A DNA stretch of 64,000 nucleotides from Gloeobacterales cyanobacterium ES-bin-313 (GTDB lineage: Bacteria; Cyanobacteriota; Cyanobacteriia; Gloeobacterales; Gloeobacteraceae), in assembly GCA_014379585.1 (NCBI GenBank), contig JACMLN010000108.1, positions 1-64,000 of the forward strand, written 5' to 3'. The first letter of the stretch is position 1. Every line of letters begins with the position of its first letter. Position numbers and translations under genes: made by a program. This document shows, piece by piece, positions 1 through 64,000 of this stretch. Below the pieces are notes generated by a model. The model did not search any database, was not told the origin of the DNA, and worked only from the letters and a program-made list of their open reading frames with translations.

Positions 1-3000
1 CGACAGCCAACGCTGTTGGCTTCGGTTCGCAGTGGTTTAACGCCAGTGGGACGAACAATTACGCAGCCTTAAATGGCAGCCCAACCAGTCTGGCTCTTTC
101 CATGGGTCAACCTGGAGCCATTATCAATGGGGGTGCGTTAAGTGTTGGGCCAGGCCAGCAACTGTCTTTGATCGGCGGCACGGTCATTAGTACTGGCGTA
201 CTCAGTGGTGGTCAAGTCAATGTTGCTGCTGTGCCTGGTGAACGCTATGTGCGCCTTGGCCAACCAGGAAACGTGTTGAGCATCGAAGTCCCAGTCAGTG
301 GTGGCAATCTGCCAACTAATTGGAACTTACCGATTCTTTCGTTGCCCGAACTTTTGGCTGGTGGCAGTAACAGTCAACTGGTGGTGAGGAGTGACGGTAC
401 GGTGCGCCTCGCTGGAACGGCTTCGAGTATCCAACCTGGCGATGTCGTTGTGACGAATGCGATTTCCCTCGCTGCCGTTTCGACCCAATCCCTGATCAGT
501 GCCACTGGGGATGTTACTTTTGGCAACTACACTGGCGTTTCCCTCAAAGTCGAAGCCCAAGGGAGCATCACTGGCGGCAACGTTACGATCACAGGCAATC
601 AGACAGCCACCAATCTAGGGGGAGCGAATCCCGGTGACCCCGATGTGGCCATTTTGATCAGCGATCCGGCGCTGATTCTACGGGCAGGGGTGGCCACCCT
701 CCTGAATGACGTGAACACCATCCCACCAGGAAATATAACGACGACCCCTGGTGGAAACTTTAGTGCTTCAACGACAGCAACCAATCCCGGCAATATTTCC
801 GTTGGAAATATTGCGGCGAGGAACGTTGCTGGTGCACCATTTGGCGGTCTGCGAGTCATCCTCAGTGCCCCTGGCAATATCACGACCCAGCAGATCGACG
901 CTTTTCAAGGACAGATCGACATCACGAGCGCCAATGGCTCGATCACCACAGGAAACCTCAGTACCTCTGCCAATGGTGTCGGACTGAACGGAGGAAATAT
1001 TACCCTCTCCGCCCTGAATGGCAATATTACAAGCCTCTTAATCAATACTGGAACCAACAATGTTGGCAATCCAAACGGTGGAAGCAGCACAGCAGGCAAT
1101 GCGGGTAACGTCCTCATTACAGCCGGAAACAATATTACAACTTCTAGCATCAGTACCAATTCAGTCGGCAATAGTAGCAACACTGGCAATGCAGGCAACA
1201 TTACGATATCGAGCAGCAACGGCAATATTATTACTGACTCTCTCGACGCGAGTACGAACGCCTTCCGGTCTTTCACAACACCTGCTATTAGTGCCGGGAA
1301 TGGTGGAACGATCACTCTGAATGCGACTGTTGGCAATATCGATGTCAGCACAGTCAGTACAACAGCCTTTAGTGCAGATAGTCTGACGGGAAATGGTGGC
1401 AATGTCGTGCTTACTGCTACAGCAGGAAACGTCACTCTGAATGCACCCGTTATTATTCTCGCTCCAATCAATACAGACAGTCTGATCAATACGGGCACTA
1501 ATTTTGGAGCGGCGGGTAATGTCACCATCACCGCAGGCAATCGCACGAACTTAAACGGCAATATTACGGCTAGCTCACTTGACACAACTCGCAATATTAC
1601 TGGTGGAGCAGTTGTCTTCAATGGCAATGTCAGTGCCACTTCTGGGAACATTGTCGTAGACACAAGTGGAAGTGGAGGTGGCAATAGTACTGGTACAGCA
1701 GTTGGTGGCAATATTGTCTTTAACAGTGGTATTGATGGAGCTGCAACGGGTACAAATTTAATTTTGAGTTCAGGTAGCGGCAATATTACGCTTAATGGCG
1801 CAGTCGGAAATACAGTCGCCCTCAACAATTTAGGGATCAACAGTGTAGGCACAACAAATATAAATAGCTCGATCAACGTCGGTGGTTTGACAACCGATGC
1901 AGGTGGCACGACTCGGCTTAATGGCAATATCACTTCGAGTACGGATCAAACCTATAACGATGCTGCCTTCCTCGATCAAGATTTGACCCTTCGTGGTACT
2001 GCGGGCAATATCACTTTTAACGGATCTGTGACCACTACTGCTGGTGTAGATGCAACAGTTGATTCGCAGAGTCAACTTGCGATTAACCAGAGTTTTACGA
2101 TTGCCGACAGTTCTGTGTTGTTGTCCTCTGCTTTATTAGCTACTGGTAATGCAGGAAATATCAATGTTGGGACTGGGAATCTCACAATTGCCACCAATGC
2201 ATTGAACTTGGGAGCCGCCATCGCTGGCTCCGGCACCCTATCGATTAGACCGCTCAACCCAGCCACCTCCATTGGCATTGCTGGAGCAGCGGGTACGTTG
2301 CAGTTACCCAATGGAACACTTAGTCTTCTGCAAAACGGTTTCACCTCGATTACTTTTGGCAGTCCCAATCAGACAGGCAATCTAGCGATTGGTGCGGTGA
2401 CTTTCCAAGACCCCGTTATCTTCCAGGCACCGGGGGGCAGTGTGAACGTCAACGGCGTTCTACGCGGCATCGACAATGCTTCTTTCAACTTTATTAGTTC
2501 CAATGCCACGACTATTCTGGCTGCCGATGTGATCACAGCAGGGGCACCGATCACCTTTGGAAACAATGTTCAACTGGCTCCGACTAACTTGCAGACAATT
2601 ACAGTCGATTCTACGGATGGGGGAAATGTTTCGACGGGTGCGACAATTAACTTCGCCCAAAATATTACTGGCTCCAGTTTTGGAAACCAAAGTTTGGTGG
2701 TCAATGCTGGCACCAGTGCAGCGCTCTTTGGTGGTCTAATTGGTTCAACAGTTCCCCTCAACAACCTCACGATTTCTAGTGGTGCTGCACTTACACAAGC
2801 GGCAGCCTGGAATATTCGCGGAAATACCTCCCTAGTGGTGGGAACTGCGAATGACATTACCCTTGGCGCTGCGAACGACTTTAATAGCGTATTTATTTCC
2901 ACTGGCAACAATGCAGTCTTAACTGATATCAACAACCTTGCCCTCGGAAACATTACTCTGGGTGGCAATCTTACGGTGAACGCTGGCGGCGTTATTTCTC

Positions 3001-6000
3001 AGGCCATCATTGCTTCAACGGTTCCAATTCCAACCCGGATCGTCGTTGGTGGCAATGCTGCTTTCACCACAACTTTAGGAAATACGGGCAATGTTGCTGT
3101 TACCAATAGTACGGCAACGGTGATCGGCAACTCGGTGATCGGTGGTGACTTCATCCTCAATTCGATAGGAAATAGCTCGCAAGCCCCTGGAACGACTTTG
3201 GCTGTCGCTGGTAACTTGAATGTCACTAGTGGTGGCACAAATACCCTCACGAATAGCACCGTCGGCAATCTCACCCTGGCGAATGGGGATGTGATTATCA
3301 GCCAGGTTGGTTTGATCACCCTCGCGCCCACAGCTTTCGCTGGAAACGTCACTGTCAATAGCTTGGCCAGTGGCCAGCAATTTAATGGTGTATTTGGTGG
3401 AACAGCCATTGCGCTTACAAGTGCTACCAATAGTTTCGGTGGCACGTTGAGCTTGAACACCGCCAATGCTGGTATTTCAAATGTGACTGCGACTCCAGGT
3501 ATTACGCAAAGTGGGGCTTTGAGTGTTCCTGGCCTAGCGACTTTCAATGCCACCCAAGTTGGCAATATCACCCTCTTAAGCCCGACAAATAGTTTTAATT
3601 CCTTAGCATTTATTGGTAATGCTGTTTCAATTACACAACAAAATGCCATCGCCCTTTTGACCTCCTCGGCAACAGGAAATCTGCTCCTGCAATCAGGCAA
3701 CGGTGCGATTACACAGATAGGTGCCTTGACGGTTGGCGGAACTTCCCAATTCACAGGGACAACCATTGCCTTAGGCAATACGACAAATCTTCTGGCGGAT
3801 GCTGTCAGCTTGAATAGCGTTGGGAACGCAACACTCGTTAATAGCAGTACGACTGTGCTTGGCACTTCTGTAGTCGGTGGCGACTTGAATGTTACTGCCA
3901 ACGGCAACCTGACCCAAACAGGTACCTTGAGTGTCCTAGGGACAGCAAATCTTGATGCTGGAACCAATACCTTCACAGGCAATGCTGGGTTTGTCGGTGG
4001 TAACTTATCAGTCCAAGCAGGTACAACTAATCTGAATGCACCGATCAGTGGCAACAATACAACGATCACAAATAGCGGATTACTGACGATTGCTTCGACA
4101 GCAACGAGCAGTAACACGGGCAACTTTATCCAAAATGGAGCGGGGAATGTCAGCACAGCTGGAACTTTGACTGCAGACAGTGTGCAGTTTAACAGTCCAG
4201 TCTTCTTAACCGGAACGCAGAGTATCACTGCCAACAATGGTCAGGTGAGCTTTGCTGGCAGTGTGGATGGTGGCCAAGAGCTGACCATTAATGCAAACAC
4301 ATTAACCATTTCGGGAACGGTCGGTGCCACTACACCCTTAACGAATCTAACGATTGCGACGGCTAACGCGATTACTCAAGCTGCCCCCTGGCGAGTGGCA
4401 GGAACGACAGCTTTGAATGCTGGCACTAGCGACATACTGCTTGGCAATGCGGCGAATGATTTTGGCACAGTCAGTATCGCCAATGCCAATAATGTCACTC
4501 TTGTTGACCTCAATGCCTTGAATTTCGGCAATGTTAATGTCAACAGTAATTTGAGTACGACCGCTGGCACAATGACCCAAACCTTAGGGTCAGGTCTAAC
4601 AGTTATTGGCGATGCATCCTTCACAACCACGCAAGCCAATACTGGAAATGTTGCCTTCACGAATAGCTCTAATACTGGTACTGCTCTGGGCAACTCGGTC
4701 ATCGGTGGCGATTTCAGTCTGGCATCCGCTGGCAATGTTACCCAAGCCCCTGGTAGCACCCTTCAAGTAGCAGGCAATGTCTCAGTGAATGCACAAGGCA
4801 CAGCCACTCTGACAAATCCTGGCAATTTACTGACAGAAACAACTTTCGCAAATGGCGACGTGATTATTAACCGGGTCGGCCCCATCATCCTGCCCAGTCG
4901 CGTTGTGAATGGCAACTTTACTGTGAATAGTTTGGCCAGTGGTCAGCAGTTCAACAGTGTTTTTACAGGCAGTGCCATACAACTGACCAATGCCACGAAT
5001 AGCATTGGCCGTACCCTGAGCCTGAACACAGCGAACGCAGGGATTGCTTTAGCTACAGGTACGCCAGAAATTACCCAGAGTGGAATCCAATCGGTCAGTG
5101 GGCTGGCATTTTTCAACGCATCTTCTGTCGGAAATATTAATGTTTCCACCTCGACAAATCAGTTTGGCAGCCTCGGATTTACGGGAAATAATGTTTCTCT
5201 CGGCCAACAAAATCAAGTCGTCTTAGTGGCCTCTAGCGCTGCGAGCAACCTGGTATTGCTCAGTGAATCATCGATTACTCAAACTGGCTCACTCTCAATT
5301 GCTGGGACTTCGACAATTGGAGGAGGAGCTGTAGTTCTTACGAATCCTGAAAACCTCTTCACTGGCTCAATTGCCCTTGGCTCTCTCACGGATGCCACAC
5401 TCTTCAACAACACCGATACACAAATCAGCCTCGCAGTTGTTCAGGGCAACCTTGCAGTGACATCGGCTGGAAACCTGGCTCTACCTGTGGGCGGCAATCT
5501 CTCGATTGTTTCTGGGGGTCTCCTCTTCCAGAACGGCGAAGTCTTTGTGGGCAGCACCTTACTACTAAATGCGGGTGCCAACCCAGTCACAGTCGATGGC
5601 ATCATTACTTCCGGTGACCTTTCGATTGTTGGTGGAGCCATTAACCTGAATGCACCACTCCAGACACTGATCGGCGATGCAATATTTAGTAATAGTGGCG
5701 TACTGACCATCGCCTCAACAGCCCCACTGAATATTGCAGGAACCTTCCAACAGAATGGCAATGGCTCAGTCAATACAGCTGGATCGATTACAGCAAGTAG
5801 CATTCAATTCAATAGTCCAGTTTTCTTGAGCGGTTCTGAAAGTTTTACAGCAACCAACGGATCAGTAACCCTAAATAGCACCATCGATGGGCTTCAAGAT
5901 CTGAGCATTACAGCCAGCAATATTTCATTCTTGGGAGCAGTGGGAAGCAACACAGCACTCGGCAACTTGAATCTCAACAGTTCCGGAGCAACAATTTTCA

Positions 6001-9000
6001 ATAATACTGTCAATGCTGGCAACCTCACCACCGACTCGGATGGCTCAACGCGACTTGCTGGAAATGTGGTGACGGACGGCAATCAAACCTACGGCGATGG
6101 GGTGATTCTGGACAACAGCATCGTCTTGAGCGGCAGTGATATTACTTTTAACAGTAGTTTGAACGGCAATGCAGGGAATACAAGCCTGACAGTTAGCGCT
6201 GTTAACGCAACCTTCAATGGTTTAGTGGGGAACATTACAGACCTTGGCAGCCTGAATATCAACGGCACCGGAACAACGATTTTCAATAACACGATCAGTG
6301 CGGGCAACCTCACCACTGACGCGGCTGGTTCGACACTGATTGCTGGAAATATTTCAACAAGTGGAAATCAGAACTATGGGGACGTAGCTACCCTCGGCAA
6401 TAGCGTCACACTCATAGGCGAAAACATTACTTTCGGCCAAACCCTCGATAGCAACGGCACACTCCAGAACTTCACAGGTAATGCTGGTAATATTGCTTTT
6501 AATGGAGCGGTGGGAGGCACCAGCCCTCTAGGTAATCTGACGCTCACAAGTTCTGGATCGACGACGTTCTTCAGCACTGTCAATGCAACTGCCCTAAACG
6601 CAAGCGGCACGACCCAAGTCTTCAACAATGTCACCACCAGCGGCAACCAGACCTTCAATGACAGTCTGATCTTGTTGAATCCACTTACCTTGAATAGTGG
6701 TGCGAATATTACCTTCAATGCCACAGTTAGTGTTGGGAACACGCCCGTTAGTTTAAATGCAACAGCAGCCAACGCTATCGCTATCAATAACTCGGTTAAT
6801 GCCAACGGTGTCAACTTCACAGCGGCCAGTTTGAGCAGTTCCGCATCAGGAATTATCAATGCTGCAGCAGGAAATAGCACTTTGGTCGCCGATAGTGTTG
6901 CCTTTGCCGCACCTGTGACTGGTTCTGGATTCTTGGCTATTCAGCCAAGAGATTCAGCGAGTTCAATCGGAATCGGTGGTGCAGATGGAACGCTTCAACT
7001 CTCCACTGCAACTATCGAGCAGTTCACCAATAGTTTCCAGGGAATTACCATTGGTAGCACTAATCAGAGTGGAAATATTACGGTGAACACCGTCACTTTC
7101 CTCGACCCAATCACACTGCAAACTCCGAATGGTAGCCTATTCATCAACGGTCAATTAAATGGTTTAGACAATGCTTCGATTGACTTGATCAGCTCTGACA
7201 ATACAACGGTTCTGAACGCCAATATTGTCACAGCCGGCAACCCGATTTTCTTCCGGGATAGTGTGCGGCTCGGTACTTCCGTGCTTCTCGATACAACCAA
7301 TGGCGGCAATGCGAACCAAGTTGGCAATATTACTTTCTTCAGCACTCTTGATGCGACAAATGCTGGCATTCAAGGACTAACTTTACGTACGGGTGGAGGG
7401 GATCAAACCTTCACTGGAGCCGTTGGTTCCCAGCAAGCCCTCGGCAACCTGACCATTTCCAGTGCAGCAAATGTGATTTTCAGTAGTTTTTTGCAGGCCG
7501 GAAATATTCTGCAATCTAGCGGCTCCAGTCTCACCAGCTTCAATGGTTCAGTGAATGCAACTAGTTTGAATCTCACAGGTACAGGTTTCGCATTGAATGC
7601 CCCTGTCTTGACCAGCGGCAGCGTAACAATTGCCAATAGTGGCGCTTTGAATATCAATAGTTCTTCTGCACTCTCAGTAGGCGGCGCATTTGCTCAGACC
7701 GGGAATGGAGTCACAAATTTAAGCGGAAATATTTCAACGGTTAATAGTAGCATAAGTTTCAATGGCTCAGTACTGGTGAGCGCTCCTTCGACGTTGCGTA
7801 CTAACAATAGTAATGTCTTCTTCGGAAATACCCTGAATGGCAATAACCTCTTGCCGCTTACCCCTTCTGGCAATCCAATTCCAGGAGTGGTACCGAATAG
7901 CAGTTTGACCATTTTGGCAGGCCAAGGCAACGTTACTTTCAGCAATACTGTGGGTGCTTCTTCTAGTAGCACTACCGGAAACAATGTGCCTGTTGCCACT
8001 TTCGGTGGCTCGCTTACCAGCCTTCAAGTAAGCTCTGGTAACATTAATGCAAACAATGTGAATGCTGGTCTAATAACCTTTACTGCTGCTGAAAATATTT
8101 CGACAGGAAATCTGGCGACAGGTGGTGGAGGGATCAATCTCAGTGCAGCAACAATTTCCACAGGTGCCTTAGATAGTAGTGCCTTGTCCCCGGCAACTGG
8201 AAACGCAGGTAATATTACCCTCAGTGGCAATCAGATTGTTGTTAATACTATCAACGCTCAAAGTGCAAATGGCAGGGGTGGTACCGTCGATATTACGAGT
8301 CAGACAACCTTCCGGGCAGTAGGTAGTTTCAATGATCTGAATAATCGACAGGTGAGTATCTCGACAGCCAGTGGCAGTGGTGGTGCACCAATTACGATTC
8401 GCCATTTAGGCGGTGTGTTCACGGTCGGCAATGCTGCGACCAATGGGACAGCCGCCTCAATTTCCAGTCGCGCAACCAATAGTATCGATCCAGTACGCAG
8501 TTTCCCCGGCAGTTTCACTCAGGATGATATACGGATCATCACGACTGACCAAAATATTGTCGCTATTCCAACGCCTGAAAAGATTCCAACCCCAATATTC
8601 ATCAGTCCAACTAGTTTAGGAACGATTGATACAGGCAATGTATTGCCGAAACCAGCCAATATAGAACAGTCTCGTACCGCCGAATTCGTCAACTACTTCG
8701 GTCCTAGCCTGCCTGATAACAAGCTATCTACTGCTGAAATTCAGAGTATTCTGCGCAGACTCGCCCGCGAGACCGGCAAGAAGCCCGCTATTCTCTACAT
8801 TGATGCCTTTGCCAAGCGCACAGAATTGGTGCTAGTCACACCAGATGGGGAACCGATTTTGCGGATCGTTCCCGATGCACCTCGTGAAGCGGTACTTGCA
8901 AAAGTCCGAGAGTTCCGCAATGAAGTCCTTGCTCCTAACAAGCGCAATTCCAATAGTTTCTTGGCTGCTTCTCGCCAGTTGTATCAATGGCTGATTACCC

Positions 9001-9854
9001 CCGTCGAAGGAGATCTGCGCGAACAGAAGATCGATACTTTAGTCTTCTCCCTTGATCGTGGTCTACGTCATGTTCCACTAGCAGCGCTCAACGACGGCAA
9101 GCAGTATTTAGTCGAGAAGTATGGTCTCAGCCTGATTCCAAGCATTAATTTGGTCGATACCCGCTATGGAGATGTCAAAAAAGCGCAGGTATTGGCCATG
9201 GGCGCATCGAGCTTTGACGACGACAATCCGCTTCCAGCAGTTCCTCTTGAACTGAGTGCTGTGGTTAGGGAAGTAGGTGGTGGCCGCTTCTTCTTGAACA
9301 AAGAATTTACCCTCGCCAATCTCAAGTCCCAACGCCTCGAAAAGCCGTTCGGAATTATTCACCTCGCCACCCACGCCGACTTCAATCCTGGCCCTGCCAG
9401 CGCTTCGTTCATTAAGCTCTCCGATACCCGACTTGGACTTGATCGACGCGAACTCCAGGCACTGCGTTGGAACGATCCACCTGTCGAATTGCTCGTGCTC
9501 AGTGCCTGTCGCACAGCGATTGGTGACGAGAATGCCGAACTCGGTTTTGCTGGACTGGCAGTGGGGGCTGGGGTGAAGACGGCGATTGCAAGCCTATGGT
9601 ACGCCAGCGATGAAGGCACCCTTGCTTTGATGACTGGTTTTTACGAACAGCTCAAAAATGCCCCGATCAAAGCAGAGGCCCTGCGTGCAGCGCAGATCGA
9701 CATGATCCTTGGGCGGGTTCGCATCGAGAAAGGCCAACTGATCACGCCCCAGTTAAAGACAGCGCTTCCCGACGAGCTTAAAAATCTAGGCAATGTCATC
9801 CTCACTCACCCCTACTACTGGTCAGGCTTCACGATGATCGGTAGCCCCTGGTAA
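1..9854 (+). CDS. Two-partner secretion exoprotein with C-terminal CHAT caspase-like domain (5' end outside window)
   Basis: The frame is already open at base 3, so the signal peptide and start lie to the left; the ATG at 102 is internal. The first residues (NYAALNGSPTSLALS, then GGALSVGPGQQLSLIGG) resemble the end of the filamentous-haemagglutinin secretion domain of cyanobacterial TpsA proteins. About 2,800 residues of Asn/Gly/Thr-rich repeats (GNIT, GNVT) follow, the pattern of a long beta-helix. From about 8,690 the composition changes to a charged globular domain with CHAT features: His in HLATHADF (9372-9374) and Cys in LSACRTAIG (9507-9509), and a closing segment YYWSGFTMIG. The TpsB transporter starts 7 bases after the stop. 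I infer a surface-exposed or released protein carrying a putative cysteine peptidase; its substrate is unknown. No cysteine is evident in the repeat part. Confidence 0.9.
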   Translation, partial: TANAVGFGSQWFNASGTNNYAALNGSPTSLALSMGQPGAIINGGALSVGPGQQLSLIGGTVISTGVLSGGQVNVAAVPGERYVRLGQPGNVLSIEVPVSGGNLPTNWNLPILSLPELLAGGSNSQLVVRSDGTVRLAGTASSIQPGDVVVTNAISLAAVSTQSLISATGDVTFGNYTGVSLKVEAQGSITGGNVTITGNQTATNLGGANPGDPDVAILISDPALILRAGVATLLNDVNTIPPGNITTTPGGNFSASTTATNPGNISVGNIAARNVAGAPFGGLRVILSAPGNITTQQIDAFQGQIDITSANGSITTGNLSTSANGVGLNGGNITLSALNGNITSLLINTGTNNVGNPNGGSSTAGNAGNVLITAGNNITTSSISTNSVGNSSNTGNAGNITISSSNGNIITDSLDASTNAFRSFTTPAISAGNGGTITLNATVGNIDVSTVSTTAFSADSLTGNGGNVVLTATAGNVTLNAPVIILAPINTDSLINTGTNFGAAGNVTITAGNRTNLNGNITASSLDTTRNITGGAVVFNGNVSATSGNIVVDTSGSGGGNSTGTAVGGNIVFNSGIDGAATGTNLILSSGSGNITLNGAVGNTVALNNLGINSVGTTNINSSINVGGLTTDAGGTTRLNGNITSSTDQTYNDAAFLDQDLTLRGTAGNITFNGSVTTTAGVDATVDSQSQLAINQSFTIADSSVLLSSALLATGNAGNINVGTGNLTIATNALNLGAAIAGSGTLSIRPLNPATSIGIAGAAGTLQLPNGTLSLLQNGFTSITFGSPNQTGNLAIGAVTFQDPVIFQAPGGSVNVNGVLRGIDNASFNFISSNATTILAADVITAGAPITFGNNVQLAPTNLQTITVDSTDGGNVSTGATINFAQNITGSSFGNQSLVVNAGTSAALFGGLIGSTVPLNNLTISSGAALTQAAAWNIRGNTSLVVGTANDITLGAANDFNSVFISTGNNAVLTDINNLALGNITLGGNLTVNAGGVISQAIIASTVPIPTRIVVGGNAAFTTTLGNTGNVAVTNSTATVIGNSVIGGDFILNSIGNSSQAPGTTLAVAGNLNVTSGGTNTLTNSTVGNLTLANGDVIISQVGLITLAPTAFAGNVTVNSLASGQQFNGVFGGTAIALTSATNSFGGTLSLNTANAGISNVTATPGITQSGALSVPGLATFNATQVGNITLLSPTNSFNSLAFIGNAVSITQQNAIALLTSSATGNLLLQSGNGAITQIGALTVGGTSQFTGTTIALGNTTNLLADAVSLNSVGNATLVNSSTTVLGTSVVGGDLNVTANGNLTQTGTLSVLGTANLDAGTNTFTGNAGFVGGNLSVQAGTTNLNAPISGNNTTITNSGLLTIASTATSSNTGNFIQNGAGNVSTAGTLTADSVQFNSPVFLTGTQSITANNGQVSFAGSVDGGQELTINANTLTISGTVGATTPLTNLTIATANAITQAAPWRVAGTTALNAGTSDILLGNAANDFGTVSIANANNVTLVDLNALNFGNVNVNSNLSTTAGTMTQTLGSGLTVIGDASFTTTQANTGNVAFTNSSNTGTALGNSVIGGDFSLASAGNVTQAPGSTLQVAGNVSVNAQGTATLTNPGNLLTETTFANGDVIINRVGPIILPSRVVNGNFTVNSLASGQQFNSVFTGSAIQLTNATNSIGRTLSLNTANAGIALATGTPEITQSGIQSVSGLAFFNASSVGNINVSTSTNQFGSLGFTGNNVSLGQQNQVVLVASSAASNLVLLSESSITQTGSLSIAGTSTIGGGAVVLTNPENLFTGSIALGSLTDATLFNNTDTQISLAVVQGNLAVTSAGNLALPVGGNLSIVSGGLLFQNGEVFVGSTLLLNAGANPVTVDGIITSGDLSIVGGAINLNAPLQTLIGDAIFSNSGVLTIASTAPLNIAGTFQQNGNGSVNTAGSITASSIQFNSPVFLSGSESFTATNGSVTLNSTIDGLQDLSITASNISFLGAVGSNTALGNLNLNSSGATIFNNTVNAGNLTTDSDGSTRLAGNVVTDGNQTYGDGVILDNSIVLSGSDITFNSSLNGNAGNTSLTVSAVNATFNGLVGNITDLGSLNINGTGTTIFNNTISAGNLTTDAAGSTLIAGNISTSGNQNYGDVATLGNSVTLIGENITFGQTLDSNGTLQNFTGNAGNIAFNGAVGGTSPLGNLTLTSSGSTTFFSTVNATALNASGTTQVFNNVTTSGNQTFNDSLILLNPLTLNSGANITFNATVSVGNTPVSLNATAANAIAINNSVNANGVNFTAASLSSSASGIINAAAGNSTLVADSVAFAAPVTGSGFLAIQPRDSASSIGIGGADGTLQLSTATIEQFTNSFQGITIGSTNQSGNITVNTVTFLDPITLQTPNGSLFINGQLNGLDNASIDLISSDNTTVLNANIVTAGNPIFFRDSVRLGTSVLLDTTNGGNANQVGNITFFSTLDATNAGIQGLTLRTGGGDQTFTGAVGSQQALGNLTISSAANVIFSSFLQAGNILQSSGSSLTSFNGSVNATSLNLTGTGFALNAPVLTSGSVTIANSGALNINSSSALSVGGAFAQTGNGVTNLSGNISTVNSSISFNGSVLVSAPSTLRTNNSNVFFGNTLNGNNLLPLTPSGNPIPGVVPNSSLTILAGQGNVTFSNTVGASSSSTTGNNVPVATFGGSLTSLQVSSGNINANNVNAGLITFTAAENISTGNLATGGGGINLSAATISTGALDSSALSPATGNAGNITLSGNQIVVNTINAQSANGRGGTVDITSQTTFRAVGSFNDLNNRQVSISTASGSGGAPITIRHLGGVFTVGNAATNGTAASISSRATNSIDPVRSFPGSFTQDDIRIITTDQNIVAIPTPEKIPTPIFISPTSLGTIDTGNVLPKPANIEQSRTAEFVNYFGPSLPDNKLSTAEIQSILRRLARETGKKPAILYIDAFAKRTELVLVTPDGEPILRIVPDAPREAVLAKVREFRNEVLAPNKRNSNSFLAASRQLYQWLITPVEGDLREQKIDTLVFSLDRGLRHVPLAALNDGKQYLVEKYGLSLIPSINLVDTRYGDVKKAQVLAMGASSFDDDNPLPAVPLELSAVVREVGGGRFFLNKEFTLANLKSQRLEKPFGIIHLATHADFNPGPASASFIKLSDTRLGLDRRELQALRWNDPPVELLVLSACRTAIGDENAELGFAGLAVGAGVKTAIASLWYASDEGTLALMTGFYEQLKNAPIKAEALRAAQIDMILGRVRIEKGQLITPQLKTALPDELKNLGNVILTHPYYWSGFTMIGSPW
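2695..5895 (+). repeat. Two diverged tandem copies of a ~1.6 kb segment inside the exoprotein gene
   Basis: The translation shows the same long series of landmarks twice. PLNNLTISS...LTQAAAW near 2750 recurs as PLTNLTIAT...ITQAAPW near 4330. VNSLASGQQFN near 3355 recurs near 4920. SLNTANAGI near 3450 recurs near 5020. QFNSPVFL near 4190 recurs near 5810. The offset is about 1.57-1.62 kb, so the unit is about 525-540 residues. The copies differ at many positions, so this is an old duplication. Shorter related blocks appear near 2260/6950 (SIGI..A.GTLQL) and near 1880/6010/6310 (LTTD..G.T). Confidence 0.7.
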
Positions 9855-9861
9855 GGTCACT

Positions 9862-11583
9862 ATGCAAACAAAAGCGATGGCAAAACGAACCTTTTTGATC
9901 CTGGGATGGATGCTGGCAACTGGCTTGGCAAGTTCTGCGGCGATGGCACAAACCGTTCTGCCTGGGAGTCCTCAGCAACCTGATCCAAACCGCGACCGCT
10001 TTCCACAGCAAGTACCCCTTCCCCAACCCCTTCCCAAGACCGACAAGCCCGTCTTGCCAGATCAGGCACCACCATCAACCACCTCTCCAACACAAAGTAT
10101 TACGATCCGCAGTATCAGCGTCACAGGCAACACTCTTTTCTCTAAGGATCAGATCAACAAGATCACCCAGCCTTTGATCGGCCAAAGCCTGAACCGCGAT
10201 GAAATACTCAGTAAAATTGTCGCCCCAATCACCAAGCTCTACCTCGAACAGGGCTACTTGACTTCGCGGGCCGAACTGGTCTCTTCTGAAAATGGTGACC
10301 TGCGGATTGTCATCCTCGAAGGCAGTCTTTCGCGCATTGATGTTGAAGGCGCAGATCGGCTCAATCCAGACTACATTCGCGACCGGATTAAACTCGGTGT
10401 CACCACGCCACTCAATGCCGCCAAGCTGGAAGAGCAACTACGCCTACTGCGCGCAGATCCACTCTTAGACAATATTGAGGCGAGTCTGCGTCGAGGCACA
10501 GAGGCAGCGCAAAGTATCTTAATTGTGCGCATTCAAGAGGCCAAAAATTTGCAGGTTGGCCTTTCTTTTGACAACTATTCTCCTCCCTCAGTCGGCTCAG
10601 AACGTGGTAGCGCCTTTGTGCGCTATCGCAACTTGACAGGCATTGGCGATGAAATTACAGCTGCCTACAGTGTTTCAACTGGAGCCTCCAACGTCTATGA
10701 CCTGATCTATAGAGCGCCTCTCAATCCAATGAATGGGACTTTCCAGTTGCGGATTTTGCCAAATACCTTCAAAGTCACTGACTCAAACTTTTCCGCTTTT
10801 GGTATTCGTGGCAATTCAGAACTCTACGAAGTCAGTCTGCGCCAACCGCTCCTGCGAACTCTCACCGAGGAATTTGCACTTTCGATTGCTTTCGCCATTC
10901 AAAATGGTCAGACTTTTCTCTTCAATAACATCCCAACAGCCTTCGGGATTGGCCCAAGCGCCGATGGCTTGACCCGCACCAATATCTTCAAGTTTGGCCA
11001 GGACTACCTCAGTCGCGATGAAGGTGGAGCATGGTCTTTGCGTTCTCAGTTTGCTTTAGGAGTGGGAACGCTCAACTCCACGCTCAATCAAGATCCCGTA
11101 CCTGATGGACGCTTTTTCAGTTGGTTGGGGCAGATTCAGCGTCTTCAACTGCTTAGTAACGGTGCGCTATTGCTCTTCCAAGCAGATGCGCAATTCTCCT
11201 TCGATCCCCTCCTTGCCTCCCAACAATTCGTGATTGGTGGTGGGCAATCCATCCGTGGTTTCCGCCAAAATGCCCGCCAAGGAGACAACGGTTTTCGTGC
11301 AACACTAGAAGCCCGTTTCCCCCTTGCCCGCAACGAGTCCGGTGTCCCGATCCTCCAAATTGCGCCTTTTGTCGAAGGGGGCGGCATCTGGAATGTAAAT
11401 GGCAATCCGAATATTTTGCCCGATCAACGCTATTTGGTCGGTGCGGGTCTTGGCCTCTTGTGGGAGCCGATTAAGCGGTTCAATATCCGCCTTGACTACG
11501 GCGTTCCATTGATTAACCTGGCAGACCGGGGCAGCAATTTGCAGGACAATGGCTTCTACTTCAGCTTGAATTACCAGCCTTAA
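9862..11583 (+). CDS. TpsB-type outer-membrane transporter (ShlB/FhaC/HecB family)
   Basis: This 573-residue protein has an N-terminal signal peptide (hydrophobic ILGWMLATGLASSAAMAQ), a Pro-rich linker, a POTRA segment at about residues 75-150 (ITIRSISVTGNTLFS...) and a C-terminal beta-barrel. The barrel carries the family landmark GGGQSIRGFRQN near residue 455 and ends in alternating aromatic residues (FYFSLNYQP). Such Omp85-superfamily proteins translocate their TpsA partner across the outer membrane. It starts 7 bases after the CHAT exoprotein stop, so the two form a tpsA-tpsB operon and the exoprotein is the obvious substrate. An in-frame ATG five codons later is an alternative start. Confidence 0.93.
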   Translation: MQTKAMAKRTFLILGWMLATGLASSAAMAQTVLPGSPQQPDPNRDRFPQQVPLPQPLPKTDKPVLPDQAPPSTTSPTQSITIRSISVTGNTLFSKDQINKITQPLIGQSLNRDEILSKIVAPITKLYLEQGYLTSRAELVSSENGDLRIVILEGSLSRIDVEGADRLNPDYIRDRIKLGVTTPLNAAKLEEQLRLLRADPLLDNIEASLRRGTEAAQSILIVRIQEAKNLQVGLSFDNYSPPSVGSERGSAFVRYRNLTGIGDEITAAYSVSTGASNVYDLIYRAPLNPMNGTFQLRILPNTFKVTDSNFSAFGIRGNSELYEVSLRQPLLRTLTEEFALSIAFAIQNGQTFLFNNIPTAFGIGPSADGLTRTNIFKFGQDYLSRDEGGAWSLRSQFALGVGTLNSTLNQDPVPDGRFFSWLGQIQRLQLLSNGALLLFQADAQFSFDPLLASQQFVIGGGQSIRGFRQNARQGDNGFRATLEARFPLARNESGVPILQIAPFVEGGGIWNVNGNPNILPDQRYLVGAGLGLLWEPIKRFNIRLDYGVPLINLADRGSNLQDNGFYFSLNYQP

Positions 11584-11681
11584 TTCCCAGATTCCGACAG
11601 GTAGATGTCGCAGTCAGAATCGAAAGTAAGTCTCAGAAACTTCACGCTTGCACGGGTCGAGGTAGGAAGGGCGACATCCTT

Positions 11682-12107
11682 CTAATTTGGCGTAGACCCT
11701 GACTCTGCTTTGGGGAGCAAGTCTTTGAACTGGTAACTGTAATAGAAGTACCGAGATTCATCGAAGGGTTGCAACACCCAACCTTGGGCAAGCACCTTGG
11801 GAACAAAGCCCAAAAATTCTTTAAGCACTTCTTTGACCCCTGCATCCAACTCGGAGCGGCGCTTTTCGAGATCCTCCCGCTCAGCGCGTTTCGTTGGGCC
11901 AATTGCTTTTTTGGACTGCTCGACAATGCTTTCAAGTTCTTCTTGGGATTCGTCAATTTTGTCCAGCAACGCCCGTGAAGCCCGTTGCGCTTCACGCTCA
12001 GTCGGTACCAAAATCTCGCCTTGGAGAGGAGTTTTTACTCTGATGCCACCGCTACTACATCCGGCCAAGAGCAGGAGTAAAGCCAAAAAGAAAGGCTGGA
12101 GTTTCAT
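11682..12107 (-). CDS. Small lipoprotein of unknown function
   Basis: Starting at the ATG at 12107 gives 141 residues with a clear lipoprotein signal: basic MKLQ, hydrophobic FFLALLLLL, then lipobox LAGC followed by SSGG. An 18-codon upstream extension is open but would bury this signal, so I reject it. The mature part is charged and probably helical (residues about 45-90, rich in Glu, Lys, Arg and Ser), then has a short segment with FDESRYFYYSYQF. The cysteine should be lipidated, tethering the protein to a membrane. It may be a membrane-anchored assembly protein; some photosystem II assembly lipoproteins have this build, but I cannot assign it. It lies 17 bases downstream of the DUF3120 gene. 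Confidence 0.65.
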   Translation of the reverse strand: MKLQPFFLALLLLLAGCSSGGIRVKTPLQGEILVPTEREAQRASRALLDKIDESQEELESIVEQSKKAIGPTKRAEREDLEKRRSELDAGVKEVLKEFLGFVPKVLAQGWVLQPFDESRYFYYSYQFKDLLPKAESGSTPN

Positions 12108-12124
12108 TTTCGTTTCACAAACTC

Positions 12125-12817
12125 TCAGGATCCTATCAGAAAGGCGTTCGATATTGCCCAAAATAAACCATCAACGAAGAGTGTGCTAAACACTGCTCCA
12201 GCAAATGCCCACATGTGCGCTTCTCTCGTACGCGTCGCCCAGACCGTAATTCCAAGCAAGAGCAGGCAGGTTCCCATGGCCAATAGAATACCTGTCAGTG
12301 TGTGCATTTGTGCTAGCGCCCCAGGCATGACCTGCGCCATCGAAATACCGCTATCTTCAGCGTTCATCATCCGCTCCCACCAAGGCATCAAGCCAGTGCC
12401 CATGCAGTAAAAGTCGGTTAAGCAGGTGCCAAGCAAAGATCCTAAGAAAAATAGGCTTCCAATCCGGAAGTACCCAAAACACAAGGCTGCCACAGCAATG
12501 GGCAAAGGAATCGCCTCAATCGCCAAGTGCAACATCGGTTGCGTCCGCAACCAGCCCCAATACAATCCGCCAGCCCACCAACTCAGGGTGAAACCGAAAA
12601 GTAAATCTCCAGCCAACTGATACTTTGGCTTCTGCCACAGCCAGATGCTCAATAGCAACCAGCCAATGGTCATTAACAAACTGATATCCGGAGCAACCCG
12701 TACCAGTGGTGCTTGCAAAAAGACAGGAATAGAGACTAAAAAACTTGCCCCCGCAAACATTTGCCAGTGGGCTTCTTTTAAATAGGGACGTTCGGACAAA
12801 AATGCGGTCGAGATCAC
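12125..12817 (-). CDS. DUF3120 family integral membrane protein
   Basis: This is a 230-residue polytopic protein with about six to seven hydrophobic segments. It has the landmarks I associate with the cyanobacterial DUF3120 family: FLVSIPVFLQAPLVR, then WWAGGLYWGWLR.QP.LHLA.EAIPLP, then LGSLLGTCLTDFY. No function is established for the family. The start used is a GTG at 12817 without a strong ribosome site; an ATG at codon 20 (12760) is an alternative but would remove conserved N-terminal residues. It is followed 17 bases later by the lipoprotein gene, so the two are probably co-transcribed. Confidence 0.8.
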   Translation of the reverse strand: MISTAFLSERPYLKEAHWQMFAGASFLVSIPVFLQAPLVRVAPDISLLMTIGWLLLSIWLWQKPKYQLAGDLLFGFTLSWWAGGLYWGWLRTQPMLHLAIEAIPLPIAVAALCFGYFRIGSLFFLGSLLGTCLTDFYCMGTGLMPWWERMMNAEDSGISMAQVMPGALAQMHTLTGILLAMGTCLLLLGITVWATRTREAHMWAFAGAVFSTLFVDGLFWAISNAFLIGS

Positions 12818-12870
12818 GAGCTTAAAAAATGAGGTTTATTCTTTACTCAGCTTAACATTAACATGTTTTT

Positions 12871-12900
12871 CTTGATGTGTGTCGTCCGGCACACATCAAG
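12871..12900. repeat. Perfect 11-bp inverted repeat upstream of yraN
   Basis: CTTGATGTGTG at 12871-12881 is the exact reverse complement of CACACATCAAG at 12890-12900, with an 8-base loop. Neither strand has a T-run after the stem, so it does not look like an intrinsic terminator. A direct repeat GTCCGGCACA (12884-12893 and 12904-12913) overlaps it. It sits between the divergent DUF3120 and yraN genes, so it may be an operator or an RNA hairpin in the yraN leader. Confidence 0.6.
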
Positions 12901-12957
12901 AACTGTCCGGCACAGGGGTTGCAAGTCACCATTGGTTTCAGACTTTTTACACTGGTC

Positions 12958-13323
12958 ATGGGGACAAGTTACAGCTTTGGGCAAGCCGCAGAGCAGGTGG
13001 TCGCCACCTATCTTCAAAGTCGGGGAGGAAAGATTTTAACCAGGCGTTGGCTCTGCAAAGTCGGCGAAATTGATCTGATCGCCGATTTAGGTGGCGAACT
13101 GCACTTTGTCGAAGTGAAAGGACGCAGTGGCAAAAATTGGGACAGCGGCGGACTAGAGGCGGTCGGCATCACCAAGCAAAGAAAGCTCTGTCGGGCGGCT
13201 CAGGTGTTTTTGCAAGCGCATCCGGAGTACCAATCAGCAGCGTGCCACTTCGATGTCGCCCTAGTCTGCAAGAAACCACTGCAGTTACAGCTCTACCTCG
13301 AAGATGCTTTTGGTTGTCTCTAG
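12958..13323 (+). CDS. yraN: YraN/UPF0102 family endonuclease-like protein
   Basis: From the ATG at 12958 the product is 121 residues, the usual UPF0102 size. Family landmarks are G..AE..V..YL near the start, ILTRRWLCKVGEIDLIA (residues about 27-43) and LHFVEVKGRSG (about 48-58). These give the E...D...EVK arrangement of the restriction-endonuclease-like fold. The biological role of the family is poorly defined. The longer upstream reading frame (from 12877) has no family similarity and crosses the inverted repeat, so the shorter start is chosen. Its stop codon overlaps the stop of the small membrane-peptide gene on the other strand. Confidence 0.88.
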   Translation: MGTSYSFGQAAEQVVATYLQSRGGKILTRRWLCKVGEIDLIADLGGELHFVEVKGRSGKNWDSGGLEAVGITKQRKLCRAAQVFLQAHPEYQSAACHFDVALVCKKPLQLQLYLEDAFGCL

Positions 13324-13436
13324 CGGGGCTTTTGGTCTTGATCGCCCATCGCCCGCGCACCGGAGAAAACCATGACCAGCCCACCGATCACGATAATGAG
13401 AGCGAGCACCACCATGACTGCGTTCATCCAAAACAT
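13320..13436 (-). CDS. 38-residue single-span membrane peptide
   Basis: The frame encodes MFWMNAVMVVLALIIVIGG and so on, ending ARAMGDQDQKPR: one strongly hydrophobic span (about residues 5-24) and a polar, net-positive tail. A good ribosome site (GGAAGG, 7 bases before the ATG) and a TATACT -10-like hexamer at 13460-13465 precede it, which supports a real gene. Its stop overlaps the yraN stop on the opposite strand. Size and topology match the small subunits of photosynthetic or NDH-1 complexes of cyanobacteria, but the sequence does not match one that I can name. Confidence 0.55.
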   Translation of the reverse strand: MFWMNAVMVVLALIIVIGGLVMVFSGARAMGDQDQKPR

Positions 13437-13459
13437 CGATTGCCCTTCCACATGCCCTC

Positions 13460-13465
13460 AGTATA
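13460..13465 (-). promoter_or_regulatory. Candidate -10 element for the 38-residue peptide gene
   Basis: On the minus strand the hexamer reads TATACT, five of six to the sigma-70 consensus, 23 bases upstream of the start codon. This would give a leader of about 15-20 bases containing the GGAAGG ribosome site. The -35 position (TCTCAT) is weak. Confidence 0.35.
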
Positions 13466-13546
13466 GTCATTGGGAAAATGCTATGAGACATGCACCCTGC
13501 TATACATTGTGCGGCGCAGTATCGATCGCGAATGCTACGGCGATTT

Positions 13547-14320
13547 CTAGGATTTGAGCATTGGTTTTCTGCCCAGCCATTGACCGATGAGCAAGATCAA
13601 AAAGACCGTGGCAATCCAAAGGGTGGAGAGGGCATTAATTTCAGGAGTGATGCTGAAGCGCACCATTCCATAAATTTTTAGAGGTAAGGTGGTCGCGCCT
13701 GGGCCGGAGGTGAAGTAAGTGACGACGTAGTCGTCCAGGGAGAGGGTCAGGGCGAGTAGTGCACCGGAAATGACACCTGGCGCGATGGTTGGCAACGTAA
13801 CCCGCCAGAAAGTAACAAGGGGATTGGCACCGAGATCCATCGCCGCTTCTTCGAGAGATTGATTCACACCCTGCAAACGGGCGCGCACTGTCAACGCTAC
13901 GAAGGGTGTGCAGAGGACGATATGGGCGAGGATAACCGTGTTCAAACCTGTTTTCACTCCTGCCTGGGCAAACAAGATCAACAGGCCAATCCCTAAAACG
14001 ACATCGGGCACGATAATCGCCAAGTACAACAGGGCTTCGGCAACAATGCCGCCTCTCGGAGCGTAGCGTTCTAAACCAAGGGCAGCCAGTGTTCCAATGA
14101 TTGTTGAGATCGTCGTTGCCACAAGCGCGATTAGAAGCGAATTCTGAGCGGCTTGCAGCAAATTGCCATCTTGAAAAAGGACTTCGTACCAGTGCCAAGT
14201 AAAACCTTGCCAACGCAGATTCAGTTTCTGGGTATTGAACGAAAAGAACACCAGGATCAAGATGGGCAAGTAGAGATAGCCGTAGACAAAGGCTGTGTAG
14301 ATCTTGAGGGGACGATTCAT
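13547..14320 (-). CDS. potC: ABC transporter permease PotC (spermidine/putrescine type)
   Basis: This 257-residue permease has about six membrane spans. The binding-protein-dependent permease EAA loop is present (SLEEAAMDLGANPLVTFWRV, about residues 155-174), followed by LPTIAPGVISGALLALTLSLDDYVVTYFTSG, which is typical of PotC. It forms the inner-membrane channel with PotB, driven by PotA. Its ATG overlaps the potB stop as ATGA, so translation is coupled. No substrate-binding potD gene lies after it, so polyamine specificity is inferred from the permeases alone. Confidence 0.92.
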   Translation of the reverse strand: MNRPLKIYTAFVYGYLYLPILILVFFSFNTQKLNLRWQGFTWHWYEVLFQDGNLLQAAQNSLLIALVATTISTIIGTLAALGLERYAPRGGIVAEALLYLAIIVPDVVLGIGLLILFAQAGVKTGLNTVILAHIVLCTPFVALTVRARLQGVNQSLEEAAMDLGANPLVTFWRVTLPTIAPGVISGALLALTLSLDDYVVTYFTSGPGATTLPLKIYGMVRFSITPEINALSTLWIATVFLILLIGQWLGRKPMLKS

Positions 14321-15207
14321 CGCGATAGCGCTGCTCCTCTGGTCTGGCGGGTATAAACAAACACCAAGATCAGGGTCAAAGCGAGCAAGACAACCGCAGC
14401 GGCTGCGCCGAAAGGCCAGTCCCGCGCCGACAAAAATTGATTACGAATCAGATTGCCAACCAAGAGCGACTTTGCCCCCCCCATCAAATCACTGACGACG
14501 AACATGCCCATGGCTGGCACAAAAACCAAGGTCACACCCGCCGTCACTCCTGGCAAACTGAGGGGCCACACGATCCGCCAAAACACCTGGGCTGGCTTCG
14601 CCCCTAAATCGGCCGCCGCCGCCAGTTGTGCCTCTTCAATTTTTTCGAGGCTGGTGTAAAGGGGCAAGATCATGAACGGCAGATACTCGTAGACCATGCC
14701 AATCAAGACAGCTCCTGGGGTGTAGAGAATATCGAGAGGATCCCGCAGCAGCCCAAGACCACTCAGAAAGGCGTGGAGCAGGCCATCGGAGCGCAGAATC
14801 ATCATCCAGGCGTAGATCCGAATCATAAAATTCGTCCAAAACGGCAGCAAAACACCGAACAAGAGCACAGGTCGCCACTTCGGAGCAGAGCGGGCAATCA
14901 CGTAGGCAAGGGGATAACCAGCTACTAAAGTCAGAACTGTCGTTGCTCCAGCAATAGCAAGAGAAAAACCAAGAATTTGTGCGTAGAGTGGATCGAAGAG
15001 GCGCACATAGTTGAGCGGATTGAACTTAAAGAGCACATTTCCGTAAGACCCACGGCTCAAAAAGCTCATAGCGAAGACGGCCAACAGAGGCAAAGCCAAA
15101 AAGCGTATCAAGTAGGCGATCGCTGGTGCTACCAGTACATTGCCTACCACGCGCTTGCCTGTCAATAGTTTCATGGCACTTCTGCGCACAGAATCGAAGC
15201 TTTTCAT
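14317..15207 (-). CDS. potB: ABC transporter permease PotB (spermidine/putrescine type)
   Basis: The 296-residue product has six probable membrane spans and the permease EAA loop (KIEEAQLAAAADLGAKPAQV, near residues 190-210). LIRNQFLSARDWPFGAA near the end is a PotB landmark. I use the ATG at 15207 because it overlaps the potA stop as ATGA, matching the potB-potC junction. An ATG 11 codons later (15174), preceded by a copy of the same TTCATGGCACTT-type sequence on the plus strand, is an alternative. The upstream open extension to 15279 lies wholly inside potA. Confidence 0.92.
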   Translation of the reverse strand: MKSFDSVRRSAMKLLTGKRVVGNVLVAPAIAYLIRFLALPLLAVFAMSFLSRGSYGNVLFKFNPLNYVRLFDPLYAQILGFSLAIAGATTVLTLVAGYPLAYVIARSAPKWRPVLLFGVLLPFWTNFMIRIYAWMMILRSDGLLHAFLSGLGLLRDPLDILYTPGAVLIGMVYEYLPFMILPLYTSLEKIEEAQLAAAADLGAKPAQVFWRIVWPLSLPGVTAGVTLVFVPAMGMFVVSDLMGGAKSLLVGNLIRNQFLSARDWPFGAAAAVVLLALTLILVFVYTRQTRGAALSR

Positions 15208-16292
15208 GGCACTTCCTGGGGCAGAATGCGGACATCGGCAAGGCGTACGGCAAGGTTGACCGATTCGCTTCGAGACCAAGGCGTAGGCTGTGCAAAGCAG
15301 TTTTGGGCAAGCAGCTTAAAGTGAATACCGTTGCCAAGGTCGATCACTTGGCGCGTACTGGCTCCCAGATAGGTGGTGTCGATGATTTGGCCAGCAAAAT
15401 GATTCTCACCGTTTCCAAAGATCTGGAGCTTTTCAGGCCGAATACAGACAATGGCCGACTGCCCGATTTGCAAGGTATCCTCCGCCATTCCCCAGATCGT
15501 TTTGCCGAGAACAGGAATCTCAACTCCAGTACTTTGTCCCTTCACCGCAACCACAGCCCCAACCAGCGTATTGATCTCGCCCACAAATTCAGCCACAAAG
15601 CGCGATTTCGGCCTTTCATAGACTTCATTAGGGCTACCAACTTGCAGCAATCTGCCCTGGTGCATCACCCCGATTCGGTCAGACATAGTCAGAGCTTCTT
15701 CTTGGTCGTGGGTGACAAAAATAAACGTAATACCCATATGCCGTTGAATCGTTTTCAACTCCTGCTGCATCTGTTGACGCAGTTTCAGATCCAGAGCACT
15801 CAGTGGTTCATCCAACAACAGGACAGCGGGACGCTTCACAAGGGCACGGGCGAGGGCTACACGCTGTTGTTGGCCACCTGAAAGTTGGTGCGGTCTACGT
15901 TGGGCGAAGTCTGGAAGTTGCACGAGTTCGAGGGTCTCTGCAACCCGACGGTTGATTTGCGCTTTAGGCAGCTTTTCCATCTCCAGCCCAAAAGCAACAT
16001 TTTGGGCGATAGTCATATGTTCAAACAGGGCATAGCTTTGAAAAACCGTATTCACAGGCCGCTTGTAGGGCGGGGTTTCGCCCATGGATTGACCTTTAAT
16101 AAAGATCTCGCCGCTGTCTGCCCAAGTGAATCCAGCGATCATCCGCAGCACCGTCGTTTTGCCGCAGCCACTCGCACCCAGGAGCGAGAAGAATTCACCC
16201 CCCGCAATCTGGAGATTCAGTCCATCAACCGCATTCACGGAGCTTCCCTCGAAGCGTTTCACCACTTCTTTTAGGGCAACAGCATCAGCCAA
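15204..16292 (-). CDS. potA: ABC transporter ATP-binding protein PotA
   Basis: The 362-residue ATPase has Walker A GASGCGKT near residue 35, signature [15 protein letters not shown] near 135, Walker [12 protein letters not shown] near 155, and the switch histidine in FVTHDQEE. The C-terminal third is a TOBE-type regulatory domain. This size and layout fit PotA/CysA-type importers; PotB and PotC following in coupled frames point to polyamines. I choose the TTG at 16292 because GGGAGG lies 4 bases upstream; the frame also opens at a TTG at 16307. Confidence 0.92.
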
Positions 16293-16389
16293 AAAACCTC
16301 CCGACAAGATGACTCTTTACAATATTGGTAGGACTCCAGAATATTCTGGCAGGTCGGCTACCATTACTTGATACCCGTCACAATCTCTT

Positions 16390-16881
16390 ATGGCTGCTCA
16401 GAATTGCTCTTTCGATGTCGTTTCGGATTTTAACCGCCAAGAATTGGTCAATGCGGTCGATCAAACCATCCGCGACGTGTCGAGTCGCTACGACCTCAAG
16501 GGCACCAAATCAGAAATCACCCTCGAAGAAGAACAGATCGTCATCAACACCGCCAGCGAGATGACCCTCGATGCCATCTTCGACATCCTGAGCACCAAAG
16601 CAGCCAAGCGCAACCTCAGTCTCAAGATCTTCGATCCGCAAAAAATGGAAACGGCTGGGGGCAACCGAGTTCGCCAAGTCATCAAGCTCCAAAAAGGGCT
16701 TACAGCAGAATTAGCTAAGAAAATCTCCAAACTGATTCGCGACAACTCGAAAGCCAATCCCCAAATCCAAGGCGATGTCGTGCGGGTGGTGAGCAAAAGC
16801 CGCGACGAGTTGCAATCGATCATTGCCTTACTCAAGCAAGAAGACCTTCCAGTCCCCCTGGAATTCACGAATTATCGTTAG
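16390..16881 (+). CDS. yajQ: YajQ family nucleotide-binding protein
   Basis: This 163-residue protein is full length for the family. It starts with [18 protein letters not shown] and continues with [14 protein letters not shown], then [20 protein letters not shown] and [15 protein letters not shown], all YajQ landmarks. The fold is two ferredoxin-like domains. Some members bind cyclic di-GMP or nucleic acid; which ligand applies here cannot be told. It is transcribed away from potA, 97 bases from the chosen potA start. Confidence 0.95.
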
Positions 16882-17142
16882 TAATGCCAGGAATTATACC
16901 GATTCGTCATCGCAATGAGTGACTGAGGCATCAAAACCCAATGTGATTCCCATCGCTCTCCCAATGCCCCTCCCATTCCGCATCACCACGCGGTAGCGCC
17001 ATGAGTCTGGGACGCGCAGCGTCATACCTACCGTGCCACCAGTCCACAGACTGCGGTGGTTGCGCACCCGCCCGCAACGTGGGAAGAGGACTGCGCAACC
17101 CAGCAACACCAAGTATCAAGCCGTAAAAGTTGCCAAGGGGGT

Positions 17143-17168
17143 GTGGGGGACAGGCTTCTGTCCCCCAC
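17143..17168. repeat. Hairpin with perfect 10-bp stem
   Basis: GTGGGGGACA (17143-17152) pairs exactly with TGTCCCCCAC (17159-17168) around the loop GGCTTC. There is no T-run after it on either strand, so it is a stable structure rather than a classic terminator. Confidence 0.75.
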
Positions 17169-17184
17169 GGGGTGGGAGTCCAGA

Positions 17185-17205
17185 GGGAGGGGCTTGCCCC
17201 TTCCC
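17185..17205. repeat. Second GC-rich hairpin in the same gap
   Basis: GGGAGGGGC (17185-17193) pairs with GCCCCTTCCC (17196-17205) with one bulged base and a 2-base loop, and TTT follows. It lies 16 bases after the first hairpin. It could terminate yajQ transcription weakly, though it is 300 bases past that stop. Confidence 0.55.
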
Positions 17206-17433
17206 TTTGGTGCCGTTCGCCATATTTTTCGCAACTCACCAAAAGAGAAATTATGCGTGGTTTGATCGGTATCCCTATGATCTGAGGGAAGGTGCAACAT
17301 GGTTTGCCCTCTACAGATCTTATACTTAAATCGCTTAATTTGAAGTCGAAACGGTATTATCTGTGTGTTGAAAGAAGTTTCAGAAAGAAACCCATACGCA
17401 GTAAAATATTGCTATGAAGCCAACAGGAATATC

Positions 17434-17793
17434 ATGAAACGACGAGAAATTTTGGCGGCTGTGCCTTTCGTATTGACTGGGTTTCCAGTGTTAGCTGTCA
17501 CTGGGACAAAACCCCAACTTCTTGAATTTTGGGCTTCTTGGTGCCCAATTTGTAAAGGCATGGAACCAACAATTTCTGCCCTGAAAAAGCAATGGGTCAA
17601 GCAAGTCGATGTGCGCATTGTCGATGTCGATGATCCGAAAAATGCCGCATTGCTGCGTAAATACAAAGTCTTCGGCACTGCTACTTTTGTGCTTCTAGAC
17701 CGCACAGGCAAAGAAGTCTTCCGAGATAGCGGTCAGATCCCTCAAGCTATTTTGGAAGCTGAATTTAAAAAAGTGGTTCAAAAATCGGCGTAA
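17434..17793 (+). CDS. Exported thioredoxin-like protein
   Basis: From the ATG at 17434 (AGGA 6 bases before it) the product is 119 residues. The N-terminus MKRREILAAVPFVLTGFPVL is an export signal or membrane anchor with a twin-Arg pair. A thioredoxin fold follows: FWASWCPICKGM (active-site CPIC, residues about 36-39), a region matching VRIVDVDD, and FGTATFVLLDRTGKEV with a Thr where thioredoxins usually have the cis-Pro. It should act in the periplasm or a membrane-facing lumen as a thiol-disulfide exchanger. The frame opens 23 codons earlier, but that extension lacks a signal. Its 3' end overlaps cruG by 16 bases on the other strand. Confidence 0.82.
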   Translation: MKRREILAAVPFVLTGFPVLAVTGTKPQLLEFWASWCPICKGMEPTISALKKQWVKQVDVRIVDVDDPKNAALLRKYKVFGTATFVLLDRTGKEVFRDSGQIPQAILEAEFKKVVQKSA

Positions 17794-18923
17794 CTGCGAC
17801 CGCGCCAACTTTTCGGAACACTCAAAGTCGAAATCAAAATGCGTAGGGCTGCCAGTGGATCCGCCAGAGGGGACAGCCAAAAGCTCCACTGCACAGCGTC
17901 GTAGGAACTGCGCACTCCGAAGAGTAAGAGCAAACGAATCGTCAACAACATGCCATTGATCCAGGTGAGGGCTGTCGTTTCTGCACCACCTGCTAGTCCC
18001 CCGAAAATCACTGCAATTAAGATCGGAATCGGTAGCCCTTGGGCAAGCGCTAAGAAAACCACGTCAAGCCACTGAAGTCCAGGCGTTGAAGCATCTTTAA
18101 GATCTAAGGAGCGACCCCATTCGTTCCAGGTTTCAAGTGCCGAGTCGTACATGCGTACTTTGATCAACTTCGCTCCATCCTGGAAACCGACCCGTACACC
18201 GCGACTCGCCAGCGAACGCGCCAACGTCACATCGTCACAAAAAGAGCGCTTTGCACAGGTGTATCCGTCCATCTTGACCATCATGGCGCGCTTCAGCAAG
18301 GAACATTGGCCATTGGCCATCACCCGCTCCGGCGCTGGATCGGCCTGGACACCCGTTGGGCCAAACCGATAGATCAACGTGATCAAAAGTGCAGGTTGCA
18401 GCCAACTTTCGGCGATGCCCTTCAACTTAAATTGGGGCGAGAGACTCAAGGCTTCGTAGTTGCCTGAGCGCGCAGCATTCACAATAGCCGCGACAAGACC
18501 TGGTTGGGGCAATGTGTCAGCATCTACCCCAAGGATCCATTCACTTTGGGCATCGGACTGTAAAAATCCAAATTGCAACGCCCAAGGTCTACCGATCCAG
18601 CCTGTAGGCAATGGATCGTCGTAGACTACCCGGAAGCGCGGATCTCGCTTTGCCATCGCTTCGACTTTGGCCACCGTGCCATCTTTTGAACGGCTATCCA
18701 CCACCAAAATTTCAACAACTTCAGGCCCTTGAGCGTGCAGACCTTCAAGACAAGGGCTGATCCGTGCTTCCTCATTGAGGGTAGGTACGATCACGCTCAC
18801 CCGTGTTGGGGTTTCTAATCTTTGAAGAGGCTCCAAAGGCGGACGGCGCGTCCGACCACCAGCCAAACGCGCCATCAATACAAGGAGGGCAATGCCCTGT
18901 AGAGCAACCAGAATCCAGAGCAC
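17778..18923 (-). CDS. cruG: Carotenoid glycosyltransferase CruG
   Basis: This is a 381-residue family 2 glycosyltransferase with an N-terminal membrane span, VSVIVPTLNEEARI at about residues 43-56, the nucleotide-binding acidic motif LGVDADTLPQ near 130, and a later CDDVTLARSL motif. Three to four hydrophobic segments close the protein. CruG glycosylates the 2'-hydroxyl of myxol-type carotenoids in cyanobacteria. It lies 3 bases after cruF, the usual cruF-cruG pairing. The start is a GTG at 18923. The last 16 bases overlap the thioredoxin-like gene tail to tail. Confidence 0.87.
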   Translation of the reverse strand: MLWILVALQGIALLVLMARLAGGRTRRPPLEPLQRLETPTRVSVIVPTLNEEARISPCLEGLHAQGPEVVEILVVDSRSKDGTVAKVEAMAKRDPRFRVVYDDPLPTGWIGRPWALQFGFLQSDAQSEWILGVDADTLPQPGLVAAIVNAARSGNYEALSLSPQFKLKGIAESWLQPALLITLIYRFGPTGVQADPAPERVMANGQCSLLKRAMMVKMDGYTCAKRSFCDDVTLARSLASRGVRVGFQDGAKLIKVRMYDSALETWNEWGRSLDLKDASTPGLQWLDVVFLALAQGLPIPILIAVIFGGLAGGAETTALTWINGMLLTIRLLLLFGVRSSYDAVQWSFWLSPLADPLAALRILISTLSVPKSWRGRSYADF

Positions 18924-18926
18924 TGA

Positions 18927-19799
18927 TTAGTCAGTGACCTGGGACAACTGTGGATCTGTGCCTGTGGAATTTCCACCCCACCAGATCAAAACCACAGGCA
19001 AGAAGCCTAAAATCACACCGAGAACAACAGGAATGTACAAGCCAGCACCGATGCTCATTACCGAGGCAAAGACGATATTGCCAACGTAGATCACCATCGG
19101 AATCGTTAATTGGGAACGGCTTGGTACTGCCGGAGTCGCCTTCCACAGCCAGCGCGCTACAGACATAAATAAGATGCCAGTCCCAAACCAGCCAGCGAAG
19201 TTCTGAAGGGGCATTCCGAAGAATGGGCCAGTTTCTCCCCAGACCCAGAATTTTGGATCCGCCACGGCCATCGCGGGATCAAGTACCAAATCCCAGGCGG
19301 TTAATAACCAAGCACCGAGCAACAATGGCCCCACAGTTGCTAGTACCCCACGGGCTTCTGAAAAAGCAGCCCGGGCAAGCAAGTAGCAAACAAGACCCAT
19401 GTAGAACCAAGACATCGGAATGACGACTGGCACTTTGTCCGCAACTTTCCAACCGAGAAGTTCTGTGTAGGAGTAGACACCGAAAGGGAACCCTGTGCTT
19501 GTTCCCAACAATTCGCTACACAAAGAAAGCACAAAAGCTGGAACCAAAAACTGGGCAAGGCGCTTTGCACCTAATGTTTGCACCCCGTAGATTGCCACAG
19601 CTATAGCACCGAGAACGATGTACAGTGCGCCGCCCTTGGACATGCCAAATTCATAGATTGTCATCGCCTGAGGCGATTGGGCTAAAGTCTCAAGAAAGCC
19701 CGGCACACGGGGAAAGACTACGAGGCCGAATAGGCCAAAGGCCATGGACAGTAGGTGGGCACCCGTGAAAATATTTCTGGTGAGCGTCAGTGATTTCAT
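18927..19799 (-). CDS. cruF: Carotenoid 1',2'-hydratase CruF
   Basis: The product is a 290-residue polytopic membrane protein with about seven to eight spans. CruF/CrtF-like hydratase landmarks are SELLGTSTGFPFGVYSYTELLG at about residues 95-115, VPVVIPMSWFYMG and TAWDLVLDPAMA. CruF adds water across the end of gamma-carotene-type carotenoids, making the 1'-hydroxyl needed before CruG acts. I use the ATG at 19799; a TTG just upstream is also in frame. The two genes together indicate synthesis of a glycosylated monocyclic carotenoid. Confidence 0.88.
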   Translation of the reverse strand: MKSLTLTRNIFTGAHLLSMAFGLFGLVVFPRVPGFLETLAQSPQAMTIYEFGMSKGGALYIVLGAIAVAIYGVQTLGAKRLAQFLVPAFVLSLCSELLGTSTGFPFGVYSYTELLGWKVADKVPVVIPMSWFYMGLVCYLLARAAFSEARGVLATVGPLLLGAWLLTAWDLVLDPAMAVADPKFWVWGETGPFFGMPLQNFAGWFGTGILFMSVARWLWKATPAVPSRSQLTIPMVIYVGNIVFASVMSIGAGLYIPVVLGVILGFLPVVLIWWGGNSTGTDPQLSQVTD

Positions 19800-19920
19800 C
19801 AAGTAACTCGCTTTGAAGACTGGGGCCAGCTACCGCCAGACTGTAAATAAAACTTCACAGTTTGTAGTATAAAGCATGTCAGCCCCGCTAACAAAGGCGT
19901 GTCTTACTGTTTTGCATACC

Positions 19921-19954
19921 AAGCACCCCATCCAATCAACTCAGAGGGGTGCTT
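19921..19954 (-). terminator. Putative recA terminator hairpin
   Basis: AAGCACCCC (19921-19929) is the exact reverse complement of GGGGTGCTT (19946-19954), with a 16-base loop. It lies 10 bases beyond the recA stop. It lacks a long T-run, so its strength is uncertain. Confidence 0.5.
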
Positions 19955-19964
19955 AGAGAGCGAT

Positions 19965-21059
19965 CTAGGCTTCTTCTTCTTCGAGGATGTCATCCTCTTC
20001 TGCGGATGATTCGGTGGCCGCAACAGCGACACCAGCAGCGATCTTCTCGCGGACTTTCACTTCGACATCCTTAGCCATGGCTAGGTTTTCTTCTAGAACC
20101 GTGATCACGTTTTCACGGCCTTGACCGAGGCGCTCAGTGCCGTAGGAGTACCACGCACCTTTGCGTTCAACGATTTCCATCTCGACAGCAAGATCGAGAA
20201 TGCAGCCTAAGGAGGAGATCCCTTTGCCGAAGATGATGTCGAACTCTGCCTTGCGGAAAGGTGGAGCCACTTTGTTTTTGACCACTTTGACCCGCACCCG
20301 GTTGCCGTACTCTTCTTGGCCTTTTTTGAGGGTTTCGGCCTTACGAATATCGAGGCGAATTGAAGCGTAGAACTTCAGGGCGTTGCCACCTGTGGTCGTC
20401 TCTGGGTTGCCGTACATCACGCCAATTTTGGAGCGCAACTGGTTCAAGAAGACCACCATGCAGCCCGTCTTACCGATGTTGCCTGTAATTTTGCGAAGAG
20501 CCTGAGACATCAGTCGTGCCTGCAAGCCAACGTGGGCATCCCCCATTTCCCCTTCGATCTCAGCGCGGGGTACAAGCGCTGCCACAGAGTCGATGACGAT
20601 GATGTCGATGGCGTTAGAACGCACAAGTTGATCGACAATTTCCATCGCCATTTCTCCAGTATCTGGCTGAGAAATGTAGAGGTCGTCAACATTGACACCC
20701 AATGCTTTTGCGTAGATCGGATCGAGGGCGTGTTCAGCATCGACAAAGGCTGCGGTTCCGCCGATCTTCTGGACTTCGGCAATGGCATGGAGGGCAAGGG
20801 TCGTCTTACCAGAAGACTCAGGGCCGTAGATCTCGATCACCCGTCCTTTGGGCAGTCCACCACCGAGGGCAAGATCCAGGGTAATTGCGCCTGTGGGAAC
20901 TGTCTCCACCCGGCTACGGGTGCTTTCGCCCAGACGCATAATTGCACTCTCCCCAAAATTGCGCTTAATCTGAGTCAGAACGAGTTTGAGCGCTTTTTGT
21001 TTTTGAGATTCATCAGCGTGGGCAGCGGCGGCTGCTTTCTTCGTTTCATCGCGGGCCAT
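19965..21059 (-). CDS. recA: Recombinase RecA
   Basis: This is a 364-residue RecA with Walker [10 protein letters not shown] (near residue 80), [33 protein letters not shown] (Walker B), the L1/L2 DNA-binding regions ([14 protein letters not shown] and [28 protein letters not shown]) and an acidic C-terminus. It forms filaments on single-stranded DNA for recombination and triggers LexA cleavage. The start is set at 21059 because AGGAGT lies 5 bases upstream; an in-frame ATG at 21131 would add 24 Ser-rich residues. The divergent leuC promoter region holds candidate regulatory sites. Confidence 0.97.
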
Positions 21060-21147
21060 CGTGGACTCCTGGTTAAAATCGATCAGTTCCCGCGTCGCGG
21101 AACGACTGCCGTTGCTACTGCTTTTGGTCATTTTTTGCTCCCAAATT

Positions 21148-21163
21148 CTAGCATCGATGCTAG
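21148..21163. promoter_or_regulatory. Perfect 16-bp palindrome at the recA promoter
   Basis: CTAGCATCGATGCTAG is its own reverse complement. On the minus strand its end forms TGCTAGAAT, an extended -10-like element (+ strand 21145-21153), about 85 bases upstream of the recA start. A second copy of ATGCTAGA on the minus strand is at 21212-21219. It could be a regulator site or simply tandem promoter elements. Confidence 0.45.
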
Positions 21164-21193
21164 GACGGTCCCGAGCAGAGACAGCGCCCTAAA

Positions 21194-21206
21194 AGGACAT
21201 TTGTTC
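21194..21206. promoter_or_regulatory. Candidate LexA (SOS) box upstream of recA
   Basis: AGGACATTTGTTC has spaced half-sites G-AC and GTTC. It resembles the published cyanobacterial LexA site RGTACNNNDGTWCB, with the third base (G for T) and the final base deviating, and also the Gram-positive GAACNNNNGTTC form. It lies 135 bases upstream of the recA start. Confidence 0.4.
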
Positions 21207-21327
21207 ACAAGTCTAGCATGGATTCTGTGCGGTGGCGCGCGGTGCTTCACGTTTCTTTTTATCGCTTCGACCGTGCTCTCCTGCGGAGGCGTAGAATAGC
21301 AAAGCGAGAACGCAGGAGAATCGTCCA

Positions 21328-22734
21328 TTGAGTGAACGTACCTTATTTGACAAAGTTTGGGATCTGCACACTGTCGGCATCTTGCCCGGTGGTCAGACAC
21401 AACTTTTTATCGGCCTTCATCTGATCCACGAAGTCACGAGTCCCCAGGCATTTGCAATGCTGCGGGAGCGCAACCTTAAAGTGCTGTTCCCAGAACGCAC
21501 CGTTGCCACCGTCGATCACATCGTGCCCACCGAGATTCAAGCACGACCCTTCGTCGATGAACTTGCCGAACAGATGATTCAGGCCCTCGAAGATAATTGC
21601 AAAGAGCAGGGCATTCGCTTCTATAACATCGGCTGCGGCAATCAGGGCATCGTCCACGTCATTGCCCCTGAGCAAGGTTTCACCCAGCCCGGAATGACGA
21701 TTGCCTGTGGCGATAGCCATACTTCTACCCACGGCGCTTTCGGTGCGATTGCCTTCGGCATCGGCACCACCCAGGTACGGGATGTCCTCGCTAGCCAAAC
21801 CCTCTGTCTAAGCAAACTCAAAGTACGCCGCATCGAAGTGAACGGTGCCCTCAAGCCCGGTGTGTTTGCTAAGGACGTAATCCTGCACATCATTCGAACC
21901 CTCGGCGTGAAGGCGGGCGTTGGTTTCGCCTACGAATTTGCCGGAACGACCTTTGAAGCGATGATCATGGAAGAGCGGATGACGATCTGCAATATGGCCA
22001 TTGAAGGGGGAGCGCGCTGCGGTTACATCAACCCTGATCAAGTCACTTTCGACTACCTCAAAGGCCGCGATTTTGCACCGACGTCTGAGCAATGGGATGC
22101 CGCCGTCGCCTGGTGGAAGACGATTGCCAGCGACTCGGATGCTGTGTACGACGACACGGTTGTCTTTGATGCCGCCCAGATCGCACCAACGGTGACGTGG
22201 GGAATCACCCCTGGTCAAGGGATCGCGGTGGATGAATCGGTGCCGACCGTCGAGACCATGAGCATCGACGAGCGTCCGATTGCCGAAGAAGCCTACCTAT
22301 ATATGGATCTCAAGCCTGGGCAACCGTTGATCGGAACCAAAGTGGATGTCTGTTTCATCGGCAGCTGCACCAACGGTCGCCTTAGCGACCTGCGCGAAGC
22401 GGCGAAATTTGCGGAAGGCCGCCACGTTGCCCCCGGTGTCAAAGCCTTCGTTGTACCTGGATCTGAGCGGGTCAAATTGGCCGCTGAAGCGGAAGGACTC
22501 CACGAAATCTTCTTAGCCGCCGGATTTGAGTGGCGCGAAGCGGGCTGTTCGATGTGTCTGGCCATGAACCCCGACAAGCTTGTCGGTCGCCAACTCAGTG
22601 CCTCCTCTTCAAACCGCAACTTCAAAGGTCGCCAAGGTTCTTCATCGGGACGCACGCTCTTGATGAGCCCAGCCATGGTGGTCGCTGCTGCGGTGAAAGG
22701 TGAAGTCGCCGACGTACGGGAGTTTTTAGTATGA
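21328..22734 (+). CDS. leuC: 3-isopropylmalate dehydratase large subunit LeuC
   Basis: The 468-residue product is full length for LeuC. It has aconitase-family landmarks: [27 protein letters not shown]-like [17 protein letters not shown], and the [4Fe-4S] cysteines in [10 protein letters not shown] (near residue 345) and [11 protein letters not shown] (near 410). With LeuD it isomerises 2- to 3-isopropylmalate in leucine synthesis. The start is TTG at 21328 with GGAGA 9 bases before it. Its stop overlaps leuD as ATGA. Confidence 0.96.
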
Positions 22735-23312
22735 GCAGCATCACTAACATTGCCGGACAGGGCATTCCTTTGATCGGCAACGACATCGACACAGACCGGA
22801 TCATTCCTGCCCGCTTCCTGCGCTGCATTACTTTTGATGGCCTCGGCGAGTACGTCTTTGCCGACGACCGCAATGGCAGCCATTCCTTCGACAATCCAGC
22901 CTTTGCAGGAGCAAATATTCTCGTCGTCAACCGCAATTTTGGCTGCGGTTCCAGTCGAGAGCACGCACCCCAAGCAATTGCCCGCTGGGGCATCAAAGCG
23001 ATCATCGGTGAGAGCTTCGCGGAAATTTTCATCGGCAACTGTGCAGCGATTGGTTTGCCCTGTCTCACTGCCAATACCGAGGCCGTCGAAGCGCTACAAA
23101 ATCGACTTCTACGCAATCCCGCAACGCAGATTTCCGTAGACATCGAATCCCTCGATATCCACTACGACGACATAGTGGTGCACGGCAACTTAGATCATGG
23201 CCCGCGCCAAACCTTTCTTACTGGCACCTGGGATGCCTGCGGCCAACTCCTTGCCCAAAAATCAGCGATTCAAGCAACAGCTGCCAAGCTTCCTTATTTG
23301 CAGTTTGGATGA
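22731..23312 (+). CDS. leuD: 3-isopropylmalate dehydratase small subunit LeuD
   Basis: This 193-residue swivelling-domain subunit starts with [16 protein letters not shown] (substrate-contact segment, residues about 16-31) and contains [15 protein letters not shown] near residue 75. It completes the LeuC active site. Translation is coupled to leuC through an ATGA overlap, so the two subunits should be made in equal amounts. A short hairpin follows 18 bases after the stop. Confidence 0.96.
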
Positions 23313-23329
23313 ACTGTAGGTCTGGAGGT

Positions 23330-23355
23330 GTGTCATCAGTGCTGACACTTTTGTT
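23330..23355 (+). terminator. Possible leuCD terminator
   Basis: GTGTCA (23330-23335) pairs with TGACAC (23343-23348) around a 7-base loop and is followed by TTTTGTT. The stem is short, so termination may be partial. The rest of the gap to 23457 shows no feature I can name. Confidence 0.45.
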
Positions 23356-23457
23356 AAGGTGATCATGCTGTGGTGATCTTAGTGATTGGTAGTTGACTCG
23401 TATTGATCTTGCAGCAGCAGTTGTCTGGCTGAATTGATGACACGCCGTAGTAACTCT

Positions 23458-24048
23458 CTAACTTTGGCTGTAGGAGTTTCGCACTAAAGCTACGCCTGTT
23501 CCCGGCCGATTGAAGTGTTTGCGCCAAGAATAAGACTGTTGCAGAACGATCCAGAGCAGTCCAAAAACGGCGAATCCAGCAATCACAGGAGTAGCAAGGG
23601 CGAGGAGAACTAAGATCCCACACAATCCCTCTTGGAGAAGTTGGACTGGGGCTTCCGCACGACCGCGCCGAAAGAAGTAGCCCATGTAGACAGCCTGCAA
23701 GGTCGCAGCCAGGGCGGCACCAGCAAAGCCAACCAGAATTTGAGGAACCATGCCTATCTCGCCGCTAAAGGCACTGGCAATCATTGCCCCAGTGACAGGA
23801 GCGATAAAAAATTGGAGCGCTTGGACAAGGCGCTGTCCAAGGGCAGTTTTGGTCGCAACAAGTTCAAAAACACACCAGACACCCAGCACCGTAATGCCTA
23901 AGGGAGTGGTGATCAGTTGGGTCAAGGCATTATTCTCTGAATAACCAGCGTTCGCAGCAATGGCCAAGATCATCAGAGCAAGACTGGTGCGCAGACCACC
24001 TGCGGCTGCCAGTCCAAGAGCGGTGAGAACTTCTAGAATGTGAATCAT
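23458..24048 (-). CDS. DUF4126-like integral membrane protein
   Basis: This 196-residue protein has four to five hydrophobic segments. The N-terminal LEVLTALGLAAAGGLRTSLALMILAIA, with its Gly-rich first helix, and a second half with VGFAGAALAATLQAVYMGYFFRRG resemble DUF4126 membrane proteins. The family has no defined role. The last 20 residues are polar and basic. The gene stands alone between convergent leuD and the divergent FAH-family gene. Confidence 0.6.
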   Translation of the reverse strand: MIHILEVLTALGLAAAGGLRTSLALMILAIAANAGYSENNALTQLITTPLGITVLGVWCVFELVATKTALGQRLVQALQFFIAPVTGAMIASAFSGEIGMVPQILVGFAGAALAATLQAVYMGYFFRRGRAEAPVQLLQEGLCGILVLLALATPVIAGFAVFGLLWIVLQQSYSWRKHFNRPGTGVALVRNSYSQS

Positions 24049-24183
24049 TGTCTTTGCAGGGAGAGAGTAAGAGAGATAGAAGAGGCAAACCGCCTCTATC
24101 TACAAAGTACCCACCTGCGGAATATACCTACACCCTTGCAACATCTTTCAGTACCCTCAAGAATCAATGGAATATTCACGGTC

Positions 24184-24954
24184 ATGCGTCACTCAATTGT
24201 TCGCTTTCACGTTCCAAACCAGCCGCCCCGCTACGGCAGAATGCAGGCTGACCAATCTGTCGAAATTCTCGATGCTCCGCCTTGGCTTGGTGGGATGCCA
24301 ACGGGGGAATCCGTCGAGGGTTTCACCTTGCTTGCCCCTTGCCTACCGGGAAAGATTCTCTGTGTCGGCAAAAATTACAAAGATCATGCCGCTGAAATGG
24401 CAGGTTTGAGTGGCGATGGCTCCGTGCCCTCCGAACCACTGCTCTTCTTCAAGCCACCCTCCGCTGTGATTGCTGCAGGCGACACCATTCATTATCCCGA
24501 ACAGTCCCAGCGCGTGGATTATGAAGGCGAACTGGCTTTGGTGATCGGCAAGCAGGCTCGCAAAGTGCGCCGCGAAGCTGCCCAGGACTATATTTTTGGC
24601 TACACCATTGCCAACGATGTCACTGCCCGCGACTTACAAAAGCGGGATGGCCAATGGACTCGCGCCAAGGGTTTCGACACTTTCTGTCCTTTAGGCCCTG
24701 TGATTGTTGAGAGCCTTGCCCTCGATGCCCAACTGATCACCCGACTCAATGGCAAGGTCATGCAGTCCTCCACCGTGGATCAGATGGTCTTCGATCCTGC
24801 CTTTTTGATTGCGTACATCAGTGCTGCTATCACCCTTGAGCCTGGGGATGTGATTCTTACAGGCACACCTAGCGGCATCGGCCCCATGCAAATCGGCGAT
24901 CAGATCAGTGTCGAAATCGCTGGGATCGGCATTTTAGAAAATGTTGTTGGGTAA
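24184..24954 (+). CDS. Fumarylacetoacetate hydrolase (FAH) family protein
   Basis: The product is 256 residues from the ATG at 24184. The catalytic FAH domain starts at KILCVGKNYKDHAAEM (about residue 57). It has SAVIAAGDTIHYP, the metal ligands in VDYEGELALVIGK, YTIANDVTARDLQKRDGQW, KGFDTFCPLGP and a closing LTGTPSGIGPMQIGDQI. Members hydrolyse or decarboxylate 2-hydroxy-diene or acylpyruvate compounds; the exact substrate cannot be read. The frame extends upstream to 24040 but that part overlaps the divergent gene and lacks domain similarity. Confidence 0.88.
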   Translation: MRHSIVRFHVPNQPPRYGRMQADQSVEILDAPPWLGGMPTGESVEGFTLLAPCLPGKILCVGKNYKDHAAEMAGLSGDGSVPSEPLLFFKPPSAVIAAGDTIHYPEQSQRVDYEGELALVIGKQARKVRREAAQDYIFGYTIANDVTARDLQKRDGQWTRAKGFDTFCPLGPVIVESLALDAQLITRLNGKVMQSSTVDQMVFDPAFLIAYISAAITLEPGDVILTGTPSGIGPMQIGDQISVEIAGIGILENVVG

Positions 24955-24976
24955 TGCGGTTTCGCCTAGAGCCGGG

Positions 24977-25414
24977 TTATAGGAAAAAGTCGTTGACAGA
25001 GACAATCACAATACTACTTAAATCCAGCCCCCGGCCTGCCATGGATTTGATCTGCTTGAGCCCGAAGTAGTCAAGTTGACCTGCACTGGCAATTCCACCA
25101 CTGCTGATGTAAGTCTTCATAAAGATATGGGCAAGTTCCTTGGCTTCGCTCAAGATCTGCTCCGGATTACGTTTGCGCACATACTTGAGGCAGATCTCCA
25201 TGGAGATCCGACCAGAGGGTGGCTTGACCATTTTGCGCAGGCAACTATGCTCAAAAGATCGCCAGCTAGTTTTTCCCTCTAGCCCCGTCGCCAGCCAGAG
25301 CGCATCAGGCTCCCGACAAAAAAGTAGATCGATGTGCGAGTGGCCAGGAGGAGCATTCTGAGTCAAATGCACGAGCCAGTCTTCCATCAGGCGAGGATTT
25401 TCGAGGGTGAGCAT
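24977..25414 (-). CDS. Hypothetical protein, 145 residues
   Basis: I do not recognise this protein. It has no signal peptide or membrane span. It mixes alpha and beta predictions, with a charged central helix (YVRKRNPEQILSEAKELAHIF) and a hydrophobic C-terminus SSIVIVSVNDFFL. It is convergent with the FAH-family gene, 22 bases between stops. The start at 25414 has no strong ribosome site; codon 10 (25387, MEDWLV) is a possible alternative. No overlapping frame competes with it. Confidence 0.5.
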   Translation of the reverse strand: MLTLENPRLMEDWLVHLTQNAPPGHSHIDLLFCREPDALWLATGLEGKTSWRSFEHSCLRKMVKPPSGRISMEICLKYVRKRNPEQILSEAKELAHIFMKTYISSGGIASAGQLDYFGLKQIKSMAGRGLDLSSIVIVSVNDFFL

Positions 25415-25547
25415 GGTTCTATCCGCTAGCAGCTAATCCCCTTACGTTATCTTCGCAAGTTCTGCCAAACATAAACAGCCTGTAGATACTGCGTAAAACT
25501 TTGGTGAGTTTCGATCGAGTTGACTCTGTAGCGCAGAAATGCGAATT

Positions 25548-25952
25548 TCAACCCAGTTCGGAACTAAGGTAGGCGCGCCAGCCACCCAAATGCGAAATAT
25601 CGACAGCATCCGCAGTGGCGTAGCTCTCACAGAGAAAACCCTTGGCCGTGCTTCCATCTTCGAGGGTGAGGGTGCCGATGCCGAGGGGAGCAGGGATCAT
25701 GGAGACAAAGCGACCAAAGCTCTCTGGCGGCAATGCCCAAACTTCGACTTCGATGGCGAAGCCTTCCTCAAGAACCCGCACCAAGCCTGGTTTTGGTGGA
25801 ACGGTTCCCGCTAAGGCAAAGAATCGGTAGATCGGTGCTGTTCGGCAGGCTTTGACAAACGTGCCACCCAGATCGGTGAGTTGGGGATTCAGCGGTTCGC
25901 CTCTGAGGTGGGCACCGACAACGGCAATTTCGAAGGTTTCAGTAGAAGTCAC
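25548..25952 (-). CDS. Allophanate hydrolase C-terminal domain protein (separate gene)
   Basis: From a GTG at 25952 the product is 134 residues matching the C-terminal domain of AtzF-type allophanate hydrolases: EIAVVGAHLRGEPLN, TAPIYRFFALAGTVPPKPGLVRV, AIEVEVWALPPESFGRFV, PAPLGIGTL and HLGGWRAYLSS. In AtzF this domain is fused to the amidase and performs the second step, decarboxylation of N-carboxycarbamate. Here the GTG overlaps the amidase stop as GTGA, so either the enzyme is made as two coupled polypeptides or a frameshift broke one gene. The shifted frame continues upstream but without domain similarity. Confidence 0.82.
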   Translation of the reverse strand: MTSTETFEIAVVGAHLRGEPLNPQLTDLGGTFVKACRTAPIYRFFALAGTVPPKPGLVRVLEEGFAIEVEVWALPPESFGRFVSMIPAPLGIGTLTLEDGSTAKGFLCESYATADAVDISHLGGWRAYLSSELG

Positions 25953-27337
25953 AGTCGTAAAGTCGAGTGAATTGCAGAACCAGTAGCTCCCAATGGTACA
26001 CCGACCTGAGCGTGAAATTGGCTTCCGAGGTGACAGAGCAGTGCTTCTTGCCAAGTCGGCGCAACGAGCGTCAAGCCTGTGGGCAGACCATTTTGTTGAA
26101 AACCGCTCGGAACAGAAATCGCACTGAGATCTAAAAGATTCGCAAAGTTGGTGTAGCGTCCTAAATTGCTGTTGAGGGCAATCGGTTCTTGGGCAATTGC
26201 ATCGATCCGATAGATCGTGCCCGTTGTTGGAATTGCCAATATATCCATCAATGCCCATTCGCTTTCTGTTTTTCTACGCAGTTCAGCAAGGCGATAGCTC
26301 GCTTTGTAGGCAGCGATGGCATCGTAATTTTTTCCACCCAAAATAATGGCACGAACGATCGGATCAGCAGAGTCTACTTCTTGCTCTAGAAACTCGCCAA
26401 CTGCGGCGTAGCGCTCGGCAACCCAAGGGCCACCGTAGAGCATCTGAGCGGTTTCAGCAAAGGCTTGAAAATCAATGATCACTATCTTGCAGCCCAAATT
26501 TTCTAAACGGGCAAGTGCTTCTCGGTAGCGCAGTTCTGCTTCTTGATTACTAAAAAAGTCTAAATATTTTTCGTCAGGAATCCCGATGCGCAGCCCAGAA
26601 ATATTCGCGACCGTACCAACTTCAGCCCTTCGCGAAAAAGGATCTTCAGGATCGAACCTGCCTGCCACTCTTAAAATCGCACTGGCATCGTTGCAGGTAA
26701 GGGCGAAGATCGAGACGCAATCTAAACTGCGCACCGCTGGCACCAATCCCTGGGTACTGATGAAACCTTTACTTGGTTTTAGACCGACAATATTTGTAAA
26801 GGCAGCGGGGACTCTCCCTGATCCGGCTGTATCCGTTCCCAAGGCAAAGCTAACAAGTCCTGCCGAGACTGCCACCGCTGAACCAGAACTTGAACCACCG
26901 GGAATATAGTTTGGGTCGAAGGGATTGCGACAGATGCCGTAGGGGCTACGAGTGCCGACGAGACCCGTGGCGAACTGGTCGAGATTGGTTTTGCCGATCA
27001 AGATCGCGCCTGCTGCCAAAAGGTGTTCGACGACAGTGGCGGATCTTTCGGGAATATAGGCATAGGCAGGACAGCCCGCCGTCGTTGGTACACCCGCCAA
27101 ATCAAGATTGTCCTTGATCGCAAAGGGAATGCCGTAGAGGGGCAACTTTTCTGGATCTACCTCTTGCAGGAATCGCGCCCTCGCCACAGTTTCATCTATG
27201 GGCAGCAAGTGAATCCAAAGTGCAGGATCCCCGTAGGCTTCGATGCGGGCATAAATATCTCTGACCACTGCTTCTGGAGTTGTCGTACCAGTGCGGTAGC
27301 GTTGGGCAAGGGATTGCAGATCCAGGCTTTCGTTCAT
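25949..27337 (-). CDS. atzF: Allophanate hydrolase amidase domain (AtzF-type)
   Basis: This 462-residue amidase-signature enzyme has the Ser-cisSer-Lys triad: Lys in FAIKDNLDLAGVPTTAG (near residue 75), Ser in PGGSSSGSAVAVSAG (near 150) and the nucleophile in GTDTAGSGRVPAA (near 175). The region GLKPSKGFISTQGLVPAVRSLDCVS is typical of allophanate hydrolases rather than GatA. It hydrolyses allophanate, the product of urea carboxylase. It ends at the point where AtzF proteins continue into their second domain, which here is the next gene. No urea carboxylase is in the window. Confidence 0.88.
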   Translation of the reverse strand: MNESLDLQSLAQRYRTGTTTPEAVVRDIYARIEAYGDPALWIHLLPIDETVARARFLQEVDPEKLPLYGIPFAIKDNLDLAGVPTTAGCPAYAYIPERSATVVEHLLAAGAILIGKTNLDQFATGLVGTRSPYGICRNPFDPNYIPGGSSSGSAVAVSAGLVSFALGTDTAGSGRVPAAFTNIVGLKPSKGFISTQGLVPAVRSLDCVSIFALTCNDASAILRVAGRFDPEDPFSRRAEVGTVANISGLRIGIPDEKYLDFFSNQEAELRYREALARLENLGCKIVIIDFQAFAETAQMLYGGPWVAERYAAVGEFLEQEVDSADPIVRAIILGGKNYDAIAAYKASYRLAELRRKTESEWALMDILAIPTTGTIYRIDAIAQEPIALNSNLGRYTNFANLLDLSAISVPSGFQQNGLPTGLTLVAPTWQEALLCHLGSQFHAQVGVPLGATGSAIHSTLRL

Positions 27338-27385
27338 CGGTTTTGTATGGATTATTGTGGCAAATGGAATGAATGCTCGAAAATG

Positions 27386-27958
27386 TTATTTGTGTGTAGA
27401 AAGATATTGCTGAAGGGCGCGATCTAGGGATTCAGGTTGCACGCCACAGCGGGATGGATGGCGAATATCAACGCGCATGATCCAGAGGGTGTTGCGATTG
27501 AGGTGGGTGACAAGGTAGTTGGAGAGGGCTTGATAGTCAGGGACTTGAAAATCGGGGCCAAGATAATAGCTGAGGCGATAGAAGTTTTCCTTGCCCTGGC
27601 TGAGAAGATCGCATTGGGCATTGTTGAGGCTATTGACGGGAGTGAGAGAATAGCCTTTTTTTTGCCAAAAGCGAGTGTGATCTTCGGAAAGGTTGAAAGC
27701 AGTGCTAAACAACTGAATATCGATGTCATTTTCCTGAGACTTCGCTTGGAATTTTGCTGTATCGCGGTCGGCTTCTAAGAACTTCACGCCGGGAATAGCG
27801 AGGGTTTTGGCCGACGCCTCCATCGTTTGTTTAGGTTGTAAAGAAACAACTGGATTGGCGTTGCCTGTCCAGAGTTTCCAACCAAAGAAAACAGATAAAG
27901 CGAGGATGACTAGGGTGAACCCGAATCGGAAGCGCTCTGGGGATCGAAGGGATTCCAT
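27386..27958 (-). CDS. Cyanoexosortase A system-associated protein
   Basis: The product is 190 residues with one N-terminal membrane span (FGFTLVILALSVFFGWKLW, residues about 12-31) and a soluble domain expected outside the membrane. It follows cyanoexosortase A with a 49-base overlap, the position of the associated protein in this system. The soluble part contains IQLFSTAFNLSEDHTRFW and an RVDIRHPSRCGV segment. Its job is not known; it may help substrate processing. The start inside crtA is the only good one, since the next Met would delete the anchor. Confidence 0.72.
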   Translation of the reverse strand: MESLRSPERFRFGFTLVILALSVFFGWKLWTGNANPVVSLQPKQTMEASAKTLAIPGVKFLEADRDTAKFQAKSQENDIDIQLFSTAFNLSEDHTRFWQKKGYSLTPVNSLNNAQCDLLSQGKENFYRLSYYLGPDFQVPDYQALSNYLVTHLNRNTLWIMRVDIRHPSRCGVQPESLDRALQQYLSTHK

Positions 27959-28794
27959 TGAAAGAAACTACTGGTGTAGAGGATAGCGACGATACTAATG
28001 GCGTTGCCGTAGAGCGAAGCACCCCAGCCCTCGTGAAGGGCATCGAAGGTCTCTTTGCCCAGGCTGGTGGTGGCGTAGGCCAACAGCAAGATACGGAAAA
28101 TATTCAGCCCTAAAACAATCAATTCGCAAGTAAAAAAATACCGCAGGTTGTCTTTGAGGGAGCGCTGGGAAATGGTGAGGATTGCCGTAATAGCGAGGAC
28201 ACCAACTTCTGTCAAGCTGTGAATGCCAGAACAACCTGCATTCACATCCACACCGCCTGCGTTACCAATTTGCAAAACCGTGTCTTGGACGGTCACAGGA
28301 AGACCGCAGAGCCAAAGTATGTAGGCTGCGGAACCGGCCACAAACTGTTGGAGCCAAGGAACAATCGGTGTGTAGCGAGGCAGAAAACCGTTGGCGACCC
28401 CGCTCACGGTCAAAATCATGCCGACGATGATCAAAGGGCGTTTCACCGCTTCCCAGCCAGGTTTTCCCCAGCGAAATACCACGAGCCCAAAGAGTGCGAT
28501 GGCCAGTGCGAGGGCTTGGAGGGTCAAGAGCGGGAGTTGCACCAGGAGCAGGCTTCCAAATACGCAGAGAAAGCCAAATCCTTGGGCAGGCAAGCCAGCC
28601 AAGGGCAATTTCAGTAAATCTTTTTGTTGGCTCATCAAAAAGATGACAGCAACCAGACAGATGACCCGATTCTCTAGCCCTCCACCCGCAGCACTCCAAG
28701 CTTGAAATGAAGCAAACAGGACTGGAGCAAAACAGATGCCCAGCACCAGAAGTAAGGCAATGGCCAAAAGTGGTTCGGTGCGACGAATCAGCAT
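27910..28794 (-). CDS. crtA: Cyanoexosortase A
   Basis: The 294-residue protein has about eight membrane spans and the exosortase catalytic motifs: Cys in VNAGCSGIHSL (near residue 202), Arg in LNIFRILLLAY (near 245) and His in HEGWGASLYG (near 265). Exosortases are thought to cleave PEP-CTERM sorting signals and transfer the protein to the envelope. The ATG at 28794 lies one base after the purD stop, with GGGAGG 5 bases before it. No PEP-CTERM substrate is in this window. Confidence 0.9.
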   Translation of the reverse strand: MLIRRTEPLLAIALLLVLGICFAPVLFASFQAWSAAGGGLENRVICLVAVIFLMSQQKDLLKLPLAGLPAQGFGFLCVFGSLLLVQLPLLTLQALALAIALFGLVVFRWGKPGWEAVKRPLIIVGMILTVSGVANGFLPRYTPIVPWLQQFVAGSAAYILWLCGLPVTVQDTVLQIGNAGGVDVNAGCSGIHSLTEVGVLAITAILTISQRSLKDNLRYFFTCELIVLGLNIFRILLLAYATTSLGKETFDALHEGWGASLYGNAISIVAILYTSSFFQWNPFDPQSASDSGSP

Positions 28795-28795
28795 T

Positions 28796-30067
28796 TCATC
28801 CTCCCGCTCGCCAGCCGATGTCTGGTCGATAGTAAACTCCCTCAAACTGGATCTTTGAAATAGCCTCGTAACAGCATTTCAGGGCATCTTTCAGCGTTGT
28901 AGCAGTGGCACTTACCGCCATGATCCGCCCACCTTGGGTGACAATTTGATGCTCGATTTGGCGGGTACCGCTGTGAAACACAGTCGCTCCTGTCTCAGCC
29001 ACTTTTTCGAGGCCAAAAATCTCGTCTTCTTGACGATAACTGCCGGGATAACCCCCTGCCGCCAAAACGACGCAAGCAGCGCATTCGGACTTCCATTCGA
29101 GCTGAATCTGGTCTAAGGTGCCTTCGGCAGTGGCGATCAGCACCTCTTCTAAAGGCGTTTTCAGTAAAGGCAGTAAGACCTGGGTTTCAGGATCACCGAA
29201 ACGACAGTTGAATTCGATCACCTTCGGTTCGCCAGCCGGAGAAATCATTAATCCGGCGTAAAGCACCCCTCGGTAAGTCACACCTTGATGGGTAAGCGCT
29301 GCAAGGATCGGTTCGAGAACTTCTTTGTAGATCCTGTCCATCAGTTGCGGTGTGATCACAGGTGCAGGGGCGTAGGCTCCCATGCCGCCTGTATTTGGCC
29401 CTGTGTCTCCAACACCGATGCGCTTATGATCCTGGGCAGGAGGCATCGCCAGAATCGTTTTTCCATCGGTAAAGGCCAGCACTGAGGCTTCTTCGCCGAG
29501 GAGCATCTCCTCGATCACCACGGTTTCGCCCGCCGCCCCAAACTGAGAAAGTTCATTGAGGGCAGTAAGGGCAGACTCTGTGTCGAGGGCAACAGTTACC
29601 CCTTTGCCCTGGGCAAGGCCATCGGCCTTGATCACCAAGGGGCCTGGATTGGCCAAGACATAGTTTTTCGCCTTCGCTACGTCTGTAAAAATCATCGCGG
29701 AGGCGGTGGGAATCCCAGCCTTTTCCATCATTTCTTTCGCCCACGACTTACTGGCCTCCAGTCGGGCACCGGCTTGATTGGGGCCGAAGATCAGCAAATT
29801 CTCCGCTTGAAAGCGATCGACGATGCCAGCCGCTAGGGGCGCTTCAGGGCCAACAACAGTCAGATCGATATTTTTTTCTTTGGCAAAGTCCATCAATCCC
29901 TGAAAGTCCAGGGGCGAGAGGGAAACATTGCTGCACTTCGCCAAACTTGCCGTACCACCGTTGCCAGGAGCCACATAGACCGCTTCAATCTGCTCGGAGC
30001 GGGACAACGCCCAAGCGATGCAGTGTTCACGTCCACCATTACCGATCACGAGAATTTTTTTGCCCAT
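28796..30067 (-). CDS. purD: Phosphoribosylamine-glycine ligase PurD
   Basis: This 423-residue ATP-grasp enzyme starts with KILVIGNGGREHCIAWAL. It has VVGPEAPLAAGIVD, LVIKADGLAQGKGVTVA, EEMLLGEEASVLAFTDG, AQDHKR.GDGD-like AQDHKRIGVGDTGPNTGGMGAYAP, and VIEFNCRFGDPETQ. It joins glycine to phosphoribosylamine in purine synthesis. It is the first gene of a minus-strand run purD-crtA-associated protein, 1 base from crtA. The 125-base gap to livM is a divergent promoter region. Confidence 0.97.
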   Translation of the reverse strand: MGKKILVIGNGGREHCIAWALSRSEQIEAVYVAPGNGGTASLAKCSNVSLSPLDFQGLMDFAKEKNIDLTVVGPEAPLAAGIVDRFQAENLLIFGPNQAGARLEASKSWAKEMMEKAGIPTASAMIFTDVAKAKNYVLANPGPLVIKADGLAQGKGVTVALDTESALTALNELSQFGAAGETVVIEEMLLGEEASVLAFTDGKTILAMPPAQDHKRIGVGDTGPNTGGMGAYAPAPVITPQLMDRIYKEVLEPILAALTHQGVTYRGVLYAGLMISPAGEPKVIEFNCRFGDPETQVLLPLLKTPLEEVLIATAEGTLDQIQLEWKSECAACVVLAAGGYPGSYRQEDEIFGLEKVAETGATVFHSGTRQIEHQIVTQGGRIMAVSATATTLKDALKCCYEAISKIQFEGVYYRPDIGWRAGG

Positions 30068-30192
30068 GGTCGCTATCTTACCTTTGCGAGCAGCCCGTTT
30101 TTCGGTAAAAAATATGCTTACGAAATAATGTGGGGCGATAACGTCCTCTTGGGCAGAATGCTAGGATTCAGCAGAATTACACTGTCTAGCCC

Positions 30193-31221
30193 ATGCCACT
30201 CAATAAATTCCTCACAAAATTACCAGCCCCTCTGCGCCGCTACGGATTGATTGGCCTCGGATTACTGCTCCCATTGCTTATGCAATTGACCAATCAACCC
30301 AGTTATCTGGCCAATATTGCAGTCACGGTGGGTGTATACATGGTGCTGGCCATGGGACTGAACATTGTGGTCGGAATGGCAGGTCTGCTAGACCTAGGCT
30401 ACATCGCTTTTTTCGCGGTAGGTGCCTATACAATGGCCATTGGTTCTGCCCACGGTCTCAATTTTTGGTTGGCACTGCCTCTGGCTGGTGGTCTGGCTGC
30501 ATTTTTTGGGGTACTTCTCGGCGCACCGACATTGCCCCTGCGCGGGGATTACTTGGCCATCGTCACTCTTGGTTTTGGGGAAATTGTTCGCATTGCCCTC
30601 TTGAATCTCGGTTGGTTGACCAATGGACCTTCGGGGATTAGCGGCGTACCTGGGCCGATTGTTCCCTGGATTGGTACTGGCGGTTTGACCTGGATCAACT
30701 TGTTCCAGCCTGTGCAGTTGTATTACGTAGCTTTTGGGTTTGTCGTCTGCGTCTATTGGATCACGACTCGATTGAAAGCCTCGCGCATCGGACGCGCCTG
30801 GATCGCGATTCGTGAAGATGAAATTGCCGCTAAAGCAATGGGAATCGATACGGTCAAACTTAAACTCCTTGCCTTCGCTAGCGGTGCTGCCCTTGCCGGA
30901 ATGACAGGAGTATTATTTGCCAGTCAACTCACATTTGTTTCACCGGATAGCTTTACGCTGATCGATTCAGTAATGGTGCTCTCAATGGTCGTCCTCGGTG
31001 GCATGGGTTCGGTGCCGGGGGTCGTTCTCGGTGCGCTGATCTTGATCGTTCTGCCGGAAGTATTGCGCGGTTTTTCGGAATATCGCATGTTGCTTTTTGG
31101 GGGAGCGATGGTGCTTGTCATGTTGCTCAGGCCCCAAGGACTTTGGGGCGAAGATCAACAAAGTTCTCCCGCCACTATCGATCTTCCTGTCCCATCAAAC
31201 AAGGAAAACGTCCGGGTTTAA
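30193..31221 (+). CDS. livM: Branched-chain amino acid ABC transporter permease LivM
   Basis: This 342-residue protein has about nine to ten membrane spans. LivM landmarks are GLNIVVGMAGLLDLGYIAFFAVGAY (near residue 55), PTLPLRGDYLAIVTLGFGEIVRI (near 115) and NGPSGISGVPGP. The cytoplasmic loop SRIGRAWIAIREDEIAAKAMGID is the ATPase-contact region. It should form a permease pair with LivH, but no livH, livG, livF or binding-protein gene is nearby, so its partners must be encoded elsewhere. It lies just upstream of the phytochrome-like kinase on the same strand. Confidence 0.9.
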   Translation: MPLNKFLTKLPAPLRRYGLIGLGLLLPLLMQLTNQPSYLANIAVTVGVYMVLAMGLNIVVGMAGLLDLGYIAFFAVGAYTMAIGSAHGLNFWLALPLAGGLAAFFGVLLGAPTLPLRGDYLAIVTLGFGEIVRIALLNLGWLTNGPSGISGVPGPIVPWIGTGGLTWINLFQPVQLYYVAFGFVVCVYWITTRLKASRIGRAWIAIREDEIAAKAMGIDTVKLKLLAFASGAALAGMTGVLFASQLTFVSPDSFTLIDSVMVLSMVVLGGMGSVPGVVLGALILIVLPEVLRGFSEYRMLLFGGAMVLVMLLRPQGLWGEDQQSSPATIDLPVPSNKENVRV

Positions 31222-31322
31222 CCGCGAAGGACAATGCCATCCCACACTTGCTCAGAGAAATGCATTTTTCTTTGCTTCCTGCTGATTTTTTCCCTTGTGA
31301 AGAATGGGTGAAACTTGGAGGA

Positions 31323-34139
31323 ATGCCATTTGAAAAGGGTAGACTGACCTTGCATAAAGCACTTAGGCTACACATGCTCCCCCCTCTTCAGACAGGATCG
31401 ATTTCATACGATGAGCAGCCGATCCACAACCCCGGAAGCATCCAGTCCCGTGGGGTTCTTTTCGCATTTAAAAAACCTGAATTTATATTCCTGCAAGTCA
31501 GTGAAAACACTGACGACCATCTCGGTGTATCTCCATTTGATTTACTAGGAAAACCACTCACTGCTTTATTTTCGGCGAGTCAAATTAAAAAAATTAAAGA
31601 CATCTTAAACAATCGTTTTGCAGAAACGATTCCTTTCAAATTCATCTTGCCAATTGGTACACGGCGTCATTCTTTTGATTGTGTACTTCACCAAACGACA
31701 GAAACGATTCTGCTTGAAATGGAGCCGACCCTTCCCTGTCGATCTACTTCTATCTATCAACGTGCCCGGAGTATCAGCGCACGTTTCCGCAACATGTTCG
31801 ATGGTCAATCTTTAGGCCAGCTTGCAGTGCAGGAATTGCGGGAATTGACGGGCTTTGATCGGGTAATGATCTATCAATTTGATGAGCAGTGGAATGGGTT
31901 GGTGCTCGCTGAAGACAGTGCGGGACACATGCCCTCTTTTTTGGGTCTACACTTTCCTGCTGCAGATATTCCAGACCAAGCTCGCAAGCTATTTCTCCAA
32001 AATCGCACCCGAGTGCTTGACGATTGTCTGACACCATTTGCACAGTTGATTAGTGCTCCGCAGAGTTGTCTACCCGAAGCCTTAGACCTTAGCTCCTGTA
32101 GCCTTCGCAGTGCCCACAGTATTCATATCGAATATCTCGGCAATATGGGTGTTGTCGCTTCAATGACTATCGCCTTGACGCACAACGACAAACTCTGGGG
32201 ATTGGTTGTTTTTCATCACGCAACTCCCCGCAAAGTGCCTGGGGAACTCCGTCAAGCCTGCCAAGATATTTGCCAAATTCTCTCTTTAGAACTGAGCGCC
32301 ATAGAAGAGCGGGTAGACTACAACTACCGTATCGCTCTCAAGAGCAGTCAAGCGAAATTTGTTGAGTTTATGAGCCAAGCGGAAAACTTTCTTAGTGCTC
32401 TGAGAGGGAATCGTCCAGATCTTCTGAACCCCGTCCGAGCCGATGGTGTCGTCTTATCTTTTAATGGCGAGTACACATTGTTTGGCAAGACACCTCCCCA
32501 AGCTCACTTGGGCCGCCTCATTGCTTGGCTAGATAGGCAAGAAGGGTACTTTTGTACAGATTCACTTTCCAGTGTGTACCCCGAAGCAAAAGCCTTCCGA
32601 GCAGTTGCTAGCGGTTTGCTTGCCATGCCTATTCTTCTTGCAGGTCAAAAAAATTATGTACTCTGGTTCCGTGCAGAGATTTTACACATCCTGGACTGGG
32701 GCGGTGACCCAGAGCATGTTGTCACCATCGATGATCAGCAAAAACTGCACCCGCGCCGTTCTTTCGCGCTTTGGAAACAGCTTGTAGAGTTCCGCTCTCT
32801 GCCTTGGAGGCAGTGGGAAGTCGATGCCGCTTTTGAACTGCGTGCGTCTATGCTCGGGATCGAAAAGTCGTTGAGGCTGGGCGAAACAAATGCCTTGCTC
32901 AAACAAGAGATTCAAGAGCGTCGTAGCATAGAGACCCAACTTCACCTTGCTAAGGATTTTGCTGAATCAGCAAACCGGGCTAAGGGGGTGTTTTTGGCGA
33001 ATGTCAGTCACGAAATTCGTACCCCTCTCAACGGGATTGTTGGCATGGCTGGACTGCTCTTGCAGACAGACCTTTCTGTTGAACAGCACGAGTACGCCCA
33101 AGTCATGCGCAGTTCAGGGGACGCCCTACTGACGGTGATTAACGATCTCCTCGACTTCTCAAAAATTGAAGCAGGCAAATTAGATCTAGAACAAATTCCT
33201 GTGGATCTGTACTTACTCGTGAAAACGGTGGTTGCCCTGTTATCAGAGCGGGCAAGCTCTAAACATCTGACTCTGACTTGGCAGATCGATCCGAATGTTC
33301 CTCGCTTAGTCCTTACTGATCCTGTCCGGCTCCAGCAAATTCTGATTAATCTCTTAGGAAATGCCGTTAAATTTACCGAGAACGGTAAAATTCATATCCA
33401 TTTTGCCATGCTCAACGCTCTGACGCTGCGCTGTAATGTGCAAGATTCGGGCATTGGTATCGCCACAGAAAACCTGCAACACCTCTTCAAGCCTTTCAGT
33501 CAGGCGGATGGTTCGACGACTCGTAAGTATGGCGGAACGGGGCTAGGACTAGCGATCTGTCAACAACTTGTCACCCTTATGGGGGGCAACATCGGCGTGG
33601 AAACCAGTCTTGGAAAAGGTTCAACCTTTTGGTTCTCCGTCCCTGCAATTGCTGTCATCGCAGAACCTCCAAGGATTCTCGAGCAAGATAATCTTGCTGA
33701 CTTGAAAACGCTCCAAAATCATGGGCAGATTCGGATCCTCCTTGCTGAAGACAATCCGATCAATCAAATGGTTGCGCAACGCCAACTCGCGAAACTTGGT
33801 TGTCACGTCACAGTGGTCAGCAACGGTCAAGAAGCCCTCGAAGCCTTGGCACAGGATGAATACACACTTATCCTGATGGATTGCCAGATGCCTGTGATGG
33901 ACGGTTTCCTTACTACCAAGGAAATTCGCCGCCAGTTCGGCCACAAAAAACATATTCCGATTATCGCGATGACGGCCAATGTCATGAATGGGGAAAAACA
34001 GCTATGTCTTGACTGTGGGATGGATGACTATCTTGCCAAACCCGTCACTGTAAAGACACTAGGTGAGACAGTACTCCGTTGGTCGCTCACCTCAAGCCAG
34101 TTTCTGCTTGAGAATAGTGGAAACAAGAGCAATCGCTAA
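31323..34139 (+). CDS. Phytochrome-like hybrid histidine kinase lacking both known bilin-attachment cysteines
   Basis: Domains in order: PAS (QPIHNPGSIQSRG, residues about 32-44), GAF (FPAADIPDQARKLF, Asp at residue 215), PHY with tongue motif HPRRSFALWKQLV, histidine kinase (NVSHEIRTPLNGI; ATP site DSGIGIA and GGTGLGLAI), and a receiver (LLAEDNPIN, LILMDCQMPVMDG, AKPV). The bacteriophytochrome cysteine position is Tyr (31407-31409) and the plant/Cph1 position is Ile (32121-32123), although neighbouring pocket residues (ADIP Asp, IH His, VVFHH) remain. It may bind bilin non-covalently or sense something else. The start is uncertain: 31260 and 31374 are also in frame. The 3' end overlaps the ABC permease gene by 48 bases on the other strand. 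Confidence 0.9.
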   Translation: MPFEKGRLTLHKALRLHMLPPLQTGSISYDEQPIHNPGSIQSRGVLFAFKKPEFIFLQVSENTDDHLGVSPFDLLGKPLTALFSASQIKKIKDILNNRFAETIPFKFILPIGTRRHSFDCVLHQTTETILLEMEPTLPCRSTSIYQRARSISARFRNMFDGQSLGQLAVQELRELTGFDRVMIYQFDEQWNGLVLAEDSAGHMPSFLGLHFPAADIPDQARKLFLQNRTRVLDDCLTPFAQLISAPQSCLPEALDLSSCSLRSAHSIHIEYLGNMGVVASMTIALTHNDKLWGLVVFHHATPRKVPGELRQACQDICQILSLELSAIEERVDYNYRIALKSSQAKFVEFMSQAENFLSALRGNRPDLLNPVRADGVVLSFNGEYTLFGKTPPQAHLGRLIAWLDRQEGYFCTDSLSSVYPEAKAFRAVASGLLAMPILLAGQKNYVLWFRAEILHILDWGGDPEHVVTIDDQQKLHPRRSFALWKQLVEFRSLPWRQWEVDAAFELRASMLGIEKSLRLGETNALLKQEIQERRSIETQLHLAKDFAESANRAKGVFLANVSHEIRTPLNGIVGMAGLLLQTDLSVEQHEYAQVMRSSGDALLTVINDLLDFSKIEAGKLDLEQIPVDLYLLVKTVVALLSERASSKHLTLTWQIDPNVPRLVLTDPVRLQQILINLLGNAVKFTENGKIHIHFAMLNALTLRCNVQDSGIGIATENLQHLFKPFSQADGSTTRKYGGTGLGLAICQQLVTLMGGNIGVETSLGKGSTFWFSVPAIAVIAEPPRILEQDNLADLKTLQNHGQIRILLAEDNPINQMVAQRQLAKLGCHVTVVSNGQEALEALAQDEYTLILMDCQMPVMDGFLTTKEIRRQFGHKKHIPIIAMTANVMNGEKQLCLDCGMDDYLAKPVTVKTLGETVLRWSLTSSQFLLENSGNKSNR

Positions 34140-34964
34140 AATATCGAAAGCGACAAGCACAATCAAACAAGTCAGCAGACTGATAGAACTCCACGGTGCT
34201 TGTAGCACAGTACTCGCAAAACTCCAGTCTTTGTGAATAAACAAGAACCGGATCGGCTCGATGGCGTAGGTGAGAGGGTTTAAGCAGGCGACAACTTGTA
34301 ACCAAGTTGGCATGAAGCGCAATGGGGCTAACGCGGTACTGGAAAAGACCAAAGGCAAGTTCAGCACGAAGATCGCAGCCAGCATCTCAATGTGACCGGG
34401 CAAAGCAAAAGCAAGGCCAATGCTTAAAGCAGAGAAGCCAAAGACCAGCAATGAAACAACAAGGCCAACGACAAAAACTCCCGTCAAGCCCCCTGCAAAG
34501 TGGGCACCTAAAAGCAGGCTGACTACGCTGATTGCGGCTGTTTGGGCAAGGGCCGTACTGACGATAAAAAGCGATGAGGCCAAAACAATCGACGAGCGCG
34601 ACACGAGAGGGGCGACCAGCAATCGGTTGAGAAATCCAAATTCTCGATCAAAGATCAAAGGCAAACCAGCTGTCAACGCCCCACCAAACGCTGTAAAGAT
34701 AATCACTCCGGCGGCCAAAAATTCTGTGTAGGCATCCCCTACCCCAAAAGTATCCTTAGGCGCTTGGGCGAAGAGGGCACCGAAGAGCACCAGAAACATC
34801 AATGGCTGGATGATTCCACCCAAAAAGAAGGAGGGGCGGCGGGCTAACTGGATGTAGAGCCGTTTCGCAAGGGCAGCCGTTTCCTGCAAGAATTCAGCCC
34901 CAGTATTCGAGGCACTGGGTTGGAACTGGGCAGAAAGAGTGGGTTTATCGGTAGTACTAGTCAT
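34092..34964 (-). CDS. ABC-2 type transporter permease (DrrB-like)
   Basis: The product is about 290 residues with a soluble N-terminus and six membrane spans. The ABC-2 landmarks are RRPSFFLGGIIQPLMFLVLFGALFA (about residue 42), FLAAGVIIFTAFGGAL, FDREFGFLNRLLVAPLVSRSSIV and the closing MPTWLQVVACLNPLTYAIEPIR. It is the membrane half of the exporter whose ATPase lies just upstream. Substrate is unknown; similar cyanobacterial exporters move lipids or small hydrophobic compounds. A TTG at 34994 in frame would add 10 residues. Confidence 0.85.
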   Translation of the reverse strand: MTSTTDKPTLSAQFQPSASNTGAEFLQETAALAKRLYIQLARRPSFFLGGIIQPLMFLVLFGALFAQAPKDTFGVGDAYTEFLAAGVIIFTAFGGALTAGLPLIFDREFGFLNRLLVAPLVSRSSIVLASSLFIVSTALAQTAAISVVSLLLGAHFAGGLTGVFVVGLVVSLLVFGFSALSIGLAFALPGHIEMLAAIFVLNLPLVFSSTALAPLRFMPTWLQVVACLNPLTYAIEPIRFLFIHKDWSFASTVLQAPWSSISLLTCLIVLVAFDILAIALVSTILKQKLA

Positions 34965-35005
34965 GAATTCAACCGCTGATGGAGAGCTTGTCAAGGGACT
35001 CTCAA

Positions 35006-36022
35006 TTATTTCTTTTTCTTTTTGCTTGGAGCGCTGGAGGCGGCCATATCCGCGTCTTGGAGCGTTTGGCCTGTGGCAGCCAAGAAAACATCGTCCAGAC
35101 TTGGTCGAGACTGAGCTACCCCAAAAATCGGTAGACCGACTTGTTTGAGGGCAGCACGCATGGCTGGAACGGTTTCGAGGGGATCAGGAGCAGCAACGAC
35201 CAGGTAAAGGGCGTTGCCTTGGGCTTCGTTAATAATAACTTCCTTGACAAAAGGGAGAACACGCAGAGTATCAGCGGCCTGTTTTGCTTCCTCGACAGGG
35301 GAAAATTCGCGGATGCGCAAAGTAACGCGCTCGCCGCCAACCTGCTTTTTGAGGTCTTCAGGGGTACCTTCGGCGATCACGCGACCCCGGTCAATAATCG
35401 CAACACGGGTCGCCAGCATATCGATCTCTTCGAGGTAGTGGCTGGTGAGCAGGACGGTAATTCCACGCTTAGTCAACTCCCGCAAAAAAGCCCAGACATT
35501 GAGGCGGCTTTGAATATCGAGTCCGACCGTCGGTTCATCAAGGATCAAAACTTGGGGATCGTGGAGCAGTCCGGCAGCAAGATCCAAACGCTTCATCATG
35601 CCGCCCGAATAGGTTTTGATCCGATCCCCAGCCCGTTCGCTTAAGCCAAGTAGTTCGAGGGCATCGTCGATCCGGGTGCGGGCAAGGCTGCTCGGCAGAT
35701 GATAAATATCGGCCTGGAGTTGAAGCAGTTCGCGCCCGGTCAAAATTTTGTCGAGGGCAACTTCTTGGGCCACATAGCCAATGCATTGGCGCGCAGCACG
35801 GGGATCCGCAAGGACATTCACGCCGCAGACGCTCAATGAGCCGCTGTCTGGGCGTTCCAGGGTACATAGACAGCGCAGTGTCGTTGTCTTTCCTGCTCCA
35901 TTGGGGCCGAGGAGTCCGAAGATCTGCCCCCCAGGCACTTCCAGAGAAACCCCATCGACTGCCTGGATACTGCCGAACTGCTTGCGCAGATCGCGGATAA
36001 TCACCGCTGCCTCTTTGGCCAT
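35006..36022 (-). CDS. ABC exporter ATP-binding protein (DrrA-like)
   Basis: This 338-residue ATPase has Walker A GPNGAGKTT near residue 38, Q-loop YVAQEVALD, signature YSGGMMKRLDLAAGLLHDP near 140, Walker B VLILDEPTVGLD and switch TSHYLEE. The C-terminal extension after residue 225 (RVTLRIREFSP...) matches the DrrA group of exporter ATPases. It ends in a run of five lysines. It sits directly upstream of the ABC-2 permease and 8 bases after the ctaB stop on the same strand. Confidence 0.9.
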   Translation of the reverse strand: MAKEAAVIIRDLRKQFGSIQAVDGVSLEVPGGQIFGLLGPNGAGKTTTLRCLCTLERPDSGSLSVCGVNVLADPRAARQCIGYVAQEVALDKILTGRELLQLQADIYHLPSSLARTRIDDALELLGLSERAGDRIKTYSGGMMKRLDLAAGLLHDPQVLILDEPTVGLDIQSRLNVWAFLRELTKRGITVLLTSHYLEEIDMLATRVAIIDRGRVIAEGTPEDLKKQVGGERVTLRIREFSPVEEAKQAADTLRVLPFVKEVIINEAQGNALYLVVAAPDPLETVPAMRAALKQVGLPIFGVAQSRPSLDDVFLAATGQTLQDADMAASSAPSKKKKK

Positions 36023-36030
36023 AACACGCT

Positions 36031-36933
36031 CTAGGAAAGGACGCTATCGACACCCATGGCGACAAATAGCAGCATCAAGTACCAGATCGAGAGCTTAAAC
36101 AGGGAACGGGCTTCTTTTTTGTCAGTTGGGTTTTTGAGTAAACGCACTGCCCCGATCAAAAACCAAATTCCCAGTCCGCTGGCTGCAATCAAGTAGATCA
36201 GTCCCATTGTACCAAGCGGATACAAACTGAGGGTGACTGGAATCAAGGCGACGGTGTACCAAAAGATCTGTTTGGTGGTCGCTTCGTCGCCCACAATCAC
36301 TGGAAGCATCGGGACGCCAGCTTTACGATAATCTTCGCGGATCATCATCGCCAAAGCCCAGAAGTGGGGCGGTGTCCAGACAAAGATGATGCCAAAAAGT
36401 ACTAGAGCCGAAAGACTCAGATCTCCAGTAACAGCCGCCCAGCCCACTAATGGCGGAATCGCCCCCGCCGCCCCGCCGATCACAATATTTTGGGTGGTCG
36501 AGCGCTTTAGCCAGAGGGTGTAGATCACCACGTAGCAGCCTATCCCCAAAATCGCCAGTAGGGCACTCAAAAGATTGGCGAACACAGCGAGAACAACAAA
36601 AGCACTTACACCAAGAACCGTGGCAAAAAGGGCAGCTTGATAGGGTTTGATCCGACCAGCGGGTAATGGGCGGCGGCGGGTGCGCTCCATCAGGAGATCA
36701 ATATCCCGGTCAATTAGACAGTTAAAGACATTGGCAGAACTGGCCGCGAGGGTACCGCCTAGAAGCGTGACCAACAGCAGGAATGGATTGATCTGGCCAT
36801 GGCTAGCAATCCACATCGCTCCAGCCGTCGTGATCAGCAGCAGTACCTGAATCCGAGGCTTAGTCAGTTGATAGTAATCACTGAGGGTTGTACTCAGGGG
36901 CGCAGGCGCTTGAATCGTTTCTTGCACAGTCAT
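36031..36933 (-). CDS. ctaB: Protohaem IX farnesyltransferase CtaB
   Basis: From the ATG at 36933 the product is 300 residues with about eight to nine spans. The UbiA-family Asp motifs are NVFNCLIDRDIDLLMERT (near residue 70) and PPHFWALAMMIREDYRKAGVPMLP (near 190). It makes haem O from haem B, the first step to haem A. AGGAAG lies just before the ATG, and the gene begins 5 bases after the cox15 stop. The much longer upstream frame runs inside cox15 and is not used. Confidence 0.95.
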   Translation of the reverse strand: MTVQETIQAPAPLSTTLSDYYQLTKPRIQVLLLITTAGAMWIASHGQINPFLLLVTLLGGTLAASSANVFNCLIDRDIDLLMERTRRRPLPAGRIKPYQAALFATVLGVSAFVVLAVFANLLSALLAILGIGCYVVIYTLWLKRSTTQNIVIGGAAGAIPPLVGWAAVTGDLSLSALVLFGIIFVWTPPHFWALAMMIREDYRKAGVPMLPVIVGDEATTKQIFWYTVALIPVTLSLYPLGTMGLIYLIAASGLGIWFLIGAVRLLKNPTDKKEARSLFKLSIWYLMLLFVAMGVDSVLS

Positions 36934-36938
36934 TCTTC

Positions 36939-37835
36939 CTAATGTGAAAGCCCAAGCGCTCTTTGGCGCAAGGACAGAACAGAGAGCCAGATCAACGAGC
37001 CGAAGAGGGCTGCACCGACGGCAAGATGGGCAACCGTCAATCCCTGAACGCTGAGTTTGAGATAAAAAGTGGTTACACCGAGGCCGATTTGCAGAGCAAG
37101 CAGACCGAGTAGCCCAAAAGCAGCCCACCGAAAACCTTTTTGCCTCCAACTCGCAAAAGCAACCAAGAGGACAGCCAGAGTCGCCGGAACAACTCCAAAC
37201 AGGTGGTTATTCATGACGTTGCAGAGTACCGAACCTGCCAGGCACTGGTTGAGTGCCCACTGAGAGGCGACCAATCCCCCCAAAATAATTTGGCCATAAC
37301 AGACAACCGTTGCACCGATAGCCACTTGAGGCAACCAGCTCACTTTTGATGCCCCCTTGCTCAGGGGTTGAAGGGCAGCAGCAGCAGCAAGCAGAGTTCC
37401 AAAGTAGAGCATCGCCGTGCCGAGGTGGGCAGTGACAATATCGAAGCGCAAGTACTGGGTGACAGTCAGTGCTCCAAGTACACCCTGAAAAAGCACAAGA
37501 GCGAGGGCGAGAACCGAAAACCAGGGTATCCAGCGGGGCAGACTAGGGCGAGTGTACCAACTTAGCCCGACAAGCAACAGCGTGCCAAGACCAACGAGGG
37601 TGGCAATCTGGCGGTGAAACCACTCCAAAAAGATGTATTGATCCATGTGGGGAACAATTTGGCCGTAACACAAGGGCCAGTCCGGGCAGGAAAGTCCCGC
37701 TCCCATCACCCTTGTCAGGCTGCCGAGCGCCATCAGACCAAAGGTCAAAATACAAAGCCCCAAGATAAGGCGATGGATCGTGCGCAGGGCAGTTGCCTCT
37801 TCGCGCAGGCTTGTTAAAGAGAGTTTATAGGCCAT
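36939..37835 (-). CDS. ctaA: Haem A synthase Cox15/CtaA
   Basis: The 298-residue protein has about eight spans in two related four-helix halves. Landmarks are SLTRVMGAGLSCPDWPLCYG (near residue 40), EWFHRQIATLVG (haem-ligand His), VTAHLGTAMLYF and NQCLAGSVLCNVMNNHLFG near 210, with a final VAHLAVG. It oxidises haem O to haem A for cytochrome oxidase. The ATG at 37835 starts a Lys-containing N-terminus; the frame upstream lacks similarity. The cox operon starts 349 bases away on the other strand. Confidence 0.95.
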   Translation of the reverse strand: MAYKLSLTSLREEATALRTIHRLILGLCILTFGLMALGSLTRVMGAGLSCPDWPLCYGQIVPHMDQYIFLEWFHRQIATLVGLGTLLLVGLSWYTRPSLPRWIPWFSVLALALVLFQGVLGALTVTQYLRFDIVTAHLGTAMLYFGTLLAAAAALQPLSKGASKVSWLPQVAIGATVVCYGQIILGGLVASQWALNQCLAGSVLCNVMNNHLFGVVPATLAVLLVAFASWRQKGFRWAAFGLLGLLALQIGLGVTTFYLKLSVQGLTVAHLAVGAALFGSLIWLSVLSLRQRALGLSH

Positions 37836-38184
37836 CAAGATAAACCACGGTCTGTTCTCACAGTAATCAGCTCTCGCTAAAGTGCTTAAAAGCTTCAGCC
37901 AATTTTTAGATTGTTTGTAGTTGCCAGACAACATAAATCTTGATAGCGATATTCGATGCTTTATAGAGGATCAAGAAACAGAAATTGCGCTAGGCTTTCG
38001 CTTTGTAATCTTTATGAAACGTATATCCGAAAAAGTCTGCATGGGTTAATTCCTCTCGTTTTTCTACACATATCTTTACAGCAAAGCTTTAGCAACATGA
38101 AGAAAAACAAAAAGCTTCTTGATCCTCACCAAAGACGCAGATAGCCTTGGTAAAGCGATTGGCCAAAAATCAGGAAATGAACAG
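37836..38184. promoter_or_regulatory. 349-base divergent intergenic region between cox15 and coxB
   Basis: This AT-rich stretch must contain promoters for both the haem A genes and coxBAC. I find no single convincing -35/-10 pair. A 15-codon frame starting at 38098 (MKKNKKLLDPHQRRR) ends 40 bases before coxB, has no clear ribosome site and is not called a gene. AAAAGCTT-type sequences recur at 37887-37895 and near 38108. Confidence 0.4.
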
Positions 38185-39090
38185 ATGAGAGTGCCAAGAA
38201 TTACACCCAACCTCAGCGCCGCCATCAGCGCAGTGGTCTTAATCGTCCTCGCCAGTCTGTGGATCGGCCAGCACTCCGACTGGTTAATGCCAGTGGCTGC
38301 AGACCGCGAAGCCAAGCTAGTGGACGACCTGTTTACCTTCATGTTGGTTATCGCATCAGCAATTTTTCTCGGCGTGCAGGGCATTTTGCTCTATTCCGCT
38401 TTTGCTTTCCGGCGCAAACCTGGGGATATGACCGATGGCCCCCCACTCGAAGGCAACATCAAACTTGAAATTCTGTGGACGCTCATTCCGACCGTCTTAG
38501 TGCTTTATTTGTCGGTCTACAGCTACTCAACCTATCTACAACTTGGTGCTGCTGGCCCGATGGAGAGCGCTCACCTGCATTTACCTAGCAGTGCTGCCAA
38601 TGCCGCGCCTACCCAAGTGGACAAGGCTGTACTACCCCTTGAGATCAATATTCAAGCCATGCAATTTGCCTGGATCTTTGACTATCCCAAAGGGATCCAG
38701 ACAGGGGAACTCCATGTTCCTCTTGGCAAGCCTGTGCTGCTCAAGATGAAATCCAACGACGTAATCCACGGTTTTTGGGTACCAGAATTTCGCCTCAAAC
38801 AAGATGTGATTCCAGGCCGGACAACGACGGTTCGATTCACTGCTACCCGCGCTGGTCAGTACGTGCTGAACTGCACCCAACTGTGTGGAACCAGCCATGG
38901 TGTCATGCGGGCTGATGTGTTCGTCGATAAGCCTGAAGACTACCAAAAGTGGTTAGCCAGTCAAGCCGCTTTGCCTTCGCAACTGCGCACCGCAAAAGGT
39001 CTACCGAAGACCACGATTATTTCTCAAGTCCCCCTTCACACTGAGCAGACCCGTGCCCTTGTCGGCAACCTGCGTACCCAGGAGCAATAG
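38185..39090 (+). CDS. coxB: Cytochrome c oxidase subunit II
   Basis: The 301-residue protein has two N-terminal spans (residues about 12-30 and 50-75) and a periplasmic cupredoxin domain. The CuA site is complete: His in DVIHGFWVPEF and the CTQLCGTSHGVM motif. It accepts electrons from cytochrome c or plastocyanin. I choose the ATG at 38185 (AGGA upstream); the frame starts at 38119 but lacks similarity there. The C-terminal 45 residues are a polar tail. It is 2 bases from coxA. Confidence 0.95.
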   Translation: MRVPRITPNLSAAISAVVLIVLASLWIGQHSDWLMPVAADREAKLVDDLFTFMLVIASAIFLGVQGILLYSAFAFRRKPGDMTDGPPLEGNIKLEILWTLIPTVLVLYLSVYSYSTYLQLGAAGPMESAHLHLPSSAANAAPTQVDKAVLPLEINIQAMQFAWIFDYPKGIQTGELHVPLGKPVLLKMKSNDVIHGFWVPEFRLKQDVIPGRTTTVRFTATRAGQYVLNCTQLCGTSHGVMRADVFVDKPEDYQKWLASQAALPSQLRTAKGLPKTTIISQVPLHTEQTRALVGNLRTQEQ

Positions 39091-39092
39091 TT

Positions 39093-40742
39093 ATGGTTCA
39101 AATCGCTCAAGGCGATCACCCAGAAGCCCCAACAGGCTGGCGCGAATACTTCAGTTTCAGCGTTGACCACAAAGTGATCGGCATTCAGTACCTGGTGACG
39201 ACTTTTATCTTCTACTTGCTCGGCGGACTCTTGGCGATGGTCATCCGCTACGAGTTGCTCACTCCCGATGCCACCCTCGACCCAAACTTGTACAACAGCG
39301 TCTTTACCATCCACGCGACAGTGATGATCTTTTTGTGGTTGGTGCCTGCTTTGGCAGGATTTGGGAACTACGTCGTGCCGTTGATGATTGGCACACGAGA
39401 CATGGCGTTCCCTCGCCTCAATGCTTTGAGTTTCTGGATGATTCCGCCAGGCGGGATCTTGCTGATGTCTAGTTTTTTGGTCAAGACTGGGGCAGCCGGA
39501 GCTGGATGGTGGTCTTACCCACCCCTGAGCGCCCAACTTGTTGCTGAAGGCGACAAAATGGTCACGAATACAGGCGAAGTGATCTGGCTAGCGAGTGTGA
39601 TCTTCTTAGGAACCTCGTCAATTCTCGCAGCGATCAATTTCATCGTCACGATTTTGGGGATGCGCACCAAGGGAATGACCCTGTTTCGGATGCCCTTGTT
39701 TTGTTGGACAACTCTGACCACTGCTTGCATCACCTTAATTGCCACTCCAGTGCTCGCTGGTGCCCTGATTTTGTTGATGTTCGACATCACCCAAGGCACG
39801 GTCTTTTTCAACCCGACTGGCGGTGGCGACCCTGTGGTCTACCAGCACATGTTCTGGTTCTACTCCCACCCAGCGGTCTACATCATGATCTTGCCTGCCA
39901 TGGGGATCATCTCTGAAGTCCTACCGGTCTTCTCCCGCAAACCCCTGTTTGGCTACAAAGCACTCGCCATTTCGACGATCGGCATCGGTGTTTTAGGCTT
40001 CACTGTCTGGGCACACCACATGTTCACCAGTGGCACCCCCGATTGGTTGCGGATGTTTTTCATGATCACCTCGATGATCATCGCCGTCCCCACAGGCATC
40101 AAGGTCTTTAGCTGGATCGCGACGGTTTGGGGAGGCAAGCTCGAACTCAATTCGGCGATGCTGTTCGCCATGTCCTTTGTTTCGATGTTTGTTGTCGGTG
40201 GATTATCTGGAATCATGCTCGCTTCCGTGCCAGTAGACATTCACGTCAGCAATACGTATTTTGTCGTTGCCCACCTCCACTACGTTCTGTTTGGCGGTTC
40301 AGTCTTTGCCATCTATGCCGGTATCTACTACTGGTTTCCGAAGATGACGGGGCGGATGCTCAACGAGTTTTGGGGCAAAGTGCACTTCTATACAACGTTT
40401 GTCGGTTTCAATCTGTGCTTCTTGCCGATGCATTGGCTGGGTACCCATGGGATGCCACGCCGAGTTGCTGCCTACGCTGTCGATTTCCAAACCCTCAATG
40501 TCATCGTTAGCATCGGCGGCTTTTTGCTCGGTATCTCGACCCTGCCCTTTTTGTTCAATGTCATCTACTGCTGGATCAAGGGCGAAAGGGCTACCGCGAA
40601 CCCATGGCGCGCGCTTACTTTAGAATGGACGGTGAGTTCACCGCCTCCAGTGGAAAACTTTGAAGTGTTGCCTGAGATCACCGAAGGCCCCTATGAATAC
40701 GGCAAGCCGTTGCTGAGTGTCCCTCAGCAGCAGCAATCTTGA
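39093..40742 (+). CDS. coxA: Cytochrome c oxidase subunit I (A2-type haem-copper oxidase)
   Basis: This 549-residue protein has twelve spans. Ligand motifs are TIHATVM (haem), HMFWFYSHPAVYIMILPAMG (CuB His-Tyr, near residue 255), WAHHMFTSGTP (two CuB His) and VAHLHYVLFGG (haem His pair). The YSHP pattern, with Ala where A1 enzymes have the proton-channel Glu, indicates the A2 type common in cyanobacteria. It lies between coxB and coxC in one operon. Confidence 0.97.
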   Translation: MVQIAQGDHPEAPTGWREYFSFSVDHKVIGIQYLVTTFIFYLLGGLLAMVIRYELLTPDATLDPNLYNSVFTIHATVMIFLWLVPALAGFGNYVVPLMIGTRDMAFPRLNALSFWMIPPGGILLMSSFLVKTGAAGAGWWSYPPLSAQLVAEGDKMVTNTGEVIWLASVIFLGTSSILAAINFIVTILGMRTKGMTLFRMPLFCWTTLTTACITLIATPVLAGALILLMFDITQGTVFFNPTGGGDPVVYQHMFWFYSHPAVYIMILPAMGIISEVLPVFSRKPLFGYKALAISTIGIGVLGFTVWAHHMFTSGTPDWLRMFFMITSMIIAVPTGIKVFSWIATVWGGKLELNSAMLFAMSFVSMFVVGGLSGIMLASVPVDIHVSNTYFVVAHLHYVLFGGSVFAIYAGIYYWFPKMTGRMLNEFWGKVHFYTTFVGFNLCFLPMHWLGTHGMPRRVAAYAVDFQTLNVIVSIGGFLLGISTLPFLFNVIYCWIKGERATANPWRALTLEWTVSSPPPVENFEVLPEITEGPYEYGKPLLSVPQQQQS

Positions 40743-40752
40743 GGTTACTCCT

Positions 40753-41385
40753 ATGCAATCATCGACAAGCTCTAACGATTCCGTACTTGATGCCAATATT
40801 GCCCAGGCTGCGTCTGCCTCGTCTGTCCATGCCCACGAGCATGGGCCGGATCTACGGATGTTTGGTTTCTCGCTTTTTTTGGTGTCGGAGGGGATGCTCT
40901 TTGTGGGTCTCTTCGTCGCATACTTTGCCTTTCGCGCCTCAGCACCCGCTTGGCCCCCTGCAGGTACACCGGAACTTGAAAAGTTCATGCCGTCGGTTTT
41001 TACAGCGATCTTGGTGGCCAGTAGCGGCGTGATCTACTTGGCGGATCGCGCCCTTCTCAAGGGAGACATGGGCAAGTTCCGCCTCTTTTGGGGTCTCACC
41101 ACCTTGATGGGGCTGATCTTTTTGGGTGGACAAGCCTACGAGTGGGCAAATCTGACCTTCACCCTCAAAAGCGGCCTCTACGGAGGAACCTTTTATGTAC
41201 TGACGGGTTTTCACGGAATGCACGTAATCATCGGCATCATCTTGCAGATCATCATGCTTATCCGTTCTTTTAAGGCTGGACGTTATACACCCGAATCCCA
41301 CTACGGCCCAGCAGCGACCTCGGTCTACTGGCATTTCGTCGATGTAGTCTGGGTGGCGTTGTTTGGGATGCTCTACATCCTCTGA
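40753..41385 (+). CDS. coxC: Cytochrome c oxidase subunit III
   Basis: The 210-residue protein has five spans. Landmarks are GFSLFLVSEGMLFVGLFVAYF (near residue 38), AYEWANLTFTLKSGLYGGTFYVLTGFHGMHVIIG (near 130) and a final SVYWHFVDVVWVALFGMLYIL. It stabilises the oxidase core. GAGG lies 8 bases before the ATG at 40753; the frame upstream overlaps coxA. A strong terminator follows. Confidence 0.96.
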   Translation: MQSSTSSNDSVLDANIAQAASASSVHAHEHGPDLRMFGFSLFLVSEGMLFVGLFVAYFAFRASAPAWPPAGTPELEKFMPSVFTAILVASSGVIYLADRALLKGDMGKFRLFWGLTTLMGLIFLGGQAYEWANLTFTLKSGLYGGTFYVLTGFHGMHVIIGIILQIIMLIRSFKAGRYTPESHYGPAATSVYWHFVDVVWVALFGMLYIL

Positions 41386-41410
41386 CCTCGTTTTCCAGAG
41401 AAATTCGCAG

Positions 41411-41440
41411 CGACCCCAGCAATTGCTGGGGTCGTTTTTT
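41411..41440 (+). terminator. Intrinsic terminator of coxBAC
   Basis: CGACCCCAGC (41411-41420) pairs perfectly with GCTGGGGTCG (41425-41434) around an AATT loop and is followed by TTTTTT. This is a textbook rho-independent terminator 26 bases after the coxC stop. Confidence 0.93.
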
Positions 41441-41530
41441 GGGCAAGAATCCGCACGAGTACGGATTTGCCAAGACTGCATGGGGGTTGGGCTTGGGCAA
41501 CCTAAGGGAAATGCTTATTTTGTGACCCCT

Positions 41531-43312
41531 ATGTCTTGGATCCTACAGCGTTGGCAATCTTTGGTATCCCTCTTTCAGTCTCCAGTATTGGGGAAAGTAA
41601 AGGATCAACCCACTCAGCGTTCGACTCTGGCTGTATCGACCCAGGAACGTTTACGAGTGCTATTGCATAGTCTTAAACAGTACGAACAGCGCATCAATCG
41701 CCTTGGCCAAGGGATCGCCGAATACTATAATTTTTCGATTGTTGGCCAGCGCAAGGGCTACTCAGGCTGGCTCAGCGAAGAATTGCACTCCGGCAACTAT
41801 GTGAGCTTTCACCGTCTCTCCCAAGAAATTGGCCAGTTGGTGGTGCAAGCCCGCGAAGTGATGGCGGATCGCGATGCTCATGGCGATCAAGCCGATGCCA
41901 TCGGCATTCAAATTCGTAGTCTCTGTGCAGCAGTCACTTCCGGCATGGAGCGTATCCGTATACTACCGATCATTGAGGCAATCGATACCCTTCCCACCTC
42001 GGTGCGCAGACTTGCCCACAACTACAACAAAGTCGTCGATATTCACCTGGAAGGACAGCAGGTGCTTGTCCCACGGGAGATGCTCGGAGAATTGTCGGCA
42101 CTGATCGAACATTTGATGACTTTTTCGCTCCTCAGCAGTGTTGAGCCTTCGAGCACGCGGCTTAAAGTTGGCAAACCAGCGCGTGCGCGCTTAATGGTGC
42201 GTTTTAGCCAGACTTCCTCCCGCCTTGAACTCGAAGTGAGCGATGATGGCGCTGGTCTGGATGAAATTCGCCTACGAAGCCAAATCTTTGCACGGGAATT
42301 GCTCACTCCGGCAGAGTTTGAATGCTTGAGCCGCGATGAACTGATGACCATGGCTGTTGGGTGGGGTGGCACTTTTCAATATGCCAGTCTCGAAAAGTTC
42401 CAGAAACGGATGAAGCGCCTCGGAGCAACTCTTAACGTCTCGGTCACACCAGGAAAGGGGATGCACCTGCGGCTTCACCTGCCGTACAGTTTGGTAAGTT
42501 CACACCTACTCCTCTTTGCGATTCCTGCCCAGTTGATTGCCATTCCGCGCCGTACCATTCAAGAAGTGGTTTCCCTCGAACTGCTGCCGAAGCGAATCGA
42601 TAACGGAATCTGCTATGTGCAGTGGCGTGGGCGGCAAATTCGTTTCTTTGAACTTGCGGATCTTCTGCAATTGCCTGGGGGTGAGGCCTCTGGCTCTGCG
42701 GTTATTCTCCAAGAAGCAAACCGCTATATGGCGGTTGGGGTAGTGCGCCTCGAAGACGCCCGCCCGGTGGTTCGCGAAAAACTGCCTGTACTCCCCAATG
42801 CCCTCCCTGCAACCAACGGCATGGTTCGTCTCCAATCGGGGCCGATGGTACCGCTCCTGCAGCCCGAAGCGCTTTTTGAACAGATCGCCAGTCGGGCAAT
42901 ACAAACACCAGCCAAGCAGCCAAAGGGCACTGTGTTGGTCATAGACGATTCCCACACTGCCCGCGACATGCTCTCCCTCCTTCTACTTCGCGGAGGATAT
43001 ACGGTTCGCCAGGCATGTGACGGCCAAGAAGCCCTAGACATGCTCAAAACTGGCCTCGAATGTGGCCTAATCTTCTGCGATCTAAATATGCCGCGCATGG
43101 GTGGTTTGGAATTTTTGGCAGCGATCGCCAACGAAGAGCGTCTCAGCCGCATTCCGGTCACTGTCCTGACAGCACGGGTAGACGAAGAAGAAATCCGCGA
43201 CGCCTACGAACTTGGTGCACGGGCCTACTTCAACAAACCGTTTAATGAAGATGAAATTCTAGCCGGGGCACAGCGCTTCTTTGTCCAAGATGCTGTGGCA
43301 GTGACCCGCTAG
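41531..43312 (+). CDS. CheA-like protein with degenerate kinase core, CheW domain and receiver
   Basis: The 593-residue product aligns in order with CheA from its dimerisation region onward. MERIRILPIIEAIDTLPTSVRRLA (near residue 140) equals the CheA segment before the ATP site. A relic ATP domain keeps DDGAGLDEIR (near 240) but lacks the N-box Asn and the Gly-rich lid. A CheW-like coupling domain follows (IPAQLIAIPRRTIQEVV, near 335), then a receiver with VIDDSHTARD, phospho-acceptor Asp 517 in FCDLNMPRM, and NKPF. There is no N-terminal phosphotransfer domain. It is probably a scaffold or pseudokinase that receives phosphate. The start is uncertain: GTG at 41522 is also in frame. Confidence 0.8.
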   Translation: MSWILQRWQSLVSLFQSPVLGKVKDQPTQRSTLAVSTQERLRVLLHSLKQYEQRINRLGQGIAEYYNFSIVGQRKGYSGWLSEELHSGNYVSFHRLSQEIGQLVVQAREVMADRDAHGDQADAIGIQIRSLCAAVTSGMERIRILPIIEAIDTLPTSVRRLAHNYNKVVDIHLEGQQVLVPREMLGELSALIEHLMTFSLLSSVEPSSTRLKVGKPARARLMVRFSQTSSRLELEVSDDGAGLDEIRLRSQIFARELLTPAEFECLSRDELMTMAVGWGGTFQYASLEKFQKRMKRLGATLNVSVTPGKGMHLRLHLPYSLVSSHLLLFAIPAQLIAIPRRTIQEVVSLELLPKRIDNGICYVQWRGRQIRFFELADLLQLPGGEASGSAVILQEANRYMAVGVVRLEDARPVVREKLPVLPNALPATNGMVRLQSGPMVPLLQPEALFEQIASRAIQTPAKQPKGTVLVIDDSHTARDMLSLLLLRGGYTVRQACDGQEALDMLKTGLECGLIFCDLNMPRMGGLEFLAAIANEERLSRIPVTVLTARVDEEEIRDAYELGARAYFNKPFNEDEILAGAQRFFVQDAVAVTR

Positions 43313-43353
43313 CAGTTCTAGAAAAGTAACTGGAGTACCAACACAGTTTGTTG

Positions 43354-43377
43354 AGGAGCGCAGTAGGCTGCGCTCCT
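43354..43377. terminator. Hairpin between convergent genes
   Basis: AGGAGCGCAG (43354-43363) pairs exactly with CTGCGCTCCT (43368-43377) around TAGG. It lies between the stops of the CheA-like gene and nrdJ. Neither side has a T-run, so it may be a weak bidirectional terminator or an extragenic repeat. Confidence 0.5.
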
Positions 43378-43385
43378 ACACAGGG

Positions 43386-46300
43386 CTAACCCTTCACGTA
43401 GCACATGGAGTAGGAGTCGCTGCGGACAACAAGCAGTTTGCGACCACCACCGCGTTGCCAGACTTGGTAGTGGAGAACGCCACCACCACAGCCACCTTTG
43501 AAGTCTTGGCTTGTCCAGCCATCCAAGGGCACATCTTCGGCTAAGTAGACTGGGCCATCGTCGTACCCAACGCCAAGTAATCCGGCGGCTTCCGTGACTT
43601 CTTGGTCGAGCATGGTTGGGCGTGCTTCGCCAAATTGGAAGGCTTGGGGTTTAGCACGTTCTAGGGTTGCAGGAATCTCAGCAAGGCCAGTTTCGGATTC
43701 CTCCTGTTTGGTCTCCATGGAGCCAATCTTGACGGGTTCGGACTCTAGCGTCCCTTCGCGGTATACGGTAATCCCCTTCAACCCATTGGCATGGGCGAAT
43801 TTGTACATTTCTTTGATCTCTTCGACTGTGGTCTCGCGGCTACAGTTGATCGTTTTGGAGATCGACGAATCGACCCACATTTGCCACTGCGCTTGCGCTA
43901 AGACGTGCCATTTCCAAGGAATTTCGCGGGAAATTCGGAAAGCCGCAGCAGCCTCAGGATTCTCTTGAGCAAAAGTCGTCGCCTGTAGCGATCCACTCTG
44001 CATGACCATTTGGGTGTCTGCTTCGCTGAGGCCAAGATCTTCAAGATAAGGGTTGAGGATCTGAACCCAATTTTGTTGGGAGCGGGAGGCATCGACGTAG
44101 ACCTGTTTCCAGATCGTCAAACCAAAGTCTGGCTCGAAAGCCCAGGAACAAGCAGCAAGTTGGGCAATCGAACCCGTCGGCGCAATCGAAAGCACCGTCG
44201 AGTTGCGACGCGGGATCTGCCGCACTGGAATTTCAAGATCGACGACTTCGTCGCCCCGATAGGTTTTGCCGTTTTCGTCAACCCACTGCTCGAAGGGATT
44301 GCCCGTGCGGACACCGGCAATATCGGGCCAAATTCCACAGGGAGTTTTCTCAGCAGCAATCTGCTCGGAAGCGCGGTAGGCGTGCTCTGCAATAAAACCA
44401 CCGACAGCATCGATCTGGCTGAGGTGTTCCTGGGAATCGTAAGGAACTCGACAGAGTTTCAACCAATCTGCCCAACCCATGATCCCAAGCCCTAACTGTC
44501 TATAGACATTGCGCACATTGTGCTTTTGGGCTTCCGTGGCAAACTCGGCCATATCTAAGACGTTGTCCAACAAGCGCACGGCAATCTCGACTGTTTTGCC
44601 GAGATCTTCCCAGTCGATGGTGGCTGTATTGCCATCGCGCTGGGCAAACTTGGACATATTCAAAGAGGCCAAGTTGCAGGCAGAGTTGGGGGGCAAATAA
44701 ATTTCGCCGCAGTTGTGTACCACCAGTCCATTGGCATCGAAGCGCGAAGGCCCAGGCACAGTGCAGTCGTACACGGCTTCTACGCCATCTGCTGTGAGCG
44801 ATTCAACCGTCGCCATAAACCGTTCGTGGCTGGTAGTGCGGGGGTACATCACCAACAATTCCCGTAATTTTGCAAGCTTATCGGGATGTTGAAAGCCGAT
44901 CAGTTCCGCAAAAAGGTGGATATTATCTTTACCAACGCTCAATTCGTAGAGCGCGCGAAAACGACGGACGATCGGCGACTTGGCAATGGTCGAGGCGATG
45001 CCCATGCGCAACAACATCCGCTGAACCGCTTCTAAAACAGAGCGGTTACTTTGGGGAAGTCGAATCTGAATGCCGTTGCTCTCATTGCCTAGGACAAACG
45101 CTTCTGCGTCAAAAAAGCCACGCAGGAAACCACGGTAGAAGTCGAAACTACCCCGTTCTACCCCAGCCAGGTTGTACTTGTTGGTGCTGGTAATCGCAAA
45201 CGACTCAGCCAAGTGCGCCAAATTGGTGGAAGTGACTACCTGGTGTTGAAGACGCTCTTGCTTGGTGCCACTCGCTTCGCGTAGAAGCGTGACAGCGTGG
45301 GCAGCCATGCCTTCGCGGGTCTCTTCCCAAAAGCGCAACACGGCTTTGGACTTGCCTTGGACTTCCACCAAGGAGCCATCGCCGACCAGCATGCCCAAGA
45401 GCCAGCCTTCTTCGCTATTTCCAGCCCCATCCCAAGCTTGCAGGCCACGGTGATCGTGGAGCATGACTTGATCCCCTGGCTGCAAATCTTCGGCGGGAAC
45501 CCACTCGGTGTACTGCCGACGGCGGGTTTGGGCGGTCACTTTCAGCACTTTGTGGTTGCCCGTTAAGCGCAGGTGGAACCCTTCTTTGGTCTTCAAACTC
45601 AGAACAGGCTTCACCCCAGTCGCAAAGAAGCCCTGTGGGGTCGTGCTAAACAACTCACCGTTGACGTAGGTGCTGTGCTGTTTGCCGATCAAGTCCCCAA
45701 CTTGGCGAGGACCATCCCCCGTGTGTACCCAGGTATCTGCTGTGACGCAGGGATTGGTGCAGGTGATAAATTCGCGGATCGGCGAACGTCTTTTGGCATT
45801 GTCGATCAGCAAAAGCCCCGGATCGGCAGTGTCGTGGGCAAATTGGGCGATTTTTTGCCAGAGGTCGTTGGCGGTGGTGTCCCCTGCTTCTAGCAGAGCA
45901 AAAAATTCGTCGTCCAGTTGCACAGAAATATTGGCGTTGTGCCAACGGCGATCCCGCTTGCCATCGGGAGAAAGATGGGTTTCTGTCCAGGCTGTGGCCA
46001 TTTCGGACTTAAGTTGGGCGAGGCGCTCATTTTTGGCTTCTGGGCTGAGGGTCGTATCCACAGACAGAATGGCAGCCGCTTCAACGAGATCTTTGGCTGT
46101 CTTGGCATCCATCACAGACTGGGTCTTGGCCTGCACAAATTCGTGGATGTCGGGGTGTTTCCAGTGCATGGAGAACAAAAAGGCTCCGCGACGGGCTTTG
46201 TTGCCTGTGGTGATCTTTTTGGAAGTCTCAGAGACCATGTCTAAAACAGCACAAGGTCCGAGGGCACGACCATCGGCGAAGGCGGAACCCTTGGGACGGA

Positions 46301-46697
46301 TATAGCCTTTTTGGCCTTCAGAACCGATATTGATGCCAACGCCACCCCGGAACTTAGTGGTTAAGACCGCGTCGGTGACGAGTTTGGCAATGTCCTGGAT
46401 ATGATCTTCGGCGGAAAGGACGAAACAGTTGAGCAAGCCACGGGTGCCATGGTCGGAGTTGGCCAAAATCGAACCGCCGGGAACCAACTTCATCGGTGCC
46501 AAGATCGAATAAAACTTCGCTTCCCATTCTTTGCGCAGCGCCTCCGTCTTTTCGGGTTGGGCGACAAAACGGGCTACCCGCCGCGCTACGTCCTCCCAAC
46601 CGCGCTCGTCGTTGATCAAATATTTCTGGAGTACTGCCCGCTGAGACTCCGAAAGAAGCATTATCTCCTCAACTGTTCCAGCTCCGTCCATTGCCAT
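43386..46697 (-). CDS. nrdJ: Adenosylcobalamin-dependent ribonucleotide reductase with intein
   Basis: The precursor is 1,103 residues: about 316 of N-extein, a 346-residue intein and about 441 of C-extein, giving a 757-residue enzyme. Landmarks are PGGSILANSDHGTRGLLNCFVLS (first redox Cys), GGVGINIG, the NP/CGEIYLPPNSACNL site holding the thiyl-radical Cys, STVLSIAPTGSIAQL and the TINCSRETTVEEI region. A C-terminal Cys pair is in GGCGGG and SMCYVKG. It reduces ribonucleotides with B12. The start is the ATG at 46697, 6 bases after AGGAGT; an upstream TTG (46712) is part of that ribosome site. Confidence 0.95.
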   Translation of the reverse strand: MAMDGAGTVEEIMLLSESQRAVLQKYLINDERGWEDVARRVARFVAQPEKTEALRKEWEAKFYSILAPMKLVPGGSILANSDHGTRGLLNCFVLSAEDHIQDIAKLVTDAVLTTKFRGGVGINIGSEGQKGYIRPKGSAFADGRALGPCAVLDMVSETSKKITTGNKARRGAFLFSMHWKHPDIHEFVQAKTQSVMDAKTAKDLVEAAAILSVDTTLSPEAKNERLAQLKSEMATAWTETHLSPDGKRDRRWHNANISVQLDDEFFALLEAGDTTANDLWQKIAQFAHDTADPGLLLIDNAKRRSPIREFITCTNPCVTADTWVHTGDGPRQVGDLIGKQHSTYVNGELFSTTPQGFFATGVKPVLSLKTKEGFHLRLTGNHKVLKVTAQTRRRQYTEWVPAEDLQPGDQVMLHDHRGLQAWDGAGNSEEGWLLGMLVGDGSLVEVQGKSKAVLRFWEETREGMAAHAVTLLREASGTKQERLQHQVVTSTNLAHLAESFAITSTNKYNLAGVERGSFDFYRGFLRGFFDAEAFVLGNESNGIQIRLPQSNRSVLEAVQRMLLRMGIASTIAKSPIVRRFRALYELSVGKDNIHLFAELIGFQHPDKLAKLRELLVMYPRTTSHERFMATVESLTADGVEAVYDCTVPGPSRFDANGLVVHNCGEIYLPPNSACNLASLNMSKFAQRDGNTATIDWEDLGKTVEIAVRLLDNVLDMAEFATEAQKHNVRNVYRQLGLGIMGWADWLKLCRVPYDSQEHLSQIDAVGGFIAEHAYRASEQIAAEKTPCGIWPDIAGVRTGNPFEQWVDENGKTYRGDEVVDLEIPVRQIPRRNSTVLSIAPTGSIAQLAACSWAFEPDFGLTIWKQVYVDASRSQQNWVQILNPYLEDLGLSEADTQMVMQSGSLQATTFAQENPEAAAAFRISREIPWKWHVLAQAQWQMWVDSSISKTINCSRETTVEEIKEMYKFAHANGLKGITVYREGTLESEPVKIGSMETKQEESETGLAEIPATLERAKPQAFQFGEARPTMLDQEVTEAAGLLGVGYDDGPVYLAEDVPLDGWTSQDFKGGCGGGVLHYQVWQRGGGRKLLVVRSDSYSMCYVKG
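44712..45749 (-). mobile_element. Intein with LAGLIDADG endonuclease domain inside nrdJ
   Basis: The 346-residue insertion starts with Cys in CVTADTWVHTGDGPR (block A) and has LTGNHKV (block B, TxxH). It continues with endonuclease blocks LLGMLVGDGSL and FLRGFFDAEAF, and ends VYDCTVPGPSRF...LVVHN before Cys+1. All splicing residues are present, so it should self-excise. Both endonuclease motifs keep an acidic residue, so homing activity is possible. The flanks TCTNP and CGEIY form a continuous reductase sequence when joined. Confidence 0.95.
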
Positions 46698-46893
46698 CTG
46701 CAGACTCCTCAAGTGCGGTGTAAACGTCGTTCAACTCCGTATCTAGTGCCAGGTAGGTAGAGACGACGCTTAATATGTTCCACATACTACCCGAAGTTTC
46801 TCTAAAAAGGGTTGCTTCGGTGACTAAATCTAGAGTTTTTTTAGCCCGAAAACGCGAAAAACGCGCTACACCTGCATTTCACGGAGTTTTTAA

Positions 46894-46922
46894 ATTGTAG
46901 CACAGATATGAATGTATGTTCA
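46894..46922 (-). promoter_or_regulatory. Candidate nrdJ promoter
   Basis: On the minus strand TGAACA (46922-46917) is separated by 17 bases from TACAAT (46899-46894), which is preceded by TGC, giving an extended -10. It points to nrdJ with a leader of about 190 bases. No cobalamin riboswitch consensus is evident in that leader, which does contain imperfect hairpins (CCGAAG...CTTCGG at 46791-46820). Confidence 0.5.
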
Positions 46923-46924
46923 TA
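46907..46924. promoter_or_regulatory. Inverted repeat over the nrdJ -35 region, LexA-like
   Basis: TATGAA and TTCATA are exact inverted repeats with a 6-base spacer. The core GAATGTATGTTC is one base from GAACNNNNGTTC and shares the TGTTC half-site with the box upstream of recA. It overlaps the -35 element, where a repressor would act. Confidence 0.35.
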
Positions 46925-47004
46925 TTCATTTCTCTTCGGCGCGAAAAGCCACGTCCTGTGCGTACGAGATTAGAATGGAGAGCAGGTATGAAAAGGAAGC
47001 TGTT

Positions 47005-47217
47005 GTGGCTTACCCCGACTTCACAAAGGAAATGAGTGGTGCAGAGGAACTAAGCGATCTGACATGGATGCCGGAAGCGGTGATCATGCTGCGCAGGATT
47101 CCTTTTTTTGCACGTTCTCAGGCCCGCCTGCGCATTGAGGAGTTAGCCCGTGCCAGCGAGGTTTACCTCATCACAGTTGAACTGGTACAGCAAGCCCGTT
47201 TGGAGTTCGGTCAATAA
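47005..47217 (+). CDS. PCP-reductase-like small protein
   Basis: From a GTG at 47005 (AAGGAAG, 5 bases before it) the product is 70 residues. The core [27 protein letters not shown]...[15 protein letters not shown] matches the C-terminal domain of the light-independent protochlorophyllide reductase B subunit. In cyanobacteria this domain also occurs as a separate small protein of unknown role, possibly linked to chlorophyll metabolism. The stop overlaps the next start as TAATG. In-frame ATGs at 46975 and 47032 are less well placed. Confidence 0.78.
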
Positions 47218-47855
47218 TGAGTCTGTCTTTCTCGCTCGCAGTTCAGGAATTGCCCTTGTTCCCCTTGCCGGACGTTGTGCTTTTTCCTGGGCGACCTTTG
47301 CCGTTGCACATTTTTGAACCGCGCTACCGCATGATGATGAACACCGTGCTCGATACGGATCAACGCTTCGGGGTGTTGCTTTGGGATCCAAATACGAAGC
47401 AGCCCGCCAAAGTTGGTTGCTGCGCTGAGATCACACAGCTTGAACGCATGGCCGATGACCGGATGAATATTGTTGTCCATGGTCAGCAACGCTTTCGGGT
47501 GTTGGAGTATACCCGCCAAAAACCTTACCGAGTTGGCCTGGTTCAATGGATCGAAGATCAGCCCATCGAAAGTGATCTCACAGCTCAGACCAAAGATGCC
47601 AAGCGTCTCTTAGCAGATGTGGTGCGGCTTTCAAGCAAGCTCATGGATCGCCCAATGCAGCTACCGACACTTCCTGAGAACCCACTTGAGCTATCTTATT
47701 GGATTGGGGGCAGTTTCTACGGTGCTTCCGAAGAGCAGCAAGCCTTGTTAGAACTGCAAGACACTACCAAGCGGCTGCAACGGGAAATCGAGATTCTGCA
47801 GACGACGCTAAAGCATCTAGCGGCGCGTACTGTCCTCAAGGATGCGTTCAGCTAA
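47217..47855 (+). CDS. Lon N-terminal (LON substrate-binding) domain protein
   Basis: This 212-residue protein consists of a stand-alone LON domain: LPLFPLPDVVLFPGRPLPLHIFEPRYRMMM (near residue 10), FGVLLW, VGCCAEITQLERMADDRMNIVVHGQQRFRV and a C-terminal helical part. It lacks the ATPase and protease domains of Lon. In cyanobacteria it may bind and deliver substrates; this is not established. It is translationally coupled to the PCP-reductase-like gene and lies 9 bases before ald. Confidence 0.9.
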   Translation: MSLSFSLAVQELPLFPLPDVVLFPGRPLPLHIFEPRYRMMMNTVLDTDQRFGVLLWDPNTKQPAKVGCCAEITQLERMADDRMNIVVHGQQRFRVLEYTRQKPYRVGLVQWIEDQPIESDLTAQTKDAKRLLADVVRLSSKLMDRPMQLPTLPENPLELSYWIGGSFYGASEEQQALLELQDTTKRLQREIEILQTTLKHLAARTVLKDAFS

Positions 47856-47864
47856 GAGGCAATC

Positions 47865-48959
47865 ATGCGCATTGGCGTTCCAAAAGAAATTAAAGATCAG
47901 GAGTTTCGCGTCGGGCTGACCCCAGCGGCGGTGCGTGCTCTTAGCGACCAGAAGCACACGGTATCCATCGAAACTCTGGCAGGTCTTGGCTCTGGTTTTA
48001 CAGACGAAGACTACATCGCTGCTGGTGCCCAGATTGTGAGCACAGCAGAGGAAGTCTACGGATCACAGATGGTGGTCAAGGTCAAAGAACCGCTGTCCTC
48101 AGAGTATGGCCTGCTCCAAAAAGGCCAGATTTTGTTTACTTACTTGCATTTGGCTGCAAATCGTCCCCTAACCGAAGCACTTATGCACTCAGGAGCGCAG
48201 TGCATCGCCTACGAAACAGTCGCTCTGGGCGACGGGCGCTTGCCTTTGTTGACACCGATGAGTGCGATTGCTGGACGGCTTTCTGTGCAGTTCGGGGCAC
48301 GGTTTTTAGAAAAGCAGCAGGGTGGTCGGGGTGTGCTGTTGGGCGGAGTACCAGGTGTCTCTCCTGGTCGTGTCGCCATCTTGGGGGGTGGCATCGTCGG
48401 CACAGAAGCGGCGCGTATGGCTGTCGGCATGGGAGCCAAAGTCCAAATTCTCGATGTGAACCTAGAACGGTTGCAGTACCTCGAAGATCTGTTTGGTTCC
48501 CGCGTCGAATTGTTGTTCAGTACCCGTCAGAGCATCGAAAAGGCCGTTGCTGAAGCGGATCTACTCGTCGGTGCTGTCTTAGTGGTGGGCAAAAAAGCAC
48601 CACGCCTCGTCACCCGCGAAGTCGTGGCGACGATGCGTCCTGGTTCTGTGATCGTCGATGTGGCCGTCGATCAAGGTGGCTGCGTCGAAACCCTCAGAGC
48701 GACTTCCCATACAGCTCCGGTCTACGTCGAAGAAGGCGTTGTCCACTACGGGGTGCCAAACATGCCAGGGGCGGTGCCATGGACTGCTACCCAAGCGTTG
48801 AACAATGCGACGCTGCCCTACGTCTTAAAACTCGCAGCCTTAGGCTATCCAGGTGCAACCGATGCCGATCCAGCCCTTGCCGGCGGAATTAACGTTGCCC
48901 ACGGCCAGTTGCTCCATCCAGCCGTCCAGCAAGTCTTCCCGGATCTTTGTCATGCTTGA
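47865..48959 (+). CDS. ald: Alanine dehydrogenase
   Basis: The 364-residue product is full length. It starts with MRIGVPKEIKDQEFRVGLTP and has VKVKEPLSSEYGLL, FTYLHLA, the Rossmann motif VAILGGGIVGTEAARMAVGMGA (near residue 170), VIVDVAVDQGGC and VPNMPGAVPWTAT. It interconverts L-alanine and pyruvate plus ammonia with NAD. It is in a plus-strand run with the Lon-N gene, and its last 8 bases overlap the methyltransferase start. Confidence 0.96.
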   Translation: MRIGVPKEIKDQEFRVGLTPAAVRALSDQKHTVSIETLAGLGSGFTDEDYIAAGAQIVSTAEEVYGSQMVVKVKEPLSSEYGLLQKGQILFTYLHLAANRPLTEALMHSGAQCIAYETVALGDGRLPLLTPMSAIAGRLSVQFGARFLEKQQGGRGVLLGGVPGVSPGRVAILGGGIVGTEAARMAVGMGAKVQILDVNLERLQYLEDLFGSRVELLFSTRQSIEKAVAEADLLVGAVLVVGKKAPRLVTREVVATMRPGSVIVDVAVDQGGCVETLRATSHTAPVYVEEGVVHYGVPNMPGAVPWTATQALNNATLPYVLKLAALGYPGATDADPALAGGINVAHGQLLHPAVQQVFPDLCHA

Positions 48960-49608
48960 TCGCGTTCCCGAGCCAGAACTGATGGATTCGGCTCAGGAAG
49001 CTGAAGAGTACGACGCGATGGATCATGGCTCTGTGAACCAGGCATTCGTGAGCGATCTGCTGGCTTTGACTCCCAAGGCTGGTGTTTGGCTCGACCTCGG
49101 TACAGGGCCAGCCCATATTCCAATCCTCGTAGCCCAATCTCATCCAGAATCGGTGATCGTCGCTGCCGATGCTGCTTTGTCCATGCTAAGCGTTGCCCGT
49201 CGCAATGTCTTGACGGCAGGACTTGCCCACCGCATTCAACTGCTCCAAGTGGATGCAAAAGCTTCATCCTTGCCAGAGCAGCACTACTCCTGCATTTTTT
49301 CTAACAGTCTTGTCCATCACCTTGGCGACCCAAGCCAATTTTGGCGGCAGTGCCGTACTCTCACTGCCCCCGATGGGCTCTTGTTTGTGCGGGACCTGGC
49401 GCGCCCAGAGTTTGAGATCCAATTAGACACTTTAGTAAAGATCTATGCCGCAGAGGCGACAGCGTGCCAAAGGGGTTTATTCGCAGAATCCCTACGTTCC
49501 GCCTTTACCGTCGCTGAAATTGCCGAGCAGGCCCAGGATGCCGGACTTTTGGGTGCGGTAGTATCTATGAGTTCTGATCGTCACTGGACTCTCAGTTGGC
49601 GCGCCTAG
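48952..49608 (+). CDS. Class I SAM-dependent methyltransferase
   Basis: From the ATG at 48952 (overlapping the ald stop) the product is 218 residues. Motif I VWLDLGTGPAHIPI is near residue 44, then VIVAADAALSML, QLLQVDA and IFSNSLVHHLGDPSQF, with motif post-II APDGLLFVRDLARP. The substrate is unknown; small-molecule methylation is likely. The next gene, a glycosyltransferase, begins one base after the stop, so the two may modify one glycan or lipid. Confidence 0.85.
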   Translation: MLDRVPEPELMDSAQEAEEYDAMDHGSVNQAFVSDLLALTPKAGVWLDLGTGPAHIPILVAQSHPESVIVAADAALSMLSVARRNVLTAGLAHRIQLLQVDAKASSLPEQHYSCIFSNSLVHHLGDPSQFWRQCRTLTAPDGLLFVRDLARPEFEIQLDTLVKIYAAEATACQRGLFAESLRSAFTVAEIAEQAQDAGLLGAVVSMSSDRHWTLSWRA

Positions 49609-49609
49609 A

Positions 49610-50677
49610 ATGCCAAAACTCTGCGTCAACCTCGCCTTTTTACCCAACAGACCCACTGGACTCGGTAACTATGCGCTGAACTTGCTTCCTCACATTCCGG
49701 CAGAAGGGATCACGTTACTAAGCGCTCACCAAATTCCTGGGCATACCTGTCATTTGGTACCCGATCACCTTTCTTCAGAGCATGGGCGTTGGGGCAACCT
49801 AAAACGCCTACTGTGGTCCCAAACCCAATTGGCTGGCATTTGTAGTCGCTTAAAATCAGATTTGCTTTTTTCTCCGATCCCAGAAGCGCCTCTGGCCAGT
49901 GATTGCCGCTTCGTCGTCACTGTCCACGATCTGATCCCGCTGCGCTTTCCTGGTCCTTTTCCCTCTTTACTCACCAGCTATTTTCGATTCTTTGTCCCCG
50001 AAGTCCTGCGTAAAGCAGAGCATATTCTCTGCGACTCCCAATCGACCGCCGAAGATATCATCCAGTTTTACCGAATTTCCGAGAAGAAGATTACGTCGAT
50101 CCCCCTCGCCTATAACGCCAAGCATTTCTATCCACACCAAATCAAAACAGGGAATTATTTTCTTTACTTGGGGCGACAGGACATTTACAAAAATCTGGAG
50201 CGCATGATCGCTGCTTTTGGGCTGATAGGCAACGAGTACGAATTTTGGATCGCAGGTCCTGAGGATTCAAAACAGACTCCCCTGCTCAAAGCGCAAGTCG
50301 CTCAGTTGAAATTGGGTTCGCGTATTCGTTTTCTCGACTATGTCCCTTTTTCGGAATTGCCAGCGTTAATCGAAGGGGCGATTGCTCTCATGTTTCCGAC
50401 GCTGTGGGAAGGTTTTGGTCTGCCAGTTCTTGAAGGAATGGCCTGCGGCACGCCCGTGATTACTTCTGCCCTCTCGTCGATTCCAGAAGTGGCTGGTGAT
50501 GCAGCTCTGTTCGTCGATCCTTACTGCACTCCCGCCATTGCAGAAGCGATGGCTGCCATTGCTGAGACTCCCAACTTGCGCTCGCAACTTCGGGAGCGGG
50601 GTTTGGCTCAGGTCAAGCATTTTAGCTGGGAAAAAACTGGCCAACAGACAGCCAGCGTGCTCGCGCGCTATCTCTGA
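49610..50677 (+). CDS. Glycosyltransferase family 4 protein
   Basis: The 355-residue GT-B enzyme has N-terminal [28 protein letters not shown] (near residue 103), [13 protein letters not shown], and in the nucleotide-sugar domain [29 protein letters not shown] and the EX7E motif in [20 protein letters not shown] (near 265). It should transfer a hexose to a polysaccharide or lipid. It follows the methyltransferase by one base and ends convergent with pipX. Confidence 0.9.
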
Positions 50678-50707
50678 GCTCCAGCTATCTGCAGAACCGC
50701 ACTTCTG

Positions 50708-50971
50708 CTAAAAGTAATGCTTCTGAAATTGCAGCAGACGTGCCAGTTCTTCACTGGGGCCTTTGATGCGCAACTGTTTGATCTGAACTTCGAGCGCGCG
50801 ACGAGCTTGATCCCGACTGACTGGCTCAAAGCGTAGTCTTTCAACCTGGGTCACCCGAAAAAAGAGTTGCTGGGTGTAGAGGGTCGAGTAAAGCGCAGCA
50901 CTGTCCGTAGTCTGACAAATCAGATACAGGAGGCCAAACATGGGGTGGGTTAGGTACTGTTCAGAATCCAT
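50708..50971 (-). CDS. pipX: PipX, P-II and NtcA interacting coactivator
   Basis: This 87-residue protein matches PipX in length and sequence. It starts with ...YLTHPMFGLLYLIC, and the tudor-like domain continues with LYSTLYTQQLFFRVT...LRFEPVSRDQARR, then C-terminal helices with GPSEELARLLQFQ. PipX binds NtcA with 2-oxoglutarate to activate nitrogen-control genes, or is sequestered by P-II. It is found essentially only in cyanobacteria. It is divergent from NAD kinase, with 73 bases between; no NtcA site (GTAN8TAC) is evident there. Confidence 0.9.
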   Translation of the reverse strand: MDSEQYLTHPMFGLLYLICQTTDSAALYSTLYTQQLFFRVTQVERLRFEPVSRDQARRALEVQIKQLRIKGPSEELARLLQFQKHYF

Positions 50972-51044
50972 CCAGCTTTCCTTTCCTTTGCCGCCTATGG
51001 GATGACCATAGCGCCTTTTACAGAGGTTATGTCAACATGGCGCT

Positions 51045-51956
51045 ATGTCAATCTTTCCCCAAGTCGTGATCGCCTATCGCAGTGGCGATGCCAAAAGCGA
51101 AGCCGAAGCCGCTCGCTGTGCCACTTTGCTCCAAAAAATCGGTTCTGATGTCTTAGTCGCCCCCTCTGGGACGGATCACAATCCCTATCCTAGTTTTATC
51201 GCTGCTACCCAGGGAAAGATCGATCTCGCCATCTCTTTGGGAGGAGACGGCTCCACCTTGGCGGCAGCGCGCCACCTTGCTGGGTTCAACGTGCCAATTT
51301 TGGCGGTGAATGTCGGTGGGCACCTCGGATTTTTAACCCAGCCCCCAGAAGTATTGCAGGACGGTGGTTGGGAAAGGTTGATCGCGCAGAACTACGTGAT
51401 CGAGGAGCGGATGATGCTCCAGGCAACTTTGGGAGGCCAACCACCCCTGCCGGAAAATCAACCATTTTTTTGCTTGAACGAGTTTTGCATAAAGCCCACC
51501 AGTGAACAGCGCCTTTCGACGATCATCTTAGAACTCTCCGTCGATGGCGAGATCGTTGACCAAGTCCACGGAGACGGATTATTGATTTCGACGCCGACGG
51601 GTTCGACCTCCTACACAGTCTCCGCCAATGGCCCGATCATCGCCCCGACCTTAGATTCGATCACGATCACCCCAATCTGTCCACTATCGCTCTCCAGTCG
51701 CGCTGTCGTTCTCCCTGCCACCGATGTCTTGGAGATCACCCCCCTTCAGGATTTGGATCGCAGCATTCGGCTTTGGGCTGATGGGGTACTTGCCTGCCCA
51801 GTCACCCTCTGCCAACCGATCCGCATCGAGAAAGCCCGTTATCCAACCAAACTGCTGATTATTGAAGAACGGCACTCCTATTTTCGGACTCTGCGCGAAA
51901 AATTGCAGTGGGCGAATACGCGGATTCGGGCAGACCGTGGAGCCTGCGCGACCTGA
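51045..51956 (+). CDS. nadK: NAD kinase
   Basis: The 303-residue product has the NAD kinase signature LAISLGGDGSTLAAARHLAG (near residue 65), VNVGGHLGFLTQ, FCLNEFCI and DGLLISTPTGSTSYTVSANGPI (near 178). It phosphorylates NAD to NADP. Cyanobacteria usually have two NAD kinases, and which one this is cannot be told. The ribosome site is weak and the N-terminus is clear from family length. Confidence 0.94.
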   Translation: MSIFPQVVIAYRSGDAKSEAEAARCATLLQKIGSDVLVAPSGTDHNPYPSFIAATQGKIDLAISLGGDGSTLAAARHLAGFNVPILAVNVGGHLGFLTQPPEVLQDGGWERLIAQNYVIEERMMLQATLGGQPPLPENQPFFCLNEFCIKPTSEQRLSTIILELSVDGEIVDQVHGDGLLISTPTGSTSYTVSANGPIIAPTLDSITITPICPLSLSSRAVVLPATDVLEITPLQDLDRSIRLWADGVLACPVTLCQPIRIEKARYPTKLLIIEERHSYFRTLREKLQWANTRIRADRGACAT

Positions 51957-51987
51957 AAAAAAGATTGAATCCTGGGAATTGGATATG

Positions 51988-52641
51988 CTAATTCTTTACG
52001 TCGGGATCGAGTACGATCCCACGGGAAATAAACTTACTCAATTGCCCCAAAGAGAAGAGCAAGAGGACAATAATCAGCAAACTGCCCATTCGGGTAAAGG
52101 CGAGGCGAGCAAGGCCGATCTGAGCCTGTTTGCGGGTCGCATTGGCTTCTTTTTGAGATTCAGCCCGTGCTGCATCGATGCGTCCCCGTGCTTGACTTGG
52201 GTCGAAGGCCGCAGGCAATCCGCCGGATTTGGCAAGTTCTTCGAGGCGATTGGATTGGCGGTCGATCTCGTCGGTGAGTTTCCCCAGTTGTTGGTCGATC
52301 TTTTCGGTCGTCTCGCTGTAGAGGCGAATGCTATCAAAAACGTAGAGCGGAATCGAAATGCCAAAAAGCACCACCATCACGGTGCAGTAGATCTGAAGTC
52401 GGCCAAGCTTTTGGGGTTTTTCTTGCATGTAAAGACCTGCACCGCTCAGGGCAGTCCCAATAAGCAGTAAGGGAGCAAAACTGATCGCATTATTGATCGT
52501 CTGGAGTTCCCAACTGGGATTGAGAAATCCGGGCGGCACAAAGGAAGCGATAACGTTGAGGAGAAATAGGCCATTTAACGCCAATCCAGTTAGCGAAAAA
52601 AAGCGTTCTAGGGGATTCCCAGCGATTAACCTTGTGAACAC
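51988..52641 (-). CDS. HpsJ-like membrane protein with coiled coil
   Basis: This 217-residue protein has three hydrophobic segments in the first half (residues about 14-37, 52-70, 82-105). A charged probable coiled coil of about 70 residues follows (SETTEKIDQQLGKLTDEIDRQ), then a fourth span near the C-terminus. The layout resembles the HpsJ family linked to polysaccharide secretion in filamentous cyanobacteria, but the match is from memory of architecture only. The start is a GTG at 52641, with AGGA 9 bases before it. It is divergent from mnmE. Confidence 0.5.
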   Translation of the reverse strand: MFTRLIAGNPLERFFSLTGLALNGLFLLNVIASFVPPGFLNPSWELQTINNAISFAPLLLIGTALSGAGLYMQEKPQKLGRLQIYCTVMVVLFGISIPLYVFDSIRLYSETTEKIDQQLGKLTDEIDRQSNRLEELAKSGGLPAAFDPSQARGRIDAARAESQKEANATRKQAQIGLARLAFTRMGSLLIIVLLLFSLGQLSKFISRGIVLDPDVKN

Positions 52642-52705
52642 AATGTTCTTTCCTACTTGTTCACCGCGATTGTAAACGACCCCAAGGGTTATCTCGGAGC
52701 CTCAA

Positions 52706-54076
52706 ATGAGCGATCTTAGCGATACGATCTGTGCCATCGCCACTGCCGTTGTCCCGCAACAGGGCAGTGTCGGGATCGTGCGCCTTTCTGGAACGGCAGC
52801 CCTCTCGATTGCCCAACAAGTTTTTTGCCCCGCCGGAAAACCGATCTGGGAGAGTCACCGTCTGCTCTATGGCCATTTTTTGCGCGCCGATGGCACATTT
52901 TTGGACGAATGTTTACTGCTCTACATGCAGGCACCCCGCTCATTTACGGCTGAGGATGTGATTGAATTTCACTGCCACGGCGGTATGACCATCGTTCAAC
53001 AGGTATTGCGTTCCTGTGTAGCTCACGGTGTAAGGCTGGCACGGCCAGGAGAATTTAGTCTGCGGGCTTTTCTCAACGGGCGCATCGACCTCACCCGTGC
53101 CGAAGCGGTGGCAGAATTGGTTGGTGCGCGCTCTCCAGAAGCGGCATCTTTGGCCATGGCAGCCCTCCAAGGCAAACTCGCCCAGGCTGTCGCAGTAGTT
53201 CGCGAACGCTGTTTAGCGGTATTGGTCGAACTAGAAGCCCGCATCGACTTTGAAGACGACTTACCCCCCCTAGACGAAGCTTCGATCCGCCGCGAGCTTC
53301 GAGAAACCCTCGCGCAAGTACGGGACTTAATGGCCACTAGCCAGCGGGGTGCCCTGTTGCGCACTGGTCTTAAAATTGCCATTGTTGGTCGTCCCAATGT
53401 CGGTAAGTCCAGCTTGCTGAATGCCTGGAGCCGAACGGATCGGGCGATTGTGACCGACTTGCCAGGAACGACCCGCGATGTCGTTGAATCGATGTTGAAT
53501 GTGCGTGGTATTCCTGTACAAGTCCTCGATACGGCTGGGATTCGCGAAACAGCGGATACTGTGGAGCAGCTTGGAATTGCCCGCTCACGTTCAGCAGCAC
53601 GGGAAGCAGATCTTGTCCTTTTGGTCATTGACCGAACAGCAGGATGGACGTGTGAAGACAGCGAAATCTACATGCAGGTGCGCGAACGGCCTTTGATCTT
53701 GGTGGTGAATAAATCGGATGCAGATGGGCCACAAATTTTCAGCCCCTCTAAGGGGATTCTGGCGAGCGTTGAGACCTGTGCGACCCAGGCAACGGGCATT
53801 GATGCCCTCGAAACAGCCATTCTTAGCGCCATTGGGGCGGATCGCGTTCAAGCAAACAATAGCGAATTTGCCGTAAACGAGCGCCAGTACGAAAGTCTAC
53901 TTCGGGCTGAATCTGCCCTCGCCAAAGTGATGGAGACCGTCGAGACGAAGATGCCCTTAGACTTCTGGACTATCGACTTGCGCAGTGCGGCAACGGCTCT
54001 CGGTGAACTGACTGGAGAAACGGTCAGTGAAGCAGTGCTCGACCGCATTTTCAGTCGGTTCTGTATCGGGAAATAA
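52706..54076 (+). CDS. mnmE: tRNA modification GTPase MnmE
   Basis: The 456-residue protein has the N-terminal tetrahydrofolate-binding domain ([24 protein letters not shown]), a helical domain and an inserted G domain: [10 protein letters not shown] (near residue 228), [20 protein letters not shown] and NKSD. It ends with the invariant FCIGK. With MnmG it modifies the wobble uridine of some tRNAs. GGAG precedes the ATG by 6 bases. Confidence 0.97.
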
Positions 54077-54248
54077 GCTGATTTCCCAGCTTCGCAGCGG
54101 CAGTGCGCGACCGGCCTTTCCAGCACTTCTGGATGCGGAGCCTCAGCCGCTTAGGATCGCCTAACGCTTACAAATCTTTATGTTCGTTCAGATCTTGGGA
54201 AACCCCTGATAGACTGGGACGCACAGAGCTTCGGAACCTTGTTTAGCT

Positions 54249-55283
54249 ATGGTTGATTCCCTTAAAAAACCTGATGTTGCCCAGAGAGTCAAACAAGAAA
54301 CCCTGCTGACTCCTCGTTTTTATACCACTGACTTTGATGCGGTGGCGAAGTTAGATATTTCCGCCATGGAAGCAGACTTCCGGGCGATGCTGGCCGAATT
54401 TGAAACGGACTACAACAGAGAGCATTTTCAACGGGATGAGGCATTCGAGGCAGAAGCGCGCCAGATCGATCCGCAGTGGCGCGAATTGATGGTCGAATTT
54501 CTGGAGCGTTCCTGCACCTCGGAATTTTCAGGATTTTTGCTTTATAAAGAAATTTCCCGTCGGATCAAAGACCGCAATCCGCTGTTGGCAGAAGGGTTCA
54601 AGATGATGGCGCGGGATGAAGCAAGGCACGCTGGTTTTTTGAACAAGTCCATGGCTGACTTCGATCTCGCCCTCGACCTGTCCTTTTTAACCAAGAACAA
54701 AAAATACACTTACTTCAAGCCAAAGTTTATCTTTTACGCCACCTATCTTTCCGAAAAGATTGGCTACTGGCGCTATATTGCGATCTTTCGCCATCTCGAA
54801 AAGCACCCTGAAAACCGCATTCATCCGCTGTTCAAGTTCTTCAAGAACTGGTGCCAGGATGAAAATCGCCATGGAGACTTCTTTGCAATCTTGCTCAAGA
54901 GTCAGCCCGACTTGCTGAAGGGCGTGGTCAATCGACTCTGGATTCGCTTCTTCTTGCTGTCTTTTTGCTTGACGATGTATCTTAACGACCGCAAACCCGA
55001 CAATCTCTACAGTGCTCTGGGCTTAGATGCTGGCGAGTATGCTCTGGATGTTCTGCACAAGACGAACTTAGACAGCGGCAAAGTCTTTCCGTTGATCTTG
55101 GATCTTGACAATCCTGCGTTTCGTCGCGGACTGGATGCCTGTGCGGACATCAATCTGCAACTTGAGCAGACAAAAGGGAACAAGTTGGCGAAGCTGCCTC
55201 TGATGGCACGCCTAGGGTTCGAAGCGCTCAAACTCTATCTTTTGAAACCACTCACTGCTCCCCAAGCAGAAATGGTTCGTTAA
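54249..55283 (+). CDS. acsF: Mg-protoporphyrin IX monomethyl ester oxidative cyclase AcsF
   Basis: This 344-residue diiron oxygenase has the iron-ligand motifs [10 protein letters not shown] (residues about 121-130) and [11 protein letters not shown] (near 206), with [19 protein letters not shown] supplying another Glu. It forms the fifth ring of chlorophyll using oxygen. It marks an oxygenic phototroph. The 172-base gap before it has no clear terminator or promoter. The YtxH gene follows 26 bases later. Confidence 0.97.
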
Positions 55284-55309
55284 GATAGGCGAAAGTTCGG
55301 GAGGCGCAT

Positions 55310-55636
55310 ATGTCTGGCAAAGGTGCAGGAGCATTCCTTGGTGGCGTACTGTTGGGAACTGCCATTGGCAGCATCCTAGGCATCCTACTCGCCCCCAATT
55401 CGGGCAAAGAGACCCGTAGGTTGCTTAGGCAACAGCTAAAAGAAACCCCAAACTCTCCTGAAGACGCTTCTCAGAACGCCCGAGCAGAGATCGAAAAGCT
55501 TGTGGAGTCTGCCCGTAAAAGCCTTGACGAGACTATCGAAAAGCTCAACGAAAATATTGAGGCGAACCGCTCGAACCACACTTCCCTTGAGAATAATATT
55601 GAGGTGGCGGTTGCTCCGCCTGCCAGTGAAGTCTGA
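55310..55636 (+). CDS. YtxH domain protein
   Basis: The 108-residue protein begins with a Gly-rich membrane span (AGAFLGGVLLGTAIGSILGILLAPNSGKETRR), the hallmark of YtxH proteins, followed by a charged helical tail rich in Glu, Lys and Ser. YtxH proteins are small membrane-anchored proteins often linked to stress; no activity is known. GGAGG precedes the ATG. It may be co-transcribed with acsF and is followed by a terminator. Confidence 0.8.
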   Translation: MSGKGAGAFLGGVLLGTAIGSILGILLAPNSGKETRRLLRQQLKETPNSPEDASQNARAEIEKLVESARKSLDETIEKLNENIEANRSNHTSLENNIEVAVAPPASEV

Positions 55637-55644
55637 AAATTTTT

Positions 55645-55666
55645 AAGGGGGCGTGAGCCCCCTTTT
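55645..55666. terminator. Bidirectional intrinsic terminator between YtxH and petF genes
   Basis: AAGGGGGC pairs with GCCCCCTT around GTGA. TTTT follows on the plus strand, and a T-rich run (AAAATTTTT on the plus strand) follows on the minus strand. It can stop both convergent genes. Confidence 0.85.
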
Positions 55667-55671
55667 GAACT

Positions 55672-56109
<438 letters not shown>

Positions 56110-56111
56110 CT

Positions 56112-57317
56112 ATGCAGACGCTCAATCCTGCCCCTACTGCCTCCGCCCTCTTTCGTCGTGCCACCCGCCCTGTAGTCGTCGGCGACATCGTCATCGGCGG
56201 CAACGCTCCAGTTGTCGTGCAGTCGATGATCAACGAGGACACCCTCGATATTCAAGGCTCTGTCCAGGCGATCCGCAACTTGCACAGTGCAGGATGCGAA
56301 ATAGTGCGCGTCACCGTGCCCTCCCTGGCCCATGCCCGTGCCCTTGAGCGCATCCGCAAGACCCTCGAAGACACCTACAAACCCGTCCCCCTCGTAGCCG
56401 ATGTCCACCACGACGGCGGCCCCATTGCCCTCGAAGTCGCTCGCCACGTCGATAAAGTGCGGATCAATCCCGGACTGTTTGTGTTTCGGCGCACACGCTT
56501 AGGTGACTACACCCCAGAAGATATTGCCCACGCCCGTTTCCAGATTCGTGAAGAACTCAAACCCCTCGTCGATGTCTTAGGTGAGCAGCACAAGGCAATG
56601 CGCATCGGGGTCAACCATGGTTCCCTCTCCGAAAGAATGCTCTACATGTACGGCGATACCCCAGAGGGCATGGTGCAATCGGGTCTGGAATTTATCGAAA
56701 TCTGCGAAGAACTGGGCTATCGCAATCTCGTGATTTCAATGAAAGCCTCGCGGGTACAGGTGATGATCGCTGCCTACCGCCTCGCCGCCAAGACCTACGA
56801 CGCATTGGGCATGAATTATCCCTTCCACTTGGGTGTGACCGAAGCAGGCGATGGGGAATATGGCCGAATCAAGTCCACAGCGGGTATTGCAACCCTTCTT
56901 GCTGACGGTATCGGCGACACGATCCGCGTCTCCCTCACCGAAGACCCGATCAAAGAAATCCCCGTCTGCTACGGCATTCTCCAAGCCCTCGGTCTACGGC
57001 GCACCATGGTTGAGTACGTGGCTTGCCCCAGTTGTGGCCGCACCCTGTTCAACTTAGAAACCGTGCTCCATCAAGTTCGCGAAGCCACCAAGCACCTCAC
57101 AGGACTGAACATCGCCGTCATGGGCTGCATCGTCAACGGCCCCGGTGAAATGGCGGACGCGGACTACGGCTACGTGGGCAAGACCCCTGGGATGATTTCT
57201 CTCTACCGGGGTCGCGACGAGATCAAAAAAGTGCCTGAAGCCCAAGGGGTCGAGGAACTGATCGCCTTGATCAAAGGCGATGATCGCTGGGTCGAGCCAA
57301 AAGACGAAAGCTTGTAG
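56112..57317 (+). CDS. ispG: 4-hydroxy-3-methylbut-2-enyl diphosphate synthase IspG
   Basis: The 401-residue protein has [19 protein letters not shown] (near residue 20), [40 protein letters not shown] and the [4Fe-4S] ligands in CPSCGRTLF (near residue 302) and [17 protein letters not shown] (near 337). It catalyses the penultimate step of the MEP isoprenoid pathway. The 146 bases between it and petF hold both promoters. Confidence 0.97.
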
Positions 57318-57340
57318 CCAAGCAGCGAAGCCGATACAAT
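57312..57340 (+). promoter_or_regulatory. Possible promoter of the DciA-like gene
   Basis: TTGTAG (57312-57317, overlapping the ispG stop) lies 17 bases before TACAAT (57335-57340), which is 20 bases before the ATG. The -10 is good and the -35 is weak. Confidence 0.35.
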
Positions 57341-57359
57341 AGGCCACTCCCCTTGAGCG

Positions 57360-57905
57360 ATGCCTGTGCAGTCCCTTTCTAAAATCCTGGCCAACTACAG
57401 CAACACCGAAATGCTGCGCAGCCAAAAGTTTGTGCAGTTGCAGCGCTGTTGGTCGCAGGTCGTCGGCGAGGCTGTCGCACCGCACACCCGACCAGTGCGC
57501 CTCCAGGATGGCATTCTCTACGTGGCTGCCTCCAGTTCAGTTTGGGCACAGAATCTTCAGTACCAACGCCGATTGTTGATCGACAAGATTACCGAAATCT
57601 GGATCGGTGGTGAAGCGATCCGCGACTTGCGCTTCGAGACAACTGGATGGCATACGACCTACAAAAAAAGTCGTCGCAGTCTGGTCAATTCGGATCACCC
57701 TTCTTTTGGTCGCCTCAAAAGAGCGCCAGTAGAACCCGTCGTCGGCGAAACCCTTTTGGAACAGAAATTTAATCGCCTCCGATCTCTAGCCCGTTGGCGC
57801 ACTTCCCAGATGGCGACTTGCCCCCGCTGTCGGATGGCCGCCACCCCTGGCGAATTGGAGCGCTGGCAGATGTGTGGTTGTTGCGTCGTGGAGAACGCCC
57901 GTTGA
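57360..57905 (+). CDS. DUF721/DciA-like protein with C-terminal zinc ribbon
   Basis: This 181-residue protein has an N-terminal DUF721 domain (VQLQRCWSQVVGEAVAPHTRPVRLQDGILYV...SSVWAQNLQYQRRLLIDKI, residues about 25-80). This is the domain of DciA, a replicative helicase loader in many bacteria. After a basic linker a CPRC...CGCC pair (residues about 155-176) should bind zinc. A role in DNA replication or nucleic-acid binding is inferred. Its TGA stop overlaps the TTG start of the next gene. Confidence 0.75.
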   Translation: MPVQSLSKILANYSNTEMLRSQKFVQLQRCWSQVVGEAVAPHTRPVRLQDGILYVAASSSVWAQNLQYQRRLLIDKITEIWIGGEAIRDLRFETTGWHTTYKKSRRSLVNSDHPSFGRLKRAPVEPVVGETLLEQKFNRLRSLARWRTSQMATCPRCRMAATPGELERWQMCGCCVVENAR

Positions 57906-59227
57906 AGCGAGTCCTGTTGATCCTCTGTGGTTTTCTCTGTATCAGCCAGACTGTCCTCGCTGCTCCAACCCTGCCCAAAATCATCGACGACCCCCAACTC
58001 GATGTAGCCATTGCCGAAGTCCGCAGCCAGTTCTTAGCCACCCAGACCTTCAAGCGTCTCGATGTTGTCCTCCTCCTTCCCAACAAAGACGGCAGTTGGC
58101 GGCGCGGTTCCTACCACCCCGATGCCCTCGCCTATCCAGCCAGTTGCGTCAAACTCGCCTACATGGTCAGTGCTATTCACTGGTGCAGCATCCAGAAAAA
58201 AGCACCCAACTGTCTCGATGCCCATGTCCGCCCGATGGTCGTCGATTCAGACAACGTGGAAACCGGGATCGTCGTCGATACTATCGCCGGAGCGCCAAAC
58301 TTCTCAGCCTTCACGCCGAAAACCCGTGGTTACGCCATCTGGCTCGACAAACGCCTCTACACCGAAAAATACTTGCAAACCCACGGACTCTTAGGCAAAC
58401 AGCGAATCTACAACAAAACCTATCCAAGCAATTCCGGCGAATCTCCGAGTAGAGCGGAGCAAGTTGCAACGAGGACGCGGGGACGAAACTTGATGAACCC
58501 GCGTCTCAGTGCGTCCTTGATGCTGGCTATCATCACCGGCACCGTGGAACCCCAGGCGACTGCCTACATGCGCGAACTCTTGGTCAGTCCCAACTTCGAC
58601 GTACAAAGTTCCTTCGGCTTCGGCCTCCCACCAGGTAGCATCAACGAAAACAAAATTGGCCTTGCCTACGACACCCTCGAAGACATCGCCCACATCGTCC
58701 TCCCCAACGGCCAAGAACTGATCCTCGCTGCCTTTTCCGATGGTTGGAACCAGAAGCAACCAGAGCCTTACGATGGCGCTCTCCTCGGTGGCTTCGCAGA
58801 ACTCTTGATCGAACGCCTCGGCCTCGACACGGGCAGCCCGCCGAAACTGAAATTTCCTGCCACAACTGCCACTCAGAGTGGTGAATGGACACCCTGCGGT
58901 ACTGGTCTTTGCTCTCCCCGAACCACGAGTCTGCAAACGCTTACCTGGAACCTGAAAGTCCCCCAAACTGGACGCTACGAAGTCACCATCTGGTACCCCG
59001 AAAGCCCTGACTACGCCACCGACGCACCTTTCACCATCGTCCACTCAGAAGGTGCAACCACTGTCCGTCTCAATCAACAAGTTTGGGGGAACCGCTGGGT
59101 CAAACTTGGAGATTTCAACTTCGATGCTGGACAAGGCAACATCGTTCTTAGTAACCAAGTCACCCAACCCAGCCACCCCGTTTCAGCCGCCATTGTGAAA
59201 ATCACAGCTTATCCTTCTCGTAAGTGA
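57902..59227 (+). CDS. Secreted serine hydrolase (beta-lactamase-like) with golvesin-like domain
   Basis: From a TTG at 57902 (TTGA overlap with the previous stop) the product is 441 residues. A signal peptide is present (KRVLLILCGFLCISQTVLA). The hydrolase domain shows an SxxK motif in YPASCVKLAYM (near residue 84), VDSDN as the SDN-like motif and KIGLAYD as the KxG-like motif, the pattern of class A beta-lactamase-type enzymes. The C-terminal 100 residues (GRYEVTIWYPESPDYATDAPF) match golvesin/CBM-like beta-sandwich domains. It probably acts on peptidoglycan or another polymer in the periplasm or outside; true beta-lactamase activity is not implied. Confidence 0.78.
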   Translation: MKRVLLILCGFLCISQTVLAAPTLPKIIDDPQLDVAIAEVRSQFLATQTFKRLDVVLLLPNKDGSWRRGSYHPDALAYPASCVKLAYMVSAIHWCSIQKKAPNCLDAHVRPMVVDSDNVETGIVVDTIAGAPNFSAFTPKTRGYAIWLDKRLYTEKYLQTHGLLGKQRIYNKTYPSNSGESPSRAEQVATRTRGRNLMNPRLSASLMLAIITGTVEPQATAYMRELLVSPNFDVQSSFGFGLPPGSINENKIGLAYDTLEDIAHIVLPNGQELILAAFSDGWNQKQPEPYDGALLGGFAELLIERLGLDTGSPPKLKFPATTATQSGEWTPCGTGLCSPRTTSLQTLTWNLKVPQTGRYEVTIWYPESPDYATDAPFTIVHSEGATTVRLNQQVWGNRWVKLGDFNFDAGQGNIVLSNQVTQPSHPVSAAIVKITAYPSRK

Positions 59228-59305
59228 AAAGGATTCTAGCCAGGAACCCACTTTGCGATTGAATCGCGGGACTTGATGGCGGTTCGATTCAGGTGGCAGA
59301 GCAGG

Positions 59306-59506
59306 CTATTCTGGCTGTTGCTTGCGAGGCAAAGAACCAGGCACGATTTCGATCCCGCCGACGATCGCTTCGAGGTCGTCTTGGCTGAGGGGGCAAGAAA
59401 GCTCACAAAATGCATATGCTTGTCTTGAGTTTGCTCCTTGACTCAGAGTGGATGAGCGCTTAAAAACGCTCCGAAGCAGCATAGAGACAAGTGTGGGATG
59501 TTCCAT
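59306..59506 (-). CDS. 66-residue peptide with double-glycine leader motif
   Basis: From the ATG at 59506 (AGGA 7 bases before it) the product is 66 residues. The segment CPLSQDDLEAIVGG at residues 38-51 has the LSxxxLExIxGG form of leaders cut by C39 peptidase transporters. Cleavage would release the 15-residue core IEIVPGSLPRKQQPE. There is no signal peptide. The core lacks Cys, Thr and Trp, so lanthionine-type changes are unlikely. It follows the HEXXH gene by 36 bases on the same strand. A TTG two codons upstream is an alternative start. Confidence 0.6.
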   Translation of the reverse strand: MEHPTLVSMLLRSVFKRSSTLSQGANSRQAYAFCELSCPLSQDDLEAIVGGIEIVPGSLPRKQQPE

Positions 59507-59542
59507 GATCAAATCCTTTTTACTTTCAGTCTTACACTCAAT

Positions 59543-60730
59543 TTATTCCCCATGAGGCGCAAAGTGTAGGTCAATTTTTGGCTTCAGTTGTCTACAATTT
59601 GCTACTCTCGATAATGCCTGTTCAAAGCGCCGAAACGCTTCTTGTGAAGCAAGTTCTTCAATGGTCAAAAGACTGAGAGCAAGCAACTTTTCGAAGGCAG
59701 GGAGTTTGCGGGTATGGCGGTCATGATCTTCAATATATTCGAGGTTGTGGGCAGCATCGAATACGAGCGCTTGTAAGATTGCAAAAGCAGGGTCGCTGAG
59801 GCTGGGTTTGCCACGATAATTCTCAAGGCGACCACCTAAGCGGTAGGCCGGAAATTCGGCAAGGCCAACAAACTGTAAAAACCAATTTGCGCGATATCTT
59901 CCAGACACAGACAAGATTCCCATGTAGTCAGCCAGAAATTCATCAAAGAGATTATTGCGCATCGAACCGAAGAGTCTGCGGGTAAAGTAGTGGGTACATT
60001 CGTGCTCTAAACGAATCGTGGCAGATGTTGCTAGCCAGTCTTCTGGCTGTAAATCAAGTGCTTCGGCTGGGATCCCACTATAGGAACCTTCACTGAGCAA
60101 AATGAAACAATCTTGGTAGAGTTCTTTGTGTGGCAGAATTTGATGCCACACTTGTTTCCAGGTTTCGTTTTCGCCGGGCAATTCGCACCAGGCGTGATGC
60201 ATCCGCCAAATACGATCCCAATTATTAAATCCAGCGACCATGCAGGCACCCATGGAGTTAGGCACCGTGGTCGGTTCGTTGTAGCGGGTCAATGCCTGTA
60301 CTAAGGAGACAAAATCGCGGCGGTGTGGAGCGATCAACACGGGAATTTCGCCAGCCAAACTGGGATGAATCAACAGCTTGAGCACTTCGGGTTGTTCCAG
60401 CATCAACCCCTGGGGCCAACGTCCCTCCTGGGGCCAGACCCCTTGACTGACGGCGGCTCGGTAGCTCACTTCACTACTGATGCCCGACAAAATTGGAAAC
60501 TGAAACTGGATAAAATAGCGCTTGAGTACAGCAAATACACTGGTTTGCTCCGCTTCTTCGCGGTAACTTTTCCAGATGCTGAGGTGGGGCTCTGCTGGTA
60601 GAGGGAGATCGAGGGGAAGTTCTAGCCACCCACAGTGAAAGGGGTTGGCGTTGTATTTAAGCAACTCGGGCAGGGAGAGATCGTCGGCTCCGTAGCTTTT
60701 GAGAACGCGGGTACGAAAGGGTATTTGCAT
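59543..60730 (-). CDS. HEXXH-motif protein, possible metallopeptidase
   Basis: This is a 395-residue soluble protein without a signal peptide. It has HECTH at residues 243-247 (bases 59990-60004) followed 17 residues later by EFLADYMG. This HEXXH...E..AD spacing suggests a zinc site with a third Glu ligand, as in gluzincin-type peptidases. The N-terminal 200 residues contain many Trp and Pro and several Cys; I do not recognise the domain. Its ATG overlaps the tolC-like stop as TGATG, so it is translated from the same message. It could process or modify the peptide encoded next. The family should be treated as unassigned. Confidence 0.72.
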   Translation of the reverse strand: MQIPFRTRVLKSYGADDLSLPELLKYNANPFHCGWLELPLDLPLPAEPHLSIWKSYREEAEQTSVFAVLKRYFIQFQFPILSGISSEVSYRAAVSQGVWPQEGRWPQGLMLEQPEVLKLLIHPSLAGEIPVLIAPHRRDFVSLVQALTRYNEPTTVPNSMGACMVAGFNNWDRIWRMHHAWCELPGENETWKQVWHQILPHKELYQDCFILLSEGSYSGIPAEALDLQPEDWLATSATIRLEHECTHYFTRRLFGSMRNNLFDEFLADYMGILSVSGRYRANWFLQFVGLAEFPAYRLGGRLENYRGKPSLSDPAFAILQALVFDAAHNLEYIEDHDRHTRKLPAFEKLLALSLLTIEELASQEAFRRFEQALSRVANCRQLKPKIDLHFAPHGE

Positions 60731-62163
60731 CAGAGGCTTCCTGTCGCTTGGCGCAGATCTGCATAGGACTGGTTGTACTGCAAAGTCGTGGCAAGCAAGG
60801 CACCACGCGCTTGGGTCAGGTCAGCCTGGGCACCGAGTACCTCAAGTTGGGTGGCAACACCGACACGAAAGCGCATCCGTGCATAGTCAAGGGCAAGGCT
60901 CGCTTGTTGCAGGGCTTCTTGACCGAGGCGGATTTGTTGGCTGGCTGCCTGCATTCGTTCGTAGCTCTGTTCTACCTGAAAGCGGAGGCTATTTGTCTGA
61001 CGAATGTAGTCCAGCCTTGCTAGATTTGCTTCTGCCTCAGCCGACCGAGCCGAGGCCCAGGCGACGCCTCCGTCAGTTAAAGGAACACTGACTTGAAAGC
61101 CGACTGTCGTTGTCAAGGTGCGATCCGCAAGCTGCAGGGTGCTGGGAATGCCATCACCGGCGTAGTTGGTGATCGATGTGCCAAATTGCAGGGTATTGTC
61201 GTAGCCAAGGCTGCTGATCAACTGCACTTGGGGGCCGAGTTGCGCCAACGCTGCGTTGCCTTGGGCGAGGGCTTGCTGCTCGCGGCTAACCGCCTGGGTG
61301 AGTTCTACTCGGTTGTTGAGGGCTTGGAAGATCGTCTCTTCAAGACTGAACAGCCAAGGGGTAGAGGCCGCGATCCCATCTCGTGCGCTCAGTTCTGTGG
61401 GAACTGCAAAATTAAGATAGCGGGCGAGATCCCGCTGGGCGACCACTTTAAGACTGCGTGCGTCGAGCACACCCTGCTGGGCTTTGAGCACCTGCACTTG
61501 GGCACGAAGGACTTCAAACTGGGTCTGAACCCTCGCTTTTGCGAGTTTCTCGGTATCTTGAAGGGTTTCTTTGCTACTCGCTAGGGTTAGTTTGGCGATT
61601 TCAAGCTGGCTTTGCGCTTTTTGCAGGGCAATGTAGGCACGGGTCACGTCTATTTTTAAAAGTTGGATCTGGCGCTCTACTTCGAGGGTGGAGACCTGGA
61701 GACCCGCCGTTGCGGCCTCAAGCTGAGACTGTACCAGCCCCGAAGAAAAGAGCGTCCAATTGCTACGCAGTGTCATCGAAGGAAGCGCTGAACTCCACCT
61801 CAAACTGCTGTTCGTGTAGTCGGTGCCAATTTGATCTTTACTCGTCAAAGCAGAATTTACGTTTAACAGAAAGTTGACAGTGGGCAACAGTTTCGCCTGG
61901 ACGATGCGCAGACTCTCCTCGGCCATCTGACTGCGCAGACGGGCTGCATAGAGATCTGGATTGCGTTGGAGTGCCTGGTTGATCGCCTCGTCTAAGGAAA
62001 TCGCCTGAGTCACCTGGGTGCGCAGGTCGAAGGCAGTGGTGGGTTTACTCGGTGCTAGCAGCGAAAGGGGCTGTCCCCCAGCAAGAGTTTCTGCTCTGGC
62101 CGATGGGAGAACCCCAATCCAGGCAATACCCAATAGAAAATAAACTGAAAAATGGGGAGACAT
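60730..62163 (-). CDS. TolC family outer-membrane efflux protein
   Basis: The 477-residue protein has a signal peptide ending ARA near residue 24, then SLDEAINQALQRNPDLYAARL at about 55, which is typical of TolC. Two long helical repeats follow (LKIDVTRAYIALQKAQSQLEIAK and FQVEQSYERMQAASQQIRLGQEAL). It forms an outer-membrane exit duct with an inner-membrane pump, but no HlyD or ABC gene is adjacent. GAGG precedes the ATG by 7 bases. The HEXXH gene is coupled to it. Confidence 0.93.
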   Translation of the reverse strand: MSPHFSVYFLLGIAWIGVLPSARAETLAGGQPLSLLAPSKPTTAFDLRTQVTQAISLDEAINQALQRNPDLYAARLRSQMAEESLRIVQAKLLPTVNFLLNVNSALTSKDQIGTDYTNSSLRWSSALPSMTLRSNWTLFSSGLVQSQLEAATAGLQVSTLEVERQIQLLKIDVTRAYIALQKAQSQLEIAKLTLASSKETLQDTEKLAKARVQTQFEVLRAQVQVLKAQQGVLDARSLKVVAQRDLARYLNFAVPTELSARDGIAASTPWLFSLEETIFQALNNRVELTQAVSREQQALAQGNAALAQLGPQVQLISSLGYDNTLQFGTSITNYAGDGIPSTLQLADRTLTTTVGFQVSVPLTDGGVAWASARSAEAEANLARLDYIRQTNSLRFQVEQSYERMQAASQQIRLGQEALQQASLALDYARMRFRVGVATQLEVLGAQADLTQARGALLATTLQYNQSYADLRQATGSL

Positions 62164-62261
62164 AGTGCAACCTCAAGAGGAGATGTTAGCTCTCTTCTAC
62201 GGAGAAGAAGAAACATCCGGTTGCGGCAATTGTAAAGGTCAGCTCTGGGTGCACAGTTGGA

Positions 62262-63155
62262 TCATCTTTCGCCAATCTGGGATGGCCTATTGTCTGTGTG
62301 GTGGGCACGATAAGCTTTTGGGGAAAGACCAACTTTTTGACGAAATCGCTTAGTGAAGTAGGCCGCATCTTCGAAGCCGACCCGGCTGGCAATTTCATTG
62401 ATGGAAAGCTCCGTATGTAAAAGCAACTGCGAAGATTTTTCGAGGCGCTTTTCGGTGAGCAGATCGACAAACGTTTTGCCCGTCTCGCGCTTGAGGAGAT
62501 GGGCAAGGTGGCAAGAAGATAAATAGAGTTGGCCAGCAGCTTCTTCGAGGCTAAGTTTTTGATGGAATCCTTCGTCGATCAGACGCAAAGTACGTACGAG
62601 GACTTCTTTTTTGCGGGCAGTTGGCACAGTTTGGGGCATCAAATTCTGGATTACCTCGGCGTGGGAACGAAAGGCATGACCAATCAAGATCGTCAGCAAG
62701 GCGCGCTGGATATCCTGGGCACAGGGGCAGTGGTTGTTTTTTTCTTGGAGCAACGTCAAACAAAGTTGTTCGATCTGGAGGGCAAGTTCTGGCTTCAGGT
62801 GGAATTGCAGCTGTTTTTGCAGGGCAAAGGGAGCAAGTAGGGGCAAGCGGTAGGGGTCGTGGTCAGCTGCAACGCTGGAGGTTGGGGGTAAAAATTTAAG
62901 GTCGAAAGTGATGATAAAAAACTGGCTGCCTTGATGCGCCTGTAGACAGTGCAAAGTCTGGGGAGCAATGAAGTAAAGACTTCCCGGTTGCAGCAAAAAT
63001 GTGTGGGTGCCGATCTGATGCGTGCCACTGCCAGCATGGAAGTAGAGAATTTCTAGGTCTTGGTGGGCGTGGGCAGTAAAGGACTTGCCCTGTTCGTTGT
63101 TCGTCTGAATATCAAAGTGTGACTTAGGGGAAACACAGGGAGAGCTAAATACCAT
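62262..63155 (-). CDS. AraC family transcriptional regulator
   Basis: From the ATG at 63155 (AGGTG 5 bases before it) the product is 297 residues. The N-terminal cupin sensor domain contains HAHQDLEILYFHAGSGTHQIGTH (near residue 28) and PGSLYFIAPQTLHCL. The C-terminal double helix-turn-helix starts near 195 (KLSLEEAAGQLYLSSCHLAHLLKRETGKTF) and has INEIASRVGFEDAAYFTKRFRQKVGLSPKAYR. It is likely to control neighbouring genes in response to a small molecule. It lies 98 bases upstream of the TolC gene and 22 bases after the dehydrogenase stop. Confidence 0.9.
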   Translation of the reverse strand: MVFSSPCVSPKSHFDIQTNNEQGKSFTAHAHQDLEILYFHAGSGTHQIGTHTFLLQPGSLYFIAPQTLHCLQAHQGSQFFIITFDLKFLPPTSSVAADHDPYRLPLLAPFALQKQLQFHLKPELALQIEQLCLTLLQEKNNHCPCAQDIQRALLTILIGHAFRSHAEVIQNLMPQTVPTARKKEVLVRTLRLIDEGFHQKLSLEEAAGQLYLSSCHLAHLLKRETGKTFVDLLTEKRLEKSSQLLLHTELSINEIASRVGFEDAAYFTKRFRQKVGLSPKAYRAHHTDNRPSQIGER

Positions 63156-63177
63156 CGCAACACCTGAGGAGAGAGAA

Positions 63178-64000
63178 TTAAGACGCAGACAGTTGTTCGA
63201 TCCAAGTCGGAACCAACACGACTTCGCCAAAAGTTGCCTGTGCGGCAATTAAATCGTGGGCAATCTGGATGTATTGGAGGGGAAGAACCAGGCTAATTGC
63301 AGCCTGGAAGGTTCGTGCTGCCAGAAGGTGCAAAATCTGGTCAAAGTCCTCAGCAGCAATGCTCTGCAAGGCTCCACTGATCGATCCATTCTTTTGAATC
63401 AAGTCCAGGACATTGATCGTTGCCCATCGACTATCAAGGCAGCCTGCACAGACAATCCGGCCACCTGCACTGAGCATATCGATGGAGCTTTGCAGGCAAT
63501 GGTGACCGACAAGATCTAGAACTAGCGTTGCACCAAGTCCCTGGGTGGCCTCCATCACCAAAGGCACCAGATTCGTCTCAGCAGGATCGATGACGGTGTT
63601 TGCCCCTAAAGATCGCAGGGCATCGGCCTTGGCAGGATTGGCGACAGCGACCGTCATTGCCCCGCACCAGTGGGCAATTTGGAGCGCAGAAGTCCCAACG
63701 CCACTGGAGGCAGCCCAGACCACCACACGTTCTGTCTCCGCCTGCAATTTCCCTTTATAAAACAGAGCACTCCAAGCCGTGCAGAAAGCTAATCCCGCAC
63801 TAGCGGCGCGGATATAGTCCAAGTCAGGGGGAATGCGACGCAGATAGCGGGTCGGCAGAGCAATAAATTCAGCGTAGGTACCTTGGTGGATATGGTCAAA
63901 TTCACCGAAGGCCGCGACGATCCGCTCGCCGATCTGCCAACCCTGCACCGCTTTGCCAACCTCAACAGTTGACTGTGGTCGCATGGATGCGTACCAGTAC
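63178..64000 (-). CDS. Zinc-type alcohol dehydrogenase/quinone oxidoreductase family protein (5' end outside window)
   Basis: The frame is open to the right edge (the upstream codons read YWYAS), so the start and the first catalytic residues are missing. The visible 274 residues have STVEVGKAVQGWQIGERIVA, GTYAEFIALP, AASAGLAFCTAWSALF, the Rossmann motif WAASSGVGTSALQIA (near 63700) and VLDLVGHHCLQSSIDML. This is the QOR-like branch of the medium-chain dehydrogenases. Substrate is unknown. It is the first visible gene of the minus-strand run that includes the AraC regulator. Confidence 0.85.
   Translation of the reverse strand, partial: YWYASMRPQSTVEVGKAVQGWQIGERIVAAFGEFDHIHQGTYAEFIALPTRYLRRIPPDLDYIRAASAGLAFCTAWSALFYKGKLQAETERVVVWAASSGVGTSALQIAHWCGAMTVAVANPAKADALRSLGANTVIDPAETNLVPLVMEATQGLGATLVLDLVGHHCLQSSIDMLSAGGRIVCAGCLDSRWATINVLDLIQKNGSISGALQSIAAEDFDQILHLLAARTFQAAISLVLPLQYIQIAHDLIAAQATFGEVVLVPTWIEQLSAS

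Follow-up and report, generated by a model that had tools for sequence, protein, structure and literature searches.

A TolC–DUF7005–peptide operon as a probable satellite of an NHLP-type RiPP export system in a gloeobacterial cyanobacterium

Tripartite type 1 secretion combines TolC, HlyD, and ABC parts; to our knowledge, DUF7005 is no part of it. The NHLP/Nif11 export system for RiPPs, described by Haft, Basu and Mitchell in 2010 (PMC2887384), is made up of an HlyD protein (TIGR03794), an ABC protein with a C39 peptidase (ABC1, TIGR03796), and a second ABC protein (ABC2, TIGR03797)—a text search of that paper finds no mention of HEXXH, TolC, or cyclic nucleotide. The double-glycine (GG) consensus for C39 cleavage has been reviewed: hydrophobic residues stand at positions -4, -7, and -12, and the leader ends in GG (PMC10885120). 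Two-step RiPP processing, in which a C39 transporter is joined by a second protease such as the M61 metalloprotease MfuP, has also been described (PMC10885120). A further group of HEXXH proteins that act on RiPPs is alpha-ketoglutarate-dependent (TIGR04267/IPR026337) and includes ChlH, BpmH, PflC, and PosC (PMC12636437).

Here we analyze a 64-kb stretch of DNA from Gloeobacterales cyanobacterium ES-bin-313, referred to as the window, in which genes for a TolC protein, an HEXXH protein of the family DUF7005, and a 66-aa GG-leader peptide follow one another. A sequence-only reading of the window had proposed a cassette for peptide maturation and export, for which it knew of no described system. 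The core of that idea is supported by the neighbors of DUF7005 and by co-occurrence, whereas the expected conservation of the window peptide was not found; the exporter has already been described, while the place of DUF7005 in it is, as far as we could find, undescribed. What is new is a widespread, unassigned partner of a known exporter, here split off as a TolC–DUF7005–peptide operon.

The locus can be compared with each of these systems. Like tripartite type 1 secretion, the genome has TolC, HlyD, and ABC parts; however, they are spread over two contigs, and there are two ABC proteins, one of them with C39. As in the NHLP/Nif11 system, all three exporter genes are present above cut-off in this genome, HlyD always accompanies DUF7005 in our cyanobacterial sample, and nearby genes encode GG precursors as well as LanM or radical SAM enzymes; unlike in that system, TolC and DUF7005 sit on a different contig from the exporter, and no Nif11 or NHLP leader is present on the window peptide. 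The pairing of a C39 transporter with a putative metallopeptidase recalls MfuP, but DUF7005 matches no peptidase family in Pfam or NCBIfam and no solved fold. Finally, DUF7005 shares with the alpha-ketoglutarate-dependent enzymes an HEXXH motif in a RiPP context; in contrast to them, it has no match to their family model and goes with an exporter rather than with a single modification type.

The operon and the exporter of its genome

The three genes are consecutive on the minus strand, as had been read from the sequence, and we confirmed their open reading frames, their overlap, and the 36-base gap. The first encodes a TolC-family outer-membrane duct (60730..62163, minus strand) of 477 aa with two OEP domains (PF02321, E 1.6e-56); it matches TIGR01844 at E 5e-36, yet under that model's cut-off. 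Its TGA stop codon is overlapped by the ATG of the second gene (...CTCTGATGCAA...), which encodes the DUF7005 protein, a likely metal-dependent enzyme of 395 aa (59543..60730, minus strand; PF22541, E 7.2e-139). The third encodes the 66-aa GG-leader peptide, a candidate precursor (59306..59506, minus strand); its ATG lies at 59506, 36 bases past the DUF7005 stop and 7 bases behind a AAAAAGGA element, and its stop codon ends at 59306. Just upstream of TolC is a gene for an AraC-family regulator (62262..63155, minus strand; PF12833, PF02311), which possibly controls the TolC–DUF7005–peptide block, preceded by one for a zinc-type dehydrogenase/quinone oxidoreductase (ADH; 63178..64000, minus strand; PF00107, E 1e-21). 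The ADH gene extends beyond the window end and belongs to a duplicated ADH–AraC block with a paralogue on another contig, C136. A scan for promoters and terminators gave a signal no better than chance.

The peptide consists of a 51-aa leader and a 15-aa core, IEIVPGSLPRKQQPE. Its C39-type cleavage motif, LSQDDLEAIVGG (59354..59389, minus strand; a direct reading), has GG at -2/-1 and hydrophobic residues at -4, -7, and -12, and so fits the C39 consensus. A regular expression for GG leaders matches exactly one open reading frame in the 64-kb window, namely this peptide, against a single match across 20 Markov-shuffled versions of the window. Codon usage is best in the frame given here, yet 17% of spurious open reading frames inside other genes score equally high. 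The peptide matches no Pfam or NCBIfam model, including the Nif11 (TIGR03798) and NHLP (TIGR03793) leaders, and TIGR03798 has no match anywhere in the genome. A search of 58 other genomes found no credible homologue, only chance-level matches, most of them with internal stops; the frame is thus not conserved in relatives, contrary to what the cassette idea led one to expect—a result that counts against the peptide, not against the association of DUF7005 with such peptides. We predict that the peptide beside DUF7005 is most likely one of the NHLP exporter's substrates; an orphan, it could be either a relic or a substrate of minor importance.

Neither an HlyD nor a C39-ABC gene adjoins the operon, as the earlier reading observed, and no C39 gene lies within the 64-kb window. 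That reading had left room for an unlinked pump and recommended a search for C39-type ABC and HlyD genes elsewhere; the search found them on C136, which bears the sole C39 domain of the genome. Here one NHLP set lies together, all above cut-off: C39-ABC1 (TIGR03796, 1113.6 bits), ABC2 (TIGR03797, 925.6 bits), and HlyD (TIGR03794, 313.2 bits). Past the exporter, on the other strand, C136 carries ADH and AraC genes, a 12-residue stub of a TolC start, and, as far as the contig end, GG precursors; its ADH–AraC block has 75.8% nucleotide identity to window positions 62128-63966 over 1844 bases.

The window's own contig, C116, runs on to 72045. Beyond the window, minus-strand genes on this contig encode an M1-like protein (C116:65997-67352), a protein with weak similarity to alpha-ketoglutarate-dependent HExxH hydroxylases (C116:67400-69028; 31.5 bits against a cut-off of 40), a protein of 359 aa (C116:69042-70121), a radical SAM enzyme (C116:70217-71230), and a GG-precursor array (C116:71.5-72.0 kb) that is also found where C136 ends. 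Remnants of transposase-like appearance, judged by eye, lie between the radical SAM cassette and the TolC–DUF7005–peptide block. The precursor occurs in five copies or fragments, all of them at the ends of C136 and C116. Since these two contigs break off within one and the same GG-precursor array, they probably represent a single locus; their orientations fit C136 followed by reversed C116, and an assembler break on a repeat would give such ends. We infer this join from a shared broken repeat, with no direct overlap seen.

The window TolC would serve the NHLP pump of C136; the genome has several other OEP genes besides it. In four other genomes (G049, G114, G155, and G196) DUF7005 belongs to an intact exporter cluster in the order ParA-TolC-DUF7005-cNMP-HlyD-ABC1-ABC2, with TolC divergent from DUF7005. 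The class-level relatives of the genome studied here carry the cyanobacterial type of NHLP cluster. In a TolC tree, the window protein groups with two paralogues from its own genome (support 88/97), so the adjacency of TolC and DUF7005 may have arisen more than once. We do not claim the window TolC as an orthologue of the TolCs at other NHLP loci, from which the tree placed it apart.

It might be argued that transposons and duplication brought TolC, DUF7005, and the peptide together by chance, and that the peptide is a spurious frame or a relic. The overlap of TolC with DUF7005 and the position of the peptide, 36 bases on and with its own AAAAAGGA element, speak against this, as do the placement of the only GG-leader frame of 64 kb exactly beside the genome's single DUF7005 gene and the recurrence of TolC–DUF7005 adjacency within exporter clusters. 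We therefore find chance adjacency quite unlikely, even though the transposase-like remnants, the duplicated ADH–AraC block with its TolC stub on C136, and the orphan status and weak codon bias of the peptide would all agree with it.

DUF7005 in the company of GG peptides and NHLP exporters

A scan of 84,980 species genomes yielded 76 DUF7005 loci, mostly from Nostocales and other cyanobacteria, with further loci in Acidobacteriota, Chloroflexota, Spirochaetota, Bacteroidota, and Clostridia. Neighbors within about 6 kb were clustered, and the identities of cluster representatives were confirmed by Pfam. An exporter-type ABC protein is encoded near DUF7005 at 41 of the 76 loci, a cNMP-binding protein at 34, a ParA-like ATPase at 33, a LanM or radical SAM enzyme at 32, and HlyD at 31. 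Scytonema and Tolypothrix strains are among the cyanobacteria with a ParA-DUF7005-cNMP-HlyD-ABC cluster. GG-leader frames occur at 38/76 loci, from cyanobacteria to Clostridia, as against 1/76 after shuffling; homologues of the HEXXH protein are thus often near GG peptides, in keeping with the cassette idea. The Nif11 leader model recognizes 30 of 44 clustered peptides, and the NHLP leader model 15 of them.

The Clostridia-type loci number 13 (L071-L084 minus L082, where no DUF7005 frame was called). At ten of these, DUF7005 is immediately preceded, at no more than 300 bases, by a GG peptide, which overlaps it by 4 bases at L078 and L079; on the strength of these upstream peptides, GG peptide and DUF7005 form a recurrent pair. 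Four of the loci (L071, L073, L077, and L081) have no exporter gene nearby, as in the window. A link to Nostocales comes from C116: its radical SAM enzyme shares 57-60% identity with enzymes encoded near DUF7005 at L020, L028, L034, L044, and L051, and its 359-aa protein resembles (31-34%) a neighbor of that enzyme at L028 and L034. Given this likeness, the same cassette accompanies DUF7005 here and in Nostocales. Because DUF7005 keeps company with exporter genes and with very different modification enzymes, a general handling step—precursor trimming or leader clearance—is likelier than one specific modification.

Co-occurrence was examined in an even sample of the class, 242 cyanobacterial genomes, of which 16 have DUF7005 and 56 the NHLP HlyD, TIGR03794. 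This HlyD is present in 16/16 genomes with DUF7005 versus 40/226 others (Fisher p = 1e-11, which overstates the strength of the association because the sampled genomes are related). The 16 cyanobacteria span seven families; a few kb separate HlyD from DUF7005 in most of these genomes. In the genome scan, TIGR03796 was counted only above its cut-off, since all ABC exporters match that model and lower scores are uninformative. Membership in an NHLP-type system is, in our judgment, highly likely.

DUF7005 is not essential to the NHLP exporter, since 40 of the 56 cyanobacteria with TIGR03794 are without it. That pattern, together with its linkage to ParA-like and cNMP-binding genes, would suit a non-catalytic, regulatory or self-protection partner of the exporter; however, residues of catalytic type are invariant in 47/47 aligned members across phyla, and we hold such a role to be decidedly improbable.

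The sequence-only reading had also allowed that the HEXXH protein itself cleaves at GG. DUF7005 would then take the place of C39, and the peptide would exit through TolC and another inner-membrane pump. This is not needed, as 25/25 DUF7005 genomes checked have a C39 peptidase: the genome studied here and 24/24 further ones, most of which were picked for showing no exporter close to the gene. There is no C39 gene in the window, and small Oscillospiraceae genomes have direct pairs of DUF7005 and GG peptide without a local ABC gene, which is what cleavage by DUF7005 would lead one to expect; but four Oscillospiraceae genomes with DUF7005, of 1.0-1.2 Mb, have exactly one C39 peptidase each. We consider GG cleavage by DUF7005 very improbable.

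The metal site and fold of DUF7005

The HEXXH protein is a full-length member of DUF7005, scoring 463 bits against a gathering cut-off of 27 and covering profile positions 2-361 of 361; it is the product of the one DUF7005 gene above cut-off in the genome. A weak match on contig C165 (21.5 bits) is below cut-off and was not counted as a member. All 47 aligned members are PF22541, and none of them credibly matches a peptidase family in Pfam or NCBIfam; no NCBIfam model matched the window protein. DUF7005 is a family without a described function, named in no paper found by our literature search.

The metal site claimed for the protein, HEXXH...E..AD, is present as H243-E244-C-T-H247 (59990..60004, minus strand) and E264-F-L-A-D268 (59927..59941, minus strand), with E264, at gluzincin-like spacing, as the candidate third metal ligand. 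Across 47/47 members H243, E244, H247, E264, A267, D268, R240, R301, and Y305 never vary; the invariant polar residues outside the motifs are R240, Y217, S218, R301, and Y305. The gluzincin signature, that is, HEXXH and a downstream Glu in the next helix, is therefore present and invariant.

An AlphaFold2 model of the window protein (pLDDT 93.5, pTM 0.91) places HEXXH within helix 229-254 and E264 within helix 261-276, with strands 118-122, 129-134, 162-169, and 206-213 before the HEXXH helix; a model of a compact 288-aa relative (pLDDT 94.1) gives the same picture. As modeled, the order of secondary structure and the motif spacing are gluzincin-like. Foldseek searches of the PDB with both models returned no match at E <= 0.001, only noise (an M1 aminopeptidase at E 5.2 and TMq 0.29 only), and the DUF7005 profile found nothing relevant among PDB sequences (best E 0.079, a ciliary protein). 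Since neither model resembles a solved fold, "zincin-like" here refers to the motif and to the order of helices and strands. No signal peptide is evident by eye, which suggests a cytosolic site, on the same side as the C39 domain.

An HEXXH site could also belong to an oxidative tailoring enzyme that hydroxylates or oxidatively cleaves the precursor instead of hydrolyzing it, like ChlH, PflC, and PosC; characterized RiPP HEXXH enzymes with a zincin-like fold proved to be 2-oxoglutarate oxygenases (PMC12636437), and the invariant R240, Y217, S218, R301, and Y305 could hold a co-substrate. However, none of the 47 members matches TIGR04267, and an hhalign comparison with the TIGR04267-like protein encoded on C116 was null (probability 0.2%; the template comprised two sequences). 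In addition, DUF7005 accompanies unrelated modification types (LanM and several kinds of radical SAM enzyme), or arrays without any, and its place among exporter genes suits a general handling step better; an oxygenase is thus unlikely. We infer metal binding, substrate, and reaction alike, and put forward a peptidase mechanism tentatively, as a proposal that falls a little short of even confidence.

Proposed role and meaning for the family

We think it probable that TolC, DUF7005, and the GG peptide form a satellite operon of an NHLP-type RiPP system, with DUF7005 as a zincin-like enzyme acting on precursors or leaders. Short precursors with a GG-ended leader, from the arrays of C116 and the C136 end, would be modified by the radical SAM enzyme. 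Cleavage after GG and export of the core peptide, via HlyD and TolC, would fall to the NHLP transporter (ABC1, carrying the C39 peptidase, and ABC2). DUF7005, as a cytosolic zincin-like metal enzyme, would act on either the GG precursor or the released leader, in a step of second trimming or leader clearance. It is also conceivable, though we stop short of calling it probable, that DUF7005 represents a hitherto unassigned metal-enzyme class whose fold is absent from the PDB and which is devoted to GG RiPP precursors or their leaders, having been disseminated along with NHLP-type exporters across cyanobacteria, Chloroflexota, Acidobacteriota, Bacteroidota, and Clostridia.

With these results a family of no assigned function gains a clear context, and its role is now directly testable. 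An outer-membrane duct is likewise pointed to as a part of the exporter, in whose 2010 description a text search found no TolC. If DUF7005 acts on GG precursors, there would be an unrecognized maturation step in a large and much-mined RiPP group; if this is true, DUF7005 would also serve to mark precursors overlooked by the leader models now available, such as the window peptide.

Divergent members and a recurrent neighbour

Divergent DUF7005 members, scoring about 80 bits, occur in genomes of 2.4-2.6 Mb from a single cyanobacterial family (G071, C39:164579-165433; G184, C1:1399475-1400215; G233, C1:712305-713138); each genome encodes an NHLP HlyD, unlinked to the divergent gene. Recurrent among cyanobacteria is a membrane-like protein of about 865 aa without a Pfam match, encoded upstream of the ParA-like ATPase-DUF7005 pair (locus L026, 2131-4749, with relatives in 21 further loci).

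Double-glycine peptide arrays

At each of the clostridial loci L072, L078, and L079, about 10 Nif11-type double-glycine peptides are arrayed directly upstream of DUF7005; their cores are highly variable. Locus L049 carries an array of short-leader double-glycine peptides of the LSEQDLDSVAGG type (8247-10900, minus strand), about 1.1 kb downstream of DUF7005—these fall outside the Nif11 and NHLP peptide clusters of our analysis.

Surroundings of the window operon

Convergent with the peptide gene, a plus-strand gene (57794-59227) encodes a beta-lactamase-type domain (PF13354) and a golvesin C-terminal domain (PF25275) in one protein. Beyond the window, C116:65997-71964 (L086) encodes an M1-like protein, a TIGR04267-like HEXXH protein (31.5 bits, under the cut-off of 40), a 359-aa protein, a radical SAM RiPP maturase, and two double-glycine precursors with leader ends DDDLEGVAGG and a core containing CFC.

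The zinc-type dehydrogenase-AraC block exists in two copies with 75.8% nucleotide identity, one in the window (62128-63966) and one on contig C136 (L085, 15029-16868), where it adjoins the NHLP exporter and has a TolC N-terminal stub after it. This looks like a duplication, with TolC and DUF7005 lost from the C136 copy.
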